From: Frankia alni ACN14a
GTDB lineage: Bacteria > Actinomycetota > Actinomycetes > Frankiales > Frankiaceae
DNA: 64,000 bases
Assembly: GCF_000058485.1 (NCBI RefSeq)
Contig: NC_008278.1
Location: 2,226,962-2,290,961 of the forward strand
Direction of reading: 5' to 3'
Shown: positions 1-64,000 of the stretch, piece after piece
How the letters are laid out: every line of letters begins with the position of its first letter
How positions within the stretch are numbered: position 1 is the stretch's first letter
The notes under the pieces: generated by a model
What the model was told of the DNA's origin: nothing
What the model saw: only the letters and a program-made list of their open reading frames with translations
The model's database searches: none
Made by a program: the position numbers and the translations under genes

Positions 1-1195
1 CGGCTGACGGCGCGAATCCGGGCAGCGCGTGGTAGACCCCGCGGCAGTACATCTCCCGGGCGCCGCCGAACGACCCGCCGGGCAGGGTGACCTGGACGCC
101 GGGCAGCGGGCGGTAGGTGTGGCTGCCCCGGGCCATGGCTCGGTCGGCGGCGTCGAGGGTGCCGGTGCGCAGGACGGCCGGGGCGTGGCGGACGATCGCG
201 GCGGCGAAGCGCACGGCCGTGGGGCCGCCTGCCACGGCGGCGACGGCGCGGACGTCGCCGATCAGCCGGCGAAGACGGTCGGGCCGGCGGACGGCCCGGG
301 CCACCGGGGCGGGGCGGCCGGCGGCGCGGCGGTCCGCGGCGGCCTGCTCGGCGATGCCGACCCCGAACGGTCGCGGCCGGTGGTCGAGGTCGCGCAGGGC
401 GGGTCCGATGTCGAAGGCCTTGTCCTCGGCGAGGCGGGCGATCTGCTCGGCCCGCAGCCGCGGCGCGCCGACGCGGCGTTCGTAGGCGCGGGCGGCGGCG
501 AGGACCGGGCGGGCCGGCACCGGCACGCAGTACACCCGGCGGCCCTCGGCCGCCGCGGCCGCGGCGACGATCTGGCCCAGTGACAGCGCCCGCGGACCGG
601 CGACGTCGTAGCCGCGGCCGACCGCCGCGTCGGCGCTCAGCGCCCGCAGCACGGTCGCGGCCAGGTCGTCGACGTGCACCGGCTGGTGCAGCCGCCGGCC
701 GCCGCCGGGCAGCGGCAGAACGGGAACGCGGCGTACCAGCGCGAGCAGCCGGGCCATGTTGCGGTCGTCCGACCCGCCGTAGATCATCGTCGGGCGGATG
801 ATCGTCCACTCCAGCCCGCTGGTCTCGATCGTGTGCTCGGCCGCGATCCGCACGCGCTTCGACGGCGGGTCGAGCGCGGTGAAGATCCCGGTGGTGGACA
901 GGAACACCGCGCGGCGGATGCCCGCCGCCCGGGTCGCGGACACGATCGCGTCGGCGTGGCCGAAGCCGAGGGAGGCGAGGTTGAGCAGGACGGCACAGTC
1001 CGCCGCGGTGAACGCCGCGCTCAGCCCCGCCGGATCGTCGAGGTCGCCGGCGACGGCCGCCGCTCCCTGCCGGCGCAGCGCCGCCGCGGCCGTGGCGCTG
1101 CGGGCCAGCCCGACGACCTCGTGACCCTGCGCGAGCGCGCGTGGCACCACCCGGCTGCCCAGGAAGCCCGTCGCGCCGGTGACGAGAATCCTCAT
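1..1195 (-). CDS. NAD-dependent epimerase/dehydratase with probable C-terminal FkbM-type methyltransferase (partial)
   Basis: The gene runs off the left edge; 398 codons are visible. Residues 1 to about 290 are an extended short-chain dehydrogenase (atypical epimerase) with the nucleotide motif GATGFLG at residues 7-13 and a conserved STTGIF strand, so a nucleotide-sugar or related substrate is likely. After a basic linker, a second segment begins (VTLPGG..., then REMYCRGVY). This resembles the lead-in of FkbM-family SAM methyltransferases, but the methyltransferase core lies outside the window, so the fusion is inferred. The ATG overlaps the stop of the upstream glycosyltransferase gene (ATGA), so it is the distal gene of the minus-strand polysaccharide operon. 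The start is set by that overlap. Confidence 0.75.
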   Translation of the reverse strand, partial: MRILVTGATGFLGSRVVPRALAQGHEVVGLARSATAAAALRRQGAAAVAGDLDDPAGLSAAFTAADCAVLLNLASLGFGHADAIVSATRAAGIRRAVFLSTTGIFTALDPPSKRVRIAAEHTIETSGLEWTIIRPTMIYGGSDDRNMARLLALVRRVPVLPLPGGGRRLHQPVHVDDLAATVLRALSADAAVGRGYDVAGPRALSLGQIVAAAAAAEGRRVYCVPVPARPVLAAARAYERRVGAPRLRAEQIARLAEDKAFDIGPALRDLDHRPRPFGVGIAEQAAADRRAAGRPAPVARAVRRPDRLRRLIGDVRAVAAVAGGPTAVRFAAAIVRHAPAVLRTGTLDAADRAMARGSHTYRPLPGVQVTLPGGSFGGAREMYCRGVYHALPGFAPSA

Positions 1196-2637
1196 GCCAA
1201 CGCCTCCGGTCCGGGTGCCGTCGCCGGCCGCGGCCCGGTGGGGGCCCGGTGCGGGGCGGGCGCCGCGGCCCGCTGCGCCGGGACCGGCGCGTCCGGTGCG
1301 TCTGGTGCGTCCGGTGCACCGGTGCTCCGCCCGGCGCCGCCGGGGCGGGCCGGTTCGTCGGGGTCGAACAGCAGTTGGCGGTACTGCCGGGCGAGGGCGT
1401 CGCGGTCGAAGTGCCGCTCGACGTGCGCCCGGCCGGCGCGCCCCATCCGGGCCCGGCGGTCTGGGTCCGCGGCCAGCTGCGCGACGGCGGTGGCCAGCGC
1501 CGCGGGATCTTCCGGGGGGACGACGACCTGCCCGGCGGCGGTGAGGATCCGAGCGGCCTCGCCGCGCACCGCGCCGATCACCGGCCGACCGGCGGCGAGA
1601 AGCTCGAACATCTTCGACGGGATGAACACGTCGAACATCGGCACGTTCCGCAGCGGCACCACGCAGAGGTCGGCGGCCGCGACGACTCCCGGCACCTGCT
1701 CGCGGGGCACGCTGTCGTGCAGCACCGTGTTCGCCAGTCCCAGGTCGCGGACGTGCTCGGCGAGCCGGCGTCTGTCGGCGCCCTCCCCGACGAAGGCGAA
1801 CCGGATCCGCGTCTCGCCGGGTTGGGCGTGGCCGGGTCTGGCGTCCTCGAGCCTGGTGTCCTCGAGCCGGGCGGCGGCGTCGGCGACCGAGGTCAGGCCG
1901 TGCGAGATGCCGTGGGCGCCGATGTAGAGCACGAGCGTTTCCGGGCCCGGCGCGCCCAGCCGCGCGCGCAGGCCGGCCGGGGCGACGGTGTCGGGGTGGA
2001 ACCGGTCGAGGTCGACGCCGTTGCGCACGACGTGCACCTTGTCCGCCGGGATGCCGCGGCGGACGATGTCGTCGCGGAAGCCCTCGGTGACCGTGACCAC
2101 GGCGTCGGCGGCGCGATAGGCGGCCAGTTCGAGGCGTTCGAGCAGGCCGAGGACGCGCGGGTCGGTGATGACGCCGAGCTGTTCGAAGATGGCGGGCCAC
2201 AGGTCGCGCACCTCCACGACCAGCCGGGCCCGCCGCAGCCGGGCGAGCAGCCACGCCGAACCCAGCGGGAAGAAGGTCGGCGAGGACACCACGACCACGT
2301 CGCACGGGCCGGTCCGCCGGCCGCCCAGCAGGACGCTCGAGACCATGAACGACAGGTGGGACAGCGTCTTGCGGACCACGCCCTCGTTGGGGGTGGCGTA
2401 CAGCCGGGTCCGCACGACGCGGTAGCCGTCGACCCGCTCGGTGCGCAGCCAGGCACCGCGGTACTCGGGTGGGATCACCCCGGTGGGATGGTTCGGCATC
2501 CCGGTGAGCACGGTGACGTCGAGGCCGTCGGCCGCCCACGCTCGGGCCGTCTCCGACAGCCGCGCTTGCGGCGCGCCGATCTCCGGAGGGAAGTAGTGCG
2601 TCACCACCAGGACGCGGCGACCGGGCAGGGTGGACAC
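1192..2637 (-). CDS. WbuB-like family 4 glycosyltransferase
   Basis: A GT-B glycosyltransferase of 481 residues. The N-terminal domain opens with VLVVTHYFPPEIGAPQ, typical of WbuB/WbpY-like proteins that add an amino-deoxy sugar to a lipid-linked precursor. The C-terminal GT4 domain has the sugar-nucleotide motif around PSKMFELLAAGRPVIG near residue 345. A low-complexity Ala/Pro tail (about 430-481) follows the catalytic part. The GTG start has a GGAGG about 9 bases upstream. It lies downstream of the epimerase ending at 2702 and overlaps the next gene by four bases. The exact donor and acceptor cannot be read from sequence. It probably acts at the cytoplasmic membrane face early in repeat-unit assembly. 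Confidence 0.85.
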   Translation of the reverse strand: MSTLPGRRVLVVTHYFPPEIGAPQARLSETARAWAADGLDVTVLTGMPNHPTGVIPPEYRGAWLRTERVDGYRVVRTRLYATPNEGVVRKTLSHLSFMVSSVLLGGRRTGPCDVVVVSSPTFFPLGSAWLLARLRRARLVVEVRDLWPAIFEQLGVITDPRVLGLLERLELAAYRAADAVVTVTEGFRDDIVRRGIPADKVHVVRNGVDLDRFHPDTVAPAGLRARLGAPGPETLVLYIGAHGISHGLTSVADAAARLEDTRLEDARPGHAQPGETRIRFAFVGEGADRRRLAEHVRDLGLANTVLHDSVPREQVPGVVAAADLCVVPLRNVPMFDVFIPSKMFELLAAGRPVIGAVRGEAARILTAAGQVVVPPEDPAALATAVAQLAADPDRRARMGRAGRAHVERHFDRDALARQYRQLLFDPDEPARPGGAGRSTGAPDAPDAPDAPVPAQRAAAPAPHRAPTGPRPATAPGPEALA

Positions 2638-2673
2638 GGAGTACGACCTCCAGCCGTCGACGACCTATCGCTA

Positions 2674-2692
2674 AAAGTAGCGTAGTACTCAC
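2674..2692. promoter_or_regulatory. Candidate regulatory dyad upstream of the 2637 glycosyltransferase
   Basis: An unusually AT-rich patch between two minus-strand genes contains AAAGTAGC, four variable bases, then TACTCAC, with AGTA-N6-TACT as its symmetric core. Nearly the same element lies at 11375-11393 before the secreted-protein gene. This suggests a shared regulator binding site or promoter; no protein can be named. Confidence 0.35.
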
Positions 2693-2701
2693 TTGGAGTG
2701 A

Positions 2702-3649
2702 TTATCGGTAGTGTGACCGTCCGCGTGTCGCGGCGACCTCGTCCCAGGCGGGCTGCCCGAGCGGCAGCCGGAAGCCCCGCGCGTCGAGCCAGCCCCGCTC
2801 CTGCCCCTGGCCGAACAGCAGCAGCTCCGCCCGGCGGCACGCGGCGCTCAGCGGCGGCAGCCACTGCCCGGTCGGCTCGGCGGCGCGCAGCAGCCCCCGG
2901 ACCGCTCGCGCCGGCAGCGGGTGCAGCGGCCGGCCCGGCGCGAACGTCTCGTAGAGGCTGCGCACGGTGTGCCCCTCGTAGGGGTGGGACACCACCAGGG
3001 GTGCGCCGTCCGCCGCCAGGATCGCGGCGACCGCCGCGCCGACGTTGCCGATCAGTGCAACTGGCACGGGCTGACCGCCGTCTCCGCACGTCACCAGGGG
3101 CCAGCGCCGGCAGAACGCGGCGAAGGCGGTCGTCATCCGCCGTCCCGAGCCGTGCACGGAGGGGGGTCGGTAGAGGGTCACCGCGACGCGGCCGGCGGCC
3201 GCCGCGTCGCGCAGGAGCTGCTCGCCGAGGGTCTTCGACCGGGCATAGGGGTTCACGGGCGCGTAGCGGAGACTTTCGTCGAGCCGGTCGACCCGGCCCT
3301 GCACCGCCGCGGTGCTGACGTGGACGAGCCGGGGCACCCCCGCCCGCTCGCAGGCGTCCGCGAGCAGCCGGGGCCACGCGGCGTTGCCCCCGACGAGCTC
3401 GGGTGACAGGCGCGCCGCCGACACCGCCACCCCCGCGGCGTTGACGACCGCCCCGACACCGTCGAGCTCGGCGGCGAGCCCTGGCAGATGGGGCCGGTAC
3501 GCGCGCTCGGGGACCCCGGTCAGGGCCTCGCCGTCGACCGCCAGCCGGCGCGCCGGACGGGGCAGCACCTCATGGCCGGCGGCGGCGAGCGCCGCCGCGC
3601 ACGCGGCGCCGATGAAGCCGGTGGCGCCGAACAGGGCGACCCTCGTCAT
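2702..3649 (-). CDS. NAD-dependent sugar epimerase/reductase
   Basis: A 315-residue extended SDR protein. Residues 1-20 carry the Rossmann motif GATGFIG. The catalytic Y-x3-K appears as YARSK near residue 138, preceded by a VHVSTAAVQG strand that supplies the Ser/Thr. Length and motifs suit a nucleotide-sugar 4-epimerase or 4-keto reductase. The start codon overlaps the stop of the WecA-like gene (ATGA), so the two are translationally coupled. Next to a polyprenyl-phosphate sugar transferase, it may modify the sugar that primes the repeat unit, as seen in O-antigen clusters; this is inferred from context. Confidence 0.8.
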   Translation of the reverse strand: MTRVALFGATGFIGAACAAALAAAGHEVLPRPARRLAVDGEALTGVPERAYRPHLPGLAAELDGVGAVVNAAGVAVSAARLSPELVGGNAAWPRLLADACERAGVPRLVHVSTAAVQGRVDRLDESLRYAPVNPYARSKTLGEQLLRDAAAAGRVAVTLYRPPSVHGSGRRMTTAFAAFCRRWPLVTCGDGGQPVPVALIGNVGAAVAAILAADGAPLVVSHPYEGHTVRSLYETFAPGRPLHPLPARAVRGLLRAAEPTGQWLPPLSAACRRAELLLFGQGQERGWLDARGFRLPLGQPAWDEVAATRGRSHYR

Positions 3650-4776
3650 CGGGTCGTCCCCGGCGCCGCCCGACGGCCCGGCTCGTCGTCGGTCCGCCGC
3701 TGGGTCGGCAGCCGGGCGGGCTGGCGAGGCGGTGGCGTGGCGGGGCGAGTCGGGCGCGGGCGGGCCGCGGTACGGCCGCGCCGTGCCGCCCACCGAGGCG
3801 CGCGGAGGTAGGCCAGCAGCACCAGTCCCGCGGCGCCGTCCGCGGCGAGCCGACCGGGCAGGGGGCCGAAGGCGGCCAGCGACAGCACGACGAGCACCGC
3901 CGTCGTGGCGCCGACGAGGCCGGTGACCCGCACGTGCGACCAGCCGGCGATGGTCAGCCGCTGGTAGGCGTGCGAGCGGTGCGGGGAGTACCACTGCTCC
4001 CCGGCTCGGATCCGTCGCGCCAGCGTGGCGGTGGTGTCCGCCAGATAGAGCGCGCACGGGGCAAGCGCCGACTCCGGCGGGACGCCGGCCAGCACCGCCT
4101 GCACGGCGAGCACGGCGAGCACGGCCCCCAGCGCGTAGCTGCCGACGTCGCCGAGGAAGACCCGGGCCCGGGGGAAGTTGAACGGCAGGAAGCCGAGCGC
4201 CGAGGCGGCGACGAGGATCCCGCCGGCGGTCAGCGTGGGCAGGTCCCGCGCGGCGCCGAGGGCCGCGAAGGCCCCGCCCGCCAGCGCCGCCGTGACCGCG
4301 GAGATGCCGTTGATCCCGTCCATGAAGTTGAAGACGTTGACGAAGCCGGTGATCCAGACGGGCGCCGCGACGGTCACCAGCAGGACCAGGAGCAGGCCCG
4401 GTGCCGCGTCCCCGAGCACGGCGCCGAGCACCGCCATCGCCGCGACGACGAACGACGTGGCGGTGTGCAGGGCGAGCCGCCGCATCGCGGTGACCCCGCC
4501 GATGTCCTCGGCCAGCCCGATCAGCCCGAACAGGGCCGCAGCCGCGGTCAGCGGCAGCAGGTCGGGGGAGTCGGCGCCGCCCTGGGTGAGGACCAGGACG
4601 AGGACGCCCGCGAAGAGGCCGAGCACCACGGCGATGCCGCCGCCGCGGGGGGTCGGTGCCTGGTGCGAGGAGCGCGCCGTGACCTCGTCGATGGCGGCCA
4701 GGCGCCGCATGCAGACGAGGACGATCGGGGTCGCCGCCAGGGTGACGATGCACGCGGCGGCCGGCGCTCCCAGCAT
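3646..4776 (-). CDS. WecA/MraY-family polyprenyl-phosphate HexNAc-1-phosphate transferase
   Basis: An integral membrane enzyme of 376 residues with about ten hydrophobic segments. It should attach an N-acetylhexosamine 1-phosphate to undecaprenyl phosphate and so start the lipid-linked repeat unit. Family signatures are the cytoplasmic SHQAPTPRGGG loop after the first helix, the FNFMDGING Asp motif near residue 150, and the late His-rich loop SPHRSHAYQRL. The start at 4776 is chosen over upstream ATGs because GGAGGA lies about 7 bases before it and the protein then begins directly with the first membrane helix. The C-terminus is a basic, Pro/Arg-rich tail. It is the first gene of the minus-strand arm and diverges from the gene at 4958. 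Confidence 0.88.
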   Translation of the reverse strand: MLGAPAAACIVTLAATPIVLVCMRRLAAIDEVTARSSHQAPTPRGGGIAVVLGLFAGVLVLVLTQGGADSPDLLPLTAAAALFGLIGLAEDIGGVTAMRRLALHTATSFVVAAMAVLGAVLGDAAPGLLLVLLVTVAAPVWITGFVNVFNFMDGINGISAVTAALAGGAFAALGAARDLPTLTAGGILVAASALGFLPFNFPRARVFLGDVGSYALGAVLAVLAVQAVLAGVPPESALAPCALYLADTTATLARRIRAGEQWYSPHRSHAYQRLTIAGWSHVRVTGLVGATTAVLVVLSLAAFGPLPGRLAADGAAGLVLLAYLRAPRWAARRGRTAARPRPTRPATPPPRQPARLPTQRRTDDEPGRRAAPGTTR

Positions 4777-4957
4777 GCCGTTCCTCCGGCTCTGACACGT
4801 CGGGTGGAGTACGAGCGGCGTACATCGCTTAATGTAATGCATCAACTACACTACGCAGCAGGATGCGGGGTGCGGGTGTCCCGCGCGGCCGCCCCCCGGC
4901 CGCCACCGGCCGGGAACCGGGCTCGCCGACGCTCACCGGAGGCCGGAGGTTCGCGCG
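4777..4957. promoter_or_regulatory. Divergent promoter region of the polysaccharide locus
   Basis: This 181-base gap separates the minus and plus arms. It contains an AT-rich stretch at about 4828-4852 that stands out from the surrounding GC-rich DNA and is the likely site of both promoters. I could not define -35/-10 boxes with confidence. Confidence 0.45.
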
Positions 4958-9884
<4,927 letters not shown>

Positions 9885-9939
9885 GGACACGATGAATCGG
9901 CTACGTCGCTCTATGTGATTAATAAGAAACACTCTGTTC

Positions 9940-11277
9940 ATGTCATCGAACAAGCTGGTGGTGGTCGGGCAGGGCTACGTCGGGCTCCCGGTGGCGATGC
10001 GGGCCGTCGCCATGGGCTGGCACGTCGTCGGGGTGGAGGTGGATCCCGACCGGGCCGCCCGGCTCGCGGCCGGGCGCTCCTACGTCGAGGACATCCCGGA
10101 CCCCGAGCTCGCCGCGGCCCTGCGCAGCGGCCGGTACGAGCCGACCGGAGACTACGCGCGGGCCGCCGGGTTCGACGTCGCGGTGATCACGGTGCCGACC
10201 CCGCTGCGCGAGGGCGCCCCCGACCTGTCCTACCTCGTCGACGCGGCCCGCAGCCTGGCGCCGCTGGTCACCGCGGGAGCGACGGTGATCCTGGAGTCGA
10301 CCACCTATCCCGGGACGACCGAGGAGCTGCTCGCCCCGCTGCTCGCCGAGGGTTCCGGCCTGCGGCCCGGGGCGGACTTCCACCTCGGCTACTCCCCGGA
10401 GCGCATCGACCCGGGCAACCGGACGTGGAACCTGGTCAACACGCCCAAGGTGGTCTCCGGCACGGGCCCGGCGTCGCTGGCCGCCGTCACCGCCTTCTAC
10501 GACAGCCTGATCGAGCGGACGGTCCCGGTCGCCTCGACCCGCACGGCCGAGCTGACCAAGCTGCTGGAGAACACCTTCCGCCACGTCAACATCGCGCTGG
10601 TGAACGAGCTGGCGATGTTCGCCCACGAGCTCGGCGTCGACGTCTGGGAGGCCATCGACGCCGCGTCGACGAAGCCGTTCGGCTACCTGCGCTTCACCCC
10701 CGGTCCCGGCGTCGGCGGCCACTGTCTGCCCATCGACCCGTCCTACCTGTCGTGGCGGGTGCGCCACAGCCTGGGGCGCAGCTTCCGGTTCGTCGAACTG
10801 GCCAACGACGTCAACGACCACATGCCCGACCACGTCGTACGCCGGGTGACCGAGATGCTCAACGCCCGGCACCTGCCCGTCGCGGGCAGCCGCATCCTGC
10901 TGCTGGGGCTGGCGTACAAGCGCAACACCGGCGACGCCCGCGAGGCACCGGCGACCCGCGTCGCCGGCCTGCTGGCCGATCTCGGCGCCGAGGTGCGCGC
11001 GGCGGACCCGCACGTCGATCCGGCCCGGCTGCCGGCCCGGGTGACCCTCGTCGAGGCGGGCGCGGCGGAGCTCGCGGCGGCGGACCTCGTCGTCGTGCTC
11101 GTCGACCACGACGCCTTCGACCGCGACACGGTGGCCCGCCACGCCCGGCTCGTGCTCGACACCCGCCGCTGGCTGCCCGGCCCTCTCGACGTCCGGCGAT
11201 CGGGCCCCGCCGCCGTGCCGATACCCGCCCAGGCGACCAGACACGATGACGCCGGACTCGCCGTGGAGTCTCTCTGA
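9940..11277 (+). CDS. wecC: UDP-N-acetylmannosamine / UDP-glucose-type dehydrogenase
   Basis: A 445-residue NAD-dependent nucleotide-sugar dehydrogenase. It starts with the Rossmann motif VVVGQGYVGLPVA, and the central domain holds ELTKLLENTFRHVNIAL. The catalytic cysteine lies in GVGGHCLPID at about residue 262, followed by the C-terminal UDP-binding domain (LGLAYKRNTGDAREAPA). These features fit the WecC/WbpA group. Placement right after a 2-epimerase favours UDP-ManNAc as substrate, but UDP-glucose cannot be excluded. There is no obvious Shine-Dalgarno before the ATG; the 55 bases upstream are AT-rich and may include a promoter, so this gene may not depend only on read-through. Confidence 0.85.
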   Translation: MSSNKLVVVGQGYVGLPVAMRAVAMGWHVVGVEVDPDRAARLAAGRSYVEDIPDPELAAALRSGRYEPTGDYARAAGFDVAVITVPTPLREGAPDLSYLVDAARSLAPLVTAGATVILESTTYPGTTEELLAPLLAEGSGLRPGADFHLGYSPERIDPGNRTWNLVNTPKVVSGTGPASLAAVTAFYDSLIERTVPVASTRTAELTKLLENTFRHVNIALVNELAMFAHELGVDVWEAIDAASTKPFGYLRFTPGPGVGGHCLPIDPSYLSWRVRHSLGRSFRFVELANDVNDHMPDHVVRRVTEMLNARHLPVAGSRILLLGLAYKRNTGDAREAPATRVAGLLADLGAEVRAADPHVDPARLPARVTLVEAGAAELAAADLVVVLVDHDAFDRDTVARHARLVLDTRRWLPGPLDVRRSGPAAVPIPAQATRHDDAGLAVESL

Positions 11278-11374
11278 CCCGCCCGTACGGCGACACGCCC
11301 GAAACTCACTGAACGAAGCTAACTATTTACAGCCAGGCGTTGAATCGGGCCTCCTCTTCCTAGGGTGATCTCTG

Positions 11375-11393
11375 AAAGTAGCAATCTACTTAC
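11375..11393 (+). promoter_or_regulatory. Candidate regulatory dyad upstream of the secreted-protein gene
   Basis: AAAGTAGC, CAAT-like spacer, TACTTAC: a six-base inverted repeat (AAGTAG/CTACTT) just before the GGAGGA ribosome site. It matches the element at 2674-2692 at 14 of 19 positions, including the AGTA-N6-TACT geometry. It could be an operator or an mRNA 5' hairpin. Confidence 0.4.
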
Positions 11394-11409
11394 GGAATGG
11401 AGGAATTTG

Positions 11410-12783
11410 ATGCGAAGTTCGTTCCGCGTGGCACACCGGGTGGGACTGCGCCGGCTCACCGCCGGCGTCGTGTCCGGTGGCGTCCTCGCGGCCACCATGG
11501 TCGGTGTGGGGGTGAGTCCGGCCTCGGCCGTCGCCAACCCCTTGGCCTACGAGCAGTACGCCTATGGGACATCGGTCGCGCTGGGCGGCACGGTGACGTC
11601 GGGGCCGACGTTCCCGGCCGGGATCTCCTGCACGACCCTGCCGAACCAGGGGAGCAGCGCCGGGGGAGTCGTCAACATCCCCGGCGTGATCACGGCGGCC
11701 GCGGTGTTCCAGTCCGCGACCACCGCCGAGGCGGGTCCGAACAACAACCAGGTCGCGGTCACCCGTAGCACGGTGGCCAACGCGAGCATCCTGGGCGGGG
11801 TGGTCGGGCTCAGCGGCCTCGCCGTCACCTCGACCGCGGTCAACACCGGGACCGTCATCGCGAGCGCCGGCGCGGTCTCGCTGGGGAGCCTGACCGTGCG
11901 CGGTCTGCCGATCCCGCTGGGCGCCATCGGTCCGAACACGGTGATCGCGATCCCGGACATCGGCACGATCACGCTCAACCAGCAGACCGTCGCGGCGAAC
12001 GGGATCCGCACCATCGGGGCGCGGGTGCAGATCCTCGCGGGGCCGAACGCCGGCCTGGACATCGCGCTGGGCTACACCCAGTCGCGTTTCCTGCCGAAGC
12101 CGCCGGTGTTCGTGACCGGGGTGGCGTACTCGAACCTGATCGCGGCGGGTCCGCTGTCGGTGAGTCCGCTCATCGCGCAGAGCGCTCCCTGCAACGGTGG
12201 ATCCACCACGGCGAACCTGGCCGGCATCAACCTGCCGGGCATCCTCAACACCGGGGTGATCACCGCGTCGGGGGCGGCGGTCCTGGGTAATCCCACGCTG
12301 GCCGCCACGAAGATCACGTTGGCCAACATCAACATTCTGAGTGGGTTGATCACGGCCAGTTCGATCACCTCGCAGGCGAACGCCTCGAAGGGCAACGGCC
12401 AACCGGCCGTGATCGATGCCACCGGCACCCAGTTCGTCGGACTGTCGATCGCCGGGGTACCCATCCCGGCGAACGTGGCACCCAACACCTTCATCCCGCT
12501 GCCCGGCGTCGGGTACGTGGTGTTGAACCGCCAGATCCAGACCGCGAACGCGCTGGAGGTCCGGGCCGTCGAGGTGGTGATCCAGGTTGCGGGCGTGCTT
12601 CCGGTCGGGGCCGTGATCCGGCTCGGTGTCGCCTCGATCAACGCGTCCGACAACGGGGCGACCGCGCTGTCGGCGCCGATCAACGGGTACGACACCCTGG
12701 AGCTGTCCGCCCCGCACGCCGGCGACCTCTGCGGTGGCGTCGCGGACCCGGCGAAGTGCCTGGGGGTGAGTGACACGCTGTAA
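11410..12783 (+). CDS. Secreted protein with two homologous halves (choice-of-anchor-P-like)
   Basis: A 457-residue exported protein. Residues 1-40 are a signal peptide: basic start, hydrophobic core, cleavage after ASA. The mature part is rich in Ala, Val, Ile, Thr and Asn with few charged residues, suggesting a beta-rich extracellular protein. It contains an internal duplication: GLPIP..IGPNTVIAIP..G..TLN near residue 164 is echoed by GVPIP..APNTFIPLPG..VLN near 348. The opening AYGTSVALGG followed by a lone Cys resembles actinobacterial 'choice-of-anchor P' proteins, but I am not certain of that family. GGAGGA sits 6 bases before the ATG, and a strong terminator follows. It interrupts the sugar genes, so it may be a surface partner of the polymer. 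Confidence 0.7.
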   Translation: MRSSFRVAHRVGLRRLTAGVVSGGVLAATMVGVGVSPASAVANPLAYEQYAYGTSVALGGTVTSGPTFPAGISCTTLPNQGSSAGGVVNIPGVITAAAVFQSATTAEAGPNNNQVAVTRSTVANASILGGVVGLSGLAVTSTAVNTGTVIASAGAVSLGSLTVRGLPIPLGAIGPNTVIAIPDIGTITLNQQTVAANGIRTIGARVQILAGPNAGLDIALGYTQSRFLPKPPVFVTGVAYSNLIAAGPLSVSPLIAQSAPCNGGSTTANLAGINLPGILNTGVITASGAAVLGNPTLAATKITLANINILSGLITASSITSQANASKGNGQPAVIDATGTQFVGLSIAGVPIPANVAPNTFIPLPGVGYVVLNRQIQTANALEVRAVEVVIQVAGVLPVGAVIRLGVASINASDNGATALSAPINGYDTLELSAPHAGDLCGGVADPAKCLGVSDTL

Positions 12784-12823
12784 CCCGCGGGTGGGCCCGC
12801 GATCTGGGTGTACCTCGCGGGAG

Positions 12824-12859
12824 GCGGGCGGGTGGGGGCGCTTTGCCCCACCCGCCCGC
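12824..12859 (+). terminator. Strong GC hairpin terminator after the secreted-protein gene
   Basis: A perfect 14-bp stem (GCGGGCGGGTGGGG with its complement) closes an 8-base loop 41 bases after the stop codon. No U-tract follows, as is common in high-GC actinobacteria. It separates the first half of the plus arm from the glycosyltransferases. Confidence 0.75.
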
Positions 12860-12988
12860 TCGTGCGTCCGGCGCCGGATGTCGCGCCCTGCCGCCCGAAC
12901 TCTCCGTGAGTGCTGTATCTCTCTGTAGTCATGTCATGGCTGTAGGTTGAGCACGTCGTGGAGGGAGTACCGGCGAAGGGCGGGCGCC

Positions 12989-14407
12989 ATGCGAGTTGTC
13001 GTCGCGACGGAGGCACGGTTCCATCGGGGAGGCGACGACCGTGTGCTGGCGCCCACGCCCGGTGAGGCCTACCTGCACTGGTGCAGCTACCTCGGCGTCT
13101 TCGACGAGGTCGTGGTGCTCGCGCGGGTCGGCGCGGCACCCGGAGACCTGGCGGCGACGGCGTCCTTCCCCGTCGAGGGCGAGCGGGTCCGCGTCGTCGC
13201 GCTGCCGCCCTACCAGGGGCCGGCCGGCTACCTGCGAGCCAGAAGATCGATACTCTCCGTGATTCGCGACGGGCTCGACGTGGGCGGTCAGCTTGCTCCC
13301 ACCCCCCGCCGGCGCGCCGCGGCCGCGGGTGCCGCGCGCCGCGCCTTGCCGCCCGGGCCGATCCCGGCGCCGCGGTCGCCGGCCGGATCCCGCCCCGGCG
13401 CGCGGCCCGCCCGCTCGCCTTACGTCGTGGACACCCGCTACCTGGCGGTGATGCCCGGCATGGTCGGGGCCGCGCTCGTCACCGAGCTGCAGGCCCGCGG
13501 GCTGCCCTACGCCATGGAGATCATCGGCGACGCCGAGGCGGTGGCCGGCGGGATGTTCGGCCGCTGGGCGCGCCGGCCGGCACGGCGCTGGTTGGCCCGA
13601 CGGGCCGCGGGAGCCCGGGCGGTCGGCTACGTCACCCGCGAGACGCTGCAGCGCCGCTACCCGCCGGCGGCCGGAGCGTTGACGGCCGCCTACGCCTACG
13701 GTCGCCTGAGTGCCCAGGACTTCGCCGCGGCTCGGCCGCGTGCCGCCCGGCCGCCGGTGCCGGCGACCCTGGTGACGATCGGCTCGCAGGACCGCCGGTA
13801 CAAGGGCCACGACATCCTGCTGGCCGCGGTCGGCCTGCTCGACGCGTGGGGGCACCGGCTGCGCGTCGTCATCGTCGGCAGCGGGCGCCATCACTCCGCG
13901 CTCGTGCGCGCCGCCCAGCGTGCGGGTCTCAGCGACGTCGTCGAGTTCGTGCCGGCGCTCGACCGGGCCGGCGTGCGCGCCGTGCTCGACGCCGCCGACC
14001 TGTTCGTCCTGCCCTCCCGGACGGAGGGCCTGCCCCGGGTGCTCATCGAGGCGATGGCCCGCGGGGTGCCCGCGATCGCGACCGCGGTCGGCGGGAACGT
14101 CGAGCTGCTCGCGCCGCAGGATCTCGTCCCGCCCGAGGATCCCGAACGGCTCGCCCTGCGGATCACCGAGGTCCTCGCCTCGCCCGGCACGCTCGCCGCC
14201 ATGTCCGCGCGTAACCGCGCCGCCGCCGAGGACTACCGCGGCGAGCGGCTGGCCGCACGGGCGTCGGCCTTCTACGCGGCGATCGCCGCAGACCCGCCGG
14301 CGGACGGCCGCGCGGCGCCGCCACCCCAGCGGGGGACGGTGGTGACGGCGGCGCCGGCCGCGTCGCCACCCGCGCGGACCCCGCAGCCGACGGACCGGCG
14401 ATCATGA
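12989..14407 (+). CDS. Family 4 glycosyltransferase
   Basis: A 472-residue GT-B enzyme. The N-terminal acceptor domain (1 to about 255) is interrupted by an Ala/Pro/Arg-rich insert at about 110-145. The GT4 C-terminal domain has GSQDRRYKGHDILLAA near 268, then the LPSRTEGLPRVLIEAMARG donor-binding motif near 345. The start is placed at the ATG giving MRVVVATEARF; an upstream in-frame ATG would add only a short basic stretch. The stop overlaps the next start (ATGA). It should add one sugar to the lipid-linked repeat unit. Donor unknown. Confidence 0.82.
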   Translation: MRVVVATEARFHRGGDDRVLAPTPGEAYLHWCSYLGVFDEVVVLARVGAAPGDLAATASFPVEGERVRVVALPPYQGPAGYLRARRSILSVIRDGLDVGGQLAPTPRRRAAAAGAARRALPPGPIPAPRSPAGSRPGARPARSPYVVDTRYLAVMPGMVGAALVTELQARGLPYAMEIIGDAEAVAGGMFGRWARRPARRWLARRAAGARAVGYVTRETLQRRYPPAAGALTAAYAYGRLSAQDFAAARPRAARPPVPATLVTIGSQDRRYKGHDILLAAVGLLDAWGHRLRVVIVGSGRHHSALVRAAQRAGLSDVVEFVPALDRAGVRAVLDAADLFVLPSRTEGLPRVLIEAMARGVPAIATAVGGNVELLAPQDLVPPEDPERLALRITEVLASPGTLAAMSARNRAAAEDYRGERLAARASAFYAAIAADPPADGRAAPPPQRGTVVTAAPAASPPARTPQPTDRRS

Positions 14408-15714
14408 CCGCGGACGCCACCTCGACCCCCGTCAGCGCCCTGGAGGCCACCGGACGGACGGCCCCCGGGGACACCCACGTCGATCGGCGGCCGCAGGTCC
14501 CGACCGGGCCCGCGATCGAGTCCCGCCCCGTCGCCCCGGCGGCCGGCGTGACCACCACGGCCACCCGGCCGGGGCCCGGCGACGCCGGTCGGCCCCGCCG
14601 CCCGGTGCGGGTGCTGGAGGTGCTGGGCCGGATGGATCGCGCCGGGGTGGAGCTGCGCGCGGTGAGCCTGCTCCGTCGGCTGGATCCGGAGGAGTTCCGG
14701 CTGGACTTCGCCGTCACCTCCGGCGCCCCGGGTTCGCTGGACACCGAGATCCGTGGACTTGGCAGCGAGGTGTACTACTGCCGGGCCGACTGGCGGTTCG
14801 GCTGGCGGTTTCTGCGGCTGCTGCGCCAGGTCCGCCCCGACGTGGTCCATTCCGCCGTGGCGACCTTCTCCGGGGTGGTGCTCGCGCTGGCCCGCCTCGG
14901 CGGTGTGCGTCGACGGGTGGCGTACTTCGTCAGCAGCGCCGACCGGCACGGCGACAGCCTGCGTGGCCGAGTACAGCGGGCGGTCGGACGCCTGCTGCTC
15001 GACCGGTTCGCCACCGATCTCGTCGCGGTGAGTGAGGCGGCGATGCGGGGGCTGTGGCGGGAGGACTGGCGGCTCGACCCGCGCTGCCGCGTCGTCTACA
15101 ACGGCGTCGAACTGGAGCCGTCCGGGGTCGCCATCGCCGCGCGGCGCCGCGCCGAGGACCTGGCCGAGGACGAGCACGACGTCGTCACCCTCGTCCACAT
15201 CGCCCGCCCGGACCCGCTGAAGAACCGTGCCCGCGCCATCGAGATCCTCGCCGCGCTGCGGGCCCGTTCGGTCCATGCGCGGCTGCGCGTCGTCGGCCGC
15301 CAGGACGACGCCGAAACCGCCCGCCTGAGCGCGCTCGCCGACCGGCTCGGCGTCGCCGAGCACGTGGAGTTCACCGGCGAGGTCCGGGAGATCCCCCGGC
15401 TGCTCGTGGCGTCCTCGCTGCTGCTGGTCACCTCGCTGCACGAGGGCATGCCCACGGTGGTGCTGGAGGCGCTCGCGGTGGGCACCCCGGTGCTCTCGGC
15501 GGACCTGCCGGGGGTCGTCGAGATCGGCCGCCTGCTGCCCGGGGTGGCCACGCTGCCGCTGGCCACGTCGGACGCCGTCTGGGCGGACACCGCCGACATG
15601 CTCACCGCGGTCCCACCGACCATCGAACAGCGCCGCGAGGCGATGCGGCTGTTGCGCCGTTCCCCGTTCACGATGGACACCTGGCAGCGCGACATCACGG
15701 CGGTGTGGTCCTAG
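14404..15714 (+). CDS. Family 4 glycosyltransferase (EpsF-like)
   Basis: 436 residues. After a low-complexity first 60 residues, the GT-B fold starts with VRVLEVLGRMDRAGVELRAV, an opening shared with EpsF/Cap-type transferases. Further on are VVHSAVATFSG, KNRARAIEILAAL near residue 275, and the donor motif TSLHEGMPTVVLEALAVG near 345. It is coupled to the preceding glycosyltransferase by ATGA and sits 3 bases before the polymerase open frame. It adds a sugar in the same assembly line; specificity cannot be inferred. Confidence 0.84.
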   Translation: MTADATSTPVSALEATGRTAPGDTHVDRRPQVPTGPAIESRPVAPAAGVTTTATRPGPGDAGRPRRPVRVLEVLGRMDRAGVELRAVSLLRRLDPEEFRLDFAVTSGAPGSLDTEIRGLGSEVYYCRADWRFGWRFLRLLRQVRPDVVHSAVATFSGVVLALARLGGVRRRVAYFVSSADRHGDSLRGRVQRAVGRLLLDRFATDLVAVSEAAMRGLWREDWRLDPRCRVVYNGVELEPSGVAIAARRRAEDLAEDEHDVVTLVHIARPDPLKNRARAIEILAALRARSVHARLRVVGRQDDAETARLSALADRLGVAEHVEFTGEVREIPRLLVASSLLLVTSLHEGMPTVVLEALAVGTPVLSADLPGVVEIGRLLPGVATLPLATSDAVWADTADMLTAVPPTIEQRREAMRLLRRSPFTMDTWQRDITAVWS

Positions 15715-15717
15715 GCG

Positions 15718-18700
15718 ATGGCCGTCCCCCGCCGTGCCGCCGGACCGTGCCAGTCCCGGTGGCCGTACCCACCCGTCTCTGTGGCCCCCCTCCTGACCGC
15801 CCCGCCCACTCACACCGTCCCGCCCGATCGTGCCGTCCGGCTCGATCAGGTCGCACAGCTCGATCAGGTCGCCCCGCCCACTCGGACCGCTCGGCCCGAT
15901 CGGGGCGCGGCGCCGTCGCGACGGGCGAGCGGGGTGGCGCTCGCCGGCTGCCTGCTGGCCCTGTTCGCGGTCGCGGCCTGGTCGTCGTCGTTCGCCGCGC
16001 TGGCGGAGCACTCCGCCGCCCGGCTCAGCGTCGCGGTGGTCGCCGGCTGCGTGCTGCTGTGCGTCCGGGCCCAGCCGCGTGGGGTGTGGGCCTGCTCGTC
16101 GGTCTACCTGATCACCCTGTCGGTGTTCCACTTCGGGGTGGCGGCGCTGTTCGCCACCGGCACCTCCTTCGACCGGATCCGCGCTCAGTACGACTTCCGC
16201 TGGCTGGGCGTCTACCCGATGAGCCGGCTGTTTGCCGTGGCCACCCTGGGGGTCGTCAGCGCCGCGGTGGGCGTGGCGGCGATGACGTGCCTACGGGCCG
16301 TGCGTGCCGGCGGCGAGAGCTCCGAGCCCGCCGCGATCCACCGGTCGGGTGCCGCCGCGGATCGAGCGGCCGGCGCCGTGGACTGGCCCGCCCCCGCGGA
16401 TCGGCCGGCCCTCCCGGATCGACCGGACCTGCGTGCGCCCGTCGGATTCGCGTTGCTCGCGGTGTCGGTCCTCGGACTCGTCGCGATCGTGCTCGCCACC
16501 GGCGGAATCGGGCTGCTGTTCGGGTCGTACGCCGCGGTCGGCGAGACGGCGCTGCGCGGTCCGCTGGTGCCCTACGTGCTGCTGGGCCTGGGCCTGGGCC
16601 TCGTGCTCGCGGTCATCGGCGGGCCGAGCCGGTGGCGCACGGCGGCTCTGGTGGTGTTCGCCCTGTTCGCGGTCGTGGCGCTGCCGCTCGGGCTGCGGGG
16701 CGAGGTGATGTTCCCGGCCGTCGCGGCGGCGGCGGTGGCCGCCCGGCGACGCATCGTGGTACGCGGGGTCGTCGTCCTGCTCGGCGCGGTCATCCTGCTC
16801 GCGTTGATCGGTGGGCTGCGGGAGATCCGCCAGTCCGGCCTCGCCGCCACCCGGCTCGGCGCCATCACCTTCAGCCCCGTCGACGGGATCGCCGAGCTCG
16901 GGGCCTCGATTCGTCCGATCGGGTCGGTGCTCGAGTGGCGCGACGAGTTCGGCGAGCGCCCGCCCGCGGGCTCGACCTTCTACGGCCAGATCGACCGGTT
17001 GGTGTCCGGGCGGCTTCTCGGCCTCCCGCAGCCCCCCCAGTTCAGCGACGAGCGGCTGTTCAACGTGCTGATGCTCGATCGGGAGGGTCCCATCGGGGGG
17101 TCGCCGATCGCCGAGGCCTACTACAACTTCGGCGCTCGCGGCGTCGTCGGCTTCCTGCTGCTGACCGGACTCGTGGTGGCCTGGATGGACCATGGCCGGT
17201 CCGGGCGCGGGACGGACACGGCCTGCCTCGTCCTGCTCGTCCCGTTGATCACCGAGGTGCGCAACGCCTTCGCGGCGGTGCCGGTCCAGGTGATGCTCGG
17301 ACTGGGCGTGCTCGGGCTGACCCGGGCCGCCGAGATCGTGGCCGCCCGCACCCCCCGCACCGCCCCCACCCGGGCGCGCCGGGATCCGCCGCGGCCCAGC
17401 CCGACTCGCCCGCGCCCGCCTCGTCGCGCCGGGCAGTCCGGGCAGATCGGGCGACCCTGGCAGACGGGGCAGAAATGGCAAAAAGGGCGGTCGGGGCGGG
17501 CGCCGGTCGGGCGGCCTGGGCAGATCGGGCGGCTACCGGAGCAGGTGGTGCGACGGGCCAGGCGCGCGGGGCAGCAGTCCCTGCCGGCGTGGTCCGAGTC
17601 GGCGGTGGCGGTGGGAGCGTCGGTCAGGGGGCCGTGGATGACGGTGGACCCCGCACCGTCCACGCTCGGTCGGCGGGTGGGCATGGCGCACCCCTACCGC
17701 GGGATCGGCCGGGTCGGCGCGGTGGTCACCGGGTGGCTGGGGTTGTCCGCTCTCGCCAGCCTGGGCCAGGCGGTGGTCACCGCGCGGATGCTGCCCCTGA
17801 GCGGGCGCGGGGCGCTGGTGGTCCTGCTGACGGTCTCCGCGTTGGGCTCGCTCGTCGGCGGGCTCGGCACGAACGTCGCGTTCCGTCACTACTTCGGCCG
17901 CGGCGACCCGCGGGTGTCCCTCGGCGACTACCTGGGCCTCTCCGCCGCCGCGGCCCTACCCGCCGCCGCCCTGATCACCGTGGCGTCGCTGCAGGTGATC
18001 CACCTGTCCGGCGGGGCGCGGGTGGATGCCGCTCTGGTGCTCGCGATCGCCGTCCTCGCCGCCGCGAACCTGCTCGCCGTGCAGGTGCTCGACGCGCTCA
18101 ACGCCGCCGGCTCGATCGTGCTGGCCGCCGGGCTCGTCGCCGCCACCGGGCTCGCCCAGCTTGGGCTGCTGCTGGCCGGCCCGCGCCATCCGTCCCTGGC
18201 GCACATCCTGGTGATCCTCGCGCTGTGCTGGGCCGCGCAGGCGGTGACCGGGGTGACGGCGCTGGCCCGGATGGGCCTGTCCGTGCGGCCGCGGGCCGAC
18301 CCGCGGGCCTGGCGGCTGCTGGTCGTCAAGGGCGTCCCCGCGCTCGGGCTCAACGTGGGCGCGACGATGGCGTTCCGGTTCGACCGGCTGCTGGTCGCGG
18401 CCTTCGGCGGCGCCGGCGCCGCCGCCGTGTACTCGATCGCCGCCGCCACCGGCGAGGCACTGCGACTGCTGCCCGGTTCGGTCGGCCAGGTGGTCTTCCA
18501 CCGCGCCGCGCGGGGCGTGCTGTCCCGCGCGGCGCTGCGGACGGTGACCCGCAGCCTGCTCGCCCTTCTGCTGGTCGCCGCGGCCGTCCTCGCGCTCGCC
18601 GCGCCGTGGCTGGTGCGGACCCTGTTCGGGCCGGGCTATGCCGCGGCGGTCACCCCGATGCGCCTGCTGCTGGTCGCCGAACTCCTGCTGGCCCCGTTCC

Positions 18701-20037
18701 TGGTCGAGTGTCGGGCGTTGACGGGCCTCGGCCGCACCGGTGCGGCCGGTGGCGCCGGGCTGCTCGGCCTGGCCGTGTCGCTGGCGACCTACCCGGTGCT
18801 CGTGCCCTGGCGGGGACCCGCCGGCGCCGCGATCGGCAGCATGCTCGCCTACGCGCTCATGACGGCGCTGGCCCGCCGTGCGCTGCGGGGGGAGCTCGTC
18901 GCCCCGTTCGCCCGTCCCGCCGTGCCGCCGACGGTTGCCATTCTCCGCGTCGCCGACCTCGTCTCGCCCGTCCGGACCAGGTCGTCCGCGCGAGCCGGGC
19001 GGGGACGGTCGGCTGCCAGTCCTCGGAAAGGGGAGGCCCTGATGGCACCACATCCGGCGCGCGACACCCTCGTCGTCGAGCCGACCGCTCACGGCGGGCG
19101 GCTGGTGTTCTACCGCCGGGCGGCCGACGCCGCCTACTGGGACGAGCTGTGGGACGCCCAGCCCGCGGACTACCGCCGAGCCCGCGCGGGCCATCTCCCG
19201 CTTCACCTGCGCCGGGCCGTCCGTCGCCACCTGCGGCCGGGCGGCCGGGTCCTGGAGGCCGGGTGCGGGCCGGGGCAGTTCAGCGTCGCGATGGCGGCGC
19301 GGGGATTCGCCGTCGAGGCGGTGGACTGGGCGCCGCGCGCCGTCGAGCGGCTGCGCGCGGCCGCTCCCGAGATCCGCGTCTGGCAGGGCGACGTCCGCCG
19401 GCTCGACGTGCCCGACGGGCGGTACGACGCCGTCTACTCGCCGGGCGTGTGCGAGCACTTCGAGGACGGCCCGCAGGAGGTGCTGCGCGAGACCCTGCGC
19501 GTGCTGCGACCGGGCGGGATCGCGCTGGTCTCCACGCCGTGCTTCAGCCCGCTGCTGCGCGTCCTGAGCCGCGGCGCCGGGGCTGGTGGTGCCCGGGCTG
19601 GTGGCGTCGGCGCCGGTGGCGCCGGGTATGAGGGCGCCGGCGTTGGTGGCGCGGGCTCCGGCGGGGGGCCGGTCTGGCTGCCGCGGCCGCGTGCGGGTGC
19701 GGGTGAGTTCTACCAGTACGCCTTCACCCCGGCGGAGCTGGCCGCCGTGCTGCGCGCCGTCGGCTTCGAGCGGGTGCGGGCGCATCCCTACGGAGCGCTC
19801 GCCACGGCGCTGGAGTTCACCGCCGCCGGCCGGGCCGTGTCCACCCGCGTTCCCCGCCCGCACCTGCGGCCGCTGGAGGCCGCCCTCGACCTGCTCGGCG
19901 CGGCCCACCTGTCCGGCCGGGCCTGCCTGTGGGTGGCCCGCCGGCCGGCGCACCCGCCGGGGTCGAGCCGCGTCCCGCGACCCGCGGCGTCGCCCGCCGC
20001 CCTCCCGTCCACGACCCGGAAGGACCGTTCCGCATGA
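15718..20037 (+). CDS. Wzy polymerase - Wzx flippase - SAM methyltransferase in one open frame
   Basis: One uninterrupted frame of 1439 residues holds three polysaccharide functions. Residues about 70-550 are a multi-spanning polymerase with the GGSPIAEAYYNFG motif near 462 typical of oligosaccharide repeat-unit polymerases. Residues 550-655 are a basic Gln/Gly/Arg-rich linker. Residues about 656-1080 are a polysaccharide-exporter flippase with around twelve helices. Residues 1109-1439 are a class I methyltransferase with LEAGCGPGQFS near 1180. Two internal ATGs have ribosome sites: 17638 (AGGGGG, spacing 6) and 19042 (GGGGAGG, spacing 5). The flippase and methyltransferase could therefore also be made alone. 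The first 65 residues are low complexity, so the true start may be later. The stop overlaps the next gene (ATGA). Confidence 0.8.
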   Translation: MAVPRRAAGPCQSRWPYPPVSVAPLLTAPPTHTVPPDRAVRLDQVAQLDQVAPPTRTARPDRGAAPSRRASGVALAGCLLALFAVAAWSSSFAALAEHSAARLSVAVVAGCVLLCVRAQPRGVWACSSVYLITLSVFHFGVAALFATGTSFDRIRAQYDFRWLGVYPMSRLFAVATLGVVSAAVGVAAMTCLRAVRAGGESSEPAAIHRSGAAADRAAGAVDWPAPADRPALPDRPDLRAPVGFALLAVSVLGLVAIVLATGGIGLLFGSYAAVGETALRGPLVPYVLLGLGLGLVLAVIGGPSRWRTAALVVFALFAVVALPLGLRGEVMFPAVAAAAVAARRRIVVRGVVVLLGAVILLALIGGLREIRQSGLAATRLGAITFSPVDGIAELGASIRPIGSVLEWRDEFGERPPAGSTFYGQIDRLVSGRLLGLPQPPQFSDERLFNVLMLDREGPIGGSPIAEAYYNFGARGVVGFLLLTGLVVAWMDHGRSGRGTDTACLVLLVPLITEVRNAFAAVPVQVMLGLGVLGLTRAAEIVAARTPRTAPTRARRDPPRPSPTRPRPPRRAGQSGQIGRPWQTGQKWQKGRSGRAPVGRPGQIGRLPEQVVRRARRAGQQSLPAWSESAVAVGASVRGPWMTVDPAPSTLGRRVGMAHPYRGIGRVGAVVTGWLGLSALASLGQAVVTARMLPLSGRGALVVLLTVSALGSLVGGLGTNVAFRHYFGRGDPRVSLGDYLGLSAAAALPAAALITVASLQVIHLSGGARVDAALVLAIAVLAAANLLAVQVLDALNAAGSIVLAAGLVAATGLAQLGLLLAGPRHPSLAHILVILALCWAAQAVTGVTALARMGLSVRPRADPRAWRLLVVKGVPALGLNVGATMAFRFDRLLVAAFGGAGAAAVYSIAAATGEALRLLPGSVGQVVFHRAARGVLSRAALRTVTRSLLALLLVAAAVLALAAPWLVRTLFGPGYAAAVTPMRLLLVAELLLAPFLVECRALTGLGRTGAAGGAGLLGLAVSLATYPVLVPWRGPAGAAIGSMLAYALMTALARRALRGELVAPFARPAVPPTVAILRVADLVSPVRTRSSARAGRGRSAASPRKGEALMAPHPARDTLVVEPTAHGGRLVFYRRAADAAYWDELWDAQPADYRRARAGHLPLHLRRAVRRHLRPGGRVLEAGCGPGQFSVAMAARGFAVEAVDWAPRAVERLRAAAPEIRVWQGDVRRLDVPDGRYDAVYSPGVCEHFEDGPQEVLRETLRVLRPGGIALVSTPCFSPLLRVLSRGAGAGGARAGGVGAGGAGYEGAGVGGAGSGGGPVWLPRPRAGAGEFYQYAFTPAELAAVLRAVGFERVRAHPYGALATALEFTAAGRAVSTRVPRPHLRPLEAALDLLGAAHLSGRACLWVARRPAHPPGSSRVPRPAASPAALPSTTRKDRSA
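19030..19044 (+). promoter_or_regulatory. Internal ribosome-binding site and ATG for the methyltransferase part
   Basis: GGGGAGG at 19030-19036 lies five bases before ATG 19042, inside the long frame and exactly where the methyltransferase domain begins (MAPHPARDTL). This suggests that the methyltransferase is translated separately, in addition to or instead of as a fusion. Confidence 0.55.
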
Positions 20038-21980
20038 AGATCGCCACATTGGTCAAGACCGGGGACGGGCCGTTGTGGATCATTCCGCACGTGCTCGCCG
20101 CGCGGGAGTCCGGCGACCAGGTGGTCGTGCTGCTGCCCGCGCCCGACCACACCGACAGCCGGGTGGCGCGTGAGCTGACGGCGCTGGGGATCGAGGTCGT
20201 CGAGAGTCCGGCTCCCCGGCGCCGCGCGTCGCCGGCCGCGCAGATCGTCGGGATCGTTCGGCTGCGGGCGAGGCTGCGCGAGCTCGGCGTCGACGTCGTG
20301 CACTACCACCTGTACGCGTCGGCGCTGGCGGTCCGGCTCGCCACCCTGGGTACCCGGATCACCCGGGTCTACATGGTCGCGGGGCCCCTCTACCTGGACA
20401 ACACCCCGATCCGGTGGGCCGAGCGGGTGCTGTGCCGGCTCGACCACCTGCTCATCGCGTCCAGCGCGGACATCCGCGGCCGGTACGCGGCCCTCGGACT
20501 GCCGGCGCACCGGATGCGCACCCTGTCCTACGGCGTCGACCTGGAGCGCTTCAGCCCGGCCGACGACGAGCGGCGGCGGGCGGCGCGGGCGCAGCTCGAC
20601 CTCGGCGAGGACGAGTTCGTCGCGGTCTGCGTGGCCTACTTCTACCCGCCGAAGCGGCTGGTCCATCCGGGCCAGGGCGTCAAGGGCCACGAGGTGCTCC
20701 TCGCGGCGTGGGCCCGCTTCGCCGAGCGGGGCGGCCGCGGGACGCTGATCCTGCTCGGTGGGGGCTACGGCGAGGCCGGCGAGCGCTACCGCGAGCAGGT
20801 CCGGGCATGGGCCGCCCGGCTGCCCGGCAACGAGTGGGTGCGCTGGGTCGACAGCGTCACCGACGTCCGGCCGTTCTACGCGGCCGCGGACGTCAACGTC
20901 GTGTCGTCGTGGTCGGAGAGCTACGGCGCCGGGGCCGAGGCGTCCGCGTGCGGGGTTCCCTCCGTCGCCACCGCGGCCGGCGGGCTGCCGGAACTGGTCG
21001 ACGAGGAGACCGGCTGGCTCGTCGGACTCGGCGATGCCGTGGCGATGGCGGACGCCCTGCAGGAGGCCGCGGCCGGCCGGCGCACGCCCGTGGCCCGCCG
21101 CCGCGGCGAGGCGGCCCGGGTGCGGGCGGAGAAGCTGCTCGACCGCCGGGCGCTCAGCCACGATGTGGTGGCGGCACTGCACCACGCCGCCCGCGTGCGG
21201 CAGGCGCCGCGCCGCGGGCTGCATCGGGCGCCGTCCCCGAGGCCCTCCTCGGGTCAGTCGTCCCCGTCCTCCCCGCCCTCCCAGCCATCCCGGCCATCCC
21301 ACCCATCCCGGCCGTTCCCGTCGCTCTCTGCGCTCCTGGCGGCCCGTCGGGCCGGGAGGGACCGGCCGGACAGGGGGGCGTTGGCCGGGCAGGTCCGCCG
21401 GTCGTCGCTCGCGGCGCTGCCCGGTCGGGCGGCGCGGGCGGCCGTCCGCACCTACCTGCTGCGCACCGATCCGGTGGGGTACGCCCGCAGCATCGGGGTG
21501 CGGCTGGGCGCGGACTGCCGGTTCATCGGGGTCACCGCCGCCACCTTCGGCACCGAGCCCTACCTGATCAGGCTGGGTGAGCGGGTGGCCATCGCCGACG
21601 GCGTCCGGTTCATCACGCACGACGGCGCGGCGACCCGACTGCGCCGGGAGCACCCCGACATCGACGTGGTCGCGCCCATCCGGGTCGGCAACGACACCGC
21701 GATCGGGATGAACGCGATCATCATGCCCGGCGTCACGATCGGCTCCGACGTGGTGATCGCCGCCGGCTCCGTGGTGATGCGCGACGTCCCGGCGCGGTCC
21801 CTGGTCGCCGGGGCGCCGGCCCGGGTGGTGACCGACGTCGAGCAGTGGGAGCGGCGGATGCTCGCCCGCTCGGTGGGCACCGGGGCGATGAGCCCGCAGC
21901 GCAAGCGGGAGGTGTTCCTCGACCGGTTCGCGGCGGAGCTCGCGGCGGATCCGTCTGATATTGTTAGCACCGCTAATTAA
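20034..21980 (+). CDS. Family 4 glycosyltransferase fused to a hexapeptide-repeat acyltransferase
   Basis: A 648-residue bifunctional protein. Residues 1 to about 390 form a GT4 transferase: [20 protein letters not shown], then [10 protein letters not shown], then the donor-site region [21 protein letters not shown] Ser/Pro-rich linker (about 400-430) joins it to a left-handed beta-helix acyltransferase at about 470-620. Its hexapeptide turns read as [23 protein letters not shown]-like repeats, ending VAGAPARVV as in maltose/serine acetyltransferases. A single protein could add a sugar and O-acetylate it or the chain. The ATG at 20034 overlaps the preceding stop; an upstream in-frame start would add only antisense-looking residues. 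Last gene of the plus arm. Confidence 0.85.
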
Positions 21981-22023
21981 ATGGGCGCACGTCCTCCCGG
22001 GCCGCCGTACGGTGGGATCCGGC

Positions 22024-22047
22024 GGCCCCGCCCCGACGGGCGGGGCC
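22024..22047 (+). terminator. Hairpin terminator ending the polysaccharide plus arm
   Basis: A perfect 10-bp stem (GGCCCCGCCC) with a CGAC tetraloop lies 44 bases after the last glycosyltransferase stop. The rest of the 308-base gap to aconitase holds no other gene that I can support. Confidence 0.65.
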
Positions 22048-22288
22048 GATCGAGCCCCGGTGGGCGCGGTCGCGTCGGCTGTGTCACAACCCCTCGGGCG
22101 CGATCCCGCAAGGTGGGAAATGCCAGGATGGACACGAGCCGGTCGATGATGGCCGACGCCGCGGGCGGCCCTGCGCCTACGCCAGCCGCCGTCGGCGGCG
22201 TCGCCATGGCGTTGCCGCAGGGGCGCGGCCATGGTGGCAAGCCCCGCCGTCCGCGGGTGACGGACGACGGGTCACGAGGAGGAGAACG

Positions 22289-25062
<2,774 letters not shown>

Positions 25063-25072
<10 letters not shown>

Positions 25073-25104
25073 TCGACCTGCTCTAGTCGACCTGCTCGCG
25101 TCGA
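25063..25104 (+). repeat. Three tandem 14-bp copies spanning the acnA stop codon
   Basis: The unit CCTGCTCTAGTCGA occurs twice exactly and a third time with two substitutions. The first copy contains the acnA stop TAG and the second repeats it, so the duplication left a back-up stop in the 3' region. Confidence 0.85.
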
Positions 25105-25113
25105 CGATCGTCC

Positions 25114-25145
25114 GGTCCCGGCCGGGGCATGTGCCGGCCGGGACC
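25114..25145 (+). terminator. acnA terminator hairpin
   Basis: A perfect 12-bp stem (GGTCCCGGCCGG and complement) with an 8-base loop lies 42 bases downstream of the acnA stop. There is no U-tract. Confidence 0.75.
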
Positions 25146-25224
25146 TCGCGGTCCGGGCCAGCGTGCTCCGGCCGGGCCGCGAGGCTCAGCCCACGTCGTC
25201 GCGGCGGTGCGCCGCGGGGCACTG

Positions 25225-25850
25225 CTACGTCGTACGTTCCGCTTCTTCCGCGCGTCGGTGGTCCTGGGCGGTGCTGATCCAGCGGGCCAACGTCGTCGCG
25301 GCCGCTCCTGAGTCGATCGCGTCGCGACATCGCGCAGATGCCGTGTGCAGTTGCTCCACGAGCGTCGAGCCCGTGGGCATCGCAGCCACCAGTGCAGCCG
25401 CGGCGTTGAGGACCACCGCGTCGCGGATCGGTCCTGGTCGCCCAGCCAGGACGGCACGAAGAACCCGCGCGTTTGACGGCGCGTCACCCCCGCGGAGTGC
25501 TCCCGGTGCGGGGCGGGGGATGCGAAGGGCCCGGGGTTCGAACGCTTCCTGGTTGGCCTGTCCGTCGCGCGCGATCCAGACCTGCGACGGCGTCGTCGTA
25601 CTGAGCTTGTCCAGACCGTCGTCGCCCCGGACTACCAGAGCGTTGGCCCCGCGCCCGCGCAGGACCTCCACCACGAGGGGCAGACGGCGAGCGTCCGCCA
25701 CCCCGACGACCCGGTGTGTCGGATTGGCCGGGTTGATCAATGGCCCGCCCAGGCGGCCGCGTCGCTGGTCAGATCGCGCCGTTCGAGGAGATGCGTGAGC
25801 AGCGCCGGCCAGCCCTCGGCGGCGGTCGTGTCCGGATCGGGCGAGAAGGC
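25225..25850 (-). pseudogene. trpD: Remnant of anthranilate phosphoribosyltransferase with internal deletion
   Basis: Read on the minus strand, about 25850-25740 gives a TrpD N-terminal helix (WPALLTHLLERRDL..DAAAWA). The sequence then joins directly, in a different frame, to GPLINPANPTHRVVGVAD and the C-terminal domain (GDDGLDKLSTTTPSQVW, LRGGDAPSNARVLRAVL, DAVVLNAAAALVA). About 120 residues are missing, including the PRPP-binding GTGGD loop and the conserved His/Asn active-site strand. The enzyme therefore cannot work. The deletion boundary lies near GCGGGCCATTG at about 25741-25750. No other trp genes are nearby, so it is probably a decayed second copy or paralogue; a functional trpD would be elsewhere. 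Confidence 0.8.
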
Positions 25851-26164
25851 ATGATGATCATGCCAGCAGCCTGGTCGACTGAGCCACTCCAGTCGCTGGG
25901 TTGTCGGTCGGGGTGCTTTCATCGGTGCCGGCTGGCGGGACGCTTGTACCGACCTGCACCGCGTCGGGTCGAGTCTGAGTGGGGACCGACGCTGGCCGGG
26001 GATCCGCCCGAACACGTGGCGGCACGGTTCCGCGGAACACCATGATCACCGGAGCTTTGGTCGGAGATGGAGACGAGACCCGGGTCGTTAGACTGGACGG
26101 CAGCGTCGCGTGCCGTCGAGCGCTCCGGTTCCGGCATGGAGGCGTGGGACCGAATGGGGTCGGC
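25851..26164. other. Gene-free stretch between the trpD remnant and the VOC gene
   Basis: About 310 bases without a convincing gene on either strand. It presumably holds the promoter of the VOC gene at 26165, but no clear box was recognised. Confidence 0.4.
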
Positions 26165-26545
26165 ATGACCGTTCGTTTCAACCACACCATCGTCGCAGCA
26201 CGCGACCGGCACGAGTCGGCGACCTTTCTCAGTCGGCTGCTCTCACTGCCCGCACCGGTACCTGCCGGACATTTTCTGGCCGTGCAACTCGCCGACGGCG
26301 TCACGCTGGACTACGCCGACACCGGCACCGAAATCTCGGCCCAGCACTATGCCTTCCTGGTCTCGGACGAGGTTTTCGACGCCGCGATCGAGCGGATCCG
26401 GACGCAGGGTGTCGAGCACTGGGCGGACCCGGCGCGACAGCACCCAGGTGAGATCAACACCAACGACGGCGGCCGGGGCGTGTACTTCCAGGACCCGGGC
26501 GGCCACTTCATGGAAATCATCACCGTGCCGTACGGCGGTTTCTGA
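26165..26545 (+). CDS. VOC superfamily (glyoxalase/dioxygenase-like) protein
   Basis: A 126-residue single-domain VOC protein made of two beta-alpha-beta-beta-beta units. Candidate metal ligands are His7 in FNHTIV, the central His in QHYAFLV and the terminal Glu in HFMEIITVPYG. The fourth usual acidic ligand is not obvious. The segment GGRGVYFQDPGGHFME is the standard VOC C-terminal signature. The start giving MTVRFNHT is preferred because the fold begins there; upstream in-frame ATGs would add an unrelated stretch. The substrate is unknown; families include glyoxalases, fosfomycin/bleomycin resistance proteins and dioxygenases. It stands alone with no partner gene. Confidence 0.8.
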   Translation: MTVRFNHTIVAARDRHESATFLSRLLSLPAPVPAGHFLAVQLADGVTLDYADTGTEISAQHYAFLVSDEVFDAAIERIRTQGVEHWADPARQHPGEINTNDGGRGVYFQDPGGHFMEIITVPYGGF

Positions 26546-26664
26546 CGGCCCGCAACCGCATCCCGTCGCGCTGCTCGGCCCTGGATCATCGTGCGATCGG
26601 CGATCCTCGCCGACGACCCGTAGACCGGGAGATGACCGCACAGGCGGTTACCTGCTTCTGACCT

Positions 26665-27249
26665 TCACCCTGCTGGTCGCCGTACGGCGTCGAGGGCCAG
26701 CGTGAGCAACCGGTCGGCCTGGTCGGCGTTGTCGCTGCGGGCGGTTGCCAGGGCGATCCCGACGACGAGCTGGACGAGATCGTCGGGGGTCAGGTCCGGG
26801 CGGGCCGTTCCGGTCCGCTGGGCGCGGCGGAGAAGGTCGGCTGCGGCCTCCACGATGACGCGGTGGCAGTCCGCGACCCACGGTTCGATCTCCTCGACCA
26901 TGAAGGCGCCGGCGAGGCCCTGGTTCCCATGGACGTGGACGAGGAACAGGCGCAACCAGGCCGCCAGCGCGCCGTCCGGGGACTCGGCGGCCGACAGCTG
27001 CGCCGCCCGCCGGCACAGCGTCTCGATCCGGTCGGCGAGGACGGCCTGCAACAGGTCCGCCCGGGTGGGGAAGTGCCGGTAGAGGGTTCCCTGCCCAACT
27101 CCGGCCCGGCGGGCGATCTCGACGAGGGACGTGTCCGGTCCGGCCTCCTCGAACGCCGTGCGCGCGGCGGCGAGCAGGAGCTCCCGATTGCGCCGGGCAT
27201 CCGCGCGCGGCGGGCGTTGCCCGGGGGCGCGCCCAGCCGGTGCCGCCAT
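26665..27249 (-). CDS. TetR-family transcriptional regulator
   Basis: A 194-residue repressor. The N-terminal helix-turn-helix spans about 25-70 (ARTAFEEAG..SLVEIARRAGVGQGTLYRHFPTRADLL). The C-terminal ligand domain is less conserved. The ATG at 27249 is preceded by a purine-rich GAGAGGGGG. It diverges from the F420-type oxidoreductase gene at 27352. The 102-base gap contains two palindromes built on CGGACA half-sites, the expected operator layout for a repressor controlling itself and its neighbour. The inducer is unknown. Confidence 0.9.
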   Translation of the reverse strand: MAAPAGRAPGQRPPRADARRNRELLLAAARTAFEEAGPDTSLVEIARRAGVGQGTLYRHFPTRADLLQAVLADRIETLCRRAAQLSAAESPDGALAAWLRLFLVHVHGNQGLAGAFMVEEIEPWVADCHRVIVEAAADLLRRAQRTGTARPDLTPDDLVQLVVGIALATARSDNADQADRLLTLALDAVRRPAG

Positions 27250-27282
27250 CGCGTCCCCCTCTCGCCACCGAACGTAGACAAC

Positions 27283-27297
27283 CGGACAAGGTGTCCG
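27283..27297. promoter_or_regulatory. TetR operator 1 (CGGACA-N3-TGTCCG)
   Basis: A perfect six-base inverted repeat with a 3-base centre, 34 bases upstream of the tetR start. It shares the CGGACA half-site with the second palindrome 17 bases away. Probable autoregulatory operator. Confidence 0.65.
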
Positions 27298-27313
27298 TAT
27301 TGTAGTCGACGTC

Positions 27314-27334
27314 ATCCGGACAGCCTGTCCGGAT
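27314..27334. promoter_or_regulatory. TetR operator 2 (ATCCGGACAG palindrome)
   Basis: A 21-bp palindrome, ATCCGGACAG-C-CTGTCCGGAT, with perfect 10-base arms, 17 bases before the start of the LLM oxidoreductase gene. Its position would block that gene's transcription or initiation. Confidence 0.75.
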
Positions 27335-27351
27335 ATCCGGCCTGAAGGAGC

Positions 27352-28287
27352 ATGGTGGCAGCGCAGCCAGGACACGAGCTCGGCAACGTCGGCGTCTGGA
27401 CCTTTGCCTTCGATGGTCAGCCGGCCAACCGGGTGCGGGAGGCCGCGGCGGAGATCGAGGAGCTGGGCTACGGCGCCCTGTGGTGCGGGGAGGCGTTCGG
27501 TCGGGACGCGGTGGGCCAGGCGTGGCTGCTGCTGTCGGCCACCCGGAGAATCACCGTCGCGTCCGGCATCGCGAACATCGCGTTCCGCGACCCGATCGCC
27601 ATGGCGACCGCGGCCCGCACACTGGGTGAGGCGTTCCCGGGGCGCTACCTTCTCGGCCTCGGTGGGCACCGGGTCGATGACACCGTCCACCTGCTGGACG
27701 GCTATCCCATGCCCGCCCTGGGCAGGGCGGTCTCGACGATGGACGCCTACCTGGCGGCCATGGACGCCGTCCCCGCCCACAGCCCGCCGCCGCAGGTGGC
27801 CGTGCGCCGCGTGCTGGCCGCGCTCGGCCCGAAGATGCTGTCGTTGGCGGCGGAGCGGACGTGGGGGGCGCACCCGTACTTCGTGCCCGTCGAACACACC
27901 CGCCGGGCCCGCGAGATCATGGGCCCGCAGGCGTTTCTCGGGGTGGAACAGGCTGTCGTCCTGGACTCCGACGTCGACCGCGCCCGGGAGGTCGCCACCG
28001 CGCACGTCGCCGCCTACGTCGCCGTGGAGTCGCACCAGACGGCGAACCTGCGGCGCCTCGGCTTCGGCGACGACGACATCCTCGGCGGCCCGAGCCGCCG
28101 CCTCGTCGACGCCATCGTCGCGTACGGCGACGACCAGACGATCCATGATCGGGTACGCCGGCACTTCGACGCAGGTGCGGACCACGTCTGCATCCAGGCC
28201 CTCGCCGCCGACCCGACCGCACTGCCCGACCACCAGTGGCGCGAGCTCGCGCCGGCGCTGCGCGGCGCTGCGACCGCGCCGAGGTGA
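27352..28287 (+). CDS. F420-dependent LLM-class oxidoreductase (TIGR03620-like)
   Basis: A 311-residue luciferase-like TIM-barrel protein. The opening LGNVGVWTFAFDGQP and the motif ELGYGALWCGEAFGRDA match the actinobacterial subgroup predicted to use coenzyme F420. Further signatures are SGIANIAFRDPIAMA, GRYLLGLGGH near residue 100, and a conserved late ADHVCIQAL. It probably catalyses hydride transfer to or from an unknown substrate, often in catabolism or detoxification. It is controlled, by inference, by the divergent TetR through the palindrome just before its ATG. No substrate-specific neighbours were found. Confidence 0.88.
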   Translation: MVAAQPGHELGNVGVWTFAFDGQPANRVREAAAEIEELGYGALWCGEAFGRDAVGQAWLLLSATRRITVASGIANIAFRDPIAMATAARTLGEAFPGRYLLGLGGHRVDDTVHLLDGYPMPALGRAVSTMDAYLAAMDAVPAHSPPPQVAVRRVLAALGPKMLSLAAERTWGAHPYFVPVEHTRRAREIMGPQAFLGVEQAVVLDSDVDRAREVATAHVAAYVAVESHQTANLRRLGFGDDDILGGPSRRLVDAIVAYGDDQTIHDRVRRHFDAGADHVCIQALAADPTALPDHQWRELAPALRGAATAPR

Positions 28288-28417
28288 TGCGCTCTGGGTT
28301 ATCTGAAAACTACGGACAGTGATACCTTCCCCCTGTGAGGCAGCCCCGGGCCGCCCGGCGATCGTGCGGGTGGGCCCCCGGCCGCTGGTGACGACGCGTT
28401 GCGCCAGGGGGAATCCG

Positions 28418-29791
28418 ATGCCGCGTGGTACTCCGGAGCAGAGCGGGCCCTCCGTACCGACGGTTCCGTCGGGGCTGCCGGGCGAGCGGGTCAAACCGCT
28501 GGTGCCGCAGCCCAGCGGGCCGCAGCCCCGCCGCCCGTCGCTGACCGCCTCGCGGACGGCGTCCGCCGTGTCGCGGGCGGCCGGCCCGACCGAGCGCCGC
28601 CTGCGGGTGCTGGTGGTCGTGGGCACCCGGCCGGAGGTGGTCAAGCTCAGCCGGGTCGTCGCCGCCCTCGACCGGGCCGTCGACCTGCGCCTGGTCCACA
28701 CCGGCCAGAACTACGACCACGAGCTCAACCAGGTCTTCTTCGACGAGCTCGGCATCCGCCGGCCGGACCACGTCCTCGACGCCGCCGGGCCCACCCCCGC
28801 CGAGACGATCAGCCGGCTGATCTCCCGGCTGGACCCGATCCTCGCCGCCGAGGCCCCCGACGCCGTGCTCATCTACGGCGACACGAACACCTGCTACGCC
28901 GCGATCGCCGCCAAGCGCCGCCGGATCCCCGTGTTCCACCTGGAGGCCGGCAACCGCTGCTTCGACCAGCGGGTCCCGGAGGAGATCAACCGGCGGGTCG
29001 CCGACCAGCTCAGCGACGTCCACCTGGCCCTGACCGAACGGGCCCGCGGGCACCTGCTCGCCGAGGGGCTGCCCGCCCAGCGGATCTTCGTCGTCGGCTC
29101 CCCGGTCAAGGAGGTGCTCACCCACTACGCCCCGCTTATCGACACGTCGGCGGTGCTGACCACCCTCGGCGTGCAGGCGGGGCGCTACCTGCTCGCCAGC
29201 GTCCACCGCGAGGAGAACGTCGACCGGCCCGAGGCGCTGGCGGCCCTGCTGGAGACCCTCAACCGGCTGGCGGCCCGCTACCGGCTGCCGGTGATCGTCT
29301 CGACCCACCCGCGGACCCGGGACCGGCTGGGATCGCTGCGCCGCTCGGGGCGGGCGCCGCTGCTCGACGACCGGGTCCGCTTCTGCCGTCCCTTCGGCTT
29401 CTGCGACTACATCGCGCTGCAGCGGGCCGCGCTGTGCGTGCTCTCCGACAGCGCCACCCTGACCGAGGAGGCCTCGCTCGTCGGCTTCCCCGCCGTGCTC
29501 GTCCGCGAGGCGCACGAGCGGCCGGAGGGCATGGACCGCGGGGTGCTCGTCGCCAGCGTCCTGCGCCCGGAGCGGATCCTCGACGCCGTCGAGCTGATCG
29601 TGCGGGAGTCCGAAAGCGACCGCCGGGCGCGGGTCGTCCCCGACTACGACGCCGACGACGTCTCCCGCCGGGTGGTGCACATCGTCGTCAGCTACGTCGA
29701 CCACGTCAGGCGGACCGTCTGGTACGGCGACACCGGCCCCAGCGCCGGGCCGAACCCCGCGGCCCCCGCCACGACCGCGGACAGCCGCTGA
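28418..29791 (+). CDS. UDP-GlcNAc 2-epimerase family protein (second copy)
   Basis: A 457-residue protein. The enzyme begins near residue 62 (RVLVVVGTRPEVVKLSRVV) after a Pro/Ser-rich leader. Family signatures are HTGQNYDHELNQVFF, IYGDTNTCYAAIA, FHLEAGNRCFDQRVPEE, ASVHREENVD and SDSATLTEEAS. The last replaces the usual DSGG loop and, with NRCFDQRVPEE, points to the WbjD/Cap5G/FnlC subgroup, which makes UDP-N-acetyl-L-fucosamine or related sugars. The ATG is chosen for its AGGGGGA site and loss of an unrelated upstream segment. It is separated from the main polysaccharide locus by about 6 kb but may feed it. Confidence 0.87.
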   Translation: MPRGTPEQSGPSVPTVPSGLPGERVKPLVPQPSGPQPRRPSLTASRTASAVSRAAGPTERRLRVLVVVGTRPEVVKLSRVVAALDRAVDLRLVHTGQNYDHELNQVFFDELGIRRPDHVLDAAGPTPAETISRLISRLDPILAAEAPDAVLIYGDTNTCYAAIAAKRRRIPVFHLEAGNRCFDQRVPEEINRRVADQLSDVHLALTERARGHLLAEGLPAQRIFVVGSPVKEVLTHYAPLIDTSAVLTTLGVQAGRYLLASVHREENVDRPEALAALLETLNRLAARYRLPVIVSTHPRTRDRLGSLRRSGRAPLLDDRVRFCRPFGFCDYIALQRAALCVLSDSATLTEEASLVGFPAVLVREAHERPEGMDRGVLVASVLRPERILDAVELIVRESESDRRARVVPDYDADDVSRRVVHIVVSYVDHVRRTVWYGDTGPSAGPNPAAPATTADSR

Positions 29792-29848
29792 CCCCGCATC
29801 GGTGCAGGTCAGGGGACTGTTGGTCGGAGTGGCCGGTACCCTTGGCCG

Positions 29849-30382
29849 GTGGACCAGCCGAGCCTCGCCAACCTCGCGCACCTGCGCCGGGCGCGGGACC
29901 TGGTCGACCGGGAGTACGCGCGCCCGCTCGACGTGCCGACCATGGCCCGCCACGCGCTGATGTCACCCGGGCACTTCTCCCGGGCGTTTCGGGCGGCCTA
30001 CGGCGAGACGCCGTACAGCTACCTCATGACCCGCCGGGTCGAGCGGGCGATGGCGCTGCTGCGGGCGGGCATGAGCGTGACCGATGCGTGCATGGCGGTC
30101 GGCTGCACCTCCCTCGGCTCGTTCAGCTCCCGGTTCACCGAGCTCGTGGGGATGACGCCGAGTGCGTACCGGGCCCGGGAACACCGCGCGGTGCAGGCGA
30201 TGCCCGCCTGCGTCGCCCAGGCACGCACCCGGCCGACGAGGGACCGGTCGGCGGCCAGGGACCGTCCGTCAGGGGACCAGACGGCGGGGGAGCAGGCGTC
30301 AGGGGACCAGTCAGCGGGGGACCAGGTGGCGGGGGAGCAGTCGGTCAGGATCGGAGAAGCGATCCGTGCGGGGGCACCCTAG
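29849..30382 (+). CDS. AraC-family DNA-binding protein with repeat tail
   Basis: A 177-residue protein. Residues 8-112 are a complete AraC/XylS double helix-turn-helix (LRRARDLVDREYARPLDV..., FSRAFRAAYGETPYSYL, CTSLGSFSSRFTELVGMTPS). There is no N-terminal effector domain. From about residue 125 the tail consists of degenerate GDQ/GEQ units encoded by 15-bp tandem repeats. Such small AraC-type proteins are often paired with a VOC protein, as here (VOC start 11 bases after the stop), which suggests that the pair is one operon. The start is GTG. The target is unknown. Confidence 0.85.
   Translation: MDQPSLANLAHLRRARDLVDREYARPLDVPTMARHALMSPGHFSRAFRAAYGETPYSYLMTRRVERAMALLRAGMSVTDACMAVGCTSLGSFSSRFTELVGMTPSAYRAREHRAVQAMPACVAQARTRPTRDRSAARDRPSGDQTAGEQASGDQSAGDQVAGEQSVRIGEAIRAGAP
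30240..30345 (+). repeat. Degenerate 15-bp tandem repeats in the AraC-type gene tail
   Basis: Units such as GGGGACCAG(T/G)CAGCG and GGGGAGCAGGCGTCA alternate, encoding GDQ/AGEQ. They lie outside the DNA-binding domain and probably expand or contract. Confidence 0.6.
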
Positions 30383-30392
30383 CGTCACCCGC

Positions 30393-30803
30393 ATGACCGT
30401 CTCACTCCAGTACTGCCACATCACCGTCAACGACCTGGACCGCTCGCTCGCCTTCTACCGCGACGCGCTCGGCCTCGAGGTGCGCAACGACGTCGCCTCG
30501 GACGGGTTCCGCTGGGTCACCCTCGTCAGCGCGTCCCAGCCGGATCTGGAGATCGTCCTGTCCGAGCCGCACGCCGGCCGACCGCAGGCCGACGGGGACG
30601 CCCTGCAGGAACTGCTCACCAAGGGCGTCCTGCCGGTCATCGTGTTCCGCGCGGACGATCTCGACGCGACCTTCGAGATGGTGCGGGCCTTCGGCGCCGA
30701 GGTGCTGCAGGAGCCCATCGACCAGCCCTGGGGCCCGCGCGACTGCGCGTTCCGCGACCCCTCGGGCAACACCGTGCGCATCTCGCAGGCGCCGAAGACC
30801 TGA
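30393..30803 (+). CDS. VOC superfamily protein
   Basis: 136 residues. The N-terminal half has LQYCHITVNDLDRSLAFYRD and the C-terminal half has DLDATFEMVRAFGAEVLQEP and RDCAFRDPSGNTVRISQ. Candidate metal ligands are His in CHITV and Glu in LEIVL; the C-terminal ligand position is less clear. It follows the AraC-type regulator by 10 bases, so the two are likely one operon. The function is unassigned beyond the VOC fold. Confidence 0.82.
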   Translation: MTVSLQYCHITVNDLDRSLAFYRDALGLEVRNDVASDGFRWVTLVSASQPDLEIVLSEPHAGRPQADGDALQELLTKGVLPVIVFRADDLDATFEMVRAFGAEVLQEPIDQPWGPRDCAFRDPSGNTVRISQAPKT

Positions 30804-30864
30804 CCTGCTCTGGCCTGACCTGACCTGACCTGGCCTGGCCTGCCTGACCTGGCCTGGCCTGACC
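30797..30864 (+). repeat. CCTGA/CCTGG pentanucleotide repeat tract
   Basis: Roughly a dozen CCTGA or CCTGG units in tandem begin at the end of the VOC gene and run into the intergenic region. The period of five would shift reading frame if it spread into coding sequence. It directly abuts the shared terminator. Confidence 0.8.
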
Positions 30865-30901
30865 GGCCCGCGGCGCGGCGCGGACGTCCGACCGCGGGCC
30901 G
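30864..30901. terminator. Bidirectional terminator between convergent VOC and inositol-phosphatase genes
   Basis: A perfect 10-bp stem (CGGCCCGCGG) encloses an 18-base segment that contains a smaller palindrome (CGGACGTCCG). The site is 11 bases beyond the stop of the minus-strand gene and serves both directions by position. Confidence 0.65.
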
Positions 30902-30911
30902 CCGACCCGGG

Positions 30912-31718
30912 TCAGTCGCGGTCGGCCGGAGGGTCCTCGGCAAGCAGGTCCGTGAGGGGCCCGAACAGCGCAGGCGGGGCGGCGACGGTGAGGTCCTCGG
31001 TCGCCGGCCGGCCGTGCAGCCCGCCGACCCGCAGGCCCGCCTCGGCCGCGACGAGCCCACCGGCGGCATGGTCCCAGGGCTTCAGGCCACGCTCGTAGTA
31101 GGCGTCGACGAGGCCGTCGGCGGCGGCGCACAGATCCAGCGACGCCGCGCCCATCCGGCGGATGTCGCGGACCCGGGGCACCACCCTGGTGAGCACCGCG
31201 GCCTGGGCGGCGCGGCGGGACTCCAGGTAGCCGAAACCGGTCGCGACGAGGGCGCCGGCCAGGGTCGTCACCGTCGACCCGGTCAGTGCTGTGCCGTCGC
31301 GGAAGGCGCCGCCGCCGCGGACGGCCGTGTAGGTGGTGCCCAGCGCCGGGGCGTGCACCACTCCGGCGACGACCTCGCCGTCGACCTCCGCGGCGATCGA
31401 CACCGCCCAGTTCGGCAGCCGGTAGAGGAAGTTCACCGTGCCGTCGAGGGGATCGACGATCCAGCGCACGCCGGTCGACCCGGCGGAGTCGGACCCCTCC
31501 TCGCCGAGCAGGCCGTCGCCCGGACGCAGCTCGCCGAGCCGGCGGGCGACCAGTGCCTCGGAGGCGCGGTCCAGGGCCGTGACCACGTCGGTGGGGGAGG
31601 ACTTCGTCGTCTCCGCGGCGACCGCGCCCTCGCGGCCCCGGGCGAGCAGCCCGCCGGCCTCGCGGGCGATCGTCAGCGCGACGTCCAGCAGGGTGTCCGG
31701 GTCTGGCAGGTCGCTCAT
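30912..31718 (-). CDS. Inositol monophosphatase-family phosphatase
   Basis: A 268-residue Mg-dependent sugar-phosphate phosphatase. Metal-binding motifs are present in order: GEEG near residue 72, WIVDPLDGTVNF near 87-98, and the late WDHAAGGLVAAEAG near 218. The KSSPTDVVTALDRASE segment near 38 is also typical. Substrates in actinobacteria include myo-inositol 1-phosphate (for phosphatidylinositol lipids and mycothiol), histidinol phosphate and fructose 1,6-bisphosphate; sequence alone does not decide. It is transcribed toward the VOC gene and away from valS, sharing a 195-base divergent region with valS. Confidence 0.9.
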   Translation of the reverse strand: MSDLPDPDTLLDVALTIAREAGGLLARGREGAVAAETTKSSPTDVVTALDRASEALVARRLGELRPGDGLLGEEGSDSAGSTGVRWIVDPLDGTVNFLYRLPNWAVSIAAEVDGEVVAGVVHAPALGTTYTAVRGGGAFRDGTALTGSTVTTLAGALVATGFGYLESRRAAQAAVLTRVVPRVRDIRRMGAASLDLCAAADGLVDAYYERGLKPWDHAAGGLVAAEAGLRVGGLHGRPATEDLTVAAPPALFGPLTDLLAEDPPADRD

Positions 31719-31913
31719 GGGTCGGCGCTCCGGGGCTCGGCTCTGGTTCTGCTTCGGCGGTTCTGCTTCGGCTTCCGTTTCGGGCTCATCCTGCCAAGGT
31801 GGCGTCGCACGCGAGCATCCCGGCGGGTGAAAGGGGTCACGCCAGGCGGACGCGCGGCGTCTCGGGGGGCCGGGCACGGCGGTCACGATCGGCGCGCCCG
31901 TAGGATCGTCGCT

Positions 31914-34634
31914 GTGGTTGGCACAGACGGCACTGATCGCTCCGCCCGCGCGGTTCCCGCCCCCTCCGCTCGCGCGGTTCCCGCGAAGCCCACGCTCGAC
32001 GGCATCGAGGGGCGCTGGTCGGCGGTATGGCAGGACGAGGGCACCTACACCTTCGACCGCACGGTCGACCGGGGGCGGGTGTACTCCATCGACACCCCGC
32101 CACCGACCGTAAGCGGCTCGCTGCATGTCGGCCACGTGTTCTCCTACACGCACACCGACCTCATCGCCCGTTACCAGCGGATGCGCGGCCGTGAGGTGTT
32201 CTACCCGCTGGGCTTCGACGACAACGGGCTGCCCACCGAGCGGCGGGTGCAGAACTACTTCGGGGTGCGCTGCGACCCGTCGCTGCCCTACGACCCGGAC
32301 TTCGCCCCGCCGGCGAAGCCGGGCAAGGAGCAGGTGCCGATCTCGCGGCGCAACTTCGTCGACCTGTGCGAGCGGTTGACGCTGGAGGACGAGAAGGGCT
32401 TCGAGGAGCTCTGGCGCCGCCTGGGTCTGTCCGTCGACTGGTCGCACACCTACGCCACCATCGACACCCGCTCGCGCGTCGTCGCCCAGCGGGCGTTCCT
32501 GCGCAATCTTGCCCGCGGCGAGGCCTACCTGGCCGAGGCGCCGACGCTGTGGGACGTCACCTTCCGCACCGCGGTCGCCCAGGCGGAGCTGGAGGACCGG
32601 GAGCGTCCCGGTGCCTTCCACACCCTCGCCTTCCCCCGCGCCGGGGCGGAGCCGGTGGTGATCGAGACGACCCGACCGGAGCTGCTGCCCGCCTGCGTGG
32701 CCCTGGTCGCCCACCCGGACGACCCGCGCTACCAGCCGCTGTTCGGGTCCACGGTGCGTAGCCCGCTGTTCGACGTCGACGTCCCGGTCGTCGCCCACCG
32801 GCTCGCCGATCCCGACAAGGGTTCCGGCATCGCGATGATCTGCACCTTCGGTGACCTGACCGACGTCATCTGGTGGCGGGAACTGCGCCTGCCGGCCCGC
32901 GCCGTGATCGGCCGCGACGGCCGGCTCGTGCCGGAGCCGCCGGCCGCGATCACCTCGCCCGCGGGCCGCGCGCACTACGCCGAGCTCGCCGGCAAGACCG
33001 TGCACAGCGCCCGCACGCGCATCGTGGAGCTGCTCGCCGAGTCCGGTGCGCTGCTCGGCGAGCCGCGGCCCATCGCCCACCCGGTCAAGTTCTACGAGAA
33101 GGGCGACCGGCCGCTGGAGATCGTCACGACCCGCCAGTGGTACATCCGCAACGGTGGGCGGGACGAGCCGCTGCGCGCCGCGCTGCGGGCCCGCGGCCAG
33201 GAGCTGCGCTGGCATCCGGAGTACATGAAGGTCCGCTACGAGAACTGGGTCGACGGCCTCAACGGCGACTGGCTGATCAGCCGGCAGCGGTTCTTCGGCG
33301 TGCCGTTCCCGGTGTGGTATCCCCTCGACGACGCCGGCGCGCCGCGCTATGACGCGCCGATCGTGCCGCCCGAGGCGGCCCTGCCCGTCGACCCGTCCAG
33401 CGACGTGCCGCCGGGCTACACCGACGCCCAGCGGGGGCTGCCCGGCGGGTTCGCCGCCGACCCGGACGTGATGGACACCTGGGCGACGTCCTCGCTCACC
33501 CCGCTGATCGTCAGCGGTTGGGAGAGCGACCCGGACCTGTTCGCCCGCGTGTTCCCGATGGATCTGCGGCCCCAGGCCCACGAGATCATCCGGACCTGGC
33601 TGTTCTCCACCGTGGTCCGCGCCCACGCCGAGTTCGGCGTGCTGCCCTGGTCGAACGCGGCGATCTCCGGCTGGATCCTCGACCCGGACCGCAAGAAGAT
33701 GTCGAAGTCCAAGGGCAACGTCGTCACCCCGATGGGCCTGCTGGAGGAGCACGGTTCGGACGCGGTCCGCTACTGGGCGGCGTCCGGGCGGCCGGGCACC
33801 GACACCGCCTTCGACGTCGGCCAGATGAAGAACGGCCGCCGACTCGCCATCAAGATCCTCAACGCCAGCCGCTTCGCGCTGGGCCTCGCCGCCGAGGAGA
33901 CACCCCCGGGCGCCCCGGCGACGGGCGAGGCGGGGACCTCCGATGCCGCCGCCGGCGCTGCCTCGACGGTCGGCACGGCGGCGCCGGTGGACGGTGCCGT
34001 GCCGGTGGACGGTGCCGTGCCGGTGGGTGGTGCCGTGCCGGTCGGCGAGCCGCTCGACCGGGCGCTGCTCGCCGCGCTGGCCGACGTCGTGGACGCCGCG
34101 ACCGCCGCACTCGACACCTACGACTACGCGCGGGCCCTGGAGGTCACCGAGTCGTTCTTCTGGCGGTTCTGCGACGACTACGTCGAGCTGGTCAAGGGCC
34201 GGGCCTACGGCTCGTTCGGGGCCGCCGGCGCCGCCTCCGCGCACACCACCCTCGCGGTCGCGCTGTCCGTGCTGCTGCGGCTGTTCGCCCCGGTCCTGCC
34301 GTTCGTCACCGAGGAGGTCTGGTCCTGGTGGCGGCCGGGCTCGGTGCACCGGGCGAGCTGGCCGGACCCGGCGGAGATCCGCAAGCTCGCCGACGGCGGG
34401 CGCCCCGAGCTGCTCGACGCCGTCGGCGCGGCGCTCACCGGCGTGCGCCGTGCCAAGTCCGCGGCGAAGGCGTCGATGAAGGCCGAGGTCGCGAGCGCCC
34501 GGATCAGCGGGGATGCCGACCTCGTCGCCCTCGTCGAAGCGGCGGCCGCCGACCTGCGCAGCGCCGGCAGCATCCGCGAGCTCGCGTTCAGCCCCGCCGC
34601 AGGCGAGATCGCCGTCGCCGTCGACCTCGCCTGA
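31914..34634 (+). CDS. valS: Valyl-tRNA synthetase
   Basis: Charges tRNA-Val. A class I synthetase of 906 residues with the HIGH motif as HVGH at 71-74 (PTVSGSLHVGH) and KMSKS at 595-599. The editing domain lies between about 200 and 360 (TTRPELLPACVALVAHP), and the anticodon-binding domain follows residue 720. The protein begins at a GTG, the only plausible in-frame start before the PTLDGIEGRWSAVWQ motif. The first 20 residues include a small RAVPA repeat. Unusually, residues about 665-715 carry a Pro/Ala insert with four tandem AVPV units made by an 18-bp DNA repeat. It should lie between the catalytic core and the anticodon domain. Confidence 0.96.
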   Translation: MVGTDGTDRSARAVPAPSARAVPAKPTLDGIEGRWSAVWQDEGTYTFDRTVDRGRVYSIDTPPPTVSGSLHVGHVFSYTHTDLIARYQRMRGREVFYPLGFDDNGLPTERRVQNYFGVRCDPSLPYDPDFAPPAKPGKEQVPISRRNFVDLCERLTLEDEKGFEELWRRLGLSVDWSHTYATIDTRSRVVAQRAFLRNLARGEAYLAEAPTLWDVTFRTAVAQAELEDRERPGAFHTLAFPRAGAEPVVIETTRPELLPACVALVAHPDDPRYQPLFGSTVRSPLFDVDVPVVAHRLADPDKGSGIAMICTFGDLTDVIWWRELRLPARAVIGRDGRLVPEPPAAITSPAGRAHYAELAGKTVHSARTRIVELLAESGALLGEPRPIAHPVKFYEKGDRPLEIVTTRQWYIRNGGRDEPLRAALRARGQELRWHPEYMKVRYENWVDGLNGDWLISRQRFFGVPFPVWYPLDDAGAPRYDAPIVPPEAALPVDPSSDVPPGYTDAQRGLPGGFAADPDVMDTWATSSLTPLIVSGWESDPDLFARVFPMDLRPQAHEIIRTWLFSTVVRAHAEFGVLPWSNAAISGWILDPDRKKMSKSKGNVVTPMGLLEEHGSDAVRYWAASGRPGTDTAFDVGQMKNGRRLAIKILNASRFALGLAAEETPPGAPATGEAGTSDAAAGAASTVGTAAPVDGAVPVDGAVPVGGAVPVGEPLDRALLAALADVVDAATAALDTYDYARALEVTESFFWRFCDDYVELVKGRAYGSFGAAGAASAHTTLAVALSVLLRLFAPVLPFVTEEVWSWWRPGSVHRASWPDPAEIRKLADGGRPELLDAVGAALTGVRRAKSAAKASMKAEVASARISGDADLVALVEAAAADLRSAGSIRELAFSPAAGEIAVAVDLA
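33981..34046 (+). repeat. 18-bp tandem repeat inside valS (AVPV family)
   Basis: About 3.6 copies of GCCGTGCCGGTGGACGGT with few substitutions, encoding A-V-P-V-D/G-G. The same core appears in the ECF sigma gene (37473-37519) and the TrmA-like gene (45729-45818). Confidence 0.85.
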
Positions 34635-34669
34635 ACCCCGGCCCCCGCCTCGACCCGCCGCCTTCCCGG

Positions 34670-36052
34670 TCAGATGCCGCTCAGGCGGCGGGCTGAGGGC
34701 CGCAGGTAGACGAACCAGGTGAGGGCGAAGCACAGCGCGTAGTAGGCGATGAAGGAGATGTACGCCGCGTCGCCGGACCGGTAGCTCAGGAACGACTGCC
34801 GGAAGGCCAGGTTCACCAGCACGCCGCCGAACGCGCCGATCGCGCCGGCCAGGCCGATCAGCGCGCCGGAGCGGCGCCGGGCGGCGCGATCGGCGGCCAG
34901 CGGGTCGGCGCCGGCATCGACGGCGAGGCGCGACTTCGCCCGGAAGATCGCCGGGATCATCTTGTACGTCGACCCGTTGCCGACGCCGCTGAAGACGAAC
35001 AGGGCGATGAACCCGACGAGGAAGCCGGCCAACGAGTCCGTCAGCGAGGCGACGAGCACGGCCGCGGCCGCGGCGGCCATCGCCACGAAGTTCGCGAACG
35101 TGATGCGGGCGCCGCCGAACCGGTCGGCCAGCAGGCCGCCGAGCGGGCGGATCAGCGAGCCGAGCAGCGGCCCGAGGAACGTCAGGTAGGCGGCCTTGAT
35201 CGGGGTGTCGAACCGGTCGGCGAACTGCACCTGCAGCACCTGGCCGAAGGCGAAGCCGAAGCCGATGAACGAGCCGAACGTGCCGATGTAGAGCAGCGAC
35301 ATCACCCACGTGTGGCCGTCGCGGGCGACCTCGCGCATCGCGCCGCGGTCGTTGCGCGCCGTGGAGAGGTTGTCCATGAACAGCGCCGCACCGAGCGCGA
35401 CCAGCACGATCAGCGGGATGTAGATCGCCAGGACGACCCGCGGGTGGCCCTTGCCCGCCGTGGCGAGCACGAGCAGGGCGACGAGCTGGATCGCGGCCAC
35501 GCCCAGGTTCCCGCCGCCGGCGTTGAGCCCGAGCGCCCGGCCCTTGAGCCGGTCCGGGTAGTAGGCGTTGATGTTCGTCATCGACGAGGCGAAGTTGCCG
35601 CCGCCGACGCCCGCGACCGCGGCGACGAGCAGCAGCGTGGTGTACGAGACACCGGGTTTGAGGACGATCGCGGCGAGGATCGTGGGGACGAGCAGCAGCA
35701 GCGCGCTGACGATCGTCCAGTTCCGTCCGCCGAAGCGGGCGACGGCGAAGGTGTACGGGATGCGCAGCACGCTGCCGACCAGCGTCGGCAGCGACGTCAG
35801 CAGGAACTTCCCGGCGGGATCGATGTGGTACTTCGGCCCGAGGAACAGGACCGTCACCGACCACAGCGACCAGATCGAGAAGCCGACGTGCTCGGCCAGG
35901 ATCGAGAAGATCAGATTGCGGCGGGCGATGCGGGACCCGCCGTGGTGCCAGAACGACGGGTCGTCGGGCCGCCAGTCGTCGATCCAGCGGCCCCGGCGGG
36001 ACGCGGCCGGGGCGAGGTCGGTGGTCGGGACGCCTTCCAGCGTGGCGCTCAT
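34670..36052 (-). CDS. narK: Nitrate/nitrite transporter, NarK family
   Basis: A 460-residue MFS protein of the nitrate/nitrite porter group with about twelve membrane helices. Both glycine-rich nitrate signatures are recognisable: GVGGGNFASSMTNINAYYP near residue 150 and GFIALFVFSGVGNGSTYKM near 345. An Arg in each half (RIPYTFAVARFGG; RPLGGLLADRFGG) fits substrate binding. The ATG is preceded by GGAGG about 9 bases upstream. It is transcribed away from the ECF41 sigma gene, and a TGTCACA box faces it. There is no nitrate reductase in the window, so import for assimilation or export of nitrite cannot be told apart. Confidence 0.92.
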   Translation of the reverse strand: MSATLEGVPTTDLAPAASRRGRWIDDWRPDDPSFWHHGGSRIARRNLIFSILAEHVGFSIWSLWSVTVLFLGPKYHIDPAGKFLLTSLPTLVGSVLRIPYTFAVARFGGRNWTIVSALLLLVPTILAAIVLKPGVSYTTLLLVAAVAGVGGGNFASSMTNINAYYPDRLKGRALGLNAGGGNLGVAAIQLVALLVLATAGKGHPRVVLAIYIPLIVLVALGAALFMDNLSTARNDRGAMREVARDGHTWVMSLLYIGTFGSFIGFGFAFGQVLQVQFADRFDTPIKAAYLTFLGPLLGSLIRPLGGLLADRFGGARITFANFVAMAAAAAAVLVASLTDSLAGFLVGFIALFVFSGVGNGSTYKMIPAIFRAKSRLAVDAGADPLAADRAARRRSGALIGLAGAIGAFGGVLVNLAFRQSFLSYRSGDAAYISFIAYYALCFALTWFVYLRPSARRLSGI

Positions 36053-36103
36053 GTGATGATCCTCCGGGGTGCGGGCGATGCCACGACCGTAGGAACGCAC
36101 CGT

Positions 36104-36129
36104 TACGCGGCGACGCGCGAGCTGTGACA
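36104..36129 (-). promoter_or_regulatory. Possible ECF41-type promoter facing narK
   Basis: On the minus strand, TGTCACA (36129-36123) is followed after 15 bases by CGTA (36107-36104). The ECF41 consensus is TGTCACA-N16-CGTC, so the -35 is exact while the -10 and spacing are each one step off. It lies about 50 bases from the narK start. Confidence 0.35.
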
Positions 36130-36247
36130 CTCTCTGAGACATCCGCTCACCCGGCCGGGAGCCGCGCGGTGAGACGTGCGGCCGAGGGCCACCGGCGGTC
36201 CGTGAGATCGCCGCCTGTCCCGCCTGTCTCGCCCGGCCGCCGGAGCT

Positions 36248-36274
36248 TGTCACACCGGCGCCGGGTATCTCGTC
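36248..36274 (+). promoter_or_regulatory. ECF41 autoregulatory promoter (TGTCACA-N16-CGTC)
   Basis: An exact TGTCACA -35, exactly 16 spacer bases and an exact CGTC -10 lie about 90 bases before the sigma gene start. This is the published consensus of ECF41 sigma factors, which recognise their own promoter. Confidence 0.85.
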
Positions 36275-36362
36275 CAGGTGGGGGAGGGGGAGCGTGCCGC
36301 GCCCGGCCGCCGGGGCCGGTGACGCCCGGTTCATGGCGTCCCTCAGACCTGCGGAGGAGCCG

Positions 36363-37589
36363 ATGACAACCGTCCCGAGCCGAGCTACGCAGGGTCCCGG
36401 CGCCGTCCCCGCCGACCTGCCCGCTGCCGCCGAGGTGTCCGCGCCCGAAGGGATGTCGGCCGCGGCCGGTTCCTCGGCGCTGGCCGCGGCGTTCGAGGCC
36501 GAGCGTCCGCACCTGCGGGGGGTGGCCTACCGCCTGCTGGGCTCCTTCGCCGACGCCGAGGACGCGGTGCAGGAGGCCTGGCTGCGCCTCGGCCGGGTCG
36601 ACGCCGGGCGGATCTCCGACCTGCGCGCCTGGCTGACCGTGGTGGTCAGCCGGCTGTGCCTGGACCAGCTCCGCTCGGCCCGCGGTCGCCGGGAGGGGTA
36701 CGTCGGGCCCTGGCTGCCCGAGCCGTTCGTCGACGGGTTCGCGGGCGGCGACGGCACCGGGGGCGGCGCAGACGCCGGCTTGCCCGTGGTGGACGCGGCG
36801 TTCGTCGCCGGTGCGGCGGTACCGGTCGGCGCCGACCCCGCGACCGGGGGTCGGGTGGCGGACCCGGCCGACCGGGTGACGCTCGCCGAGTCGGTGAGCA
36901 TGGCGATGATGGTCGTGCTCGAGACGCTCAGCCCGGCCGAGCGCACCGCCTTCATCCTGCACGACGTGTTCGGCTACGACTTCGCCGAGATCGCCGCGGC
37001 CACCGGGCGCACCCCGGCCGCGGCCCGCCAGCTCGCCAGCCGGGCGCGGCGCCACGTCCGGGACCGGTCGGTCCGCTTCGACCCGGATCCGGCGTCGCGG
37101 CGTCGCGTCGCCGAGGCCTTCTTCGCCGCGGCGGCCGGCGGCGACCTCGACGGGCTGCTGGCCCTGCTCGATCCGAACGCCGTCCTGCGCAGCGACGGCG
37201 GGGGGAACGCGCAGGCCGCCCGCCGGCCGGTGGCGGGCGCCGACCGGGTCGCCCGGTTCGTGCTCGGCATCCTCGCCAAGGCGGCCCGGCGCGCCGACGG
37301 GCGGGTGCGGATCCAGCCGGTCGAGGTCAACGGCGAACCCGGCTTCGCCAGCTTCGAGGGCGACGTCCTGCGCTACCTCGCCGGCCTGCACGTGGCGGGC
37401 GGCCGGATCGTCGAGATCAACATCGTCGCGAACCCGGAGAAGATGCGCCACCTGCCCGCCGCGGCCCCGGCCGGCGGTGCGGTTCCGGTGGGCGGTGCGG
37501 TTCCGGTGGGCGGTGCGGCGCGATGTGCCCGGTCTGTGGGCCCGGACCGGGCAGGACGCACCGCAGTCGGCCCCACCCCGTCGGGCTAG
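36363..37589 (+). CDS. ECF41-group RNA polymerase sigma factor (SigJ-like)
   Basis: 408 residues. After a 45-residue low-complexity start come sigma region 2 (LRGVAYRLLGSFADAEDAVQEAWLR) and the ECF41-typical GPWLPEP linker near residue 120. Region 4 follows (LSPAERTAFILHDVFGYDFAEIAAATGRT), then a SnoaL-like C-terminal domain (about 250-365) that ends NIVANPEKM, equivalent to the regulatory NPDKL motif. ECF41 factors carry their own control domain instead of an anti-sigma factor. The insert between GPWLPEP and region 4 is longer than usual. The C-terminus has an 18-bp repeat encoding GGAVPV. GGAGGAG precedes the ATG. The usual COE-type partner gene is absent here. Confidence 0.92.
   Translation: MTTVPSRATQGPGAVPADLPAAAEVSAPEGMSAAAGSSALAAAFEAERPHLRGVAYRLLGSFADAEDAVQEAWLRLGRVDAGRISDLRAWLTVVVSRLCLDQLRSARGRREGYVGPWLPEPFVDGFAGGDGTGGGADAGLPVVDAAFVAGAAVPVGADPATGGRVADPADRVTLAESVSMAMMVVLETLSPAERTAFILHDVFGYDFAEIAAATGRTPAAARQLASRARRHVRDRSVRFDPDPASRRRVAEAFFAAAAGGDLDGLLALLDPNAVLRSDGGGNAQAARRPVAGADRVARFVLGILAKAARRADGRVRIQPVEVNGEPGFASFEGDVLRYLAGLHVAGGRIVEINIVANPEKMRHLPAAAPAGGAVPVGGAVPVGGAARCARSVGPDRAGRTAVGPTPSG
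37473..37519 (+). repeat. 18-bp tandem repeat at the end of the ECF41 gene (AVPV family)
   Basis: Two identical copies of GGCGGTGCGGTTCCGGTG and a partial third encode GGAVPV-GGAVPV-GGA. Related to the repeats in valS and the TrmA-like gene. Confidence 0.8.
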
Positions 37590-38104
37590 TCGATCCGGCG
37601 TAGCTGGTCGCGGTAGCGCTTGCCGTTCGCGACGTAGACGGCGGCACCCGCGGCGAGACCGGCCTGGTCCGGGCCGCCGGGCAGCACCTTGGCCGGGATC
37701 CCGAGGGCCCGCCCGCCCGGCGGCACGACCGTGTCACCCACGACGACCGCCCCGGCCCCGACCAGCCCGCCGCGCCCGACCCGGACCCGGTGCAGGACCA
37801 CCGAGCCGGATCCGATCAGCGAGCCGTCCTCGACGACGCAGCCCTCCAGGTGCACGAGGTGCCCGATCGTGCAGTCGTCGCCGACGACGGTCGCCAGCTC
37901 CTCGGTCGCGTGGATCACCGTGCCGTCCTGGACGGAGGTGCGCGCGCCGATCACGATCGACCCGTAGTCGCCGCGCAGCACCGCCCCCGGCCACACGGTC
38001 GACTCGGGGCCGATCGTCACCGTGCCGATGACGGTGGCGTCCGGGTGGACGTAGGCCGTCGGGTCGATGACGGGAACGGCGTCTCCCAGGGCGTACACGG
38101 CCAT
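37586..38104 (-). CDS. Gamma-class carbonic anhydrase-family protein
   Basis: A 172-residue left-handed beta-helix protein. Zinc-binding histidines fit HATEE (near residue 74), GHLVHLEGC (near 91) and its paired His. Hexapeptide turns run from VHPDATVIGTVTIG to GIPAKVL. The length is typical of CaiE/PaaY/YrdA-like proteins, many of which lack proven carbonic anhydrase activity. It converges on the ECF41 gene: the two stop codons overlap in a shared CTAG. It might hydrate CO2 or act as an acyltransferase-like scaffold. Confidence 0.88.
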   Translation of the reverse strand: MAVYALGDAVPVIDPTAYVHPDATVIGTVTIGPESTVWPGAVLRGDYGSIVIGARTSVQDGTVIHATEELATVVGDDCTIGHLVHLEGCVVEDGSLIGSGSVVLHRVRVGRGGLVGAGAVVVGDTVVPPGGRALGIPAKVLPGGPDQAGLAAGAAVYVANGKRYRDQLRRID

Positions 38105-38177
38105 CCGGTCTCCCGCGGGTCGTCGGGCGCGTCTAGTGACCTCCATCGTGCCCGTCGAGGCCGCCGGGTGGGTGGGT

Positions 38178-38483
38178 TCAGTCCTCCGAGGCGGAGACCT
38201 CGGGACGGACCATGCCGGGCGGCGGGGAGCCCGTCGCCCTGACCCAGCCGCGGGCCACCGTCCGCTCCGCCGCGAGCCGGCCGAGCCCGATCGCCAGGCC
38301 GGAGATCGCCGCCCAGGCGATCGCCTCCGCCCAGGCGGTGTCCGGGTCCGCCGGGTTGACCGGCGGGTCTGACTTGCGCACCTTGCGGTACACGGCCGTG
38401 ACCCCGCGGCTGGCGGCCGTGCCCGCGAGCGCCGTCGCCGCTCCGCCGACGACCTTCCATCCCAGCTTCGATGCCGCTTTCGC
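38178..38483 (-). CDS. DUF4235 small membrane protein
   Basis: 101 residues. The GTG start follows a GAGAGG site. The protein has KLGWKVVGGAATALAGTAASRGV, then KSDPPVNPADPDTAWAEAI and a second hydrophobic helix (AWAAISGLAIGLGRLAAER), the standard DUF4235 layout found widely in actinobacteria. It has probably two membrane segments. Function unknown. Confidence 0.85.
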   Translation of the reverse strand, partial: AKAASKLGWKVVGGAATALAGTAASRGVTAVYRKVRKSDPPVNPADPDTAWAEAIAWAAISGLAIGLGRLAAERTVARGWVRATGSPPPGMVRPEVSASED

Positions 38484-38732
38484 CACCCCACACCTCTCGT
38501 TCTGCGCCGCGGGCCGCACTGGCCCGCCGTGTTGTCCTTACCCCGGTGGCCCCGGTTACCCCCCGCCGACCTGGGTGGGCCGCCGGTGGTCCCTATCCGA
38601 TCACGACCGGGCGGTCCCGCCGGCACGCGGGGCGCACCGCGGGTGGCGAGCCAGGGATGGCCTAAGGTTCAACTCGCGGATCGCGGACATCCGGCGCGGC
38701 GGATGCCGTCGGCGGTCGACGGTGGTCGACCA

Positions 38733-38767
38733 TCGTCGGTCGTCGGTCGTCGGTCGTCGGTCGTCGG
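38733..38767 (+). repeat. Five tandem TCGTCGG heptamers
   Basis: Five exact 7-bp copies, followed by decayed relatives to about 38805. Located about 120 bases before dut. Confidence 0.85.
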
Positions 38768-38815
38768 TCGGCGCTCGTCGGTGGCGGTCGGCGGCACTCG
38801 GCGGCGGAGATTGAC

Positions 38816-38866
38816 CTCCCCGTTCGGCTCAATCTCCCCGTTCGGCTCACCTCCCCGTTCGGCCCG
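38816..38866 (+). repeat. Three tandem CTCCCCGTTCGGCTCA units before dut
   Basis: Three copies with period 17-18 and small changes end about 20 bases before the dut start, so they lie in its leader or promoter and could affect expression. Confidence 0.8.
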
Positions 38867-38886
38867 TCCAGGCAGGAGACCAGACC

Positions 38887-39525
38887 ATGACCGCCCCCGA
38901 TCAGACGATCCCCGCGGCCCCGCAGGCACCGGCCGGGCCCGCCGTGCCCGAAACGGTGGCCGAGACCGTGGCGGTGGCCACCGAGACCGTGGCGGCGGGG
39001 CGGGTGGAGGTCCTCGTGCGCCGGCTGGACCGTGCGGTGGCGCCGCCGGCGTACGCCCAGCCGTCCGACGCGGGCGCGGACCTGGTGACCACGCAGGATG
39101 TGACCCTCGCGCCGGGCGAGCGGGCCGTCGTCGGCACGGGCCTGGCGATCGCGCTGCCGGCGGGCTACGCGGCCTTCGTGCATCCGCGCAGCGGCCTGGC
39201 CGCGCGGCACGGCGTGACGGTGGTCAACGCGCCCGGCACGGTCGACGCCGGTTACCGTGGTGAAATCAAAGTAGTTCTCATCAATACCGATCGATCCGAT
39301 CCGATCACGTTGCGTAGGGGCGACCGGATCGCCCAGCTCGTGGTGCAGCGTGTGGAGCATGCCGTCTTCCGCGACGTGGACGAGCTGCCCGCCTCGGTGC
39401 GCGGCAGCGGTGGGTTCGGATCGACGGGTGGCTTCGGCTCGACGGAGGGTCCCGGTGCCGGGGTCGGCGCGGGGACGCCCGGGGGGGCGGGAAGGGAGTC
39501 CGGTGGTGTTCGGCCGCGGGCGTAG
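38887..39525 (+). CDS. dut: Deoxyuridine triphosphatase
   Basis: Hydrolyses dUTP to dUMP and pyrophosphate, keeping uracil out of DNA and supplying dTMP synthesis. The five trimeric-dUTPase motifs are visible between about residues 55 and 165: [42 protein letters not shown], and the C-terminal [10 protein letters not shown] arm. It has an Ala/Pro-rich start of about 37 residues and a Gly-rich end, longer than the usual 150 residues. AGGAG precedes the ATG. The following DUF3710 gene starts inside its last 20 bases, a coupling also known in mycobacteria. Confidence 0.96.
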
Positions 39526-40219
39526 GGAATCCGATCAGCGCGAGGCGTCCCGGGTCGAGGCTTCCGAGCGGCGTGCGCCGGTCGCCGAGGCCGCATCGGT
39601 GATGGCGGACGGTCCCTACGACGTCACCGAGGCGCCGCAGGACGATCTCCACCGGCTCGACCTCGGCTCGTTGCGGATCCCGGCGCTGCCGGGCGTGCAG
39701 GTGCAGTTCCAGGTGGAGGAGGCGACCGGCCAGCCGTTGACGGTGCTCATCACCGACGGGCGCAGCGCGATGGAGCTGTCGGTCTTCGCCGCGCCCAAGA
39801 GCAGCGGCCTGTGGGACGAGGTGCGCGCCGAGATCCTGACGACGATCGAGGCGGCCGGCGGTCGCGAGGCGAACGGCCCGTTCGGGCCCGAGCTGCGGAT
39901 GCTGCTGCCCACCGGCCGCCCGGGCGAGACCGTTCCCGGCCGGATGATGGGCGTCGACGGCCCGCGCTGGTTCCTGCGTGCCGTGGTGACGGGCGTGGCC
40001 GGGGGCGAGCCGGGGGCCGCGCCGCTGCTCGACGAGACGCTGCGCCAGCTCGTGGTGTCCCGCGGCGACGGCGCGATGCCGGTGCGGGATCCCCTGCCGC
40101 TGACCCTGCCCCGGGAGGTCGCCGACCATCCCGACGGCCCCGGCGGCTCGGCGACCGCGGCGACGAGCGGACGGCCCGGCATGCCGGTGCCCGGCGTCCG
40201 CACCGCCGAGCTCCGCTGA
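39506..40219 (+). CDS. DUF3710 protein
   Basis: About 237 residues. The start is a GTG in a GTG-GTG pair (39503 or 39506) after GGAAGGGAG, within the end of dut, giving VFGRGRRE, the usual charged beginning of this family. The conserved core covers [38 protein letters not shown] and [14 protein letters not shown]. Soluble, function unknown. It is the gene that regularly follows dut in actinobacteria (as Rv2696c follows dut in Mycobacterium tuberculosis). Confidence 0.88.
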
Positions 40220-40372
40220 CCCGGGGCGCCACGCGCCGCCCTGCACCGCACACAATACGTATCCGCACGTGGATCGCTCGATCGTGCGGCTTGCCGCGGG
40301 CACACTGAGCCTCGGTCATTCGTTGCATCAGACGTGTTCGGGCAGGGTTGCTCGCGCGGGAACGGAGGAGCC

Positions 40373-40759
40373 GTGGGCGAGCCACACGGTTGGTGGGGGC
40401 GCAAGCTCCACAGGCTGACGGCGGGGACGAACGAGCTCGACGCCGAGGATCTCCAGGCCGCGTCCGCGGCGGCGGGTGCCGTCCCGATGAGCGGCTGTCG
40501 TGACCGGGACGAGACATGCGTCGCGGGTACCATCCAGGCGGTGACGGTGCGCGCGCGTGCCGGCGCGCCGACCCTCGAGGTCGACATCTACGACGGCAGC
40601 GGCACCGTGACGCTGGTGTTCCTGGGCCGCCGGGACATCCCGGGCCTGCGGGCCGGCGCCTCGGTGAAGGCTTCCGGTCGCATCACCGTGCAGGAGGGTC
40701 GCCCGAGCATCTTCAATCCGCGATACGAACTTCTCCCGGTCCCCTCCGCGAGCGCCTAG
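40373..40759 (+). CDS. OB-fold nucleic-acid-binding protein
   Basis: 128 residues from a GTG with GGAGGAG just upstream. Residues about 48-120 form an OB-fold of the anti-codon/RecG-like type: VAGTIQAVTVRARAGAPTLEVDIYDGSGTVTLVFLGRRDIPGL, then ASGRITVQEGRPSIFNPRYEL. It probably binds single-stranded DNA or RNA. Its place between DUF3710 and DUF3159 is conserved in actinobacteria; its role is unknown. Confidence 0.85.
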   Translation: MGEPHGWWGRKLHRLTAGTNELDAEDLQAASAAAGAVPMSGCRDRDETCVAGTIQAVTVRARAGAPTLEVDIYDGSGTVTLVFLGRRDIPGLRAGASVKASGRITVQEGRPSIFNPRYELLPVPSASA

Positions 40760-40804
40760 GTTCGGGCGGGGAACCGGCCCCTACCGACAGGATCCCCATC
40801 GACG

Positions 40805-41560
40805 ATGCCACGACTGCCCACCCCCGACGCACCGCCGATGACGATGTCCGAGGCCATCGGCGGGCCCCGGGGGATCATCGACAGCTCCATCCCGACCGTG
40901 GCGTTCGTGACGGTGAACGCCGAGGCCGGGCTGACCGCCGGCATCGCCGTCGCCGTCGCCGCCGCGCTTGCCCTGCTCGTCCTGCGCATCGTGCGGCACG
41001 AACCGACGCAGCAGACGTTCTCCGGCCTGTTCGCCGTCGCGGTCGCGGCGTTCGTCGCCTCACGCACCGGCGACGCGAAGGGGTTCTTCCTCCCCGGTAT
41101 CGCGAAGAACGCCGTCGGCGTCGTCGTGGCGCTGCTGTCCGTGGTGCTGCGCCGGCCGATCGCCGGCTATCTGATGGCCGGCCTGGACGCCCGCTACGTG
41201 GGCTGGCAGAACGATTCCCGCCAGCGGCGGGCGGCGGTGTGGGCGACGCTGGTCTGGGGCGCCGTGTTCGCCCTGCGCTTCGGCGTGCAGGGCGTGCTCT
41301 ACCTCGCCGACGAGTCCGGCTGGCTGGCGGCGGCGAACATCGCGCTCGGCCTGCCGCTGTTCGGCCTCGCCGTCCTCGCCAGCTTCGCCATCGTGCGCCG
41401 GCTAGCCCCCCTTCCGCCGCAGCCGCCCGCCGCAGCCGTGGTCGACGGCGAGGTGGTCGGGAGTGAGTGGGTCGGGAGTGAGGCGGTCGAGGGCGAGGTG
41501 GTGCGGGCGGACGGGCCGTCCCCCGAGGCGCCGGGGTCGGCCGGTCGGGTCAGCCCCTGA
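40805..41560 (+). CDS. DUF3159 membrane protein
   Basis: 251 residues with about five to six membrane helices between residues 25 and 200. The family pattern is clear: GGPRGIIDSSIPTVAFV, then ASRTGDAKGFFLPGI and RPIAGYL, then WATLVWGAVFALRFGVQ. The acidic, repetitive C-terminal tail (GSEWVGSEAVEGEVV) is not part of the domain. Its end overlaps by 11 bases the end of the convergent TrkA-type gene. Function unknown; conserved in this locus. Confidence 0.88.
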   Translation: MPRLPTPDAPPMTMSEAIGGPRGIIDSSIPTVAFVTVNAEAGLTAGIAVAVAAALALLVLRIVRHEPTQQTFSGLFAVAVAAFVASRTGDAKGFFLPGIAKNAVGVVVALLSVVLRRPIAGYLMAGLDARYVGWQNDSRQRRAAVWATLVWGAVFALRFGVQGVLYLADESGWLAAANIALGLPLFGLAVLASFAIVRRLAPLPPQPPAAAVVDGEVVGSEWVGSEAVEGEVVRADGPSPEAPGSAGRVSP

Positions 41561-42248
41561 GGGTCTGCTCGGGCACGGGGCCGAGCAGGGCGGCGAGCTG
41601 CTCCTCGGCCTCCGAGCTGGTCGCGACCGCGAGCACCTCGTCGCCGTGTTCCAGCGTCGCGTCCGGGGAGGGGATGACCGCCCGCCCGTCGCGCAGGATC
41701 ACCACGAGGGCGGTGTCCGGCGGCAGGGTGATCTCGCTGATGCGCAGGCCGACCACGGGCGCGTCCTCGGCGAGGGTGAGTTCGACGAGGGAGGCGTCGC
41801 TCTGCCGGAAGCGCATGAGCCGCACCAGGTCGCCGACGCTGACGGCCTCCTCGACCAGCGCGGTGAGCAGTCGCGGCGCGGAGACGGCGACGTCGACCCC
41901 CCACGACTCGGTGAACAGCCACTCGTTCTTGGGGTGATTGACCCGGGCGACCACCCGCGGCACGCCGAACTCGGTCTTCGCCAGCAGCGACACGACGAGG
42001 TTGACCTTGTCGTCCCCGGTCGCCGCCACCAGGACGGTGCATTCGTTCAGCCCCGCGGCGTCGAGCTGGGACAGCTCGCAGGCGTCGGCGAGCAGCCACC
42101 GGGCGTCGGGCAGCGCGTCGGCGCGGATCTTCTGCGGGTCCCGCTCGATGATGAGCACCTCGGAGCCGTTCTCCAGCAGTTCGGCGGCGATGGAACGGCC
42201 CACCTTGCCCGCCCCCGCGATCACCACCCGGCGCACGCTCGACGTCAC
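41550..42248 (-). CDS. ceoC: TrkA-family potassium uptake regulatory protein
   Basis: 232 residues. The RCK_N domain at 1 to about 130 has the nucleotide-binding motif VVIAGAGKVGRSIAAEL. An RCK_C domain follows (DASLVELTLAEDAPVVGLRISE). Such proteins bind NAD(H) or a dinucleotide and gate K+ transporters. It starts with a GTG preceded by GGAGGA and overlapping the stop of the paralogous upstream gene. The arrangement of two tandem TrkA proteins next to an APC permease is the same as ceoB-ceoC in mycobacteria. Confidence 0.9.
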   Translation of the reverse strand: MTSSVRRVVIAGAGKVGRSIAAELLENGSEVLIIERDPQKIRADALPDARWLLADACELSQLDAAGLNECTVLVAATGDDKVNLVVSLLAKTEFGVPRVVARVNHPKNEWLFTESWGVDVAVSAPRLLTALVEEAVSVGDLVRLMRFRQSDASLVELTLAEDAPVVGLRISEITLPPDTALVVILRDGRAVIPSPDATLEHGDEVLAVATSSEAEEQLAALLGPVPEQTLRG

Positions 42249-42907
42249 TTTTCCTCCGGACCGGTGCGCAGCACCGTGTCGGCCGCGGTGGCCCGGGCCT
42301 TCGTCACGGCCACGTGCAGCACGTCGCCGTCCTGAACGAGGGTGCGGGCGTCGGGCAGCACGCCCTCGCCGAACCGGGTGACGCAGACGACCCGGACCCC
42401 CGCCGCCTCCTCCAGCTCGCGCAGCTTGCGGCCCGCCCAGGCGGCCCCGGGCGGGATCGCGGTCAGCAGCACCGAACCGGACGGATCGGACCACTGCGCG
42501 GTCACGGCGTCCGGGAGCAGCCGGCCGAGGATCTGGTCGCGGGTCCAGCGCACGGTCGCGACGGTGGGGATGCCGAGTCGCTCGTAGACCTCGGCGCGGC
42601 GGGGGTCGTAGATGCGCGCCACGACCCGCTCGACCCCGAACATCTCCCGGGCGACCCGCGCCGCGATGATGTTCGAGTTGTCCCCGCTGGACACGGCGGC
42701 GAACGCGGCGGCCCGCTCGATGCCCGCCTCGACGAGGGTGTCGCGGTCGAAGCCCATCCCGGTGACGCGCTGGCCGGCGAAGGTCGCGTCCAGCCGGCCG
42801 AACGCGGCCGCGTTCTGGTCGATGATCGCTACCGAGTGGCCGAGCCGCTCGACACCGCGGGCGAGGGCGGAGCCGACCCGGCCACAACCGAGGATCACGA
42901 CATGCAC
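42245..42907 (-). CDS. ceoB: TrkA-family potassium uptake regulatory protein
   Basis: 220 residues from a GTG start. The RCK_N domain begins at once with VHVVILGCGRVGSALARGVE, then VAIIDQNAAAFGRL. The RCK_C domain ends DARTLVQDGDVLHVAVT. In-frame ATGs further upstream would put about 35 unrelated residues before the Rossmann strand and are rejected. It forms a coupled pair with the next gene (GTGA overlap) and diverges from the APC permease across 164 bases, so the three likely form one K+/amino-acid transport module. Confidence 0.9.
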   Translation of the reverse strand: MHVVILGCGRVGSALARGVERLGHSVAIIDQNAAAFGRLDATFAGQRVTGMGFDRDTLVEAGIERAAAFAAVSSGDNSNIIAARVAREMFGVERVVARIYDPRRAEVYERLGIPTVATVRWTRDQILGRLLPDAVTAQWSDPSGSVLLTAIPPGAAWAGRKLRELEEAAGVRVVCVTRFGEGVLPDARTLVQDGDVLHVAVTKARATAADTVLRTGPEEK

Positions 42908-43071
42908 GAGGGGAGCGTAGTCGGATCCCGCCCGCGCGGCGCGGATCGTCACCGGAGTGCTCTGTATACGGAGATCCGCCACCCTCGGGCGCGTGACCCC
43001 AACCGACACGGGTTTGTGTGTGCCACGTCACAGTTGCGTGTAGCGGTAGCCGACATCGGTAGCATCGCCGC

Positions 43072-45141
43072 GTGGCGCTCACGGACCGCCTGAAGCGCGG
43101 TTTCGTCGGTCGACCGATCGGGAGCGACCGGCTCGGGGAGACATTGCTCTCCAAGCGCGTCGCGTTGCCCGTTTTCGCCAGTGACGCCCTGTCGTCGGTC
43201 TCCTACGCAACGGAGGAGATCCTGCTCGTCCTGTCACTGGGCGGGTTGGCTTTCTATCACCTCTCGCCGTGGCTGGCCGGCGCCGTCATCGTGCTCATGC
43301 TGACGGTGGTCGCCTCCTACCGGCAGAACGTGCACGCCTACCCGAGCGGCGGCGGCGACTACGAGGTCGTCTCGACCAACCTCGGCCCCCGCGCCGGCCT
43401 GCTCGTCGGCAGCGCCCTTCTCGTCGACTACGTGCTGACGGTCGCGGTGTCGGTGTCGGCGGGTGTCGCGAACCTGACATCGGCGGTCACCGCGCTGGCT
43501 CCGCACAAGGTCATCATCGCCGTCGTGATCGTCATCGTGCTGACGATGATGAACCTGCGTGGCGTGCGCGAGTCCGGGACCGCCTTCGCCATCCCGACCT
43601 ACGGCTTCGTGGCCGGCGTCGCCGTGATGATCGTGACCGGCCTGATCAAGACGGCGGTCGGTCACACCCCGCGGGCCGAGAGCGCGGGCTACCACGTGGT
43701 CGCCGAGCACGACTATGCCGGGCTGGCCCTGGCCTTCCTGGTCCTGCGGGCGTTCGCCTCGGGCTGCACCGCGCTCACCGGCGTGGAGGCGATCAGCAAC
43801 GGCGTGCCGGCGTTCCAGAAGCCCAAGAGCCGCAACGCCGCGACCACCCTGCTGCTCATGGGCGTCATCGCGGTCGCCATGTTCGCCGGCGTGACCGCCC
43901 TGGCTCTCATCTCGGACGTGCACGTGGCCGAGCACACGAAGGACCTGGTCGGCGCCAGCGGCGAGCAGCCGACGGTCATCGCCCAGGTCGCCGCGGCCGT
44001 CTTCGGTGACGGTTCGCCGGGCTTCGTCTACATCGCCACCGTCACCACGCTCATCCTCATGCTCGCCGCGAACACCGCCTTCAACGGCTTCCCGGTGCTG
44101 GGCTCGATCCTCGCGCGTGACGGTTACCTGCCTCGCCAGCTGCACACCCGCGGCGACCGGCTGGCGTATTCCAACGGGATCGTCCTGCTGGCCGGCTTCG
44201 CGATCGTGCTGATCATCTTCTACCACGCGCAGGTCACCGCCCTGATCCAGCTGTACATCCTCGGGGTGTTCATCTCGTTCACCCTGAGCCAGACCGGGAT
44301 GGTGCGGCACTGGGCGCGCATCCTGCGCTCGACCGGCCCGGCCGCGCCCGATCCCGCCGCCCGCCGGCGGATCCGCCGCTCGCAGACGATCAACTTCGTC
44401 GGCGCCTGCCTCACCGGCACCGTGCTGGTCCTCGTGCTCATCACGAAGTTCACCCACGGCGCCTGGATCGTCTGCCTGGCCATCCCGATCATCTTTCTCG
44501 GCATGCGGGGGATCCGGAGCCACTACGACCGGGTCGCCGTCGAGCTCACCCCGGAGCCGGGCCCCCCGACCCTGCCCTCGCGGATCCGGGCCGTGGTTCT
44601 CGTCAGCAAGATCCACGCGCCGACGCTGCGGGCGCTGGCCTACGCCAAGGCGTCCCGGCCGCACAGCCTCGTCGCGCTCACCGTCGCCGTGGACCAGGCC
44701 GACGCCGACCGCCTGCGCGCCGCGTGGGCGGAGCGGGGCATCAGCATCGATCTGGTGGTGCTCGCCTCCCCCTACCGGGAGGTCACCCGCCCGGTGCTGG
44801 ACTACGTCGCCCGAATGCGGCGGGAGAGCCCCCGCGACGTCGTGGCCGTCTACGTCCCGGAGTACGTCGTCGGGCACTGGTGGGAGCACCTGCTGCACAA
44901 CCAGAGCGCGCTGCGGCTCAAGGCCCGGCTGCTGTTCCAGCCCGGGGTGATGGTCACCAGCGTGCCCTGGCAGCTCGCCTCGTCCAGCGGCGCGGAGCGG
45001 CGGGTGGAGCGGACCGGTGCGGGCGCGGTGCGCCGTGGCCGAGCCGCCCTGCCGGGCCCCGCCACCCTGGAGGCGACCCGCGGGTCCACGGGCGCGGCCG
45101 GCCCCGCCGCTGCCGGGTCGACGCCGGTGGAGCGGGAGTGA
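43072..45141 (+). CDS. APC-family permease (KUP-like DUF/amino-acid or K+ transporter)
   Basis: 689 residues. Residues about 30-490 contain twelve hydrophobic helices of the amino acid-polyamine-cation fold, starting LSKRVALPVFASDALSSVSYATEEI. The conserved AFASGCTALTGVEAISNGVP lies near residue 228. The C-terminal 180 residues are cytosolic (VVLVSKIHAPTLRALAYAKA, similar to universal-stress-type modules). Relatives are annotated amino-acid permeases, but the linked TrkA proteins hint at K+ transport (compare KimA). GTG start. Confidence 0.88.
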   Translation: MALTDRLKRGFVGRPIGSDRLGETLLSKRVALPVFASDALSSVSYATEEILLVLSLGGLAFYHLSPWLAGAVIVLMLTVVASYRQNVHAYPSGGGDYEVVSTNLGPRAGLLVGSALLVDYVLTVAVSVSAGVANLTSAVTALAPHKVIIAVVIVIVLTMMNLRGVRESGTAFAIPTYGFVAGVAVMIVTGLIKTAVGHTPRAESAGYHVVAEHDYAGLALAFLVLRAFASGCTALTGVEAISNGVPAFQKPKSRNAATTLLLMGVIAVAMFAGVTALALISDVHVAEHTKDLVGASGEQPTVIAQVAAAVFGDGSPGFVYIATVTTLILMLAANTAFNGFPVLGSILARDGYLPRQLHTRGDRLAYSNGIVLLAGFAIVLIIFYHAQVTALIQLYILGVFISFTLSQTGMVRHWARILRSTGPAAPDPAARRRIRRSQTINFVGACLTGTVLVLVLITKFTHGAWIVCLAIPIIFLGMRGIRSHYDRVAVELTPEPGPPTLPSRIRAVVLVSKIHAPTLRALAYAKASRPHSLVALTVAVDQADADRLRAAWAERGISIDLVVLASPYREVTRPVLDYVARMRRESPRDVVAVYVPEYVVGHWWEHLLHNQSALRLKARLLFQPGVMVTSVPWQLASSSGAERRVERTGAGAVRRGRAALPGPATLEATRGSTGAAGPAAAGSTPVERE

Positions 45142-46883
45142 CCCCCGCTCGCCGCCGGCCGGCCGGCGGGCCTGCCACCCGTCCTCACTCTGCTTCGGCG
45201 GGGAAAACTGCCGGTTCGGCGGGGAATGCAGCCGGTCCGGCGGGCAGAACGGCCGGTTCGGCGGGCAAAACGGCCGGTCCGGCGGGGAAAGCGGCCGGTG
45301 CGACAGGGCAGGCGGCCGGTCCGGCGAGGGCCGACGCCGATGCGGCGACCGCGGTGGGTTCGATCATCGAGCTGGTGGTGGGGCAGGTGGCCCACGGCGG
45401 GTTCTGTGTGGCGCGCGCGGGCGGACGGGTCGTGTTCGTCCGCCATGCGCTGCCCGGAGAGCGCGTCCGGGCCCGGGTCACCGACGACTCCCACGACCGC
45501 TACTGGCGCGCCGACGCCGTCGACATCCTCACCCCCGCGCCGCAGCGGGTGGCGGCGCCCTGCCCGCATGCCGGTCCCGGCGCCTGCGGGGGCTGCGACT
45601 GGCAACACGCCGACCTCGCGGCGCAGCGCCGGGGCAAGGCCGAGGTGATCGCAGAGGCCCTGCGCCGTTTCGGTGGGCTGGACGCCGAGGTCGACCCCGA
45701 AGCCCATCCCGGGCCGGTCCTGCCCGGCGCGTCCGCCGTTCCCGGCGCGTCCGCCGTGCCGGTGACGTCCGCCGTGCCGGTGACGTCCGCCGTGCCGGTG
45801 ACGTCCACCGTGCCTGTGCGAGTGGTCGTCGAGGCGGTGCCCGTCGACGGCGAGGGCGACCCGTCCGGCGGTGGCGGGGCGGGCGGCGGCGCGGACGACG
45901 GTCTGGGTTGGCGGACCCGGATGCGCTTCGCCGTCACCGCGCGGGGCGAGATCGGGCTGCGGGCCAGCCGTTCCCACCAGGTGGTCGCCACCCCGGACTG
46001 CCGCATCGCCCATCCGCTCGTGGCCGCGGCGCTGGCCGGGCGCCGGTTCCCCGGCGCCGACGCGGTCGAGGTCGCCGCGAGTTCCTCCACCGGCCAGGTG
46101 GCCGTCGCCGTGCATCCGGCCGGGGTGGCGCCGGCGCCGGGCGAGGTCGTCGAGACGGTGGAGCAGCGGCGGTTCCAGCTCGGGCCGGACGTGTTCTGGC
46201 AGGTCCACCCGGGTGCCCCGCGGGTACTGGTCGCCGCCGTGCGCGACGCGTTGCGACCCGGTCCCGGCGAGACCGCGCTCGACCTGTATGCGGGGGCCGG
46301 TCTGTTCGCCGCGTTCCTCGCCGTCGACGTCGGTTCCGGCGGCCGCGTGGTCGCGATGGAGTCCGACGCCGCGGCGGTCGCCGCCGCCGCCCGCAGCCTC
46401 GCCGACCTGCCCCAGGTCTCGCTGCGCTCGGTGCGGGTGACCCCGGCGACGGTGCGCGGGGTGATCGGCAGCGGACCGACGGCCGGCCGCGTCGACATCG
46501 CCGTGCTGGACCCGCCGCGCACGGGGGCGGGGCCCGCCGTGATGGCCGCGCTGCTCGCCCACCACCCGCGTGCCGTCGCGTATGTCGCATGCGACCCGGT
46601 CGCCCTGGGCCGGGATCTGGCTGCCGCCTCCGAATCCGGTTACGAGCTGGTCTCACTACGTGCGTTCGACCTGTTTCCGATGACCGCGCACGTCGAATGT
46701 GTGGCCCTGTTGAAGCCACGTGTTACCGAACCCGCTGTGACCGAATCCGTACGGCAGGTGGGGGGGACGGTCGCCGCCAGGACCGATCGGTCGGCTCCGC
46801 CGCCACCCGGTCGCCCCGGCGTGTCGTCCGCGCGCCACGCCGGGGCGCGCGGTGCGTCTGCGTACCCGCATCCCGACCAATAG
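45138..46883 (+). CDS. TrmA/RlmD-family RNA uridine-C5 methyltransferase
   Basis: 581 residues. A TRAM domain at about 75-135 ([27 protein letters not shown]) is followed by an Fe-S site with Cys142, Cys150 and Cys153. The SAM-binding [14 protein letters not shown] lies near residue 380, then [13 protein letters not shown] and the catalytic Cys485 in AYVACDP. It should methylate uridine in rRNA or tRNA. The GTG overlaps the permease stop (GTGA). Two low-complexity inserts are unusual: a 21-bp repeat (SAGKTAG) at residues about 20-61 and an 18-bp AVPV repeat near 198-227 between the Fe-S and catalytic parts. Confidence 0.9.
45196..45321 (+). repeat. Six 21-bp tandem copies at the start of the TrmA-like gene
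   Basis: The unit CGGCGGGGAAAACTGCCGGTT, with substitutions, encodes [14 protein letters not shown]. It precedes the TRAM domain and keeps frame. Confidence 0.85.
45729..45818 (+). repeat. Five 18-bp tandem copies within the TrmA-like gene (AVPV family)
   Basis: The unit ACGTCCGCCGTGCCGGTG, five copies with decay at both ends, encodes T-S-A-V-P-V. It shares the 12-base core GCCGTGCCGGTG with the valS repeat. Confidence 0.85.
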
Positions 46884-47040
46884 TGTGCGAGCCGGGGCTG
46901 CATTTTACCGCAAGCAGGTCTATTGCCTCCCCATCCACGAGGAACTCACATGTCGTCAGCCCGTCTGCGAGCGCGCGGGGGAGCTGCGTAGACTTTGCCG
47001 GACCCGGACCGATCCCCTTTCGGGAGAGGGAGTTCACGCC

Positions 47041-49011
47041 GTGTCGCTTCTGTCCACGATCAGCTGTCCCCAGGACGTCAAGCGCCTCGACCATGAGGAG
47101 CTCGGCACCCTGGCGGCCGAGATCCGTGATTTCCTCATTCACGCCGTCGCGCGTACCGGAGGCCACCTCGGACCAAATCTCGGTGCCGTCGAGCTGACGC
47201 TGGCGATACACCGAGTGTTTGATTCGCCGTTTGACCGCATCCTCTGGGACACCGGCCACCAGTCGTATGTCCACAAGATTCTCACCGGCCGGTCGGGCGA
47301 TTTCGACGGGCTGCGCCAGCGGGGTGGCCTTTCGGGCTACCCCAGCCGGGCCGAGTCCGAGCACGACATCATCGAGAACTCGCACGCCTCGACCGCGCTG
47401 TCCTACGCCGACGGGCTCTCGCGCGCCTATGCGCTGCGCGGGGAGGACCGGGCCGTCGTCGCGGTCGTCGGTGACGGCGCGCTGACCGGCGGCATGTGCT
47501 GGGAGGCCCTCAACAACATCGCGGCGGACGACCGCCCCGTCGTCGTCGTCGTCAACGACAACGGCCGGTCCTACGCGCCGACGATCGGCGGCCTCGCCGA
47601 CCATCTGGCCGCCCTGCGCCTCGCCCCCGAGTACGAGCAGGTCCTCGACGTCGTCAAGCAGGTCCTCGGCCGCACGCCGCTCGTCGGCGCGCCGCTGTTC
47701 GACGCGCTGCACGGCATCAAGAAGGGCATCAAGGACGTCGTCCAGCCGCAGGGGATGTTCGAGGACCTCGGGCTGAAGTACGTCGGCCCCGTCGACGGTC
47801 ACGACGTCGTCGCGGTCGAGTCCGCCCTGCGCCGCGCCCGCAGCTTCGGCGGGCCGGTCATCGTCCACTGCGTCACCCGCAAGGGCTTCGGCTACCCGCC
47901 GGCCGAGCAGGACGACGCCGACAACTTCCACGGCGTCGGCGTCATCGACCCGGTCACCGGCAAGCCGGTGTCCACGTCGAAGACGACGAGCTGGACGAAC
48001 GTCTTCTCCGACGAGATCGTCCAGATCGGCGCCGAGCGGCCCGACGTGGTCACCATGACGGCCGCGATGCTCCAGCCGGTCGGCCTCGGCCCGTTCGCCA
48101 AGGCCTACCCCGACCGGGTGTTCGACGTGGGCATCGCCGAGCAGCACGCCGTCACCTCGGCCGCCGGACTCGCGATGGGCGGGCTCAAGCCGGTCGTGTG
48201 CCTGTACGCGACGTTCCTCAACCGTGCCTTCGACCAGGTCCTCATGGACGTCGCCCTGCACAGCCAGCCGGTGACGTTCGTGCTCGACCGGGCCGGGGTG
48301 ACCGGTGAGGACGGCGCGTCGCACAACGGCATGTGGGACATGTCGTTCCTGCAGGTCGTGCCCGGCCTGGCGATCGCCGCCCCCCGGGACGCGCCGTCCC
48401 TGCGCGCCGAGCTGCGGGAGGCCGTCGAGACCACCGACAAGCCGACCGTGGTGCGCTTCCCCAAGGGCAAGGTGGCCGCGGACGTGCCGGCGATCGACAC
48501 CGTCGGCGGGGTGGACGTGCTGTTCCGCTCGCCGGCGGTGGCGCAGCACCGCGAGGTGCTGCTCGTCTCCGTGGGCGCGATGGCCGCCACCTGCCTGGAG
48601 GTGGCCCGCCTGGTCGCCAGCCAGGGCATCGGCATCACCGTCGTCGACCCCCGGTGGGTCAAGCCGCTGCCCACCGTGCTGGTGGACCTGGCCCGCGACC
48701 ACGACCTCGTCGTCACCGTCGAGGACAACGGCCGCGTCGGCGGGGTCGGGTCGTCGCTGGCCCAGTTGCTGCGCGACGCCGACGTCGACGTGCCGCTGCG
48801 TGACTTCGGCATCGCCCAGCGCTTCCTCGACCACGGTAAGCGTGACGAGGTCATCGCCGAGGTCGGCCTCGCCCCGCAGGACCTCGCCCGCAAGGTCGTC
48901 GAGGCCATCGCGAAGCGCCAGCCCGCGCTGGAGGGCGACCCGGCCGTGGCCGCGGGCCAGGCCTCCCCGGGCGCGCAGCGCAGCGGCGAGCAGGTCGCCG
49001 ACCAGCACTGA
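47041..49011 (+). CDS. dxs: 1-deoxy-D-xylulose-5-phosphate synthase
   Basis: First enzyme of the MEP isoprenoid pathway: pyruvate plus glyceraldehyde 3-phosphate gives DXP, using thiamine diphosphate. 656 residues, full length. The GTG at 47041 follows GAGAGGGAG; an upstream in-frame ATG would add about 60 unlike residues. Signatures are [17 protein letters not shown] near 38, the ThDP motif [16 protein letters not shown] near 144, the catalytic-region [17 protein letters not shown], and [15 protein letters not shown]. The C-terminal transketolase domain ends before an Ala/Gln tail. MEP supply feeds undecaprenyl and quinone synthesis. Confidence 0.96.
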
Positions 49012-49041
49012 TCGTCGCTACCCACCGCTGCTCGCGGATGC

Positions 49042-49078
49042 GGCGCCCCACCACCGGCACCCCCGGCGGTGGGGCGCC
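49042..49078 (+). terminator. dxs terminator hairpin
   Basis: A 16-bp stem with one mismatch (GGCGCCCCACCACCGG against CCGGCGGTGGGGCGCC) and a 5-base loop lies 31 bases after the dxs stop. Confidence 0.78.
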
Positions 49079-49157
49079 CCCGTCTGCGCGCCGCCCGACG
49101 GGGCCGGTGGCGGGGGCCGGCGAGCCGGCGGTCGGGATCCCGGCCTAGGCTGGCCCG

Positions 49158-50216
49158 GTGGGTCAGCACACCGCGTCGGGCGAGCCGGCGGCCGTCTCCG
49201 CTCACCGGTCCGGGCGCGGGGCGCGCTGGTGGCTCGTGCGCGGTGCGCTGGCGGTGGCCCTCGGCCTGCTGGTGGTGGCCCTGGTCAGCCAGTGGAACGA
49301 CGTGCGGGAGTCGTTCCGCCTGCTCACCGTCGGCAGCGTCGTCGCCTCGGGTATCGCGACCGTCCTCGCCGTCGGGACGACGGTGCTGTCCTGGCGGGCG
49401 CTGCTGGCCGGGCTCGGCGCCGAACTGCCGCTGCGGGCGGCGGTACGCATCTTCTTCGTGGGCCAGATCGGGAAGTACATCCCCGGCAGCGTGTGGCCGG
49501 TCCTCGCCCAGATGGAGCTTTCCCGCGACTACGGCGTATCCCGGCCGAAGGCGGCCTCGGCGAGCCTGGTCGTGCTGGCCCTCGCCGTGCCCAGCGGGGG
49601 CCTCGCCGCCGCCGTGACCCTCCCGTTCGTCTCCGCTGACGCGCTCACGAGCTACTGGTGGGCGCTGGCCGCCGTGCCGGTGTTCGCCGTCGTGCTCTAC
49701 CCGTCGGTGCTGTCCCGGCTGCTGGCGCTGGGATTCCGGCTGCTGCGCCGCGCGCCGCTCGACGAGCCGCTGACGCTGCGTCCCATCGCCGCCGGCGCCG
49801 GCTGGCTGCTGGTCAGCTTCTGCTGGTACGGCCTGGCGACCTGGCTGCTCGTGCGCGATCTCGACCCCGAGGTCGGTGGGGGGCGGCTGCTGCTGCTCTC
49901 GGTCGGCGCCTACGCCCTGGCCTGGACCGCCGGCTTCCTGGTGCTGGTCGTTCCGGCCGGCGCGGGCGTCCGTGAGGCGGTGCTCGTGCTCGCGCTCGCG
50001 CCCGCCGTCGCGGGCGGTCCCGCCACGCTCGTCGCCCTGGTGGCCCGGCTGCTGGCCACCGTCGCCGACCTGGTGTGGGCCGGCATCGGCGTGGCCCTGC
50101 GCGGACGGGGTGTGCCGGGGCCCGGGCCCGGGGCGCTGCCTGAGGAGCCGGCCGCCGATCCTCTGCCGGCGGAGCCGGCCGCCGATCCTCTGCCGGATCC
50201 GGTGACGCGCCGCTAG
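49158..50216 (+). CDS. UPF0104 / lysylphosphatidylglycerol synthase-like membrane protein
   Basis: 352 residues from a GTG. About eight membrane helices from residue 25 to 315. The family pattern is visible: FFVGQIGKYIPGSVWPVLAQ near 97 and AGFLVLVVPAGAGVREAVLVL near 257. These are the flippase-like part of MprF and the AglD/UPF0104 group, implicated in lipid or glycolipid transfer. The tail is two 27-bp repeats (EPAADPLP). It is separated from dxs by a terminator. Substrate unknown. Confidence 0.85.
   Translation: MGQHTASGEPAAVSAHRSGRGARWWLVRGALAVALGLLVVALVSQWNDVRESFRLLTVGSVVASGIATVLAVGTTVLSWRALLAGLGAELPLRAAVRIFFVGQIGKYIPGSVWPVLAQMELSRDYGVSRPKAASASLVVLALAVPSGGLAAAVTLPFVSADALTSYWWALAAVPVFAVVLYPSVLSRLLALGFRLLRRAPLDEPLTLRPIAAGAGWLLVSFCWYGLATWLLVRDLDPEVGGGRLLLLSVGAYALAWTAGFLVLVVPAGAGVREAVLVLALAPAVAGGPATLVALVARLLATVADLVWAGIGVALRGRGVPGPGPGALPEEPAADPLPAEPAADPLPDPVTRR
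50144..50197 (+). repeat. Two 27-bp tandem copies at the end of the UPF0104 gene
   Basis: The unit encodes EPAADPLPA and is repeated almost exactly; it lies after the last membrane helix and keeps frame. Confidence 0.8.
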
Positions 50217-50240
50217 CCTGCGTATCCGATGGAGATCAGA

Positions 50241-50262
50241 CGGCCCCCTTGGAGTGGGGCCG
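50241..50262 (+). terminator. Possible terminator after the UPF0104 gene
   Basis: A 7-bp GC stem (CGGCCCC/GGGGCCG) with an 8-base loop lies 25 bases after the stop. The remaining part of the 266-base gap shows no gene. Confidence 0.5.
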
Positions 50263-50482
50263 GGGATGTCTCGCGGTGGGAAAACGCACGGTTCACGGGC
50301 CCGGACCGCGCGAGACGCACGTAGTCCGTCGCCTGCTCTGGCCACTGGGCCGTCTGGTGTCCCCGTCCGCCCCTGAGATCTCCTCCGCCCCGCCCATCTT
50401 GCCCATTTGAGCAGGATGATGTGATGGGTGACGGGGCGACCGGATCGAGAACCGACGGTTCGACCGGCCACGAGGGAGACGC

Positions 50483-51760
50483 ATGAGCGGCCAGGGCAGC
50501 GAGAACCCGTCCGGTCGGCGGGAGCCGGGCGCCGAGGACGCCGACCCGGGGGAGACCACCGGGCCTCTGGGCCTCTGGGCCCCGCCCGCGCCGCCCACCG
50601 CCCCCTACGCCGCGAGCGCGTCCGCACCGGCCCGCGGCGAGGCGGCCGCGGATCGGCTGGCCGGGCCGCCCCCGCCCCCGGCCGCGCGGGTTCCTCACAC
50701 GCAGTCGGCGCCGCGGCGCCCGGGCGCCGGGACCGGGACCACTTGGTCCTCGCCCCCCTCCGGCCCCCTGGTCCCGGGCCCCACAGGTCCCGCTCCCATG
50801 GACCGGATCACCGCCGGTCCCGCTGCCGGTGGGCCGCCCGGACGGCCGATCCCCGTGGGTGTGGGCGGGCCACCGGTCACAGCCGCTCCCCCGTCGCCGC
50901 CCGGCCGACCCGGGCCTGGCGGGCCAGCGTCCCCGCCCCACGGCTGGGGTGGTCCGGTCTGGTCGGGCGGCCCGGTCGGGTCGGGCGGGGTGTGGCCGGA
51001 GGGGCCGGCCGGGCCGGGGGGCCCGGTTGGATCGGGGGGGCGGGTTGGATCGGGGGGGCGGGTCTGGTCGGGCGGCGCGCCGGTCGGGCCATCGGGGGCG
51101 CCGCCGCGCCGTGGGCCGGCCCGCTGGCTGATCCCGCTCGTCCTCGTGCTCGCCGTGGCCGTCGGCGCGGGCGGCACCGGCCTCGTCCTGCTCTCCCGGT
51201 CCGATGACGGCCCCGCGTCGGCCGTGCGGTCCTATCTCGGCGACGTCCGCGCCGGCCACTACGACGCCGCCTACGACCGGCTGTGCAGTTCGGTCCGGGG
51301 CAACCGGTCGTCCACCGAGTACACGATCCTCATGCGGGCGCTCGACGGGATCAGCGGAGGCGTCGCGTCGTTCGCCGTGCGGGGGGTACAGACCCGCCAT
51401 CCCGCCGCCGCCCAGACGATCCGGGAGGTCCAGGTCGACGTCCGGCGCGGTGACGACCCGGCCAGCCGGGAGTCCTACCAGGTGGGCAGGGAGTCCGGCG
51501 GCTACTGCCTGCTCACCCCGGGTGCGCCCTTCACCGCCGGCGCCGGCGGTGGCACCCCGGGCGGGCAGCCGCCGGGACCGTTCGGCGGGTTGCCGGGCGC
51601 CCCTGGGAGCGGCACGCCGGGCGGCGGCGGCCTGAGCGGCGGTGGTGCAGGCGGCGGTGGTTCAGGTGGTGGCTCGGGTAGTGGTGGCGGTGGTGACTCG
51701 GGTGGTGGCTCCGGCCGCGGCGGCCTGGGTGACGGGAACCCGCCGGCCCGCGTCGCCTGA
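50483..51760 (+). CDS. Single-pass membrane protein with Gly/Pro-rich ends and a DUF4878-like extracellular domain
   Basis: 425 residues. Residues 1 to about 210 are a disordered cytoplasmic Pro/Gly region containing tandem GGxVGSGG-type repeats. A single helix follows (RWLIPLVLVLAVAVGAGGTGLVLL). A small outer domain of about 100 residues (SAVRSYLGDVRAGHYDAAYDRLCSSV) resembles DUF4878/lumazine-binding-like folds. The last 70 residues are a Gly/Ser tail. GGGAGACGC lies before the ATG. Its last 99 bases overlap the end of the convergent MFS gene. Function unknown. Confidence 0.75.
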   Translation: MSGQGSENPSGRREPGAEDADPGETTGPLGLWAPPAPPTAPYAASASAPARGEAAADRLAGPPPPPAARVPHTQSAPRRPGAGTGTTWSSPPSGPLVPGPTGPAPMDRITAGPAAGGPPGRPIPVGVGGPPVTAAPPSPPGRPGPGGPASPPHGWGGPVWSGGPVGSGGVWPEGPAGPGGPVGSGGRVGSGGRVWSGGAPVGPSGAPPRRGPARWLIPLVLVLAVAVGAGGTGLVLLSRSDDGPASAVRSYLGDVRAGHYDAAYDRLCSSVRGNRSSTEYTILMRALDGISGGVASFAVRGVQTRHPAAAQTIREVQVDVRRGDDPASRESYQVGRESGGYCLLTPGAPFTAGAGGGTPGGQPPGPFGGLPGAPGSGTPGGGGLSGGGAGGGGSGGGSGSGGGGDSGGGSGRGGLGDGNPPARVA

Positions 51761-53209
51761 TCCGTCGTCCGCCGACGCGGGGAGGCCGGTGTTCGCCGAC
51801 GCGGGGAGGTCGGTGGCGTTCCCGAGGGCGAGGCCGCCGCGGCGCGGGAGGGACAGGGCGCAGAGCAGGGCCATGGCGACGGCGATCACGCCCAGCCACA
51901 GCGCGGGCCGCGTCCCGTCGATGAACGCCGCCGGCGTGTCGTAGCCGCCGCGGGCGGCGAAGACCGACGACAGCACCGCGATCCCGAGCACCCCGCCGAG
52001 TTCGCGCAGCGCGTTGTTGGTACCCGACGCGATGCCCTGCATCGAGGCCGGCACGACCCCGAGCGCGACGGTCGCGATCGGCACGAAGAACAGCGCCATG
52101 CCGACGCCGGAGAGCACGAACGGCCCGACCAGGGCCGAGTACGACATGTGCGTGCTGAGGACCAGTGCGATCCAGGAGAGCCCGGCGGCGTTGAGCGCCA
52201 GCCCGCCGACCAGCAGCGGCCGTCCGCCGATACGGTCCGACACCGGACCGGCGAGCGGCGCGACGAGCAGCGGCATCGCCGTCCACGGCAGGGTCCGCAC
52301 GCCGGCTTGCAGCGGCGAGTAGCCGTAGACGTTCTGCAGCGCCTGGGCCAGCAGGAAGATCGAGCCGAACATGCCCATCGAGAACAGCAGCGCGGTGGCG
52401 TTCACGGCCGCGAAGCCACGAACGCGGAACAACCCCATCGGCAGCATCGGCGCCCCGCCCCGGCGGGCGACCCGCAGCTCCCAGGCGACGAACGCGGCGA
52501 CGCCGAGGCCGCCGAGCACCAGGGCGCCGAGCACCGGGGTGCTGGTCCAGCCGTGCCCCTCCCCGCGGACGAGGCCGAACGTGACGCCCAACAGCCCGGC
52601 GCTGACCAACGCGGCGCCCGTGAGGTCGAGCCGGGACGAGCGGACCCGCGACTCGGCGAGCGCACGCAGCCCGACGGGCAGCGCGACGAGGCCGATCGGC
52701 ACGTTGACCCAGAAGATCCACTGCCAGCTGGCGCCCTCGGTGACCGCGCCGCCGATGAGCGGGCCGACCGCCACGGCCAGTCCCGTCATGGCCCCCCAGA
52801 TGCCGAGGGCGGCCCCCCGGCGCTCCTCGGGCACGGCTGCGGCGAGCAGGGTGAGGGTCAGCGGCAGCACGAAGGCGGCGCCGACACCCTGCACGGCGCG
52901 GGCGGTGATGAGGACGCCGATCGACGGCGCGAGCGCGGCACCCGCGCTGCCCAGGGTGAACACGGCGAGACCGGCGAGGAACACCCGCCGACGTCCGAGC
53001 CGGTCGCCCAGCGCCGCCCCGGTGAGCAGCAGGACGGCGAACGGCAGGGTGTAGGCGTTCACCGTCCATTCCAGGCCTTCCAGGCCAGCGCCGAGATCCT
53101 CGCGGATCTGCGGCAGCGCGGTGGTGACCACCAGGTTGTCCAGGGACACCATGAACGCGGCCAGCGAGGTGACGACGAGGGTCCAGGCGGTGCTGGGGCG
53201 TCGAGACAC
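51662..53209 (-). CDS. MFS multidrug transporter, DHA2 (14-helix) family
   Basis: A 515-residue proton-driven efflux pump. Motif A appears as GDRLGRRRVFLAGL near residue 60, the DHA2 motif C region as LGIWGAMTGLAVAVGPLIGG near 132, and fourteen hydrophobic segments follow. The GTG start at 53209 has GGAAGGAG eight bases before it; an upstream ATG at 53239 lies inside the operator region and is less likely. The last 40 residues (Thr/Ala-rich) are encoded antisense to the Gly/Ser tail of the neighbouring gene. The TetR operator half-sites upstream imply control by the regulator at 53334. Substrates are unknown. Confidence 0.9.
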   Translation of the reverse strand: MSRRPSTAWTLVVTSLAAFMVSLDNLVVTTALPQIREDLGAGLEGLEWTVNAYTLPFAVLLLTGAALGDRLGRRRVFLAGLAVFTLGSAGAALAPSIGVLITARAVQGVGAAFVLPLTLTLLAAAVPEERRGAALGIWGAMTGLAVAVGPLIGGAVTEGASWQWIFWVNVPIGLVALPVGLRALAESRVRSSRLDLTGAALVSAGLLGVTFGLVRGEGHGWTSTPVLGALVLGGLGVAAFVAWELRVARRGGAPMLPMGLFRVRGFAAVNATALLFSMGMFGSIFLLAQALQNVYGYSPLQAGVRTLPWTAMPLLVAPLAGPVSDRIGGRPLLVGGLALNAAGLSWIALVLSTHMSYSALVGPFVLSGVGMALFFVPIATVALGVVPASMQGIASGTNNALRELGGVLGIAVLSSVFAARGGYDTPAAFIDGTRPALWLGVIAVAMALLCALSLPRRGGLALGNATDLPASANTGLPASADDGSGDAGRRVPVTQAAAAGATTRVTTATTTRATT

Positions 53210-53252
53210 GGCAGTTCTCCTTCCGTCTCTTGTGAGCACTCACTATCTACGG

Positions 53253-53276
53253 CAGGTAGTAACCAGTCACTACCTT
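53253..53276. promoter_or_regulatory. TetR operator before the MFS pump gene
   Basis: CAGGTAGT, eight bases, ACTACCTT: an inverted repeat whose half-site AAGGTAGT matches the operator at 53976-53999. It lies 44 bases upstream of the pump start, so the same regulator should control both. Confidence 0.75.
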
Positions 53277-53333
53277 GGGCGTGCGCACCGGGCCGAGGCC
53301 CGCCGGAAGCCGGCGTGCCGCGGTCGATCCGGA

Positions 53334-53969
53334 TCAGGTGGTGTGGGGCCCCAGGGCGCCGGGCGCCGGACGGTCGAGGCTGGGTGCGTCGGGCCTCAGG
53401 ACACTGGCGGCCGAGCCCGGCGGTGCCGCGAGGCAGATCATCTGCGCCCACTGTTCGTCGAGGACGGCGAGGTCCATCGCCGCGATGATGTTGAACAGCA
53501 TGCCGTAGGCGAAGAACTGCCGGACGTCGTCGACGGGCAGGCCGGTGATGCGGAGCACGGTGTCCCACAGCCGGTGGAATCCGGTGCGGGTCGCGGCCTG
53601 GACCTCGGCGTCATAGCAGCCGGAGTAGGCCTGCAACTGGTTCAGCAGGTACGCGGGGTCCGCCAGCAGCTCCTGGTAGGACTCCTTCATCGCGTCCAGC
53701 GCGGCCTCGCCGGTCAGCTCGCCGGCGGCCTGCTCGAAGTGTGTGGCGGTCCGGTGGAAGGTGTCGGCGATGACGGCGAGGAACAGCGCCTTCTTCGTCG
53801 GGTACAGCCGGAACAGGTACGGCTGGGAGATGCCGGCCCGCAGCGCGATCGACTCCGTCGACGTGCCGGTCAGCCCGCCGTGGGCGAACTCCACGACGGC
53901 CGCGGCGAGCACGCTCGCCCGCCGCTGCTCGGCGCTCATCCGCCCGCCGCCCTCTGCCCGCGTCGCCAT
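53334..53969 (-). CDS. TetR-family repressor of the adjacent MFS pump
   Basis: 211 residues. The helix-turn-helix at about 10-60 reads RRASVLAAAVVEFAHGGLTGTSTESIALRAGISQPYLFRLYPTKKAL-like, followed by a TetR_C domain. The ATG at 53969 is chosen because the fold begins there and its operator palindrome ends 7 bases upstream; longer in-frame starts read through the operator. It lies directly upstream of and on the same strand as the pump, 124 bases away, with matching operators at both promoters, giving a closed autoregulated circuit. Confidence 0.9.
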   Translation of the reverse strand: MATRAEGGGRMSAEQRRASVLAAAVVEFAHGGLTGTSTESIALRAGISQPYLFRLYPTKKALFLAVIADTFHRTATHFEQAAGELTGEAALDAMKESYQELLADPAYLLNQLQAYSGCYDAEVQAATRTGFHRLWDTVLRITGLPVDDVRQFFAYGMLFNIIAAMDLAVLDEQWAQMICLAAPPGSAASVLRPDAPSLDRPAPGALGPHTT

Positions 53970-53975
53970 GCCCCT

Positions 53976-53999
53976 AAGGTAGTGGCCACTCACTACCTT
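53976..53999. promoter_or_regulatory. TetR autoregulatory operator
   Basis: AAGGTAGTG, six bases, CACTACCTT: perfect 9-base arms, immediately upstream of the tetR ATG. Confidence 0.8.
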
Positions 54000-54166
54000 G
54001 TCCAGCATGAGTCGTGCCTCGTCTGTCGACGGCATCGGGCGGACTGCGGCGTCCAGCGGGCCAGTAAGGTGGTCATCACTCGCTGCGTCGTTGTGCCCGA
54101 CATGGGCCCTGTGGGGCCCGTTGCGGGTGCGGGTGCGGGCGCGGCTGCTCGCTCGCACCGTGAAGG

Positions 54167-55885
54167 ATGGTTGCCCTGTCGACTGATGGACTGGCAATCC
54201 AGCCGAGCGCGGCGACTTACGAGTTGGAAGATCTCGTCAACGAGACCTGGCAGGGGCGGGTCCGGGTTCCGCACTTCCAACGTGACTTTCGGTGGGGCAG
54301 CCAGGACGTTGTTCGCCTCTTTGACAGCATCATCAAGGGCTATCCGATCGGCAGCATGCTGCTGTGGGTGCGGCAGTCGGGTGCCGAGGCGGTCACCATC
54401 GGCAGGACTAAAGTCTCAGCCCCGGCGGGCGAGAATACGCTTTGGGTGGTTGACGGTCAGCAGCGCATCACCAGCATTGCGAACGCTCTACATCCGGAGG
54501 GTAATCGCCATGCGCCATTCGCAGTGTACTACGACTTCAAGGGGCAGCGGTTCGTCGATCGCCCCAGGGAGATCGAGGAGCATCATCTGCCACTGCCGGT
54601 TCTCTTTGACCTGATCAGACTGCTCGACTGGTTTGCCGACCCTGCCCGTGGCGCGCGTGAGTATTTTCCGGAAGCACAGCGCATAGCCAAGGTGCTTCGC
54701 ACCTACAAGATCCCGGCCTATCTTGTCAGGCAAGATGACGAGAAGATCCTGACCGACATCCTCGACCGGATGAACAACTACGGGAAGCGGTTGAGTCGGG
54801 CCGAGATATTCTCGGCGCTGTTCGCCGGCCCCGAGGAGGGGGCGGCGGAGCGGCTGTCGCTCGCACGCATCGCTGAACGGGTCGACGCGGAGACCGGTTT
54901 CGGTCTGATCGACGCGAACACGGTGCTGCACTCGATTCTCGCCCGTCGGGGCCCGGATCCGATGCGCGATATCCGAAACGAATTCTCTCCGGACAACCGC
55001 CGGACCGCCGACTTCTCCGACGAGTCGCAGGAGGCGGCGTACGCAGAGGGGGAGGCGGCGCTGGTGCTGGCGGTGCGTTTCCTCCAGGACGATGCCGGTG
55101 CGCCACATCTTTCGCTGCTGACCTATCGCGCGCTACTCGTGGTACTCGTCCGTTTTTTCGGCCACTTCCCCGATACGGGGGATTGGAACCGCCAGCTCCT
55201 TCGTCGATTCTACTGGCGGGCGGCCGTCAGCGGGCCGAGTGTGTTCAAGGGCAGCTTCACGCAGATGAGTAGAATCCTTTGTGCCGTCGTGAAGCCCGGC
55301 CGGGAAGAGGAATCCGTTCAGGGGCTCACCAAGTCGATGGAATCCTCGGTGTGGTCTCTTCCGAACGCGCGGCGTTTCCGGACGAACGAGGCGGTAGGGA
55401 AGATCATACTCTGCTCTTGGTGGGCACTGGGGCCGAGGTCGCCATTGACGGGCGAGCGGCTGGGGGCCGGTGATCTCTCGGAGCTGCTGATCGATCAGTC
55501 GACGGCGGCCATCTCCGTGCACAGAATCTATCGGCGCGGTGTGCCCAAGCGGCAGCAGTTCTGGGCGGCGAATCGGCTTTTCGTCCCGGACGCGGCGGAA
55601 TCGGTCGACAGCTTTCTTGAGTCGGTGACCTCGCCGTCCGTCCTCGTCGAGGAGCGGGACCGTGCGGAGGTCCTTCGGTCCTACTGTCTGAGCGATGACC
55701 TGATTGAACTGTTTAACTCTGGGCGGCGCGAAGAGTTTCTGGATGTCCGACAGGCCGCGATCGATGTCGGCCTCAATGCATTCATCGATCGAATGGCGCA
55801 ATGGGAGTTCGAGGACACCCCTTCCCTCGACTCCCTCGCGTTGGACGAGCGGGACTCCCTCGAACTGGAAGAATCGGACGAGTAG
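54167..55885 (+). CDS. DUF262 protein (ParB/Srx-fold, GmrSD-like N-terminal half)
   Basis: 572 residues. The DUF262 fold covers about 15-240. Hallmarks are VPHFQRDFRW near residue 34, the nucleotide-site motif VDGQQRITS at 95-103, and DILDRMNNYGKRLSRAEIF near 202. In the GmrSD family this domain, with a DUF1524 HNH nuclease, forms a type IV restriction enzyme against modified DNA. Here no HxxP-type nuclease end is seen; the C-terminal 330 residues are alpha-helical and unrecognised, ending in an acidic tail. The gene has lower GC and more varied codons than its neighbours, a sign of recent acquisition. It is followed 4 bases later by a broken hipA. Confidence 0.82.
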   Translation: MVALSTDGLAIQPSAATYELEDLVNETWQGRVRVPHFQRDFRWGSQDVVRLFDSIIKGYPIGSMLLWVRQSGAEAVTIGRTKVSAPAGENTLWVVDGQQRITSIANALHPEGNRHAPFAVYYDFKGQRFVDRPREIEEHHLPLPVLFDLIRLLDWFADPARGAREYFPEAQRIAKVLRTYKIPAYLVRQDDEKILTDILDRMNNYGKRLSRAEIFSALFAGPEEGAAERLSLARIAERVDAETGFGLIDANTVLHSILARRGPDPMRDIRNEFSPDNRRTADFSDESQEAAYAEGEAALVLAVRFLQDDAGAPHLSLLTYRALLVVLVRFFGHFPDTGDWNRQLLRRFYWRAAVSGPSVFKGSFTQMSRILCAVVKPGREEESVQGLTKSMESSVWSLPNARRFRTNEAVGKIILCSWWALGPRSPLTGERLGAGDLSELLIDQSTAAISVHRIYRRGVPKRQQFWAANRLFVPDAAESVDSFLESVTSPSVLVEERDRAEVLRSYCLSDDLIELFNSGRREEFLDVRQAAIDVGLNAFIDRMAQWEFEDTPSLDSLALDERDSLELEESDE

Positions 55886-55889
55886 ACCA

Positions 55890-56886
55890 GTGCCACCGAC
55901 TGAGCATCACTACGCGGTACTGCTGCACAGGGGACACATCGGTGTCCTGCGGCAACGCGGGGACCACACGATGTTCACCTTCACCGAGGAGTATGAGTCC
56001 CGTCCCGTACTCGGGCTCCGATTCGAGGAGGATCTCCGCGGTCCGTATGCGGCCGCGCTGCGCCTGCCGCGGTGGTTCTCGAACCTGCTGCCTGAGGGTC
56101 CCCTACGCGAGTGGATCGCGGCGGACCGGGATGTCGCGCTCGACCGGGAGATGGAACTGCTCGCCCAGGTCGGGCATGACCTCCCCGGGGCCGTCCAGGT
56201 TGTCCCGATGGAATCCGTCGCGGAGGCCCTCGAATGGCCTGCTGAGCGCTTGGACAGATCGAGCGGATTCTTTTCCGCGGCCACGGTGTCGCCGTGGCGG
56301 TTCTCGCTTGCCGGGGTCGCGCTGAAGTTCTCGATGCTGGCCACTGGTGATCGCCTCACAGTGCCGGCCGTGGGCGAGCACGGGGACTGGCTGGTGAAGT
56401 TCCCCGACCAGCGGTTTGGAGACGTGCCGCTGAACGAATTCGTGATGATGTCGCTCGCCGCCGAGGTCGGGCTCGACGTACCCGAGGTCCGGCTCGTCCA
56501 CCGGGACGATCTTCAGGGCCTGCCGTCCCGGATGTGGCCGAACTCCGAGGAATGGGCGTACGCGGTTCGCCGTTTCGACCGACACGGCGAAGGGGATCGG
56601 ACGGCGATTCACATTGAGGACTTCGCCCAGGTGCGGGACAAGTATCCGGACGCGAAGTACGAGGGCACGTTCGAAACGGTGGCGGCGCTGGCCTATCGCG
56701 GCCGGTCTTGATCGCCGATTCGGGGTGACCGGGGCGGATCTGCAGGCAGTCGCGTCCGCGGTGGGCGAGAGGCTCCCGGCGGCGTGGGAGCACGATCGGG
56801 ATGCCTTCGCCCGCAGTACCGCGCTCGGTGGTGACATCGGCAACTGGATCGACCGGACGCGGACGGTGCTGCACTCAGCCCGGTAG
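55890..56886 (+). pseudogene. hipA: Broken HipA-type kinase toxin (internal deletion and frameshift)
   Basis: The frame from GTG 55890 gives 273 residues of a HipA protein. It has the N-subdomain with FSNLLPEGPLREWIA near 58 and the kinase lobe with SLAGVALKFSM, WLVKFPD near 164 and AVRRFDRH near 222. It stops at 56711 right after ETVAALAYRG. The next bases, in another frame, give the family's C-terminus (LDRRFGVTGADL to 56886). The missing part would hold the catalytic loop (usually GNGDAHLKN). Family length is about 400-440 residues. The kinase is therefore inactive. No HipB-like antitoxin precedes it; the DUF262 gene takes that place. Confidence 0.82.
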
Positions 56887-56895
56887 CCGTTGGGA

Positions 56896-59043
56896 TCAGC
56901 GGGGCGGGGTGGCGACGCCGGGCGGGGCGAAGCGTTCGCCGGTGACGGCCTCGCTGATGCCGGTGCGGTCCAGGTAGGGGGTGATCCCGCCGAGGTGGAA
57001 CGGCCAGCCGGCGCCGAGGATCATGCACAGGTCGATGTCGGCGGCCTCGGCGACGACCTTCTCGGCGAGCATGAGGTGGATCTCCTCGGCGAGTGCCCGC
57101 AGGGCGGCCTCGCGCACCTCGGCGGGCGTGGGCGGCTGCGCCTGGGCGTCCGCGCGCAGTGCCGCGGCGGCCTCGGGGTCGACGATCTGGGTGCCGTCCG
57201 GGCCGGTGGTGTAGACCGAGCCCCGGCCCGCCTCGACCAGCCGGGCGAGGCTCGTCGGCGCCCGGAACCGGTCCGGGAAGGTGGCGTGCAGGTTCTGCGC
57301 GACGTGCAGGGCCACCGCCGGGCCGACCAGCGACAGCAGGACGAGCGGCGACATCGGCAGCCCCAGGGGATCCAGGGCGTGGTCGACCTGGTCGATCGGG
57401 GCGCCCCGCTCGGCGGCGCCGAGCACCTCGCCGAGGAAGCGGGTGAGCAGCCGGTTCACGACGAACGCCGGCGCGTCCGCGACGAGCACCGCGTCCTTCT
57501 TCAGGTTCCTGGCGACCGCGAGCGTCGTCGCGATCGTCGCGTCGTCCGTGCGAACGGCCCGGACCACCTCGACGAGCGGCAGCACGGACACCGGGTTGAA
57601 GAAGTGCAGGCCGGCGACCCGTTCGGGATGCTCCAGCCGCGCGGCCATCTCGGTGACCGACAGCGCGGAGGTGTTCGTCAGCAGCACCGCCGTGGGCGCC
57701 ACCACGGCCTCCAGCTCGGCGAACACCGCCTGCTTGACGGCCAGGTCCTCGAAGACCGCCTCGATGACCAGGTCGGCGTCGGCGAAGGCGTCCTTAGTCA
57801 GCGAGCCGGTGACGTTGGCCTTGTACCGGTTGGCCTGGTCGGCGGAGATCCGGTGGCGTAGCAGCAGGTTGTCGATCTCGCGGTGGACGTTCGCGACGCC
57901 GGCGTCGAGGCGCTCGGCGTCGATGTCGGTGAGCACGACCGGCACCTCCAGCCGGTGCGCGAACACGAGCGCGAGCTGGGCGGCCATCAGCCCGGCGCCG
58001 ACGACCCCGACCTTGGTGACCGGGCGGGCCAGCGCCGGATCCGGGCCGCCGACCGGCCGCTTCGCCCGCTTCTGGACCAGGTCGAACGCATACAGCCCGG
58101 CGGCGAGCTCACCGCTGACCGACAGGTCGGCCAGCGCCTGGGTCTCGGCGGCGAAACCGCTGGCGCGATCGGCGGTCTCGGCGAGCTCGATCAGATCGAG
58201 AGCCCGGTAGGCGGCCGGCGCGGCGCCGTGCAGCCGGGCGTCGGCGAGCGCCCGGCCGCGGGCGACGGCCTCGGCCCAGGCGGCGCCCCGCGGCACCGGG
58301 TGGCGCTCGGCGACCGGGTCGATCTCCCCGCGCAGCACCCGGCCCACCCAGGCCAGCGCCTCCTCCAGGAAGTCGGCCGGCGCCAGCAGCACGTCCCCGA
58401 TGCCCAGCTCGAACGCCTGCGGCCCGCGCAGGGTCCGGTTCTGGCTGAGCGCGTTGTCGACGACGACGGACACCGCCGCCTCGGCGCCGATCAGGTTCGG
58501 CAGCAGCTGGGTGCCGCCCCAGGCCGGCACCAGGCCGAGGAACACCTCCGGGAAGGCGAGCGCGGGAATCCCGGCGGACAGCGCCCGGTAGTCGCAGTGC
58601 AGCGCCAGCTCCAGGCCGCCGCCCAGCGCCGCCCCGTTGACCAGCGCGAAGGTCGGGACCCTGCGCCCGCCGAGGCGACCGGAGCCGAGCCGGGCGAAGG
58701 CGTCGTGCCCGAGCCGGCCGAGCGCGTCCAGTGACGGGCGCAGCCGGTCCGCCTCGGTGATCGACGACCGGAAGCCCAGGTCCGCCCCGACGCTGAAGAT
58801 GAACGGCTTGCCGGTCACGGCGATCGCGGCGACCGGGGGATCGTGCGCCTCGATCTCGTCGACGGCGGCGAGCAGCCGGCGCAGCCCGGCCGGGCCGAAG
58901 GTGCTCGGCCGGGTGTGGTCGTGGCCGTTGTCGAGGGTGACGAGGGCGACCGGGCCGGCCACCCCGGGCAGCGTCACGTACCGGACGTGCGCGGCCGTGA
59001 CGACCTCGTCCGGGTAGTCCAGGGTCACCTCGTCGATCGTCAT
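56896..59043 (-). CDS. fadB: Fatty-acid beta-oxidation multifunctional protein (enoyl-CoA hydratase / 3-hydroxyacyl-CoA dehydrogenase)
   Basis: 715 residues. The N-terminal crotonase domain (to about 300) has the oxyanion loop VNGAALGGGLELALHCDYR near 131 and FPEVFLGLVPAWGGTQLLPN near 160. The NAD-binding dehydrogenase domain starts VGVVGAGLMAAQLAL near 347 and has LHFFNPVSVLPLVEVVR near 480. Two C-terminal HCDH modules follow. It hydrates enoyl-CoA and oxidises the 3-hydroxy product, passing 3-ketoacyl-CoA to the thiolase encoded just upstream (39-base gap). It converges on the hipA remnant with only 9 bases between. The fadB-fadA-RNase D order matches streptomycetes. Confidence 0.94.
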   Translation of the reverse strand: MTIDEVTLDYPDEVVTAAHVRYVTLPGVAGPVALVTLDNGHDHTRPSTFGPAGLRRLLAAVDEIEAHDPPVAAIAVTGKPFIFSVGADLGFRSSITEADRLRPSLDALGRLGHDAFARLGSGRLGGRRVPTFALVNGAALGGGLELALHCDYRALSAGIPALAFPEVFLGLVPAWGGTQLLPNLIGAEAAVSVVVDNALSQNRTLRGPQAFELGIGDVLLAPADFLEEALAWVGRVLRGEIDPVAERHPVPRGAAWAEAVARGRALADARLHGAAPAAYRALDLIELAETADRASGFAAETQALADLSVSGELAAGLYAFDLVQKRAKRPVGGPDPALARPVTKVGVVGAGLMAAQLALVFAHRLEVPVVLTDIDAERLDAGVANVHREIDNLLLRHRISADQANRYKANVTGSLTKDAFADADLVIEAVFEDLAVKQAVFAELEAVVAPTAVLLTNTSALSVTEMAARLEHPERVAGLHFFNPVSVLPLVEVVRAVRTDDATIATTLAVARNLKKDAVLVADAPAFVVNRLLTRFLGEVLGAAERGAPIDQVDHALDPLGLPMSPLVLLSLVGPAVALHVAQNLHATFPDRFRAPTSLARLVEAGRGSVYTTGPDGTQIVDPEAAAALRADAQAQPPTPAEVREAALRALAEEIHLMLAEKVVAEAADIDLCMILGAGWPFHLGGITPYLDRTGISEAVTGERFAPPGVATPPR

Positions 59044-59082
59044 GCCGCCCTCTCCTGGGATGGGATCTCGCGCAACGCCCGG

Positions 59083-60303
59083 TCAGCTCGCCGCCGCGGT
59101 GGCGGCGTCGTGGTGGGGGTTCGCCCAGATCGTGGTGGCCCCCATGCCCAGACCCACGCACATCGCCGTCATGCCGTAGCGCACCTCGGGATGCTCGGCG
59201 AACTGCCGGGCGAGCTGGGTCATCAGCCGCACCCCGCTGGAGGCCAGCGGATGGCCCAGCGCGATCGCCCCGCCGTACTGGTTGACCCGGGGGTCGTCGT
59301 CGGCGATGCCGAAGTGGTCGAGGAAGGCCAGGACCTGCACGGCGAACGCCTCGTTCAGCTCGAACAGCCCGATGTCGTCGATCGTAAGGCCGGTGCGGGC
59401 GAGCGCCTTCTCCGTCGACGGGATGGGGCCGACGCCCATGACCTCCGGCGCGACCCCGGCGAAGCCGTAGCCGACCAGCGTCATCCGCGCCGGCAGCCCC
59501 AGCTCCGCGGCCACCTCGGCGGCCGCGAGCAGGCACCCGGTGGCGCCGTCGTTGATGCCGGCGGAGTTGCCCGCCGTGACCCGGCCGTGCGGCCGGAACG
59601 GGGTGCGCAGCCCCGCCAGCCCGTCGAGGGTCGTCGTCGGGCGCGGCGGCTCGTCGGCGGTGACCAGCTCCCAGCCGCTGTCGGCGTGGCGGGCGGCCAT
59701 CGGGACCAGATCGGGCTGGATCTGGCCGTTCGCGTACGCCTTGGCGACCTTCTCCTGGGAGGCCAGGGCGTAGGCGTCCGCCCGCTGCCGGGTGATCGCC
59801 GGGAAGCGGTCGTGGACGTTCTCCGCCGTCAGTCCCATGATCAGCGCGGACGGGTCGACCAGCCGCTCGGCGACGAACCGCGGGTTGAGGTCGGCGCCCT
59901 CGCCCATCGGATGGCGGCCCATGTGCTCCACCCCGCCGGCGACGGCGACGTCGTAGGCGCCCACGGCGATCGACGACGCCGTGGTGGTCACCGCGGTCAC
60001 GGCCCCGGCGCACATCCGGTCGACGGCGTAGCCGGGCACCGACTCCGGCAGCCCCGCCAGCACGCCGGCGATCCGGCCGATCGTCAGGCCCTGGTCGCCG
60101 ATCTGGGTGGTGGCCGCGACCGCCACCTCGTCGATGCGCTCGGGCGGCAGGGACGGGTTGCGCCGCAGCAGCTCCCGGATCACGCGGACGATCAGGTCGT
60201 CGGCCCGGGTCTCGGCGTACACGCCCTTGGCCTTGCCGAACGGCGTGCGGACGCCGTCGACGAAGACCACGTCACGGACCGAACCGCGGGCTGAACCGAA
60301 CAC
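59083..60303 (-). CDS. fadA: Acetyl-CoA C-acyltransferase (thiolase)
   Basis: 406 residues from a GTG preceded by GGGGAGG. It performs the last step of beta-oxidation, cleaving 3-ketoacyl-CoA. Catalytic residues are visible: Cys98 in DRMCAGAV, the His in GGAIALGHPLASSG near 350 and the second Cys in TAMCVGLGMGA near 381. NEAFAVQVLAFL near 318 is also a thiolase hallmark. It forms a two-gene operon with fadB downstream. Confidence 0.94.
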   Translation of the reverse strand: MFGSARGSVRDVVFVDGVRTPFGKAKGVYAETRADDLIVRVIRELLRRNPSLPPERIDEVAVAATTQIGDQGLTIGRIAGVLAGLPESVPGYAVDRMCAGAVTAVTTTASSIAVGAYDVAVAGGVEHMGRHPMGEGADLNPRFVAERLVDPSALIMGLTAENVHDRFPAITRQRADAYALASQEKVAKAYANGQIQPDLVPMAARHADSGWELVTADEPPRPTTTLDGLAGLRTPFRPHGRVTAGNSAGINDGATGCLLAAAEVAAELGLPARMTLVGYGFAGVAPEVMGVGPIPSTEKALARTGLTIDDIGLFELNEAFAVQVLAFLDHFGIADDDPRVNQYGGAIALGHPLASSGVRLMTQLARQFAEHPEVRYGMTAMCVGLGMGATTIWANPHHDAATAAAS

Positions 60304-60441
60304 GGTGGCCTCCCCACCGGCGGCTCGCGGCCGTCGGCACCTCGCGTGGGACACCGACTGCCCGCGCCGGCCCGACGGGACCGTGCGGACGGTCAGCACC
60401 GGCGCGGACACCGCCGGCACCGGTTAGCCTACGGCAGCGGT

Positions 60442-60453
60442 TACCGGCCGGTA
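60442..60453. promoter_or_regulatory. Palindrome upstream of fadA-fadB
   Basis: TACCGGCCGGTA, a perfect 12-bp palindrome about 140 bases before the fadA start, with a related ACCGGTTAGC nearby. It could be an operator for the beta-oxidation operon. The regulator is unknown and chance cannot be excluded in GC-rich DNA. Confidence 0.35.
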
Positions 60454-60562
60454 GGACACTCGTCCCGTCTGCCCCCGGTGTCGCGTCGAGGCGGGTACGG
60501 CGCGCCGCACCAGCCCCGGCCCCGGGCCCCGCGGGTGCCGGGGGAGTCCGGTGCCTGGCTGG

Positions 60563-62200
60563 TTACCGCTCGTGGGTGGGGGCGGTGGGGGCGCCACCCG
60601 GCGGGCCCGAGGCCGGGCCCGACCCGGCGGACGGCTTCGCCGCGCCGCCGCCCGGCGCGGCAGCGTCGGTGGGACCGCCGCCCGCCGGAGCCGCGCCGAC
60701 GGAGGAAGCACCGCCGCCGTCCGACGACGTCGCGCCGACCGGAGAGCCGGCGGTGGCCCGGCCGGCCGCCCCGCGCACCGACCGGCCGGTGCCCGCGCGT
60801 CCACCGCGGGAACGAGGGCGATCCGCGCCGCCGGCTCCCCCGGACCCGCCGCCGCGGCCCGCCCGCCGCCCGGCACGCTCGGGCGCGGGCGGGGCGGCCT
60901 CGTCGACCGGGTCGGGTTCAGGGTCGACGAGCGCGGAGCTCAGGGCCGCACGGGTCAGCTCCCGCTGCCAGGCGCGGGCGCCGCTGGCGCGCAGCGTCTC
61001 CTCCACTGCCGACTCGGTCGGCGGGTCGGGCGGGGACCAGGCGATCCGGCGGGACAGCGCGGGTTCGAGCAGGTTCTCCACCGGCATGGTGTACGTGGCG
61101 GCGAGAGCGGACAGCTCCGCCCGCACGCGGGCAAGCCGGGCGGCGGCCACCGGATCGCGCTCGGCCCACCGGTTGGGCGGGGGCAGGCCGTCGCCGCTGG
61201 GGCCGGCCGGCGCCGGCAGCTCGTCCTCGGGCAGCGCCGCGGCGCTGCGCAACGCGTCCAGCCAGGTGCTCGCGGTCCGCCGGATCCGCGGCCCGGAGAA
61301 GATGGGCAGGCGGATCAGCGCCGCGGTGTCGGCGGGGGCGTTGAGGACCGCGTCCATGATCGCGCTGTCCGGCAGGACCCGACCGGGGGCGACGTCACGC
61401 GTCCGGGCCATCCGGTCCCGGGCGGTCCACATGGCGCGCACCGCCGCGAGCTGGCGCCGGGACCGCGCCCGGTGGATGCCGCTGGTCCGCCGCCACGGTT
61501 CGGCGCGGGGTTCCCGGGGCGGCGCCGCGACGATCGCGGCGAACTCCTGCCGGGCGAACTCGAGCTTGTCCTGCTCGATGAGCTCGGCCTCGAGCGCGTC
61601 GCGCAGCTCCACCAGCAGCTCGACGTCGAGCGCCGCATAGCGCAGCCAGGGCTCGGGCAGCGGCCGGGTCGACCAGTCCGCCGCGGAGTGGCCCTTCTCC
61701 AGGCCGTAGCCGAGCACCCGCTCGACCATCATGCCGAGGCCGACCCGCTCGTAGCCCAGCAGCCGGCCGGCGAGCTCGGTGTCGAACAGCAGGGCCGGGC
61801 GCAGCCCGAGCTCGGCCAGGCAGGGCAGGTCCTGGCTGGCGGCGTGCAACACCCATTCGGCGTCACCCACCGCCTCCTGGATGACGGTGAGGTCACCCAG
61901 CGGGACCGGGTCGATCAGCAGCGAACCGGCCCCCCGCCGGCGGATCTGGACGAGGTAGGCGCGCTGGCTGTAGCGGTAGCCGGACGCCCGCTCGGCGTCG
62001 AAGGCGACCGGACCCGTCCCGGCCGCGAGCCGAACGGCCGCGGCGGCGAGCGCTGCGGCGTCGACGATGACCGGTGGGACGCCGTCCACAGGAGCGAGCA
62101 GCGGGATGGGCTCGCGGGCGCTGGTGCTGGGCTCTCCCTCCACCTTTGCGCTTACACCCCCGCTGACCTGCTGTGTTGGTTCAGGAACCGTCGACGTCAC
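60563..62200 (-). CDS. rnd: Ribonuclease D-like 3'-5' exonuclease with HRDC domain
   Basis: 545 residues. The DEDD exonuclease domain at about 45-230 has VAFDAERASGYRYSQRAYLVQ, LHAASQDLPCL, and LRYAALDVELLVEL. The HRDC domain lies near 250-335 (RRQLAAVRAMWTARDRMARTRDVAPGRVLPD). A C-terminal Gly/Ala/Arg-rich disordered tail of about 110 residues is unusual. It should trim RNA 3' ends such as tRNA precursors. GTG start with no clear ribosome site. It is next to the DUF3000 gene, as in other actinobacteria. Confidence 0.9.
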   Translation of the reverse strand: MTSTVPEPTQQVSGGVSAKVEGEPSTSAREPIPLLAPVDGVPPVIVDAAALAAAAVRLAAGTGPVAFDAERASGYRYSQRAYLVQIRRRGAGSLLIDPVPLGDLTVIQEAVGDAEWVLHAASQDLPCLAELGLRPALLFDTELAGRLLGYERVGLGMMVERVLGYGLEKGHSAADWSTRPLPEPWLRYAALDVELLVELRDALEAELIEQDKLEFARQEFAAIVAAPPREPRAEPWRRTSGIHRARSRRQLAAVRAMWTARDRMARTRDVAPGRVLPDSAIMDAVLNAPADTAALIRLPIFSGPRIRRTASTWLDALRSAAALPEDELPAPAGPSGDGLPPPNRWAERDPVAAARLARVRAELSALAATYTMPVENLLEPALSRRIAWSPPDPPTESAVEETLRASGARAWQRELTRAALSSALVDPEPDPVDEAAPPAPERAGRRAGRGGGSGGAGGADRPRSRGGRAGTGRSVRGAAGRATAGSPVGATSSDGGGASSVGAAPAGGGPTDAAAPGGGAAKPSAGSGPASGPPGGAPTAPTHER

Positions 62201-62213
62201 GATCGGCGATCGT
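62199..62213. promoter_or_regulatory. Palindrome at the RNase D start
   Basis: ACGATCG-G-CGATCGT, perfect 7-base arms overlapping the first bases of the coding sequence. It may be an operator. The AT-rich GCTAATTATACGCAT about 50 bases upstream is a likely promoter. Confidence 0.35.
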
Positions 62214-62372
62214 ACGTCTGAATCCTCGCGGAGGCAGCCGCGCTGTTCAGCGAATCACGCTAATTATACGCATCGTGACACCGCCACCGGGTAGGGTGGC
62301 CGGCTCCCGAGCCGAACGGGGTAGCGCGAATCCCCTGGCTGTGGTCCCGCGGCGGGGCCGCGACCGGCGGAT

Positions 62373-63032
62373 TCAGCTCCGGCGCTGGGGCAGCGGCACG
62401 ACGCCGGACAGTGCCGGTGGCAGGCCGGCCATGGCGGCCAGCAGGTCGCCGAAGGCCAGCAGGTGGGCCGCCGCCCCGGCGGGACTCCAGGCTGGTCGCG
62501 CCGGCTCCGGGCCGTGCGGGCCCGCGGCGCCCGGGCCGGCGCCGAGCGCGGTCTCGGCCCAGTCGGGCGACCAGGAGCAGCGCAGCTCGACGTCGAAGCT
62601 GTCCCCCTCGGCCCGCAGCAGGCCGAACCGCCGCGACGAGGTCGTCGTCACCGCGCCGCCGAGCGCACGGACCTGCGCGCCGTGCGCGTCGAGGGACTCC
62701 CGCAGCCACGACCAGGCCACGTCGGCCAGCAACGGATCGGTGGCGATCTCCGGGTCGACACTCGCCCGGGCGTAGCAGACGATGCGGGCGCTGCCCTGCC
62801 AGGCCGGCTGTCCCTCCGGATCCATCAGGACGATCAGCCGGCCGGCGGCGAGGTCGGCGGCGTCGCCGGTCAGGCCGCCGGCGAGCGCGAAGGCGTGGGG
62901 CGCGAGCCGGGTCGGCGCGGCGACCTCGTGCACGCTGATCTCCGGTCGCAGCCGCGCGATCCCGTCGCGCAGGGCGTCGGTGCTGGCGAGAAAGATCGGC
63001 GGGCTTGCCTCGTACGACTGCGCCGCCCCCAT
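62373..63032 (-). CDS. DUF3000 protein
   Basis: 219 residues. The start at 63032 gives MGAAQSYEASPPIF; longer frames upstream read as unrelated low-complexity. Conserved segments are RPEISVHEVAAPTRLAPHAFAL, GRLIVLMDPEGQPAWQGSARIVCYARA and DPLLADVAWSWLRESLDAHGA. The family is actinobacterial, of unknown function, and usually near RNase D and hemE, as here for RNase D. Soluble, no recognisable catalytic motif. Confidence 0.87.
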   Translation of the reverse strand: MGAAQSYEASPPIFLASTDALRDGIARLRPEISVHEVAAPTRLAPHAFALAGGLTGDAADLAAGRLIVLMDPEGQPAWQGSARIVCYARASVDPEIATDPLLADVAWSWLRESLDAHGAQVRALGGAVTTTSSRRFGLLRAEGDSFDVELRCSWSPDWAETALGAGPGAAGPHGPEPARPAWSPAGAAAHLLAFGDLLAAMAGLPPALSGVVPLPQRRS

Positions 63033-63271
63033 GACGGCAACGTTAGGACGTCGACCTTGATCGCGCTGGGTAGACGCCGGAGCGTGGGGCTTCGACCCCG
63101 TTGCGTGCGGACGGACGCCGATGAGGCGATGGCCGGAACGGTGCGCCGTGTCCCGCAGGACCGGAACCTCCCGGGGCCCGGGGACCGCCTCCGCCGCGGC
63201 GGGCTCGCCGAAGGGTGCGGGACGGCCCGCGGCGGCGCCGTAGTCGGGACGCGGGGCGGGACTGTGCAGAC

Positions 63272-63577
63272 TCACGCCGGGATCCGGGCGGCGGCGCGCT
63301 CGCGGCCGCGATGATCCCGCGCCCCGGCGCCGGCCTCCCGGCCCGCTCGCGGGTGCGCCGCCGACCTGGCCGCCGGGACCTGCCCTCCGGCCGGGGCCTG
63401 CGCCCCGAGCGGGACCGGTCCCAGGAGTACCGCCGCACCGCACTCGGTGCAGGCCCACTCCGGGCAGTCCGCTCCGTGCCCGTCGGCGCACGGCGGCTGC
63501 TCGAACGGCCGCTCGTCACCGCATTCTGTGCAGGTCAGAACGATGAGATCGTCGGCGCCCACCCGGACCAGTTCCAC
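63272..63577 (-). CDS. Small zinc-ribbon protein
   Basis: 101 residues from a GTG (VELVRVGADDL) with GGGGAG about 10 bases upstream. Two CTECG motifs about 30 residues apart plus two further Cys and a His (CADGHGADCPEWACTECG) suit one or two zinc-binding knuckles. The rest is a basic Ala/Arg tail. Its function is unknown; nucleic-acid binding is one option. The start is uncertain because upstream in-frame codons are open. Confidence 0.55.
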   Translation of the reverse strand: MELVRVGADDLIVLTCTECGDERPFEQPPCADGHGADCPEWACTECGAAVLLGPVPLGAQAPAGGQVPAARSAAHPRAGREAGAGARDHRGRERAAARIPA

Positions 63578-63879
63578 TCGAACACCACTCCCCGCGCACG
63601 GCTGCTGCGTGTTGCGTCCCCTCGGATGCGGTGGGCGCTGCACCACGGATCCCGCGCCCCCGCGACTGCCGGCCGAGGGGGAACGCGGACGACGCGCACC
63701 CTCTGCCCTCATTCCGACCGGACTGACGGTGCCACGGGACGGACAGATGTCCGCGCATTCCCTCCGGCGTGTCGCGTGCGCCCGTCTCGAGGGGGTGTGG
63801 GCGGGAGATCCCTGGTCGCGCGACTCGCCCCGCTTGGGTGCGCAGCGCGCAGCCGCGCGGGGCAGCCGCGCCCGGGGCG
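63578..63879. other. Gene-free stretch
   Basis: About 300 bases with no convincing coding sequence, repeat or hairpin beyond background GC content. Confidence 0.4.
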
Positions 63880-64000
63880 TCAGCTCCGGCGGGCGGCGGG
63901 TCGGGAGACCGGCCGCGAGCCCGGACCGGCCGGCGGGGTCGTGCCGCCCGCGAGGCCGGCGTCACCGCGCAGCCAGTGCCGTTCCACGAAGAACGGTGCC
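63880..64000 (-). CDS. C-terminal end of a gene cut by the window edge
   Basis: The minus-strand frame ends at TGA 63882-63880 and enters from the right edge. Forty residues are visible: APFFVERHWLRGDAGLAGG followed by a Pro/Arg-rich end. Codon use is like a real gene, but there is too little to name a family. Confidence 0.45.
   Translation of the reverse strand, partial: APFFVERHWLRGDAGLAGGTTPPAGPGSRPVSRPAARRS

Follow-up and report, generated by a model that had tools for sequence, protein, structure and literature searches.

A probable conserved Wzy-Wzx fusion in Frankia with the adjoining methyltransferase as a separate cistron

Wzx/Wzy-dependent assembly, as in O-antigen, ECA and rhizobial EPS, uses the same two activities as the Frankia protein considered here, a flippase and a polymerase. 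The MOP fold comprises 12–14 helices, and MOP flippases fused to other domains exist, for example mycobacterial MviN/MurJ with its pseudokinase domain. The Frankia protein would likewise combine a flippase with a covalent extra domain, although its partner is a polymerase and lies on the N-terminal side. In the portions of the literature on Wzx/Wzy-dependent systems that we drew on, flippase and polymerase are described as separate proteins, in contrast to the one chain predicted in Frankia. A Wzx-Wzy-Wzz complex was proposed from genetic (complementation) data, and in Rhizobium a co-polymerase was proposed to bridge flippase and polymerase, according to excerpts of two papers which both cite Marolda et al. 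2006 for the complex (PMC10030265, PMC5748678). The Frankia fusion shares with that proposal the idea that flipping and polymerisation are coupled. However, the case for the complex, as given in these excerpts, consists of complementation genetics and a bridging co-polymerase, whereas the Frankia link would be covalent and direct. Two matches to the Wzz family (PF02706) are present in the window's genome, megabases from the locus. Since the same excerpts have the physical Wzx-Wzy unit argued mainly from genetics (PMC10030265, PMC5748678), a fusion found in nature and conserved would speak strongly, if circumstantially, for coupling, and the existence of fused and unfused close relatives makes the effect of tethering testable by splitting and joining. 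Among the matches listed from the full-text literature, judged by title or abstract start, no Wzy-Wzx fusion was described, most subscription journals lying outside this coverage; exact fusion phrases for Wzy-Wzx gave no match in the literature covered, and papers on Frankia alni polysaccharide, judged in the same way, held nothing on this fusion.

We followed up a first-pass annotation of a 64,000-nucleotide stretch of Frankia alni ACN14a (the window), which had read a polymerase, a flippase and a methyltransferase as one protein. Comparison with the sequences of relatives leads us to conclude that Wzy-Wzx in Frankia is probably a conserved and real fusion, and that the methyltransferase is a separate cistron with strain-level readthrough.

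The open frame and its domains

The 1439-residue frame is present as claimed (15718–20037, plus strand) and open over its full length from an ATG to a TGA. Its first codon lies 3 nt past the point where the upstream glycosyltransferase gene stops, and at its other end its stop and the start of the following gene overlap as ATGA; its parts are collected in Table 1. The start region of Wzy is alike in seven genomes, with the ATG at the same offset in eight. G+C across the frame is 0.70–0.80 in 300-base windows, and meaningless long frames are common at 70–80% GC: a 1525-aa frame overlaps the 1439-aa one, and within 9–27 kb an antisense frame reaches up to 1117 aa. The length of the frame is therefore no evidence, and the relatives decide. 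We rejected length as an argument for fusion because of the overlapping 1525-aa chance frame and because the long flippase frames inspected in other actinobacteria also look extended by chance. A control with PF13440 found 69 places in 50 of 118 genomes of the class (actinobacterial), seven of them in open frames longer than 770 aa; in the six of these seven that were inspected by eye, the upstream part had an out-of-frame, non-membrane look before a plausible flippase start and did not resemble a polymerase. Because the threshold here was E up to 1e-10, divergent flippases, the Frankia Wzx itself among them, escape this control.

Table 1. Features of the open frame and adjacent genes (window positions; anti-SD pairing energies in kcal/mol)
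Feature	Position	Strand	Basis or remark
Upstream glycosyltransferase gtA	14404..15714	+	Same frame as wzy; stop kept in 8/8 Frankia where both read
Wzy-type polymerase part	15718..17346	+	PF14296, start region, hydropathy
Low-complexity N-terminus of Wzy	to about 15927	+	Followed by about 10 hydrophobic segments
Wzy-Wzx linker	17347..17694	+	Arg/Pro/Gly/Gln-rich, basic, shared frame without stop
Candidate internal start, free Wzx	17638..17640	+	ATG, anti-SD -10.1
Alternative Wzx start	ATG17683	+	Anti-SD -8.0; close to where wzx starts in F. tisae and F. gtarii
Wzx-type (MOP) flippase core	17695..18897	+	Profile-profile match; weak PF13440
Variable Wzx C-terminal tail	18898..19041	+	Frame-changed relative to F. 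torreyi
TGATG	19040..19044	+	Relatives' wzx stop overlapping methyltransferase start; here out of flippase frame
SAM-dependent methyltransferase	19042..20037	+	Own start, strong ribosome site; stop overlaps next start (ATGA, 20034–20037)
GT4 glycosyltransferase, low-complexity linker, hexapeptide acetyltransferase	20034..21980	+	Neighbouring conserved fusion (predicted)
Predicted tryptic peptides diagnostic of fused Wzy-Wzx			GPWMTVDPAPSTLGR, AGQQSLPAWSESAVAVGASVR

The three domain labels given earlier hold, by Pfam for Wzy and the methyltransferase and by profile comparison for Wzx. O-ag_pol_Wzy (PF14296) matches residues 297–526 with E 1.3e-13 and 50.9 bits against a cut-off of 26.6, the match covering positions 193–446 of 468 in the profile, that is, its second half only. 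The Wzy part has 10 or 11 hydrophobic segments in seven proteins by crude hydropathy, which leaves the exact number uncertain, and is thus multi-spanning. RX10G motifs lie in two large periplasmic loops of Wzy, according to an excerpt of PMC5748678; alignment A5 contains three invariant RX10G strings, of which a pair falls between hydrophobic segments 8 and 9; at 81% mean identity the three could be chance. Methyltransferase families match at about residues 1164–1351, all above cut-off (PF13649, 1.3e-18; PF08241, 1.9e-18; PF13489, 2.2e-18). The middle domain gave no Pfam match at 1e-3, and the Wzx segment stayed below cut-off for the Polysacc_synt families (PF13440, E 0.0022, 17.7 bits against 23), with a best PF13440 E of 1.5e-4 among the 13 members of the Wzx family. 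However, a profile of the 13 Wzx relatives compared with one of 12 PF13440 MOP flippases from 12 genomes gave 98.9% (E 3.4e-17, 340 columns), and the single negative control, the Wzy profile, gave 0.2%. The predicted flippase identity, weak by Pfam, is thus firm by profile comparison. Neither the Wzx nor the Wzy profile matched any solved structure at E up to 1.

The polymerase-flippase junction among relatives

We searched 40 genomes, the window's own included, and found the Wzx part in 13: the window's, 11 of the 12 other genomes of the genus (it was missing from G010), and one of another genus, which served as outgroup (G013). Wzy was found in eight of the 13 same-genus genomes, again counting the window's. 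The window's clade comprises its own genome (G000), F. torreyi CpI1 (G011), AiPs1 (G012), QA3 (G003), F. tisae (G009) and F. gtarii (G002); the other Frankia group holds F. canadensis (G008), AgB32 (G004), AgKG'84/4 (G007), R82 (G001), Ca. F. nodulisporulans (G006) and AiPa1 (G005). A scan of genome contigs returned 11 loci, all from Frankia species already in the set, and the plasmid collection gave no match. PF14296 itself occurs in 11 of 296 genomes of the class and in seven of 396 of a phylum sample; in these searches no PF14296 protein outside Frankia had an open frame longer than 662 aa.

In seven of the eight Frankia that have both genes on one contig, no stop interrupts the frame that leads from Wzy into Wzx. 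These are the window's genome, F. torreyi, QA3, F. canadensis, AgB32, Ca. F. nodulisporulans and AiPa1, of which the first and third are single-contig genomes. Separate genes were seen only in F. tisae, where the TGA of wzy overlaps the GTG start of wzx (GTGA), and in the outgroup, where the overlap is ATGA. In AiPs1, F. gtarii, AgKG'84/4 and R82 the contig ends 57–199 bases upstream of the Wzx core and the frame is open as far as the sequence goes. The linkers measure 186–363 nt between matched ends, with seven lengths that all keep the frame, and are of low complexity with 11–24 Lys/Arg and 1–6 Asp/Glu. In a tree of Wzx and the glycosyltransferase (supports 43–85 at six nodes and 99–100 at four), fused genomes branch on either side of the deepest split in Frankia, with F. 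tisae and F. gtarii nested in the window's clade, so that one early fusion followed by one later separation would be the simplest reading. The first-pass annotation had suggested looking in related Frankia for a conserved absence of stops, and this comparison bears out the Wzy-Wzx fusion; the same comparison finds the Wzx-methyltransferase junction closed in 10 of 12.

What weight the missing stop can bear depends on how easily such a frame arises. Calculated from the dinucleotide make-up of each of the seven linkers, the probability that one frame lacks a stop is 0.41–0.89 per linker, and over all seven there are no stops in the shared frame and four and two in the other two. No marked excess of third-position substitutions was seen in the linker in eight genome pairs. 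Between the window and F. torreyi, differences at the three codon positions number 22, 16 and 14 in the linker, 11, 16 and 10 in the low-complexity N-terminus, and 17, 11 and 34 in the Wzx core. The cores do show a third-position excess, and the low-complexity N-terminus and the tail behave like the linker, which thus appears free of amino-acid constraint, as a spacer would be. We therefore abandoned this test as a discriminator, since it fails to separate a disordered linker from a spacer. The frame offset between wzy and wzx relative to the window is kept in six of seven Frankia relatives. However, the control intergenic gap between acetyltransferase and aconitase keeps its offset in six of eight (wecB-ugdh, two of three; ugdh-anchor, two of three; anchor-gt1, one of three), and frame agreement between genomes was rejected as sole proof. 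Because these frame statistics do not discriminate, the case for fusion rests on the missing stop.

We consider it unlikely that wzy and wzx are two ordinary separate genes whose spacer merely happens to be stop-free in GC-rich, repeat-prone DNA, so that the open frame would be meaningless. The high chance of a stop-free linker, its lack of constraint, the frame agreement seen also at an intergenic gap, and the separate genes of F. tisae and the outgroup all speak for this. However, a separate wzy must end somewhere, and no in-frame stop occurs before the end of wzx in seven genomes, whereas gtA, upstream in the same frame, keeps its stop in 8/8, so ordinary gene ends are detectable by the same method. 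Translation of wzy should thus yield a fused chain, or else the same error would have to have arisen in parallel in seven genomes. Error in sequencing or assembly, which could have removed the stops, seems very improbable to us. Contigs of four of 12 relatives do end within the linker, where weak tandem repeats occur and assembly must be hard, but the same result was obtained in the genomes of seven species, two of them in a single contig.

The methyltransferase junction and internal starts

At the second junction, a stop closes the frame ahead of the methyltransferase in ten of 12 Frankia and overlaps a start codon as TGATG, GTGA or ATGA; the junction is open only in the window and in F. gtarii. 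The window retains GGAAAGGGGAGGCCCTGATG there, including the TGATG. Its Wzx tail is 13 nt longer than that of F. torreyi (gap 192 versus 179), with the result that the TGA and the flippase are in different frames. Across 18908–19041 all three frames lack a stop, so that a change of frame in this stretch is open by default. Anti-SD energies at the start codons that overlap these stops range from -7.0 to -12.5 in nine of ten genomes and stand at -1.5 in AiPa1, where the true methyltransferase start is uncertain; of ten starts measured in the window, ATG19042 (-12.5) has the strongest ribosome site. Readthrough at the level of the strain thus probably accounts for the three-part protein, and translation from ATG19042 would still supply the methyltransferase. 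The earlier proposal that the methyltransferase forms a third fused domain does not describe a conserved feature, in view of these stops and of the out-of-frame TGATG that the window keeps. Both linkers are basic and of low complexity as claimed.

Good ribosome sites had also been noted at ATG17638 and ATG19042, and their anti-SD energies of -10.1 and -12.5 kcal/mol agree with this, set against a median of -3.2 for the 82 in-frame start-like codons in 15940–18890, of which ATG17638 is the strongest; by chance, roughly one in ten of these 82 codons, which lie in the window's cores, attains -7.0. The scan for in-frame Wzx starts reached back at most 70 codons from the core. In the window's clade, all six genomes have a Wzx start at -8.0 or better, at differing positions (window, -10.1 and -8.0; F. 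torreyi, -11.1; AiPs1, -10.6; QA3, -13.4 at a GTG; F. tisae, -8.0 at a GTG; F. gtarii, -10.1). In the other group the best upstream values are -5.9 in F. canadensis, -5.7 in AgB32, -6.1 in Ca. F. nodulisporulans, which also has -9.6 at a GTG within the flippase, and -3.1 in AiPa1. AgKG'84/4 gives -3.1 in the 103 bases of contig available, and the 199 bases of R82 hold a single GTG, beside the contig end and without a score. Weak sites in this group were at one point taken as strong evidence against free Wzx. This argument was dropped, as the starts of wzy itself are equally weak (-5.5 in six of eight, -2.7 in two), and other accepted starts are weak as well (gtA, -4.1; ugdh, -2.2; the outgroup's presumed wzx start, -1.5). 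Free Wzx is thus possible in both Frankia groups and proven in none.

How much these internal starts contribute is the main question on which readings of the locus differ. One reading is that fused Wzy-Wzx is made but that most of the work falls to free Wzx, started at ATG17638 or ATG17683, and to free methyltransferase, started at ATG19042; to this we give slightly less than an even chance. The three strong sites in the window, the pre-Wzx sites of -8.0 or better in the five other genomes of its clade, sites in F. canadensis, AgB32 and Ca. F. nodulisporulans as good as those of wzy itself, and the conserved overlap at the methyltransferase start all argue for it. On the other hand, the start positions shift between genomes: F. 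torreyi has ACG in place of ATG17638, QA3 lacks this codon, and ATG17683 is GCG in AiPs1. AiPa1 and AgKG'84/4 offer only -3.1 or weaker in the scanned stretch, and R82 only the GTG at its contig end. Of the nested starts suggested earlier, then, the one for the methyltransferase is well supported, with its strong site and conserved start overlap, whereas a flippase start is possible and ATG17638 is not conserved. A true three-part enzyme with a selected function in the window's strain we regard as quite improbable. The frame is open in the window, and the flippase-methyltransferase junction is open in F. gtarii too. However, the stop in most relatives, the out-of-frame TGATG kept together with its ribosome site, the three stop-free frames that leave a frame change open by default, and the fact that the methyltransferase is broken in QA3 all weigh against such an enzyme. 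We think the chances about even that Wzy-Wzx is a genus-level covalent machine with obligatory coupling, in which the stop was lost at an overlapping junction and the fusion was kept in both deep groups and separated once later (in the F. tisae line). On this reading it would be one case of a wider tendency of the locus to link enzymes that act in succession through low-complexity linkers. That the weak pre-Wzx ribosome sites are no weaker than those of wzy makes the word obligatory less sure. The fusion is not essential, because F. tisae has two separate genes and a strong start occupies the corresponding place in F. gtarii.

In QA3 (G003, locus L016, about 11500–12000 in match orientation) the first 157 residues of the broken methyltransferase gene are unmatched, and two matching pieces lie in different frames.

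Proposed mechanism and locus context

In the proposed mechanism, the polymerase would be joined to the MOP-type flippase through the low-complexity, basic linker. The loop between the last Wzy and the first Wzx segment carries 16–29 Lys/Arg, the largest or second-largest count before the C-terminus by crude hydropathy, and such a Lys/Arg-rich linker is presumably cytoplasmic by the positive-inside rule. With no in-frame stop before the end of wzx, a fused chain would result whenever wzy is read through. The tether could hold the polymerase beside the flippase in a one-to-one ratio, and lipid-linked repeat units might be handed over while they emerge on the outer side of the membrane. Internal starts may add free Wzx. 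The methyltransferase would be a separate cistron with its own strong start, and the change of frame in the Wzx tail of this strain would permit ribosomes to read through, so that a three-part product could arise that is not a conserved design.

The surrounding locus encodes a PF00953 transferase, a UDP-GlcNAc 2-epimerase, an NDP-sugar dehydrogenase, a GDP-mannose dehydratase family protein and several glycosyltransferases. We take the PF00953 transferase to be WecA-like, and the predicted content fits a Wzx/Wzy pathway. Directly downstream, one uninterrupted frame covers the GT4 glycosyltransferase and the hexapeptide acetyltransferase in nine of nine Frankia whose contig carries the two, and the outgroup has them as separate genes; by these signs the pair is a second fusion in the style of Wzy-Wzx. 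Growth of repeats over stops may be the origin of the fusions.

Several proteins of the locus start or end in repetitive Pro/Arg/Ser/Gly stretches, for example at the C-terminal end of the GDP-mannose dehydratase family protein, and the repetitive gene ends (8246–8700 and others in 1–22000) coincide with tandem repeats of 9 or 18 nt. Positions 11365–12783, inside the polysaccharide locus, encode a choice-of-anchor P family protein; it is unmatched in F. torreyi and F. tisae, though the flanking genes are matched on both sides. About 10 kb before the window lies a second flippase-family gene (PF13440; G000:C1:2216882-2217616), and at 4958–7165 a zinc-type alcohol dehydrogenase and a Gfo/Idh/MocA oxidoreductase are found in one frame.
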